NCBI GenBank assembly: GCA_001797815.1
Contig: MGQK01000012.1
Coordinates: 229-18,365, forward strand
DNA from: Deltaproteobacteria bacterium RBG_13_61_14
GTDB taxonomy: Bacteria > RBG-13-61-14
Reading direction: 5' to 3'
Length of the DNA: 18,137 bases
Shown here: in pieces, positions 1 through 18,137 of the stretch
Numbering within the stretch: position 1 is the stretch's first letter
How the letters are laid out: each line of letters starts with the position of its first letter
Notes under the pieces: generated by a model
What the model saw: the letters and a program-made list of their open reading frames with translations, nothing else
Databases searched by the model: none
What the model was told of the DNA's origin: nothing
Position numbers and translations under genes: made by a program

Positions 1-399
1 TTTATCGCGGAGGTGGACTACCCGACCGGCCCGGCGGTGCGAGGCTTTTCCGAGGAGCGCCAGGCCGAGTTTATCCGGGAGTCTTTTCAGGCGGCGCGGG
101 AGGCCGGGGCCATGGGCTACCTCAAGTTCTCGGTGCTCCGCGACGACCGGACTCCGACCGCCATCACCGAGAAGGACCTGCGGGCGCTGGAGAGGGTCGT
201 GCCCTGGTGGGAAGAAGGAAGAGCGCTGCGGCTCCTGCTCTGGGGAATCCCGCATGCCCGTTACATCAACGCCCATTTCCTGGACGTGGTGAAGACGGTG
301 GAAGGCTACTGGGGCGTGGTCACGCCCGAGGGCCGGAAGAAGCCCGGCTTTGCGGTGCTCCAAGAAATCGCCCAAGAGAATTCATCCGCTTCTCCCTAG
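1..399 (+). CDS. C-terminal fragment of a TIM-barrel glycoside hydrolase-like protein (5' end outside window)
   Basis: The frame is open from the first base, so this is the last 133 codons of a longer gene ending at TAG 397-399. It begins FIAEVDYPTG, which looks like strand 7 of a (beta/alpha)8 glycosidase; the Glu at bases 10-12 sits where clan-A enzymes carry the nucleophile. A helix with ERQAEFIRESFQAAREAG follows, then a strand-8-like GYLKFSVLRDD. The C-terminus (TPEGRKKPGFAVLQEIAQ) is a common closing helix in secreted or cytosolic glycosidases of this fold. Family and substrate cannot be assigned from this piece. The GTG at 13 is internal, not a start. An 85-base gap separates it from the next gene; I see no clear terminator there, only a CCGGCGCCGG palindrome at 429-438. 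Confidence 0.6.
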   Translation, partial: FIAEVDYPTGPAVRGFSEERQAEFIRESFQAAREAGAMGYLKFSVLRDDRTPTAITEKDLRALERVVPWWEEGRALRLLLWGIPHARYINAHFLDVVKTVEGYWGVVTPEGRKKPGFAVLQEIAQENSSASP

Positions 400-484
400 C
401 CAACTCGCCTTTCCTCTTGCTTCTTGAGCCGGCGCCGGTTTGCAACAACTCCATTTTTGTGTAAGCTGTTTGAACGAGGCCAGG

Positions 485-1060
485 ATGCAGATCAAAGGAA
501 TCTTCCTCAAAGACTACGTCCAGCTTGTCAAAGATAATCCGGACCTGGAGTGGAACCGCTACCTGACCGCTTCGGATTGGGAGATCACGCGCAGCCTGAT
601 CGTCCCCAGCCAGTGGTATCCGGCCGACACCATGGCCCACATCGGCCGGGGCATTTTCGAGATGCGGAGCCAGAACAACTACGCCGCGGTCCGCCTGCAC
701 GGCCGGGCCCGGGCCACCGACTCCTTTGACCCGGCCACCCAAAAGTTCCTGCTCAAGCAGGACCCGGTGGCCGCGCTCTCGGCCTATGCCATGATCGTGC
801 GCCGCTACATAGACGAGATCGAGGTCCGCCTGGAAAAAAGCGGTTCCGGCCGGGCCGAGGTGGGTTTTTTCCCGGTGGAGGGAGTGCCGGCCTGGGACCT
901 GTTCCGGGAGATCCAGGCTGGGACCCTGGAGAAGCTGGTGGAACTCAACGGCGGCCAAGATCCGAAAGCGGAATTCCGCTCGGAGATGCGCCAGGGTCAA
1001 GAGGCGTGCGTGATTGTGGTTTCATGGGAACCGGCCCCGGCGGGAACGACGGGGAAGTGA
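485..1060 (+). CDS. Hypothetical protein, possible HNOB/DUF2378-like fold
   Basis: This encodes 191 residues from ATG 485, chosen because a GAGG-type ribosome site lies just upstream (around 476-483). The ATG at 440, 15 codons earlier, has no such site and a low-complexity lead. The N-terminus reads MQIKGIFLKDYVQLVKD, followed by IVPSQWYPADTM and a short VRLHGRARA segment. A KGI start, a central W/Y-P motif and a Gly near residue 80 recall the heme-NO-binding/DUF2378 group of small proteins found as paralogues in delta-proteobacteria-like genomes. That is a weak resemblance, and I see no signal peptide or membrane segment. The C-terminal half has FFPVEGVPAWDLF and ends with VIVVSWEPA, consistent with a beta-strand core. 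It stands alone between a glycosidase-like gene and a Fic gene, and no function can be stated. Confidence 0.7.
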   Translation: MQIKGIFLKDYVQLVKDNPDLEWNRYLTASDWEITRSLIVPSQWYPADTMAHIGRGIFEMRSQNNYAAVRLHGRARATDSFDPATQKFLLKQDPVAALSAYAMIVRRYIDEIEVRLEKSGSGRAEVGFFPVEGVPAWDLFREIQAGTLEKLVELNGGQDPKAEFRSEMRQGQEACVIVVSWEPAPAGTTGK

Positions 1061-1111
1061 GACGATGGTTTTTTTAATCGGGATGGATAAACTAACGAAG
1101 GCTCAAGATCC

Positions 1112-2164
1112 ATGACCTTCTCTCCTCATTTCCGCATTACCCATCCGATCACCTCGGGCCTTGCCAAGATCGAGCGGGCGAGGGGTTTTTGGGAAGCCGC
1201 CCGGCTTTCTCCGGAATGGCTGGCGGAAATGCAAAAGCGGGCATTGGTCTTGGAGGCGCACCACACCACTCATATTGAAGGGACCAAGCTGACCCTGGCC
1301 CAGTCCGAGAAGCTGCTCCAGGGGCTGCCGGTCCCCGAGGCTGACCCGGAAGATTCCCAGGAACTCCTGAACTATCGGGAAGCTTTTGATCTGGTGGCCC
1401 ACTATTTAAACAGCGGCGATCCGATTACCGAAGGGCTGATCCGGGAGATCCATAAGCGGTTGGTTCGCGGCGTTCGCGGCGATTCCGCCGCGCCTGGGGA
1501 ATATCGCAAAATCCAAAATTATGTGGTCCACGCTCAAACCGGAGAAGTAGTCTATACCCCGCCCCCCGGTTACGAGGTGCCCCGGATGATGACCGACCTT
1601 GTAGCCTGGCTGAACGCGGAGACAGACATCCACACGGCGCTCCAGGCCGGCCTCGCCCAATTCCAATTAGTCCACATCCATCCCTTTCTGGACGGGAACG
1701 GCCGGACCGCTCGCTTGCTTTCCACCCTCTGCCTTTACCGGGGCGGTTACGATTTCAAGCAGCTCTTTTCCATCAGCGAATATTACGACCGCAATCGTCC
1801 GGCTTATTATCAGGCGTTGCCGCGGGTCCGGGACCAGGAGATGGATTTGACCGGATGGTTGGAATATTTCGTTGCAGGACTCGCTTTCCAGATGCGGGAA
1901 GTCCAGAAACGAGGAGAGGGGGTCATCCAGCGCGACCGGATCCTTTCCCGAGCCCGAAAAGCAGGGCTAAAGGACCGGCCCGTGGCCGTCCTCGCTCTGG
2001 TGCTGGACCGGGGTCGGGCCACGGTGAGCGAGCTGGAAACCTCTCTCCAACAAAACCGCCGCACTTTGCAACGGGATCTCCGTCTGTTGGTGAAAGAAGG
2101 GTTTGTCCGAGAGGTCAGCACCAGTCGAACCGATCCGACCAAATACTATGAACCGAAGCTGTGA
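1112..2164 (+). CDS. Fic/DOC family protein (probable protein AMP-transferase) with C-terminal winged helix
   Basis: The 350-residue protein carries the Fic active-site motif [12 protein letters not shown] at residues 190-201. The catalytic His is 190, the metal-binding Asp is 194, and the Gly-Asn-Gly-Arg phosphate loop follows. Fic enzymes normally transfer AMP from ATP to Ser/Thr/Tyr of target proteins. An inhibitory helix motif [S/T]xxxE[G/N] is visible at residues 52-57 (TTHIEG), so this is a class II Fic with an N-terminal self-inhibitory Glu56. The last 80 or so residues ([20 protein letters not shown] and the following [10 protein letters not shown]) look like a winged helix-turn-helix, a common architecture for stand-alone Fic proteins. 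No antitoxin partner gene is adjacent, which fits intramolecular inhibition. ATG 1112 follows a GAAGG-like site. The target protein is unknown. Confidence 0.93.
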
Positions 2165-2219
2165 CAAGCTGTGACTTTCTGCTATGTCCGGCATAGAAAG
2201 GAGCCTATCGAATACCAAG

Positions 2220-3728
2220 ATGAGCTGCCTGGTTGGAATAGACGTGGGCACCTCCGGGGTCAAGGCGCTCCTGGTCAGCGCGGCCGGAGCGGTCAAGGCC
2301 AGCGCCTTCGTGGAGTATGGCCTGAACACGCCCCGGCCGGGCTGGGCCGAGCAGCACCCGGAGAGCTGGTGGCAGGCCTCGGTCCAGGCTATCCGCGAGC
2401 TGCTCCAGAGCGGCGGCGGCGGGGGCCGGGAGGTCCAGGGCATCGGGCTCACCGGCCAGATGCACTCCTCGGTCTTTCTCGACAAAACCCTTCGGGTCAT
2501 CCGGCCGGCGCTCTTGTGGTGCGACCAGCGCACCCAGGCCGAGTGCGACGAGATCACCGAGACCGTGGGCTTCGACCGCCTGGTCGCGCTCACCGCCAAC
2601 CGGGCGCTGACCGGCTTCACCGCGCCGAAAATCCTGTGGCTCAGAAACCACGAGCCGGAAAACTACCGAAAGCTCAAACACCTGCTCCTGAGCAAGGACT
2701 ACCTCCGCTTCCAGCTGACCGGCGAATTCGCGACCGAGGTCTCGGACGCCTCGGGCATGCTCCTGTTCGACGTGGTCAAGCGGCGCTGGTCCGAGGAGCT
2801 GCTGAAACTCCTGGACCTCGACCCGGGCATCCTGCCGCGCTGTTACGAATCCACCGAGATCACCGGCCGGGTGAGCGAAGCCGCGGCCCAGGAAACCGGG
2901 CTGCGGGCGGGCACGCCGGTGGTCGGCGGCGGCGGCGACCAGGCCGCGGGCGCGATCGGGAACGGCATCGTCAAAGCCGGCCCGATCCTGATCACCATCG
3001 GCACCTCGGGCGTGGTCTTTTCCGCCTCGGACCGGCCGCTGATTGACCCGCAAGCCCGGCTCCATTCCTTTTGTCATGCCAGCCCCGGTCGGTGGCACAC
3101 CATGGGCGTGATGCTCGCGGCCGGCGGCTCGATGCAGTGGCTCTGCAACACCCTGCGGGCGCTCGATTCTAAGCTCGGTTACGATCAGCTGACCGCGCTC
3201 GCGGCCGGGACGCCGGTCGGCGCCGAAGGCCTTTTTTTCCTGCCTTACCTGACCGGCGAGCGCACGCCCCATTTCGACGCGGACGCCCGCGGCGCCTTTT
3301 CCGGCCTCAGCCTCAAGCACGGCCTGGGCCACCTGACCCGCGCGCTGATGGAGGGCGTGACCTTCGGGCTGAAAGACTCGGTGGAGATCATGAAGGAAGT
3401 GGGGAGCGAGATCCGCGAGGTTTATCTCTCGGGCGGCGGGGCGCGCTCGGAGCTGTGGACCCAGATGGTGGCGGATGTGCTCAACCTCCCGATCAAGCGG
3501 CTCAAGGTGGATGAAGGCCCGAGCTTTGGCGCGGCGCTCTTGGCGGCCGTGGGCACCGGGATCTTTCCCGACACCGCCGCGGCGGCCGAACAGACCTTGC
3601 AATTGAAGGATGAGGTGGAGCCCCGGCGCGAAGCCGCGGCAAGCTACCAGGAGCTCTATCCCCGGTTCCGCTCGCTCTACCAGGCCCTGAAGCCGGAGTT
3701 TAAGAATTCAGCCGGAGACGCGGCATGA
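2220..3728 (+). CDS. xylB: Xylulokinase (FGGY carbohydrate kinase)
   Basis: Phosphorylates D-xylulose with ATP to xylulose 5-phosphate, feeding the pentose phosphate pathway in the cytosol. Numbering from ATG 2220 (502 residues, normal length), the actin-fold phosphate-1 loop GIDVGTSGVK is at 7-16. The xylulokinase marker GQMHSS is at 79-84, and GGGGDQAAGAIGNG at 236-249 carries the FGGY catalytic Asp240. A second phosphate loop (IGTSGVVFS) follows, and LSGGGARSELW is the adenosine-binding motif. An upstream in-frame ATG at 2184 would add 12 residues, but homologues start at the later Met. The nearest strong Shine-Dalgarno (AAAGGAG, 2197-2203) is 16 bases from ATG 2220, rather far, so the start is not certain. 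The stop overlaps the next start (ATGA), so the two genes are translationally coupled. No xylose isomerase or transporter is visible. Confidence 0.93.
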   Translation: MSCLVGIDVGTSGVKALLVSAAGAVKASAFVEYGLNTPRPGWAEQHPESWWQASVQAIRELLQSGGGGGREVQGIGLTGQMHSSVFLDKTLRVIRPALLWCDQRTQAECDEITETVGFDRLVALTANRALTGFTAPKILWLRNHEPENYRKLKHLLLSKDYLRFQLTGEFATEVSDASGMLLFDVVKRRWSEELLKLLDLDPGILPRCYESTEITGRVSEAAAQETGLRAGTPVVGGGGDQAAGAIGNGIVKAGPILITIGTSGVVFSASDRPLIDPQARLHSFCHASPGRWHTMGVMLAAGGSMQWLCNTLRALDSKLGYDQLTALAAGTPVGAEGLFFLPYLTGERTPHFDADARGAFSGLSLKHGLGHLTRALMEGVTFGLKDSVEIMKEVGSEIREVYLSGGGARSELWTQMVADVLNLPIKRLKVDEGPSFGAALLAAVGTGIFPDTAAAAEQTLQLKDEVEPRREAAASYQELYPRFRSLYQALKPEFKNSAGDAA

Positions 3729-4969
3729 GCTACGCCAGCAAGCGCACCGACTTTGACGGCGCGATCGGCAATCTCGACTCCAAGATGCGGGTGCTGATCC
3801 CGCCCGGGTGCGGCGAGCCGCAGGCGCTCTTGCGCGCGCTCTGCGAGCGGGCGAGCCGGTTCCACGGCCTCACCCTGGTCTCCGGGCTGCTCCTCACCGA
3901 CTATCCCTTCCTCGAACCCAAATGCGCCGACCACTTCCGCTACCTCACCACCCACGTCATGCCCGGCTCGCGCAAGGCGATTGCCCAGGGCCGCGCCGAA
4001 TATGTGCCCGTTCGCTTGTTCGACGCGCCGCGCGTTTTCGGCCGGGGCGGGCCGCTCCGGGTGGACGCGGTGCTCCTGCAAGTCAGCCCGCCGGATAAGG
4101 AAGGCCGCGTCAGCCTGGGCCCGAGCACCTCCAACCCCTTGCCCCTGGCCAAGCAGGCCGACCTGGTCATCGCCCAGGTGAATCCCCGCTGCCCGCGGAC
4201 TTTTGGCAACTCCACGCTCTCGCTGGCGGAGATTGACTGCCTGGTGGAGCACGAGGAAGAGCTGGTGGAATACCGGGCGCCCCGGGTGGGGGAGGTGGAG
4301 CGCCAGATCGCGGAGCAGATCGTGCCGCTGATCCCCCAAGGGGCCACGCTCCAGATCGGGATCGGCAACGTGCCCGAGGCCATGCTCCAGGGCCTGGCGC
4401 CGGGCCTGGACTTGTCCCTGGCCGGCATGGCGGTGGACACCATGGTTGACCTGGTGGAGCGGGGCGTGGTCACCGGTCCCTGGCGGGCGATCGAGCTGAT
4501 GGGCTCGCGCCGGCTCTTTGACTTTGCCCATGAGAACCCGAGGATCGAGATGCAGGATTCCTTGACCGGCCACAACCCGCTCTGGCTGGGCAAGATCCCG
4601 AAGTTTGTTTCGGTGAACTCCGCGCTGGAGGTGGACCTCTCCGGCCAGGTGAACGCGGAGAGCCTGGCCGGCGAGCAGATCTCCGGCCTGGGCGGCCAGT
4701 TTGATTTTGTGGAGGCGAGCTACTGGTCCGAGGGCGGCTTCTCCATCTTTGCCTTCCCGTCCTCCTCGGGCAAGAACGGCGAGTTCTCGCGGATCGTGAA
4801 AGCGCTCAAGCCCGGGGCCGCGGTCAGCACCCCCCGTTACTTCACGCGCTGCGTGGTCACCGAGTATGGAGTGGCGGACCTGTGGGGCAAGACCTTGAAG
4901 GAGCGGGCAAAGGCTCTGATCCGGATCGCTCACCCCAAGTTCCGGGAGCAATTGCAGCAAAAAGATTAA
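3725..4969 (+). CDS. Acetyl-CoA hydrolase/transferase family protein (4-hydroxybutyrate CoA-transferase-like), catalytic Glu apparently missing
   Basis: The 414-residue protein matches the acetyl-CoA hydrolase/CoA-transferase family along its length. It has GNSTLSLAEIDCLVE (161-175), a GIGNVPEAML loop (212-221), INSALEVDL-like VNSALEVDLSGQVNAES (297-313), GLGGQFDFV (321-329) and VVTEYGVADLWGKTL (377-391), and it ends IAHPKFREQL. These enzymes move CoA between carboxylic acids through a glutamyl-CoA thioester. The active-site Glu normally lies in a HTEM-like motif just before a DG.VDLVE segment. Here the matching stretch is SLAGMAVDTMVDLVE (231-245), with Gly234 where Glu is expected. The fold is clear but classical CoA-transferase chemistry is doubtful; a hydrolase, a binding protein or an altered activity is possible. 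The ATGA overlap with xylulokinase implies co-translation. No terminator is obvious after the TAA. Confidence 0.85.
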   Translation: MSYASKRTDFDGAIGNLDSKMRVLIPPGCGEPQALLRALCERASRFHGLTLVSGLLLTDYPFLEPKCADHFRYLTTHVMPGSRKAIAQGRAEYVPVRLFDAPRVFGRGGPLRVDAVLLQVSPPDKEGRVSLGPSTSNPLPLAKQADLVIAQVNPRCPRTFGNSTLSLAEIDCLVEHEEELVEYRAPRVGEVERQIAEQIVPLIPQGATLQIGIGNVPEAMLQGLAPGLDLSLAGMAVDTMVDLVERGVVTGPWRAIELMGSRRLFDFAHENPRIEMQDSLTGHNPLWLGKIPKFVSVNSALEVDLSGQVNAESLAGEQISGLGGQFDFVEASYWSEGGFSIFAFPSSSGKNGEFSRIVKALKPGAAVSTPRYFTRCVVTEYGVADLWGKTLKERAKALIRIAHPKFREQLQQKD

Positions 4970-5274
4970 TCTTCAAGAAAAGAAGAATTATCCGCCGATT
5001 CCCCGGCGCGGCGAGCCGCAACCAAAGAAGAATTGGGAACCGCAGATGGACGCGGATAAACGCAAATGAAGAGGAAGAAAGGATTTATCCACGAAAAGAC
5101 ACGAATGAGCGCGAAGGCAAGGGAATTGAATACGGCTTCATTTCTTCGTGTCCCTTCGTGTTCCTTGGTGGATAGATATCTTTTTTGTTTTTCTATCCGC
5201 GTTCATCCGCGTTGATCCGCGGTTAAAATTATCTTTTTATGTCGCACACCCCCTCCGAATCAGGACCGGCGAGA
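4970..5274. other. Gene-free interval dominated by nested repeat hairpin
   Basis: No credible gene is seen here; short open frames on either strand lack ribosome sites and recognisable content. The interval separates the plus-strand CoA-transferase-like gene from the convergent minus-strand zinc-knuckle gene. It consists mainly of the nested palindromic repeat at 5038-5224. The first part (4970-5037) is unremarkable, apart from a 12-base palindrome AAGATTAATCTT that overlaps the preceding stop codon. The remainder after 5224 is AT-rich (AAAATTATCTTTTTAT) with no clear terminator stem. Confidence 0.6.
5038..5224. repeat. Nested double inverted repeat with about 10-base internal periodicity
   Basis: Two different imperfect inverted repeats are nested. 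The outer arms are 5038-5070 (starting AACCGCAGATGGACGCGGAT) and 5194-5224 (ending GTTGATCCGCGGTT), pairing at about 24 of 31 positions by eye. The inner arms are 5086-5117 (TATCCACGAAAAGACACGAA) and 5141-5174 (CTTCGTGTCCCTTCGTGTTC then CTTGGTGGATA). Each arm is itself internally repetitive: GATCCGCG/CATCCGCG units outside, CACGAA units inside. Sequences of this style recur as dispersed intergenic repeats in many environmental bacterial genomes (my recollection, not checked). A related CACGAA block lies inside the restriction-modification gene at 10971-11003. Confidence 0.8.
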
Positions 5275-5742
5275 TCAAAGGGCAGCCGATTTTCTCCTTT
5301 GCCGTTTTCTCCGCTGCGCTTGATAATGGGTGGCGCATAATCCCCTCGCCACCACCACCTTGCCGCACTTTTTCGCCGAGCAAGCCTTGGGTTCCACCCG
5401 CGGCCGGCCCCGCTTCAGCGCCTTCACCCCGTGCTTGAGCCGAAACCGCATCCGCTGATAATGGTAATGACAAAGCCCCTTGGCCGACGCCCACTTCCCG
5501 CATCCGGGGGTCGCGCAGCGCTTACCCTTGTTAATAATTCGTTCCGGCTTGGGCGCGGATACCTTGGTCACGGCCCGGCCCCCGGCTTTGATTCCGGCTT
5601 GCCTCCGCCGCTTCCTGACCCGAGCGGCCGCCGGCCGGCCGGTCCGCCCCAGTTTACTCACCCCTTGCCTGATCTCCCGGAGATCCCCGAGCATCCCTCG
5701 GAGTAACCCCTCCAGACCGCTGAGAACGCTTCCCTTCGCCAT
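5275..5742 (-). CDS. Small basic protein with two Cys3His zinc knuckles and an AT-hook-like motif
   Basis: A 155-residue, very Arg/Lys-rich protein. ATG 5742 was chosen because AAGGAGG lies five bases upstream; the open frame extends back to a TTG at 5799 with no such site. Residues 1-30 form a likely amphipathic helix (LEGLLRGMLGDLREI). Two copies of a C-x4-C-x9-C-x2-H motif follow: C76, C81, C91, H94 and C121, C126, C136, H139, each closing with GLCxxHYQ. Between them RGRPRVEP (111-118) contains the GRP core of an AT-hook. Similar knuckles occur near the ends of some phage HNH nucleases, but no nuclease domain is present here. DNA binding is the natural inference. It lies downstream of, and on the same strand as, a paralogue sharing the second knuckle; 199 bases separate them. 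Confidence 0.7.
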   Translation of the reverse strand: MAKGSVLSGLEGLLRGMLGDLREIRQGVSKLGRTGRPAAARVRKRRRQAGIKAGGRAVTKVSAPKPERIINKGKRCATPGCGKWASAKGLCHYHYQRMRFRLKHGVKALKRGRPRVEPKACSAKKCGKVVVARGLCATHYQAQRRKRQRRKSAAL

Positions 5743-5912
5743 CGCCTCCTCCTTCTTTCCGATCATCCACAGCTTACTCGAATTTCGAAGATTTTTCAAG
5801 TCCTATTTGAAACGGGAACCTGGTCGTGATCGGGGACCTGGACGAATGAAAAGTATATCGTATGTCCTATGTCGGGACAAGAAATGTGCCGGAACTGCAC
5901 CATTCAATCAGG

Positions 5913-5939
5913 TAATGTTCAATGTAACGATCTGACCCC
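5913..5939 (-). repeat. GGGGTCAG-type dispersed repeat, copy A
   Basis: On the minus strand this reads GGGGTCAGATCGTTACATTG followed by AACATTA. It begins two bases beyond the stop codon of the zinc-knuckle/XRE gene. Copies aligned in the same orientation at 7072-7105 and 7115-7139 share GGGGTC, a central TT(A/C)C(A/T)TT and AAC(A/T)T. Such GGGGTCAG words are, as I recall, typical of short non-autonomous repeats mobilised by REP-associated tyrosine (Y1) transposases; no such transposase is in this window. Confidence 0.65.
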
Positions 5940-5941
5940 TT

Positions 5942-6781
5942 TCACCGCGACAAGCCCAGGAGCCAGTCGGCCGAGACCTTACAGCGCCGGGCGATCTTCA
6001 CCACCGTCTCCGGCTTCGGACCCACGGCGCCCTGCAAGTAATAACAGACGTGGGCCGGACTTAAGCCCACCCGCGCCGCGAATTGGCTCTGGTTGAGCCG
6101 GCTCTGGCGGAAAAGCCGGCGGAACCTGGGCCAAAACCCCTTGGCCGGGCGGGGCTTCGGTCTGCGCCGGGCCGCGGGAGCGCGAGATCCCAGGTCCTCC
6201 TGCAATCCCAGCAGCCAGTCGGTGGAAACCCCGAAGACGCGGGCGATCAGGATCACGTGGGGGAGATTCGGCCCGCTTCCCGCCAAATAACAGCAAATCG
6301 TTTCCTTGCCGAGACCCAGGCGGGAGACGAGCCCCCTTTGATTCAGCCCGCTCTCCACGCAGAGCCGGCGAAACCGGTCCGGAAACAATTTCAAATTGTG
6401 CCGCCAGGCCTCGCGCTTCCGCTTGGCCTTGGTGGCGGTTCCCAGCAGCCAGGCCGGAAGGCCGCGGCTCGCCTCGTTCAGATGCCGGAACCCCACCGGC
6501 CGGCGAGGCCGAGGCGGCATCTTCTTCCTCCGCTGCCGTTGATAGTGGGTGGTGCACAGTCCCTTGGCCACTACCCATTTGTCGCAGGAGCGGGCCCGGC
6601 ACCGCCGCGGCTTCACCCGGGGCCGGCCCTGCTTGGTCTTGGGCATGGCGCTCCAACTGCGCCGCCGACTCAACTTCTGATAATGCCGCTTGCAAAGGCC
6701 CCTCGCCGTCGCTTCCCGGTCGCATCCCGGCGCCGAGCAGGGCCGGCCTTTGTTCTTCACTTGTCTCCGCCTAACTCCCAT
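5942..6781 (-). CDS. Zinc-knuckle/AT-hook-like protein with tandem XRE-type helix-turn-helix domains
   Basis: Numbering from ATG 6781 (279 residues), two Cys3His knuckles of form C-x4-C-x9-C-x2-H lie at C15, C20, C30, H33 and C61, C66, C76, H79, each ending GLCxxHYQ. QGRPRVKP (51-58), just before the second knuckle, has an AT-hook-like GRP core. After a basic linker come two homologous XRE-family DNA-binding domains at about 133-193 and 216-277. Both open with FRRL, carry LNQ and end in S(T/A)DWLLGL, so the domain was duplicated internally. Knuckle 2 is nearly the same as that of the smaller downstream gene. The start is uncertain: ATG 6781 lacks a good ribosome site, and GTG 6760, preceded by GGCGGAG, would remove seven residues. 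It is probably a DNA-binding regulator or nucleoid-associated protein. I know no named family with this full architecture. Confidence 0.75.
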   Translation of the reverse strand: MGVRRRQVKNKGRPCSAPGCDREATARGLCKRHYQKLSRRRSWSAMPKTKQGRPRVKPRRCRARSCDKWVVAKGLCTTHYQRQRRKKMPPRPRRPVGFRHLNEASRGLPAWLLGTATKAKRKREAWRHNLKLFPDRFRRLCVESGLNQRGLVSRLGLGKETICCYLAGSGPNLPHVILIARVFGVSTDWLLGLQEDLGSRAPAARRRPKPRPAKGFWPRFRRLFRQSRLNQSQFAARVGLSPAHVCYYLQGAVGPKPETVVKIARRCKVSADWLLGLSR

Positions 6782-6914
6782 CCCAAACAACCCCGCTCAG
6801 TGCACGGATAATGGCGGCGCCGGCAGCCGGCAGTCCGCCCTTCGCTTTCGGCCCAAGGCCGGGCTCTTCCCGCGAAACCCTAACCCGGCCGAGCCGGAAC
6901 CAAAGAGAAGATTT

Positions 6915-6996
6915 AAACACAGAGCGCACAGAGGGCACGGAGCTAAAAAATTCTAACTGGTGTTTAAACTTTGTGCTCTCTGTGGTCTCTGTGTTT
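6915..6996. repeat. Imperfect hairpin repeat of CACAGAG units
   Basis: Arms 6915-6942 (AAACACAGAGCGCACAGAGG then GCACGGAG) and 6969-6996 (CTTTGTGCTCTCTGTGGTCT then CTGTGTTT) are reverse complements at about 23 of 28 positions, with a 26-base AT-rich loop. Each arm is built of CACAGAG/GCACNGAG units. A one-armed relative (CTCTGTGCTCTTTGTGTCTC) lies inside the restriction-modification gene at 10501-10538. It could fold as RNA, but no T-run follows either side to make it a standard terminator. Confidence 0.75.
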
Positions 6997-7071
6997 CATT
7001 CCTGTATTAAATTGTGCCCACTTTGGCTACAATTTCAGCCGTAAGGGACTAATCCCTGAACTTACCCGTTC

Positions 7072-7139
7072 CATTAGCTAAAGTTTAAAGTAAAGTTCTG
7101 ACCCCGATCTTCCTATGTTTAATGGAACGATCGGACCCC
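7072..7139 (-). repeat. GGGGTC-type dispersed repeat, two tandem copies (B1, B2)
   Basis: Read on the minus strand, B2 (7139-7115) is GGGGTCCGATCGTTCCATTA then AACAT, and B1 (7105-7072) is GGGGTCAGAACTTTACTTTA then AACTTTAGCTAATG. They are same-orientation copies nine bases apart and match copy A at 5913-5939. The pair sits just beyond the 3' end of the defence operon, while a related GGGGTCAGGCCCC block (12423-12443) sits just before its promoter, so these repeats bracket the operon. Confidence 0.7.
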
Positions 7140-7154
7140 AAAACATTCTTATTC

Positions 7155-8168
7155 TTATTCAAATTGCAGCCTATTAGCCCAATCTATCACCTCGGCTATT
7201 ACCTTCTTGACTTCAGTAAGATTAATAACCGTAACGAAAGATGGCGTTATTGAAAAAAATGTTCTAAAATGAAACTCGATAGTTCTTTCTCGCTTGTACA
7301 TTGGAAGCCCTGTTTCAATACGGCTTAGGTCGTAATTCCCATGAGACGAATGAAATTTCTGCCATTTCCAATCTACCTGCGCAATACTGCTCGGGCACCG
7401 CAAAAGCAGCCTTTTACTAACGGTAGAAATCTTAATCAGTGGTAATCTTTCTTCGGACTGAGATTTAATTAGCCTTGAGTAAATACCAGGTTTGAGAATT
7501 CTTAGCTCTGCATTAGTTACCAGCAAAGGAACTAGAATGATCGCCGCTGCTGGATCACATTCTTTTGTGAACATTCTAAATCTTTCAATTGCAACGTAAT
7601 GCAAACAGTCTCGTAGCTGATGGAGACCTGTGCTAATAGTCGGTATCTTGGGATTATTCTTCATAGTTTTATTTATTGTATCAGACTCTTCTTGAAATCC
7701 TAATGTTGTTCCACGAACACACTTAGGTATTTGACCATGCGAAAGCTTGGCTAATTTAATTTTTTTAGGAAACTTTATAAGCTTATTTTCTTCTGAAAAA
7801 GGTAAATGGGGTTTTCTGTCTTGCCAAAGAAATGGGCGCCATTCGTCAAAAACAATTTGAGATAAGGAAGTGGAATCCGGCATAAAAAGCCAGATCAGTT
7901 TTTGAGGATCGCAATATTTAAATTCTATTAAAAAATATATTTGAATATGACCTGGATCAACGGGATCATGTTCAGAAGGCACACTGGCAGCAAAATCAAT
8001 GGAACGTTGAATGGGTATCAAGTTCTCATCTAAAGAGCTAAACCCATACTCTGGCTCGATCCAATCGGCTTTGAGTTCTGATATTAAAAAATCATAAACA
8101 GTCATTTCAAGCGGAATACCAGAGGCCATGATGGTCCTAGAATCCGAAAACTTAGATTTTCCTAACAT
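7155..8168 (-). CDS. Hypothetical protein with candidate PD-(D/E)xK nuclease motif, third gene of defence operon
   Basis: A 337-residue, AT-rich gene whose ATG lies four bases beyond the preceding stop codon, so it is surely cotranscribed. An internal ATG at 8129 (residue 14) is an alternative start. No family is recognised with confidence. The N-terminal quarter contains YDFLISELKADWIEPEYGF, then SIDFAAS (Asp58) and, about 24 residues on, FLIEFKY (Glu82, Lys84). That is the spacing and strand pattern of a PD-(D/E)xK nuclease core (Asp, then ExK), with Glu31 in the preceding helix. The remainder (ILVPLLVTNAELRIL at about 215-229) resembles the shell of a restriction-like fold, but this is inference. 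No signal peptide or membrane segment is seen. The AT-rich codon use is unlike flanking metabolic and pilus genes and suggests transfer. Confidence 0.8.
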   Translation of the reverse strand: MLGKSKFSDSRTIMASGIPLEMTVYDFLISELKADWIEPEYGFSSLDENLIPIQRSIDFAASVPSEHDPVDPGHIQIYFLIEFKYCDPQKLIWLFMPDSTSLSQIVFDEWRPFLWQDRKPHLPFSEENKLIKFPKKIKLAKLSHGQIPKCVRGTTLGFQEESDTINKTMKNNPKIPTISTGLHQLRDCLHYVAIERFRMFTKECDPAAAIILVPLLVTNAELRILKPGIYSRLIKSQSEERLPLIKISTVSKRLLLRCPSSIAQVDWKWQKFHSSHGNYDLSRIETGLPMYKRERTIEFHFRTFFSITPSFVTVINLTEVKKVIAEVIDWANRLQFE

Positions 8169-8172
8169 CCCG

Positions 8173-9054
8173 TCAAGCCTTATGAATTATGTTAGGTGTT
8201 GTCACCGATCTCTTTATGTTAATTAGTTTCTGTTCGAACATCCATTTTTTCAGGACTTTTGGAATTTCATTTTCGGCATTTTGTGGATTAAATTCTCTAT
8301 ATATTCTTCCTATTAAATCAGTTGTTAAATATTTAAGTGTTTTATCCTTTAGAAGGCATACCGGTTTATTAAGCGCCAGCATGTAGCCAACCTCAAGAGA
8401 TACATTGGGATTAATATCATCTTCATTAATTCTTTCAAATATTGCAATACCAAATCTGCATCCATGCATATAGGTTCGAATGTTGTTAAAAAGTTCGCTG
8501 GCATATTCTTTATCGTCCGCTCTCAATACTTTTATATTAAATAATTTGCAAGTATCCTTCACAGCTTGTATAACCTTTTTATGTATTGGTGTATTTTGAT
8601 ACTTCATCATTAAGAATGCACAATTGTCGCTTTCTCTGTGATCTTTATGAAATAGCTGTAGAAATGAAGATATTTCCGCCGGAACATCAATAAATACATT
8701 TTTATTGGAATCCAAAGAAGAAATAGTAAAACTTACAAAACGACACGTATGACCTGTAGGAAACTCTGGAGAAACTCTCGCTATACCTTGCAACCAGTTA
8801 ATATTTCCTAATATATTGAATGAGGTTCTAAGCTTATCCAGGTCGATAAGCCACTGCTGATAATTTATAGCGGTTAGCCATTCAATTCCCTCTTGTTTTA
8901 CTACATCTAAAATTATTGATAACATTTCTCTTTTATTCGTTATATCAGATTTAAAAAAAACAATATTGATTGCCTCTGAAGGCGAATCGTGATTGCCGCG
9001 AATATCATAATTGGGGCGATTATAGTAATCAATCTTTATATTAATGTTTATCAT
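8173..9054 (-). CDS. Protein with TIR-like / nucleoside deoxyribosyltransferase-like C-terminal domain, second gene of defence operon
   Basis: A 293-residue, strongly AT-rich gene whose ATG overlaps the stop of the restriction-modification gene (ATGA, 9051-9054). Residues 1-140 are not recognised. Residues 144-255 form a Rossmann-like domain: CAFLMMKYQNTPI, then NIKVLRADD (Asp180), IRTYMHGCRFGIAIFE, and NPNVSLEVGYMLAL with Glu221, followed by KPVCLLKD. The (F/V)MM, D, NPNV.(Y/L)E.G and KPV.LLKD order is characteristic of predicted nucleotide-binding TIR-like and nucleoside 2-deoxyribosyltransferase-like domains. Several of these cleave NAD or nucleotides in anti-phage systems. The unique N-terminal half could be a sensor or partner-binding part. 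NAD cleavage is inferred, not shown. Leakage of such an effector would be toxic, so activation by infection would be expected. Confidence 0.85.
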   Translation of the reverse strand: MININIKIDYYNRPNYDIRGNHDSPSEAINIVFFKSDITNKREMLSIILDVVKQEGIEWLTAINYQQWLIDLDKLRTSFNILGNINWLQGIARVSPEFPTGHTCRFVSFTISSLDSNKNVFIDVPAEISSFLQLFHKDHRESDNCAFLMMKYQNTPIHKKVIQAVKDTCKLFNIKVLRADDKEYASELFNNIRTYMHGCRFGIAIFERINEDDINPNVSLEVGYMLALNKPVCLLKDKTLKYLTTDLIGRIYREFNPQNAENEIPKVLKKWMFEQKLINIKRSVTTPNIIHKA

Positions 9055-12000
9055 TTCGGCTCCACTTTTAATGGGCTATTTTCAATTATATTGATTTCTT
9101 CCTCATTCAGACAATACAATTCATACACAAGCCGATCAATCTGGGCGGCCGTGGTAGAAATCTGCCGATCCAGGCTTTCCTTCTCATGCGCTGTTTTTAC
9201 CTCTGGCTTCTGCTTGTTCAATTTCAACATCGCTTCAACCAAATCATCAAACTGTTTGTAAAGAGTATGATCCTTAGAGTTTTTAATCTCCTGAATCGGA
9301 AGATTCTTTATAAACCGAGACTCGTAGCTGAAATAGCCGCCCCTCATGGTTGTCGCCGTCTGGCGGATAAACCACTCCAAGAGTTTGCTGTTCAGAAACC
9401 CCAAGACATACTGCCGCGAATACTCGGGCAATACCAGGATTCCATAGCCGCCTGCAACCCCTCCTGTAAAAAAGGTCTCACCAGTTTCATCTAAAGAAAA
9501 GGAAGAACGGGCGGCAAGATCGGGCGTAAAAATCTTAGGCAAGTGCATCACATCAAGAGCCTGATTTCTTCCATAGGCATACCAACTTTTACCACGCATC
9601 TTGCCTCTTTCACGGTTCTCCAAGTAGAGTTTATTATCAAGAAAATACTCCCATGTCAAGGGATAACGCGATTTCATGATTGTTTCCGGAATCAATCCCA
9701 TGGAACCTTCCGGTTGGCGCTCGTATGGAAAAAGGATCAAGCGGTTGGTATGGGACAAATAATAGGATTTGCTGTCTCCCCCTTTGATCAAAGGATGAAG
9801 CAGGTCCGGCTCCAGCCAATAGTCGGCCTCTTTTTCTTTGGAGTGGACTTTAACCTTTTTCTTCTCCCGTTTGATTTCTTCCACGATAAAGATTGCATCG
9901 GCGCTGGTCTTGAGGCCCTGAAAGATGCGACTGGTGACATGCTCAAGCCTAGTCGGCATCTTCTGTAAGCGTTCCAGTAAAGACGCGCCCGGACCGATGG
10001 CAAAGTTCCACTCATCTGACGTCAGAGTTGACGAAGAGACAATTCCTTCTATGGCTTTGCCGCTTCTGCGCCACTCGGGTAGATCGTCAACTTTCAATAC
10101 ATGGCACTGGTCCCGGCCGGATTTTTCCAGGAAAAGCAAACAGGTATAATTGCTGGCGCCTTCAAACACTTGTTGGTCCCCGAAATGGACCACCTCTGCC
10201 AGGTTCTTCCCCCTGGCCAGGTAGTCACGCAAAGGCTGGCCATATTTTGCATTAAAGAACTTGTGCGGGAGAATAAAGCCGAAGCATCCTTTGCTGGTTA
10301 AAAGTTTCAGGCTCTTCTCCACGAAGACGGCATATATATCGTAATTGCCCTTGCTCGCGGCGGCATAATGCCTTTTGAAGTATTTCGCATCTAATGGCGT
10401 TGACTCGCTCATGGTCTGAATTCGGATATACGGCGGATTCCCGATGACGACATCGAAGCCGGTCTTATGGTTCGCGGTTCCCGGTTCGCGGTTTCCCTTA
10501 ACACCTCTGCCCTCTGTGCTCTTTGTGTCTCGGTGGTGAAAAATTTCCGGAAATTCTTTGTCCCAATCAAAGGCATTGATGCGGAGAATTTCTTCCTGAT
10601 CGAACATGGCAATTTGCTGGCCCTGATAGAAGTCGGAGCCGATCAGGGAATTGCCGCATTTGATGTTGGCGGAGAGGTCGGGGAGGGCGCGTTGTTTGTA
10701 GAAGAGTTTCAACTGGTTGAGGGATTCTTCGGTCTCGCCTTCCAGGCATTTCAAGAGGAGCGAGAGCTTGGTGACTTCCACGGCCTGGGGGTCTATGTCA
10801 ACGCCGAAGATGTGATCGAGCAGGATGCGTTTGCGTTCGGCGGTGGTTAAGCGCCAGGCGCCGCCGGCGGCCTGATACAATGGTGCGCGGGTGTGGGCAC
10901 CCGCGCCCCTAAAGTCCGTTGCGCGGCTGAGGTCAGCCGCGCCCCGAAAGTCTTGACCATTTGATTTTTCTTCTTTCGTGCTCTTTTCGTGTGCTTCGTG
11001 GATATACTGATCGCGGTGCCAGTCGAGGAGATATTGATAAGCGCCGAGGAGGAAGGAGCCGGAGCCGCAGGCCGGATCCAAGATTCTTAATGGTTGCGCG
11101 TCTTGGGCGCGATGAATCGCGCCCCTACCTTTTTGTAGCCCACCCTTCGCGGCCTGGCGAAGGGTGGGGTTGCCTGACACCTGCTCGGGGGTTTTGCCCT
11201 CGAGCAATTTGCCAACGGTATTTTTGACGATGTAGTCCACGATATAAGTCGGCGTGTAGTAAACCCCGCCGGCTTTTTTGACCTCCGGCTTTTCCTCCAC
11301 CTTGGCCTGGTGGCCGGCGGTGAGGCGGATGACCTTGCCCAGGAATTGCTCATAGACCTGGCCCAGGATATCCGCGGGCAGCACCGAGAACTCATACGGG
11401 CTTTCCGGGTAATAGAGGCTCTTGAGGATTTCCTTGAGCACCTTGTCGTCCAGGACCAGGCCGGGCGTGAGGGTGTCCGGCTCGGGCCGGTCCTTTTCTT
11501 TTTTGAAGTGGAAGAGCCCGGAGTTGTAGCGGTCGTCGGCGTTGGCCAAGAGGTGAAAGAGGCGTTGGTAAACGCGCTCGCCGTTGTGCAAGGCCTGGAG
11601 CCGGCCGTATTGCTCGATGCCGCGGTCTTCGCAGATGCGCAGAAAGATGATGCGGTCGAGCGTGGCCTGGACCGCGAAGTTGAGCTGGCGGGTGTTGAGG
11701 CGGGGATTGCGGAGCGCGATATTTTTGGCCAGCTGGTCCCGCCAGGCCTCGATCTCCTGGAGGAAAGCGGAATCCACCTCCGCGGTGCCTTTCTTTTTGC
11801 GGGTGGTCTCGGCGAACTGGTCAAAGGAGCCTTTGAGCACGGCGTCCTTGGCAAAAATGTCGGCGATCTCGGACCAGCGCTCGAGGTATTCGGTATAGGC
11901 CAAATAGAGGATGCGGCCGGCGCTGGCCTTGTCGTTGGCCGCGGGCTTGATCCGGCAGTCATAGACCGCGAATTCCTCGAAGTCGGAGAGGACGGAGAGG

Positions 12001-12353
12001 GGGAGCTTGGCCGACCAGGCGTAGCGGCGGAGTTGGAAGGCGGGTTCGGGGTTGTGCTTGAGGTCCACCCCGGGCTTCTTGGCTTCGAGGAAAAATTTGC
12101 GGGCGCCGCCGATGCGGAAGCAATAGTCGGGCGCTTTGGTGACGCCGCCGACCTTGAGAGCGGCCTCGTGGACCACGTCTTTGTAGGGTTCGGCAAAGCC
12201 GGAGGCGTTGTGCACGTCCCAGCCCAGGGCGATGAAGAAGGGGTCGAGGAATTCGACGCGGAGCTGGGTCTCGTGGTAGCCGGGGGAGAGGTAGGCTTCG
12301 CGGTTGTGTTGGAAGCGGGCGATTAGGGAGGAGATTTCAGCCGGTGCGGTCAT
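9051..12353 (-). CDS. Type IIG-like restriction-modification protein (fused nuclease, N6-adenine methyltransferase and specificity domain)
   Basis: A 1100-residue single-chain restriction and modification enzyme. ATG 12353 has AAGG nine bases upstream and a promoter 24 bases further up. The TTG at 12404, which would add 17 residues, lies on that promoter's -35 hexamer and is rejected. An N-terminal nuclease core shows APDYCF (Asp76) and FLEAKKP (Glu90, Lys92). Methyltransferase motif I is ILDPACGSGSFL (424-435), with GVDIDPQAVEVTKLSLLL shortly after. Catalytic motif IV is IGNPPYIR (637-644), of the N6-adenine class. The C-terminal third (TTMRGGYFSYESRFIKNLPIQ near 1018-1038) is a TaqI-type specificity domain. 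It methylates self DNA at a short asymmetric site and cuts unmethylated DNA near it. Unusually, three linkers contain in-frame repeat sequences (see repeats). GC content falls from the 5' to the 3' half, hinting at a mosaic origin. Confidence 0.93.
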   Translation of the reverse strand: MTAPAEISSLIARFQHNREAYLSPGYHETQLRVEFLDPFFIALGWDVHNASGFAEPYKDVVHEAALKVGGVTKAPDYCFRIGGARKFFLEAKKPGVDLKHNPEPAFQLRRYAWSAKLPLSVLSDFEEFAVYDCRIKPAANDKASAGRILYLAYTEYLERWSEIADIFAKDAVLKGSFDQFAETTRKKKGTAEVDSAFLQEIEAWRDQLAKNIALRNPRLNTRQLNFAVQATLDRIIFLRICEDRGIEQYGRLQALHNGERVYQRLFHLLANADDRYNSGLFHFKKEKDRPEPDTLTPGLVLDDKVLKEILKSLYYPESPYEFSVLPADILGQVYEQFLGKVIRLTAGHQAKVEEKPEVKKAGGVYYTPTYIVDYIVKNTVGKLLEGKTPEQVSGNPTLRQAAKGGLQKGRGAIHRAQDAQPLRILDPACGSGSFLLGAYQYLLDWHRDQYIHEAHEKSTKEEKSNGQDFRGAADLSRATDFRGAGAHTRAPLYQAAGGAWRLTTAERKRILLDHIFGVDIDPQAVEVTKLSLLLKCLEGETEESLNQLKLFYKQRALPDLSANIKCGNSLIGSDFYQGQQIAMFDQEEILRINAFDWDKEFPEIFHHRDTKSTEGRGVKGNREPGTANHKTGFDVVIGNPPYIRIQTMSESTPLDAKYFKRHYAAASKGNYDIYAVFVEKSLKLLTSKGCFGFILPHKFFNAKYGQPLRDYLARGKNLAEVVHFGDQQVFEGASNYTCLLFLEKSGRDQCHVLKVDDLPEWRRSGKAIEGIVSSSTLTSDEWNFAIGPGASLLERLQKMPTRLEHVTSRIFQGLKTSADAIFIVEEIKREKKKVKVHSKEKEADYWLEPDLLHPLIKGGDSKSYYLSHTNRLILFPYERQPEGSMGLIPETIMKSRYPLTWEYFLDNKLYLENRERGKMRGKSWYAYGRNQALDVMHLPKIFTPDLAARSSFSLDETGETFFTGGVAGGYGILVLPEYSRQYVLGFLNSKLLEWFIRQTATTMRGGYFSYESRFIKNLPIQEIKNSKDHTLYKQFDDLVEAMLKLNKQKPEVKTAHEKESLDRQISTTAAQIDRLVYELYCLNEEEINIIENSPLKVEPK
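10469..10538. repeat. Repeat block read in frame inside the restriction-modification gene (third site)
   Basis: Two elements abut. 10469-10497 is a direct duplication, GGTTCGCGGTTCCC followed by GGTTCGCGGTTTCCC. 10501-10538 is a CTCTGTG-type array (CTCTGTGCTCTTTGTGTCTC) related to the hairpin at 6915-6996. On the minus strand they encode FHHRDTKSTEGRGVKGNREP and a short tail, immediately before the FDVVIGNPPY catalytic motif. In relatives I remember, the linker from FPEI to the GFD of this motif is only a few residues. Confidence 0.75.
10884..10955. repeat. Two tandem GC-rich palindromes encoding a 12-residue near-repeat (second site)
   Basis: Perfect palindromes lie at 10885-10906 (arms GCGCGGGTG and CACCCGCGC, 4-base loop) and 10921-10942 (arms GCGCGGCTGA and TCAGCCGCGC, 2-base loop). 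Each is followed by GCCCC(T/G)AAAGTC. Together they form two 36-base units in the restriction-modification gene and encode QDFRGAADLSRA followed by TDFRGAGAHTRA, a protein near-repeat produced by the DNA palindromes. Confidence 0.8.
10971..11003. repeat. CACGAA-type repeat block read in frame (second site)
   Basis: The minus strand reads ATCCACGAAGCACACGAAAA then GAGCACGAAAGAA, four CACGAA-like units. This is the same type as the inner arms of the intergenic hairpin at 5086-5174, including the leading ATCCACGAA. It encodes IHEAHEKSTKEE in the restriction-modification protein, directly beside the palindrome pair at 10884-10955. Confidence 0.75.
11105..11168. repeat. Two perfect GC-rich palindromes read in frame just before methyltransferase motif I (first site)
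   Basis: 11105-11124 has perfect 9-base arms GGGCGCGAT and ATCGCGCCC with a 2-base loop. 11139-11168 has perfect 12-base arms CCCACCCTTCGC and GCGAAGGGTGGG with a 6-base loop. On the minus strand they encode NPTLRQAAKGGLQ and KGRGAIHRAQDAQ, a stretch between the usual KTPEQVS and LRILDPACGSG segments where relatives I know have almost no linker. Confidence 0.8.
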
Positions 12354-12376
12354 GGCGGGTGGCCTTGGATGGCTCC

Positions 12377-12404
12377 ATACTATCTTGATTATTATTTCTG
12401 TCAA
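12377..12404 (-). promoter_or_regulatory. Sigma70-type promoter of the restriction-modification operon
   Basis: On the minus strand, TTGACA (12404-12399, perfect -35) is followed after 16 bases by TAGTAT (12382-12377, 4 of 6 match to the -10 consensus). The ATG at 12353 would lie about 17 bases after the expected transcription start. The -35 hexamer overlaps the alternative TTG start of the open frame, which argues against using that TTG. Confidence 0.6.
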
Positions 12405-12422
12405 GCAAACTTGTTAAGTTTT

Positions 12423-12443
12423 GGGGCCTGACCCCATGTTAAC
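12423..12443. repeat. GGGGTCAGGCCCC block, copy C of the GGGGTC repeat type
   Basis: The plus strand reads GGGGCCTGACCCCATGTTAAC; the reverse complement begins GTTAACATGGGGTCAG. It shares GGGGTCAG and the AACAT word with copies A and B but is otherwise divergent, and its 13-base core is nearly self-complementary. It lies between two divergent promoters (12377-12404 minus, 12451-12479 plus) and so could also be a regulatory site. Confidence 0.5.
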
Positions 12444-12450
12444 TAAAATC

Positions 12451-12479
12451 TTGACAAAAAGGGGATGGGCGGTGATACT
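12451..12479 (+). promoter_or_regulatory. Sigma70-type promoter upstream of the Ig-like lipoprotein gene
   Basis: TTGACA at 12451-12456 is followed after 17 bases by GATACT at 12474-12479, a 4 of 6 match to TATAAT. Transcription would start near 12486, leaving about an 80-base leader before ATG 12567. It is divergent from the defence-operon promoter, with the GGGGTCAGGCCCC block between them. Confidence 0.55.
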
Positions 12480-12566
12480 AAATGGAGAAGGCAGGATGGA
12501 AGGGCCATTTACGGGGGTAACGAGGAGGACGGAGGCGAGTTGGAAGCAGGAGCAAAGGAGCGAAAG

Positions 12567-13517
12567 ATGAAGAGGACGGGTTTTCAGGGAAGGGGTTTGT
12601 GGCTGCTGGTCCTGCTCGGGTCCCTGGTGGTCGTGGGGTGCAAAGGAGGGACGCCGGGTTTCACCCCGCGCCAGAACCGTCCGCCCGTCATCCGGCAATT
12701 GGAGATTCGGCCTGCGAACCCGGAGGCTGGCAGCGATGTGCGGGCCTTGGTCCGGTATAGCGACCCGGACCAGGACCAGGTGATGTTGGAATACCGGTGG
12801 TTGGTGGACGGGAAGGTGGTGCAGGAAGGGGGGAAGGAAAGCTTGCTGGGTTCGGAGGTGGCGGCGGGTTCGGAGATCGGGCTGATGGTGCGGGCGCGGG
12901 ACGCGGAGCATATCGGGGATTGGGTGCCGGCCAAGCCGGTCAAGGTGGAGGCGCCGGAAGTAAAGATCCTGAAAGCATGGATTGAGCCGACCGAGCCGAC
13001 CAAGAGCTCGACGCTGGAAGCGAAGGTGGACGCGGGGGATGAGGACGTGAGCTCGCTGGACCTGTATTACCGATGGTGGGTGAACGGGAAAGCGGTTGCA
13101 GATGTTTCGGAAGCGTATTTGGAGGGGGACTACTTTCATCACGGGGATCTGGTGGCAGTAGAGGTTTCCACGGACAGTGAATTCGGTTTGCGGCAGACCA
13201 AGGGTTCGGGAAGCGTGCAGATTCTGGATCAGATGCCCGAGATCAAAAGCTCGATGAGCTTTGAAAGGGACGGCATCCGCTTCCTCTATCAGATCGAAGC
13301 GGAGGACCCGGATGATGACCCGCTCACCTATGCTTTGGACAAAGGGCCGGCCGGGATGACCGTGGATCCCAAAACCGGGCTGGTGAGCTGGACCCCCAAC
13401 CAAGGGCAGGCGGGAACTTACGAGGTGCAGGTGAGCGTGAGTGACGGCGCCGGCGGCAAGCATAGCCAAATCGGAGAGGTCAGTCTGGAGTTCCAGAAGA
13501 CCAAGACCCGGCAGTGA
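12567..13517 (+). CDS. Lipoprotein with Ig-like/cadherin-like domains, next to the pilus operon
   Basis: A 316-residue lipoprotein. ATG 12567 follows AGGAG (12556-12560) at an ideal 6-base spacing, and starting there exposes a clean signal peptide: MKRTGFQGRG, a hydrophobic LWLLVLLGSLVVV, then G-Cys25 as the lipid-modified residue. The mature protein starts with a Pro-rich NRPPVI segment and repeats of Ig/fibronectin-like strands (IRPANPEAGSDVRALVRYSD, YRWLVDGK, LYYRWWVNGK). It ends in a putative Ig (He_PIG-like) domain with EAEDPDDDPLTYAL, GLVSWTPNQ and GTYEVQVSVSDGAGG. The two YRW(W/L)V(D/N)GK motifs suggest an internal duplication. Such proteins are exported to the periplasmic face of an envelope membrane. 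Its own promoter and terminator separate it from pilM, but the neighbourhood suggests a pilus or cell-surface role (inference). Confidence 0.85.
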   Translation: MKRTGFQGRGLWLLVLLGSLVVVGCKGGTPGFTPRQNRPPVIRQLEIRPANPEAGSDVRALVRYSDPDQDQVMLEYRWLVDGKVVQEGGKESLLGSEVAAGSEIGLMVRARDAEHIGDWVPAKPVKVEAPEVKILKAWIEPTEPTKSSTLEAKVDAGDEDVSSLDLYYRWWVNGKAVADVSEAYLEGDYFHHGDLVAVEVSTDSEFGLRQTKGSGSVQILDQMPEIKSSMSFERDGIRFLYQIEAEDPDDDPLTYALDKGPAGMTVDPKTGLVSWTPNQGQAGTYEVQVSVSDGAGGKHSQIGEVSLEFQKTKTRQ

Positions 13518-13542
13518 GGACTGTCCTTCCTCGCTCTTTTTT
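13514..13542 (+). terminator. Probable Rho-independent terminator after the lipoprotein gene
   Basis: A stem GTGAGGA (13514-13520) and TCCTCGC (13528-13534), with one T-G wobble and a 7-base loop, is followed by TCTTTTTT. The stop codon TGA lies within the 5' arm. The stem is short, so termination may be partial. Confidence 0.55.
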
Positions 13543-13628
13543 GTTATTTTCGCAACTTTTTTGACTTGCCAGGCCCCCCTGGTCTTTCCCCAATATTTGG
13601 TATAAGCTGGTTTTTAATCTACTATATA

Positions 13629-13646
13629 TATGCTAAGTTTAGCATA
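13629..13646. promoter_or_regulatory. Perfect 18-base palindrome, candidate operator upstream of the XRE-pilM region
   Basis: TATGCTAA (13629-13636), a 2-base GT spacer and TTAGCATA (13639-13646) form a perfect inverted repeat in an AT-rich island about 60 bases upstream of the extended -10 element. The size and symmetry suit a dimeric helix-turn-helix regulator, possibly the small XRE protein encoded just downstream. Confidence 0.5.
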
Positions 13647-13681
13647 ATTTATGGAAACTTTAGGTTATTGGAAGAAAATTC

Positions 13682-13714
13682 TTGACAAATTTATGCAGGT
13701 GGAGATGATATAAT
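13682..13714 (+). promoter_or_regulatory. Extended -10 promoter for the XRE-pil operon
   Basis: TGATATAAT at 13706-13714 is a perfect extended -10 (TG, one base, TATAAT). A perfect TTGACA lies at 13682-13687, but the 21-base spacing is too long for a normal pair, so the extended -10 probably carries recognition. Transcription would start near 13721, shortly before the XRE gene. Confidence 0.6.
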
Positions 13715-13762
13715 GGTAAGTAGGCTAAAGAAGTGATGTCAAAATTAGATCAGGGTGGAGCG

Positions 13763-13999
13763 ATGGGTCGAAATCATGTGAAAGCGTTGCGGGAAGCCCA
13801 GTTGATGAGCAAGGCGGAGTTGGCGCGGAAAGCCGGGGTTTCAGCGTTGACCGTGGATCGGGTGGAATCCGGCAAGAGCTGCCGGATGGACACCAAGCGC
13901 AAGATCATTTTAGCACTGGGCTTGAAACTGTCGGAAAAAGATAAGGTTTTTTCGGAGGACGAGGATCCCGGGGGTCGGGGAGGCAGGAAAAAAGGTTGA
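13763..13999 (+). CDS. Small XRE-type helix-turn-helix protein ahead of pilM
   Basis: From ATG 13763 this is 78 residues: MGRNHVKALREAQLMSKAEL, then ARKAGVSALTVDRVESGKSC, RMDTKRKIILALGLKLSEKD and an acidic-to-basic tail. It is a standard Cro/C1-type helix-turn-helix of five helices; the recognition helix is around SALTVDRVESG. ATG 13763 has GGTGGAG just upstream and matches the start I recall for relatives that precede pilM in delta-proteobacteria-like genomes. In-frame GTG 13733 and ATG 13736 would add 9-10 residues but have weaker sites. The leader from the extended -10 promoter would be about 40 bases. It probably regulates the pil genes or itself. An 18-base palindrome upstream is a candidate binding site (inference). 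Confidence 0.82.
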   Translation: MGRNHVKALREAQLMSKAELARKAGVSALTVDRVESGKSCRMDTKRKIILALGLKLSEKDKVFSEDEDPGGRGGRKKG

Positions 14000-14069
14000 A
14001 CCCCATGAAGAGGGTTATGGATCATAAGCAACGGGTTAGTTCGGGAGGTTAAGCGCCGGGAGGCGAGTC

Positions 14070-15143
14070 ATGGCATTATTTGGAGGAAAAAAAGGAGTGA
14101 TCGGGCTGGATATTGGCTCGAGCTCGATCAAGGTTGCAGAGCTCCGGGAGACGAAGAAGGGATATGCGCTCCAGAATTTCGGGATGGCAACGCTGCCGCC
14201 GGAGGCGATCGTGGACGGGGCCTTGATGAATTCCGCGGCCATCGTGGAGGCGATCCAGACCCTGATCAACGAGCGCAAGATCAAGACCCGGGAGGTGGTG
14301 ACCTCGGTTTCGGGCCAGTCGGTGATGATCAAGAAGATTCCGTTGCCGGCGATGACCGAGGAGGAGCTGGAGGACCAGATTCAATGGGAGGCGGAGCAGT
14401 ACATTCCCTTTGACATCAACGACGTGAACCTGGACTTCCAGATTCTCAAGCCGGGAGACGACGAAGGCAACATGGAAGTGCTGCTGGTGGCGGCGAAGAA
14501 GGACATGATCAACGACTACGTGGCCGTGATCACCGAGTCGGGGCTGACCCCGGTGGTGGTGGACGTGGACGCGTTCGCCCTGGAGAACATGTACGAGATC
14601 AACTACCAGATCATGGAGAACGAGGTGCTGGCGCTGGTCAACATCGGGGCGAGCGTGATCAACATCGCGGTGACCAAGAACGGCCAGTATATGTTCAGCC
14701 GGGACGTGTCCAGCGGGGGCAAGCTCTATTCGGAAGAGATCCAGAAGCAGTTGAGCGTGAGTTACGAGGAAGCGGAGATGTTGAAGCTGGGAGGTGCGGC
14801 CAAGGGCGACACCGAGGAGGTGATGCGCCGGGAGGTGAGCACGGTGATCCGGAGCGTCTCCGACCAGTTGGCCAGCGAGATCGCGCGCAGCCTGGACTTT
14901 TACCAGGCGGCGGCGGCGGAGGAGCACATCAACAAGATTTGGCTGAGCGGGGGCAGTTGCCGGATTCCGGGGCTGGCGGAGGTGGTCCAGGAGAAGCAGA
15001 ACATCCCGGTGGAGATTCTGGATCCGTTCCGCAACGTGGACCGCAACCCCAAGCAGTTTGATCCCGGCTACCTGGAACAGGAGGTGGGGCCCCAGGCGGC
15101 GGTGGTGGTGGGCCTGGCCACGAGAAGGGTGGGTGACAAATGA
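14070..15143 (+). CDS. pilM: Type IV pilus assembly protein PilM
   Basis: A 357-residue cytoplasmic actin-like (FtsA-type) ATPase fold protein that links the inner-membrane PilN/PilO subcomplex to the pilus motor. The N-terminal phosphate-binding loop GLDIGSSSIKVAEL is at 12-25. The 1C-type subdomain contains VVTSVSGQSVMIKKIPLPAM and EAEQYIPFDINDV, the family signature. ALVNIGASVINIAV is the second phosphate loop and IWLSGGSCRIPGL (290-302) the adenosine motif. Length is normal. GGGAGG (14058-14063) lies six bases before ATG 14070. It follows the XRE gene after a 70-base gap with no terminator, so the two are probably cotranscribed. Its TGA overlaps the pilN ATG (ATGA, 15140-15143), giving translational coupling. 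Confidence 0.96.
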   Translation: MALFGGKKGVIGLDIGSSSIKVAELRETKKGYALQNFGMATLPPEAIVDGALMNSAAIVEAIQTLINERKIKTREVVTSVSGQSVMIKKIPLPAMTEEELEDQIQWEAEQYIPFDINDVNLDFQILKPGDDEGNMEVLLVAAKKDMINDYVAVITESGLTPVVVDVDAFALENMYEINYQIMENEVLALVNIGASVINIAVTKNGQYMFSRDVSSGGKLYSEEIQKQLSVSYEEAEMLKLGGAAKGDTEEVMRREVSTVIRSVSDQLASEIARSLDFYQAAAAEEHINKIWLSGGSCRIPGLAEVVQEKQNIPVEILDPFRNVDRNPKQFDPGYLEQEVGPQAAVVVGLATRRVGDK

Positions 15144-15763
15144 TCAAGATCAACCTGCTTCCGGTTCGCGCGGCAAAGAAAAAAGAAACCTTCATGAACC
15201 AGATCTACGTGGGGATCTTGGTTCTGGTGTTGGTCTTTGCCGGCGTGGGCTGGCGGGCCTACTCGCGCAAGGCGGAAATCTCCCGGCTGGACAAAGAGAT
15301 CGTGGACCGCAAAAAGGAACTCGACGGCCTGAAAGAAATTGTGAAGAAGGTGGATGAGTTCACGGCGAAAAAGCAGGTGCTGGAGCAGAAGATCGCCTTG
15401 ATCGATGATCTGGAGAAAGGCCGGGACCGCTTTATCCAGATCATTGATCAGATCAGCCAGGTCATCCCGGGCGGGCTCTGGGTGACCGGTTTGAGTTTTA
15501 AGGGGGCGAAAGGAGCATCGAAGCTAAGCAGTACCATCTCCGTCAAGGGCGCGGCCTACGAAAAAGATGATGTGGGAATTTTCATCGCCAACTTAAACGC
15601 CAACAAGGATTTTATCAAAGAGGCGCGACTGCTTTCCCTGACCTCATCCCGAGCCCGAGAGGGCATGGCCGCAGATTTATACAATTATGACATCGTGATC
15701 GTCCCCAAGGTGGAGGAGAAGGCGGCTCCCGAGCCCGAGAAAAAAGGGAAAAAGAAGAGATGA
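15140..15763 (+). CDS. pilN: Type IV pilus assembly protein PilN
   Basis: A 207-residue bitopic inner-membrane protein. The cytoplasmic N-terminus starts MIKINLLP, the conserved INLLP peptide that docks into PilM. A single transmembrane helix follows at about 22-38 (IYVGILVLVLVFAGVGW), then a periplasmic coiled coil (about 42-95, Lys/Glu-rich heptads) and a ferredoxin-like domain starting near GGLWVTGLSF. It ends with a Lys/Glu-rich tail (EEKAAPEPEKKGKKKR), a little longer than usual. It pairs with PilO as a heterodimer in the pilus alignment complex. It is translated by coupling from pilM through the ATGA overlap, and pilO begins 47 bases downstream. Confidence 0.95.
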   Translation: MIKINLLPVRAAKKKETFMNQIYVGILVLVLVFAGVGWRAYSRKAEISRLDKEIVDRKKELDGLKEIVKKVDEFTAKKQVLEQKIALIDDLEKGRDRFIQIIDQISQVIPGGLWVTGLSFKGAKGASKLSSTISVKGAAYEKDDVGIFIANLNANKDFIKEARLLSLTSSRAREGMAADLYNYDIVIVPKVEEKAAPEPEKKGKKKR

Positions 15764-15810
15764 GCCGAATCCAATCGAGGGGTGGAAGCGAGTAGGCGAG
15801 GAGGACAGGG

Positions 15811-16413
15811 ATGGCTTTAAATGTGGAAAAGATAGCCAAGTTGCCGGCGTCGCAAAAGCTGTTGGCCTTGGCCGCCTTGGTGGTCCTGATCGTGTTCCTC
15901 TATTATATTGTGTGGGATAAGGATTACCAGAGCCAGATCAACCGGTTGCACAGCCAGCTTTCGGACCTCAAGACGGAGATCTCGAAAATCCAGGCGATTA
16001 GGGAAGATATTACCAAGGTGGAGCGGGAACTGGCTCTGCTCGAAAAGAAACTTTCCGAGGCGTTGACCAAGCTGCCGAATGAGGCGGAGGTCGAAAAGCT
16101 GCTCATCACCATTGACGAACTCGGCCGGGAAAACGGCCTGACCTTCTCGGTGTTTAAGCCCGGCAAGGAGGCGAACAAGCAGCTCTATACCGAAGTTCCT
16201 ATCTCCTTGAAATTCCAGGGGAACTTTTATCATGTGCTCCGGTTTTTCGACGAGGTCACGAAACTTCCCCGCATCATCACCATCTCGGACTTGACCATGT
16301 CCCAGGTCCGTAGTGGAAAGACCAGTATCCTGGATGTAAGTTGCGTTGCCACCACTTATATGTTCCGGGAAGAATCGGCGACCGCGGAGGCGCCCAAGGG
16401 CAGGAGGAGGTGA
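15811..16413 (+). CDS. pilO: Type IV pilus assembly protein PilO
   Basis: A 200-residue inner-membrane protein, the PilN partner. A short cytoplasmic N-terminus (MALNVEKIAKLPASQ) leads to one transmembrane helix (about 17-34, LLALAALVVLIVFLYYIV). A long periplasmic coiled coil (about 40-88) follows, and the C-terminal ferredoxin-like domain includes NGLTFSVFKPG, VPISLKFQGNFYHVLRFFDE and ITISDLTMS, all typical of PilO. GAGGAGG lies upstream of ATG 15811. The end of the gene carries AGGAGGTGA, which is the ribosome site for pilP and includes the pilO stop codon. The tail is Arg-rich. Confidence 0.95.
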   Translation: MALNVEKIAKLPASQKLLALAALVVLIVFLYYIVWDKDYQSQINRLHSQLSDLKTEISKIQAIREDITKVERELALLEKKLSEALTKLPNEAEVEKLLITIDELGRENGLTFSVFKPGKEANKQLYTEVPISLKFQGNFYHVLRFFDEVTKLPRIITISDLTMSQVRSGKTSILDVSCVATTYMFREESATAEAPKGRRR

Positions 16414-16417
16414 GCCG

Positions 16418-16936
16418 ATGCAGGTGGACAGGTTAAGCGTGTGGCTTCTAGCCGCGGCCCTGAGCTTTGGGCTGGCGAGTTCCTGTTCCAAGGAAACTCC
16501 GCAACCGGCTCCTGCCGCCCCGGCCCAGGCGAAGGCGAAAACCAAAGCGGACGAGCCAGCCGGCAAAGGCGAGGCGGCGGAGGGCGCCGTGCTCGAACCC
16601 AGCAAAGCGACGGTCTGGAGCTATAATCCGACGGGCAAGCGGGATATCTTCGAGATCCCTAAACCCCGGGAGGATGAATGCCAGAAAAATCCGCTGACCT
16701 GCTATGACCTGCGCCAGCTCTGGGTGGATGCCATCCTTTTCGGCTCGGGGATGGACGTCGCCCATGTCATCATGCCCAACGGCAAGGACGCCATGCTCCG
16801 CGTGGGCGATGAAGTGGGATTGAATCACGGACGGGTCAAGCAGATCCGGGAGAAAGAGATTGTGATTGAGGAAATATACGTGGATCCGGCGACCCGGGAC
16901 ATTCACATCATTGAAAAGACCATGAGAATGAAGTAA
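16418..16936 (+). CDS. pilP: Type IV pilus assembly lipoprotein PilP
   Basis: A 172-residue periplasmic lipoprotein that connects PilN/PilO to the outer-membrane secretin PilQ. ATG 16418 is preceded by a near-perfect Shine-Dalgarno AGGAGGTGA (16405-16413), which decides the start; the open frame runs 24 codons further up without a site. The signal peptide (VWLLAAALSFGLASS) ends at Cys23. The lipobox ASSC has Ala at -3 rather than the usual Leu, but Leu is at -4. An Ala/Lys/Pro linker (about 27-62) precedes the PilP beta-domain: WSYNPTGKRDIFEIP, DLRQLWVDAILFG, HVIMPNGKDAMLRVGDEVG and VIEEIYVD, the family hallmarks. Length is normal. The gene lies 4 bases after pilO and 96 bases before pilQ. 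Confidence 0.94.
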   Translation: MQVDRLSVWLLAAALSFGLASSCSKETPQPAPAAPAQAKAKTKADEPAGKGEAAEGAVLEPSKATVWSYNPTGKRDIFEIPKPREDECQKNPLTCYDLRQLWVDAILFGSGMDVAHVIMPNGKDAMLRVGDEVGLNHGRVKQIREKEIVIEEIYVDPATRDIHIIEKTMRMK

Positions 16937-17032
16937 GAGCGTGCAGCCTGGGGCCGGCGTCCCGGTTGCTCGGGGCGGCCAACCTTGGGACCAGGCGGTG
17001 CGGGACGGGAAAGCTTAAGGAGGAGAAGGGCA

Positions 17033-18137
17033 ATGGGACAGTGGAAAAGAGGACGCGGGAAAGCGCGGGGCAGGATGCGGGTGATGATCGTCGGGGCCGT
17101 GCTGGCTATGGTCAGCATTTCCAGCGCCCAAGCCGCGTGGAAGAAGAAAGCAGCCGAGAAGTCGCTGGCCAATTCGGTACAGGCCGTGGCCGTCCAGGAA
17201 GAGAACGCCTTCACCGATATCCAGATCACGACCAGCACCCCCGCCACTTATAGTGTTTATCTCCTGCTGGATCCGTTCCGCTTGATGGTGGATATCGTGG
17301 ACGCGGGGCTGGCCAGCGGGGTGCCGGCCACCCTCCCGGTGCAGAACGGGGTCATCAATTCCATCCAGACTTCCCTGATCACCGCGGCTGACGGGACCAT
17401 CGCCCGGATCGAGATCGGACTGGACCGCAAGGTGGAATATGAGGTGGACAAGCAGCAAAACCTCTTGACCCTCCGGGTCTTTAAGGCCGCGGCGCCGTCC
17501 ACCGAAGAGGCTCCTCCCTCGGAAGCCAAGTCTGAAGGGGGCGGCACGGTTTACGTGGAGGGTGCCGGGGCCGCTGGCGAGAGCCCGCTCGAATGGGAAG
17601 CGGAAACTATCCAGGAAGCAGAGCCGGCCGGAGAGGCTGCCCCTCCCTCGGCGACCGTGCCTTCTACTCCGGCTCTGCCGGTGCCCACCGGTCCGGCGAA
17701 AAAGCTCCTGGATATCGCGGTGGACCCCCGCTCGGACCGCACGGTGGTGACGATTGTCACCGACGGCGAGGTGGGCGACTACAATGCTTTCACTCTGGAG
17801 AAGCCCGCCCGCATCGTCGTGGACTTATGGAAATTAGGCAACCTGTATCCCAGCAGTCGCCTCCAGGTCAACTCCCAGGGGATCAAGGGCATCCGCCTCG
17901 GCCAACACCCGAACAAGGTCCGGCTGGTCTTTGACGCCAGCGGGGCGACGTTGCCTTCTTATTCTTTCCAGCGCGCGCAGGAGAGATTAATTGTTGCCTT
18001 CAGTTCGGTCGTGGACGTGTCCGCGGCTCCTTCTGCCGAGGTGCCCGGAGCTTTCGGAGAAGCCATCCCGCCCGTGCCCACGGCTCCGGCGGCTGCCGGC
18101 GGCGAAACGGGGGTGGCCGGGGAAGAAGCGCCTTCCT
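17033..18137 (+). CDS. pilQ: Type IV pilus secretin PilQ, N-terminal part (gene runs off the window)
   Basis: The frame from ATG 17033 is open to the window end (368 codons, no stop), so the secretin domain itself lies outside. AAGGAGGAG (17017-17025) sits seven bases before the ATG. A basic, then hydrophobic signal peptide (VMIVGAVLAMVSISSAQA, likely cut after residue 34) exports it. Two AMIN domains, which bind peptidoglycan, are visible at about 58-150 (with LLLDPFRLMVDIVDAGL and IARIEIGLDR) and 223-325 (KKLLDIAVDPRSDRTVVTIV, ARIVVDLWKLGN and NKVRLVFDAS). An acidic Pro/Ala-rich linker joins them and another one follows at the window edge. The order after pilMNOP is the standard one, supporting the name. 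It forms the outer-membrane pore for the pilus. Confidence 0.92.
   Translation, partial: MGQWKRGRGKARGRMRVMIVGAVLAMVSISSAQAAWKKKAAEKSLANSVQAVAVQEENAFTDIQITTSTPATYSVYLLLDPFRLMVDIVDAGLASGVPATLPVQNGVINSIQTSLITAADGTIARIEIGLDRKVEYEVDKQQNLLTLRVFKAAAPSTEEAPPSEAKSEGGGTVYVEGAGAAGESPLEWEAETIQEAEPAGEAAPPSATVPSTPALPVPTGPAKKLLDIAVDPRSDRTVVTIVTDGEVGDYNAFTLEKPARIVVDLWKLGNLYPSSRLQVNSQGIKGIRLGQHPNKVRLVFDASGATLPSYSFQRAQERLIVAFSSVVDVSAAPSAEVPGAFGEAIPPVPTAPAAAGGETGVAGEEAPS

Follow-up and report, generated by a model that had tools for sequence, protein, structure and literature searches.

Two adjoining genes for putative tandem zinc-finger proteins, one fused to a duplicated XRE domain, in a deltaproteobacterial genome

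To our knowledge, only a few unrelated protein families organize and silence bacterial chromosomes. In Ros/MucR and H-NS-like proteins the N-terminal part oligomerizes and the C-terminal part binds AT-rich DNA (PMC9779718, PMC6936261). Specifically, the small Ros/MucR proteins combine an N-terminal oligomerization region with a C-terminal DNA-binding finger, and an H-NS-like action has been proposed for them; the ligands of the Ros finger are C79, C82, H92 and H97, with the spacing C-x2-C-x9-H-x4-H (PMC9779718). Two other described systems are close to the locus analysed here, in their parts. The accessory fingers of phage HNH and endonuclease VII proteins (PHROG 5351, 1271, 19978 and 3593) have the same finger, tandem layout and spacing, but these proteins carry a nuclease, a domain missing from the pair described below. 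Phage repressors of the XRE/HTH_3 type, in turn, resemble both C-terminal domains of the larger protein of the pair, which differs from them in that the domain is duplicated and fused behind two putative zinc fingers.

The stretch of DNA that was analysed (the window) is 18,137 nucleotides long. It contains two adjoining genes on the minus strand, with gene B upstream of gene A and a gap of 199 bp between them. The features are as follows, fingers being given as predicted zinc fingers.

5942 to 6781, minus strand: gene B, 279 amino acids from ATG, with two fingers, a basic linker and two XRE domains.
6680 to 6739, minus strand: finger B1, CSAPGCDREATARGLCKRHY, from the motif search; pLDDT 93-95; Zf_WRKY19 at 28.9 bits in the genome scan.
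6542 to 6601, minus strand: finger B2, CRARSCDKWVVAKGLCTTHY, after QGRPRVKP; from the motif search, the finger alignment and the structure model.
6194 to 6385 (approximate), minus strand: XRE domain 1 of B, from an HTH_19 match and the alignment with XRE domain 2.
5945 to 6127 (approximate), minus strand: XRE domain 2 of B, ending in VSADWLLGLSR, from an HTH_3 match and model helices at residues 215-277.
5852 to 5880, minus strand: promoter-like site TTGTCC-17-TATACT between B and A, from a consensus scan only.
5275 to 5742, minus strand: gene A, 155 amino acids from ATG, with a predicted N-terminal helix, a basic linker containing GRP, two fingers and a basic C-terminal helix.
5458 to 5517, minus strand: finger A1, CATPGCGKWASAKGLCHYHY, with ligands Cys 76, Cys 81, Cys 91 and His 94, from the motif search; pLDDT 91-93.
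5323 to 5382, minus strand: finger A2, CSAKKCGKVVVARGLCATHY, after RGRPRVEP, from the motif search; pLDDT 96-97.

An earlier note on this DNA, made from the letters alone, had made its interpretation depend on the two frames being translated, and we regard both as such. The GC content at codon positions 1, 2 and 3 is 0.62, 0.56 and 0.73 in A and 0.62, 0.57 and 0.82 in B, where the coding pattern is clearest, while in the alternative ORFs that overlap the two genes this pattern is absent or less clear. Moreover, A and its closest paralogue, on host contig C114, give a dN of 0.26 and a dS of 0.50 over 163 codons. Gene A probably starts at the ATG at 5742 and not at 5799, the longer TTG form being probably wrong, because a strong Shine-Dalgarno sequence, AAGGAGGAGG, precedes that ATG and the paralogues begin at the equivalent Met (MAKGSVLSGLEGLL in A, MGKGSALRGLEKLL in the C114 paralogue and MPKGSALGGLEKLL in the relative on contig C75). 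As for B, a TTG at 6790 is also a possible start. An upstream extension of B was considered and rejected: the stretch before its start gave a weak alignment to A that runs through a TGA, and on reading the homology was unconvincing. Given the promoter-like site between the two genes, A may have its own promoter. No Rfam match to a structured RNA was found within the window.

The motif C-x4-C-x9-C-x2-H occurs four times in the window, whereas base-shuffled windows contain 0.013 copies on average. Each protein has exactly two of them, as had been noticed at first reading together with a GRP core before the second, which is part of GRPRV in both; in A, the two are separated by KRGRPRVEP. Conservation of the cysteines and the histidine had been named beforehand as a point on which the interpretation could fail. 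The ligands proved at least 90% invariant over 29 aligned rows of viral and bacterial relatives, and the first two cysteines, which were not part of the pattern used to fetch the viral rows, are conserved all the same. In the host genome, which encodes ten such fingers in six genes, the fourth ligand is a histidine in all ten. We infer that the fingers of A and B bind zinc. In a template-free prediction that used aligned relatives from viruses and bacteria, they reach pLDDT values of 91-97. In each, the first two cysteines lie in a short beta-turn, and the C-x2-H pair in the first turn of the helix that comes after it. Among solved structures the nearest to this predicted fold are A20-type fingers (A20 ZF7, Z 4.0, 1.2 Å over 31 residues), followed by the zinc domain of Sulfolobus topoisomerase III (Z 3.0), although for such a tiny domain these matches only show a common arrangement. 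A20 fingers, which bind ubiquitin, have a CCCC ligand set that is not that of A and B, where the fourth ligand is His. A sequence search of the PDB gave no relative of the finger, only chance C2H2 and HiPIP matches, and Foldseek returned nothing below an E value of 0.001 for the models of either protein.

In its general plan of N-terminal helix, basic linker and putative DNA-binding finger, A parallels the Ros/MucR proteins of alpha-proteobacteria. The Ros finger, however, has the spacing C-x2-C-x9-H-x3/4-H and a larger fold, whereas A and B have tandem C-x4-C-x9-C-x2-H fingers and basic GRP linkers, and the ROS_MUCR profile gave no Pfam match to either protein at E values up to 10. A would work like Ros/MucR and yet, judged by its sequence, is not a member of that family, from which it differs in spacing, in ligand set and in profile. 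Another profile that aligns to the finger is Zf_WRKY19 (PF24906), a family named for a plant protein. By hmmscan it scores 26.7 bits for B and 23.7 bits for A, with a gathering cut-off of 27; finger B1 in the genome scan (28.9 bits) is borderline, and A and every relative scanned fall below the cut-off. No model of Pfam, NCBIfam or PADLOC spans A or B from end to end, and NCBIfam has nothing for A. The PADLOC matches of B are weak and limited to the XRE part, and its identity as a defence-system protein was therefore rejected. The statement that no named family has this architecture thus stands for the whole proteins, as no end-to-end model exists among these collections and the searches for a full-length relative of B found none, but it does not extend to their parts, which are known: the finger of phage HNH/endonuclease VII proteins, at the edge of Zf_WRKY19, and the XRE domain of phage repressors.

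The phage connection of the finger can be specified further. Among protein families, the finger block matches PHROG 5351 best, a cluster annotated as 'HNH endonuclease' (E=8.5e-16 for B). This match spans positions 4-86 of the 171 of the profile, that is, its N-terminal part with the fingers only, and a Pfam scan found no catalytic HNH domain in A or B. On viral contigs, the relatives have between two and five fingers, and in most cases an HNH or endonuclease VII-like domain comes after them. On the basis of the PHROG matches and of these viral relatives, the finger can be described, from its sequence relationships, as an accessory module of phage DNA enzymes that is known but has no name.

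It could be argued from the same data that A and B are mere leftovers of phage HNH/endonuclease VII nucleases, in which the fingers were kept and the nuclease was lost, with B fused to a prophage repressor and with little or no present function; the PHROG annotation, the viral relatives that join fingers to nucleases and the phage-repressor-like half of B all agree with such a history. However, the PHROG matches concern the finger part only, with the HNH match absent, the frames of A and B are intact and keep a coding GC pattern, and the ligands are retained in all ten fingers of the six host genes. In addition, the plan of helix, linker and finger is common to chromosomal proteins of other genomes. 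Taken together, we consider a history of nuclease decay unlikely. The earlier suggestion that the proteins are phage-derived is plausible for their modules, but not in the same way for genes A and B, which have a host-like GC content and chromosomal paralogues.

With regard to the XRE half of B, Pfam HTH_3 matches in two stretches (E=7.8e-14, 51.9 bits with a cut-off of 23). The two domains align to each other with a score of 128, while shuffled sequences gave a mean of 23 and a maximum of 53; the internal XRE duplication proposed for the larger protein is therefore well founded. Residues 132-281, which include both domains, match phage regulators, and the domain end GVSxDWLLGL recurs in many viral regulators as GVSADWLLGL. 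At about 40%, the XRE domains of B also match single-XRE proteins on host contigs C81 and C107. The combination of two fingers and two XRE domains was not found elsewhere among 60 relatives, 97 genomes of the G030 phylum (described below), phages, plasmids and viral contigs. In one of the other genomes (L004:1480-1713), a 77-amino-acid single-XRE protein was seen by eye directly before a gene resembling an IHF/HU subunit.

The relation between the two genes is most visible in their fingers. Fingers A2 and B2 are identical at 19 of 31 positions, A1 and B1 at 15 of 31 and A1 and A2 at 13 of 31, in agreement with the common origin that had been read from the second finger. More generally, comparisons of second with second fingers give 19/31 and 18/31, and those of first with second fingers 13-16/31. 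As second fingers match each other better than first fingers match second ones, the tandem block was duplicated as a unit. The XRE pair would then have been gained by B, or would never have been present in the lineage of A.

The ten fingers of the host genome are distributed as two each in A, B and the proteins on contigs C114 and C127 and one each in those on C75 and C66. A has two paralogues, on C114 (63-64% identity) and on C75, which resemble it in having a helix at the N-terminus and linkers that are basic or AT-hook-like. These two genes sit, as seen by eye, among unrelated genes, with no common neighborhood. Two other genomes of the same order, the only two compared, have one finger each, in proteins of 111-116 amino acids that also contain a helix-like segment at the N-terminus and several AT-hook cores. 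The succession of N-terminal helix-like segment, AT-hook or basic linker and finger is, in fact, the plan of five relatives of A (C75, C114, G001, G002 and G016).

In a broad sample the finger is present in 16 of 386 genomes. In the phylum of genome G030, probably Myxococcota, 161 of 195 genomes encode finger proteins, a single genome giving as many as nine matches. Helix-linker-finger proteins recur there (G030, L107 and L108), and neither Pfam nor NCBIfam names a family for the small finger proteins that were scanned from this phylum. One family within the phylum conserves an XRE-finger protein of about 165-170 amino acids (L103:1474-1986, L113:1480-1974 and L118:1102-1584, among others). 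In content these proteins are the closest to B, as XRE and finger occur in one chromosomal protein; their order is opposite, however, with one N-terminal XRE domain and one C-terminal finger, and they probably represent an independent fusion, since they do not align to B over the whole length. In L028 the finger is attached, by eye, to a winged-helix-like domain. Other arrangements were also noticed. Long proteins with a coiled-coil-like N-terminus, a helical domain at the C-terminus and one or two fingers occur in L026:2677-3879 (Latescibacterota), L073, L105, L110 and L114, the last three belonging to the G030 phylum, and the two that were scanned (L026 and L105) gave no convincing family match. 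A further protein (L012:1471-2187, by eye) has a signal-like start, a coiled coil, a membrane-like segment and one C-terminal finger, and is possibly a membrane-anchored version. Among open-licence papers, no description of the finger in chromosomal proteins was found.

Both proteins are strongly basic, with net charges of +39 for A and +55 for B. GRP is the core of the AT-hook: its two sites in B are above chance for the composition (p=0.0045), while the single site in A is not (p=0.17). In the relatives of A, AT-hook cores exceed chance in G001 (0 of 2000 shuffles), G002 (p=0.013) and C75 (p=0.034). The N-terminal helix of A (residues 6-33), which is absent from B, has intermediate confidence (pLDDT 52-77) in a model of A as a monomer.

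We propose that A and B are sister chromosomal DNA-binding proteins, A being a small architectural or silencing protein and B a transcription regulator, a reading in which, taken as a whole, we place about half of our confidence. What the sequences show is the paired finger motifs, the positive charge, the XRE domains, the coding frames and the paralogy; DNA binding, oligomerization and regulation are inferred. The N-terminal helix of A would make dimers or oligomers, and its fingers, together with the basic and AT-hook-like linkers, would grip DNA with low sequence specificity, as Ros/MucR and H-NS-like proteins do. In B, the XRE pair would read a specific operator, with two half-sites recognized by one chain, and the tandem fingers would strengthen or extend the contact. 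As the finger block is common to both proteins, B may share the sites of A, compete for them or link to them.

RNA and ribosomes are equally possible ligands for highly basic, small zinc proteins. At least A, if not both, could be RNA- or ribosome-associated instead of DNA-binding: such a role would also agree with the size, the charge and the zinc-finger content, and there are weak structural matches to ribosomal proteins (4v8p_AL, Z 2.8; 3j6b_W, Z 2.2). Such Z scores are, however, too low to mean much, and the contexts in which the finger block occurs are those of DNA, namely the XRE domains in B and nucleases, HTH domains and AT-hooks in relatives. DNA appears to be the likeliest ligand, since the finger is joined to DNA-acting domains (HNH/endonuclease VII and XRE) and AT-hook cores are found in the relatives of A; an RNA-related role has, in our judgement, only a small chance of being correct.

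Returning to A and B as DNA-binding proteins, they can be viewed, from sequence, as known modules in a new combination. The group of chromosomal finger proteins to which they belong has no name and is surprisingly widespread, and the new class of nucleoid regulator suggested in the earlier note is a plausible candidate reading. A more far-reaching version, which we find doubtful, is that A and its relatives form a new zinc-dependent class of nucleoid-organizing or foreign-DNA-silencing proteins, near-universal in one phylum, and that B, as well as the XRE-finger proteins found in that phylum, is a partner targeted by sequence, bringing this class to chosen operators or displacing it from them. 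If true, a helix-linker-finger family that has multiplied within genomes and become fused to repressors would represent another independent solution to chromosome silencing, and would link accessory domains of phage nucleases to chromosomal regulators. Even if its function were ordinary, the finger merits a curated family, as it is now filed through phage HNH clusters or a borderline model named for a plant protein.

The type IIG restriction-modification genes at 7155-12404 might have B as their controller (C protein), but such a role is very improbable: B lies on the strand of that cluster, about 370 bp downstream, and C proteins are XRE domains, with C.AhdI among the weak fold matches of B, but a C protein has a single domain and its gene normally lies ahead of the restriction gene, the paralogues of A are not beside restriction-modification genes in the stretches read, and the GC content of 0.32-0.54 in the cluster against 0.64-0.67 in A and B, the mismatch on which this role was rejected, indicates different histories and places the pair outside the island.

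The AT-rich cluster itself is probably an acquired defence island. Besides the type IIG restriction-modification enzyme, which PADLOC matches at E=3e-256, it encodes a protein whose weak match is to nucleoside deoxyribosyltransferases and one of 337 amino acids without a Pfam match. Elsewhere in the window, at 1112-2164, a Fic protein matches the SoFic model of PADLOC (E=1.1e-65). Finally, the intergenic stretches at 5842-5945 and 7055-7140 are 75% similar and both end in TCTGACCCC; with partial, degenerate copies elsewhere in the host genome, they are possibly remnants of a mobile repeat.

Follow-up and report, generated by a model that had tools for sequence, protein, structure and literature searches.

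A type IIG restriction-modification gene translationally coupled to a putative TIR-like effector gene, in a slot occupied by different genes in related loci

Restriction-modification (RM) systems are commonly viewed as scissors that work alone. RM-linked suicide effectors are already known: the prrC gene of EcoprrI and the HEPN genes of other RM operons encode effectors proposed to step in once restriction has failed (PMC3710099, PMC12707154), and the layout described here is a variant of them. Like the guardians of the EcoprrI-PrrC, HEPN, and Abi kinds, the operon that we analyzed, within a window of 18,137 nt (the whole stretch of DNA under study), pairs an RM enzyme with a linked gene for a putative effector, and the feature typical of PrrC-type guardians, an effector gene inside the RM operon, appears here as an ATGA overlap. 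The components differ, however: EcoprrI-PrrC consists of a type IC hsd locus and an anticodon nuclease, whereas the window encodes a single-chain type IIG RM enzyme and an effector of the TIR/DRHyd type. By analogy, the operon is best read as a putative type IIG counterpart of EcoprrI-PrrC. We found no described type IIG system with this layout in the open-access literature, which is no proof of absence.

The operon comprises three ORFs on the minus strand between positions 7155 and 12404, in the order type IIG RM gene, TIR-like gene, and gene 3 (Table 1). A preliminary description, made from the DNA letters, had reported three genes on one strand with an ATGA overlap followed by a 4-base gap, and the junctions seen in the sequence agree with it in every respect. 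The junction of the RM and TIR-like genes reads GGAGCCGAAATGATAAAC, with a GGAG ribosome-binding site preceding the shared ATGA; the 4-base gap separates the stop of the TIR-like gene from the start of gene 3. The coordinates also held, except that the RM gene had been taken to start at 12404. In a homologue alignment, RM homologues start at MTAPAEI, with the ATG at 12353, and the TTG at 12404 opens the TTGACA -35 hexamer of a likely promoter; the start is therefore 12353. The single visible promoter of the same description is present as a TTGACA/TAGTAT site, but promoter-like sites as a class are no more frequent than expected (11 versus 7.0 +/- 2.6 in shuffles). We propose that gene 3 is cotranscribed with the RM and TIR-like genes.

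Table 1. Features of the operon, in positions of the window
Feature	Position	Strand	Remark
RM gene	9051..12353	minus	1100 aa; start corrected from 12404
TIR-like gene	8173..9054	minus	293 aa
Gene 3	7155..8168	minus	orphan, 337 aa
ATGA overlap, RM stop/TIR-like start	9051..9054	minus	seen in sequence
Promoter-like site TTGACA - 16 - TAGTAT	12377..12404	minus	consensus match only; 5' of corrected RM start
RM motifs	PD92...ExK; DPACGSG near 443-449; NPPY 656		residues numbered from 12404 start

The assignment of the RM gene as a type IIG restriction-modification enzyme, already made in the preliminary description, is beyond doubt: the protein matches the PADLOC type IIG family PDLC03604 (E 3e-256) and the Pfam families Eco57I, N6_Mtase, TaqI_C, and HSDR_N. 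A single chain carries an HSDR_N-like PD-(D/E)xK nuclease, an Eco57I/N6 methylase, and a TaqI-like target-recognition C-terminus. The nuclease motif (PD...LEAKK), the SAM-binding motif (DPACGSG), and the catalytic motif (NPPY) are all intact, and nine relatives conserve them apart from single residues; based on these motifs, the enzyme is predicted to methylate host sites and to cut unmodified incoming DNA. It has nuclease, methylase, and recognition parts in common with PDLC03604, whose definition includes neither the in-frame inserts derived from repeats nor the coupled genes downstream. The family is common, with a match in 42 of 290 sampled genomes, and the same genome holds a second copy (L087, on contig C33) that is 77% identical over the N-terminal 394 residues and 33-34% identical in the recognition half.

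To judge from their sequences, relatives of the RM gene carry different genes in the position occupied by the TIR-like gene, several of them from known effector families, and this is what we find in place of a three-gene system. A SIR2 (Dsr1-like) gene overlaps the RM gene by 4 bases and is followed by a TIR protein (L106), while at L101 a membrane protein overlaps by 4 and is followed by bSEFIR. Overlaps of 8 bases join the RM gene to a Fic gene (L116) and to the gene for a GIY-YIG/DUF4357 protein (L131), and a gene read as nuclease-like from its D...ExK motif overlaps by 4 at both L095 and L121. Unassigned coupled genes lie at -8 and -14 (L120 and L119, respectively), a DUF3800 gene lies at +9 (L124), and behind the same-genome paralogue a HEPN-TPR gene follows after 138 bases. 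Two comparisons reveal turnover at this position. Within one genus, L095 and L120 encode RM enzymes that are 93% identical over their full length, and their coupled genes are unrelated; L095 and L121 have coupled genes that are 58% identical and recognition domains that are only 29-34% identical. Thus, specificity domain and coupled gene can each be replaced without the other.

When coupling is defined strictly, as a downstream gene of at least 150 aa on the same strand and -60 to +30 bases from the RM gene, it is seen in 9 of 29 complete RM loci; one of the nine genes (L103) reads as an ordinary hexapeptide acyltransferase. Tight same-strand gene spacing is common across bacteria generally, so the case for a slot rests on the turnover and the effector identities and not on this count. 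Nor is the slot universal: on plasmids, most RM relatives (30-34% identity) have no coupled gene behind them, and such relatives often adjoin a second methylase. Phylum-wise searches for further RM relatives, with 7-10 genomes per phylum tried, added little. Because related RM genes carry quite different genes in the same place, we regard this position as a plug-in slot for back-up defence rather than as part of a fixed three-gene system. On balance, though without great assurance, we favor the reading that the window holds a defence operon with restriction first and suicide second, built on an exchangeable slot that is filled here by a TIR-like effector.

An alternative, which we consider rather unlikely, is a coincidence within a defence island, in which the TIR-like gene and gene 3 are independent, landed behind the RM gene, and use its promoter without any functional link. 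The TIR-like protein consists of an N-terminal module (residues ~1-119) and a C-terminal catalytic-type domain (~122-280) with NPNVSLEVG, and the distribution of both parts is consistent with such independence. The C-terminal domain has matches of ~50% identity in lone genes of small ColE1-like plasmids from Citrobacter, Klebsiella, Salmonella, and one E. coli, including 3.6-kb plasmids on which it is the sole cargo. It also occurs, at 36-52% identity and including single chromosomal genes, in Planctomycetes, Ignavibacteriales, Methylobacter, Imhoffiella, Xanthomonas, Bacteroidia, and a deltaproteobacterium. The eight genomic relatives and the plasmid genes have several different N-termini, and the fetched flanks of none contain a homologue of the window RM gene. 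These stand-alone homologues, varied N-termini, and flanks indicate that the domain is an autonomous, reusable effector module. No viral copies of the protein were found when looked for. The N-terminal module recurs once elsewhere in the same genome (G000:C79), 48% identical and fused to a Cap12-type TIR (PF10137), with no RM gene beside it and in an AT-rich patch of its own; it can therefore pair with two different effector domains. Across 386 genomes, its only other matches were marginal (E 0.003-0.006), in ORFs of no interest. Both small genes of the window are, moreover, far more AT-rich than the host (32% GC for the TIR-like gene and 38% for gene 3). Set against coincidence are the ATGA coupling here and the overlaps of 4 to 14 bases with quite different genes in several relatives, as well as the persistence of one coupled gene where the recognition domain has changed, all of which suggest selection for the arrangement. 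The coupling of the RM gene to the TIR-like gene is most simply read as restriction backed by a putative effector.

The C79 locus (L016:10727-13184) consists of two AT-rich genes, with 33-36% GC in surroundings of about 63%: one encodes an unknown 437-aa protein and the other the 311-aa fusion of the N-terminal module to the Cap12-type TIR, the closest plasmid relatives of which are rhizobial. In a Bacteroidia MAG (L025:4363-5817), the TIR-like domain is preceded by a complete FtsZ (Tubulin E 3.5e-37, FtsZ_C E 1.7e-14), a fusion that might act as a cytoskeleton-sensing effector.

Tight spacing of all three genes and the low GC common to the two small ones would also fit a true three-component system, with the RM enzyme, the TIR-like protein, and the gene 3 product in one complex; this we judge improbable. 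The exact trio occurs once, without a second example in the 290 genomes searched for the RM gene or the 386 searched for gene 3, and relatives of the effector lack both partners. Beside none of the RM relatives searched did we find a homologue of gene 3 or of the TIR-like gene; a marginal match at L114 (E 0.01) was taken as chance. Gene 3 itself has no family match (Pfam, PADLOC, and further family searches) and no detectable relatives in genome contigs, the 386 genomes, plasmids (to E 10), phages, or viral contigs. It carries one PD-(D/E)xK-like motif, D58...E82-F-K84, of a type that occurs at chance level, in 6 of 184 similarly sized ORFs and in 3.4% of shuffles. Its single-sequence AlphaFold model has a pLDDT of 28.7, and its reading as a PD-(D/E)xK nuclease is unsupported beyond the chance-level motif.

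The preliminary description had suggested a combined system of all three genes. What stands of this is an RM gene translationally coupled to an effector gene of the TIR/deoxyribohydrolase kind; what falls is the idea of three genes as one specific system. Synteny of the trio is not conserved, and the occurrence of the small genes away from RM neighbors, which that description had named as speaking against its proposal, is what we observe for the TIR-like gene, both for its homologues without this RM gene and for its N-terminal module at C79. Stand-alone relatives with varied N-termini, none beside this RM family, together with the recurrence of the N-terminal module, thus lead us to conclude that this is not a conserved three-gene system.

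By sequence, the TIR-like protein scores below the Pfam gathering thresholds of both PF05014 (22.9 versus 28.8 bits) and PF10137 (17.3 versus 24.7 bits), which places it in a distinct subfamily that has N-terminal modules of its own; its TIR-like identity, as originally proposed, becomes firm by structure. Residues 125-280 are for the most part confidently predicted in an AlphaFold model that drew on eight relatives, and VIA-align yields Z scores of 12-14, over 112-134 residues, to DNPH1, MilB, and nucleoside deoxyribosyltransferases, closely followed by the SPARTA TIR (12.6) and TIR-STING (11.9). These modeled similarities firmly support a flavodoxin-like fold of the TIR/DRHyd superfamily. 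In the N-terminal part of the model, where pLDDT is mostly <50, no sensor fold is resolved. The catalytic-type glutamate E221 of the NPNVxxE motif is invariant across all alignment rows, and this motif and a Rossmann-like fold are shared with the TIR-DRHyd-SLOG clade, the Cap12/Pycsar TIRs (PF10137), and the deoxyribosyltransferases (PF05014). A PADLOC match to JetB3 (E 0.0086) was judged to be chance.

MilB-type enzymes process hydroxymethyl-CMP. Nucleotide salvage stays compatible with a fold whose closest matches include the metabolic enzymes DNPH1 and MilB, but a role in metabolism, as a nucleotide hydrolase or as a pool modifier for modified-base metabolism, seems to us highly improbable compared with that of a suicide effector, given the protein's weak sequence match to the Cap12/Pycsar TIR family, the many different N-termini in front of the domain, and the nearly equal scores of the SPARTA and STING TIRs.

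The TIR-DRHyd-SLOG clade takes in domains of this sort, and its DRHyd members in conflict systems have been described as NADases or cyclases (PMC9503650), which makes NAD the likeliest substrate. Swarozyc (DUF4062) likewise uses a TIR-like NADase domain in abortive infection, and it assembles with the phage portal (PMC13174449); unlike Swarozyc, the window protein has no DUF4062 match in a Pfam search. From the modeled fold, the product of the TIR-like gene is most likely an effector of the TIR/deoxyribohydrolase kind, a putative N-glycosidase that would act as an NADase or other nucleotide hydrolase and that probably destroys a vital cell metabolite. With moderate confidence, we assign the occupant of the slot in the window to a little-studied subfamily of DRHyd/TIR-type effectors.

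For the restriction-first, suicide-second operon that we favor, we suggest the following sequence of events, in which the activity, substrate, and trigger of the TIR-like protein, and any physical coupling of it to the RM enzyme, are what we infer. The type IIG enzyme would methylate host sites and cut unmodified incoming DNA, while the TIR-like effector would stay dormant until triggered by inhibition of the RM enzyme or by a phage product. Its N-terminal module may sense this trigger and free the C-terminal enzyme, which would then halt growth and thereby the phage; gene 3 could encode either another effector or a protein that partners the sensor.

Base composition agrees with exchange of the coupled gene together with the target-recognition end of the RM gene. 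GC falls along the window RM gene from 61% at its 5' end to 46% at its 3' end, and across 29 loci the 3' ends of RM genes are GC-poorer than the 5' ends (Wilcoxon p 1e-5, with loci treated as independent though the genomes are related). The difference between downstream and upstream-flank GC is -14.5 points in loci with a coupled gene versus -2.9 in the others (p 0.002, kinship ignored). With moderate confidence, the best reading is an RM chassis that takes an exchangeable cassette carrying recognition and effector parts. A wider proposal, which we advance tentatively, is that this type IIG family serves generally to carry back-up defence, in which AT-rich cassettes (the RM 3' half plus an effector) would be swapped onto a conserved nuclease-methylase chassis, specificity and suicide module would turn over together or apart, and a DRHyd-type effector would guard the RM enzyme here. 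Should interchangeable suicide effectors prove routine in this family, many genes now annotated only as neighbors of RM genes would become candidate guardian effectors, and near-identical RM enzymes with different effectors would offer a natural experiment on effector release.

The operon was also considered as a mobile unit, and this was rejected since the flanking inverted repeats GGACCCCAAAAC/GTTTTGGGGCC belong to a dispersed genomic repeat with 37 copies. The repeat TTTTGGGGCCTGACCCC and its close variants, at 7132-7143 and 12418-12428 of the window, were found at 37 sites in the genome, and a reversed control gave no match. Elsewhere in the window, a Fic-family gene (1112-2164) shares 51% identity with the Fic gene of L116, the one overlapping the RM stop codon there, and two neighboring minus-strand proteins (5275-5799 and 5942-6790) have CxxxGCxxxAxxxGLCxxHY repeats in common, the second with two HTH-like segments. 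The three in-frame inserts in the RM gene, at 10460-10530, 10880-10955, and 11087-11190, are dispersed or palindromic repeats that are missing from most relatives, although the third is common to the paralogue L087. At the site of the first insert, the RM genes of L088 and L095 carry other repeats, suggesting that the loop before the SAM-binding motif has been invaded repeatedly while the frame stayed open.
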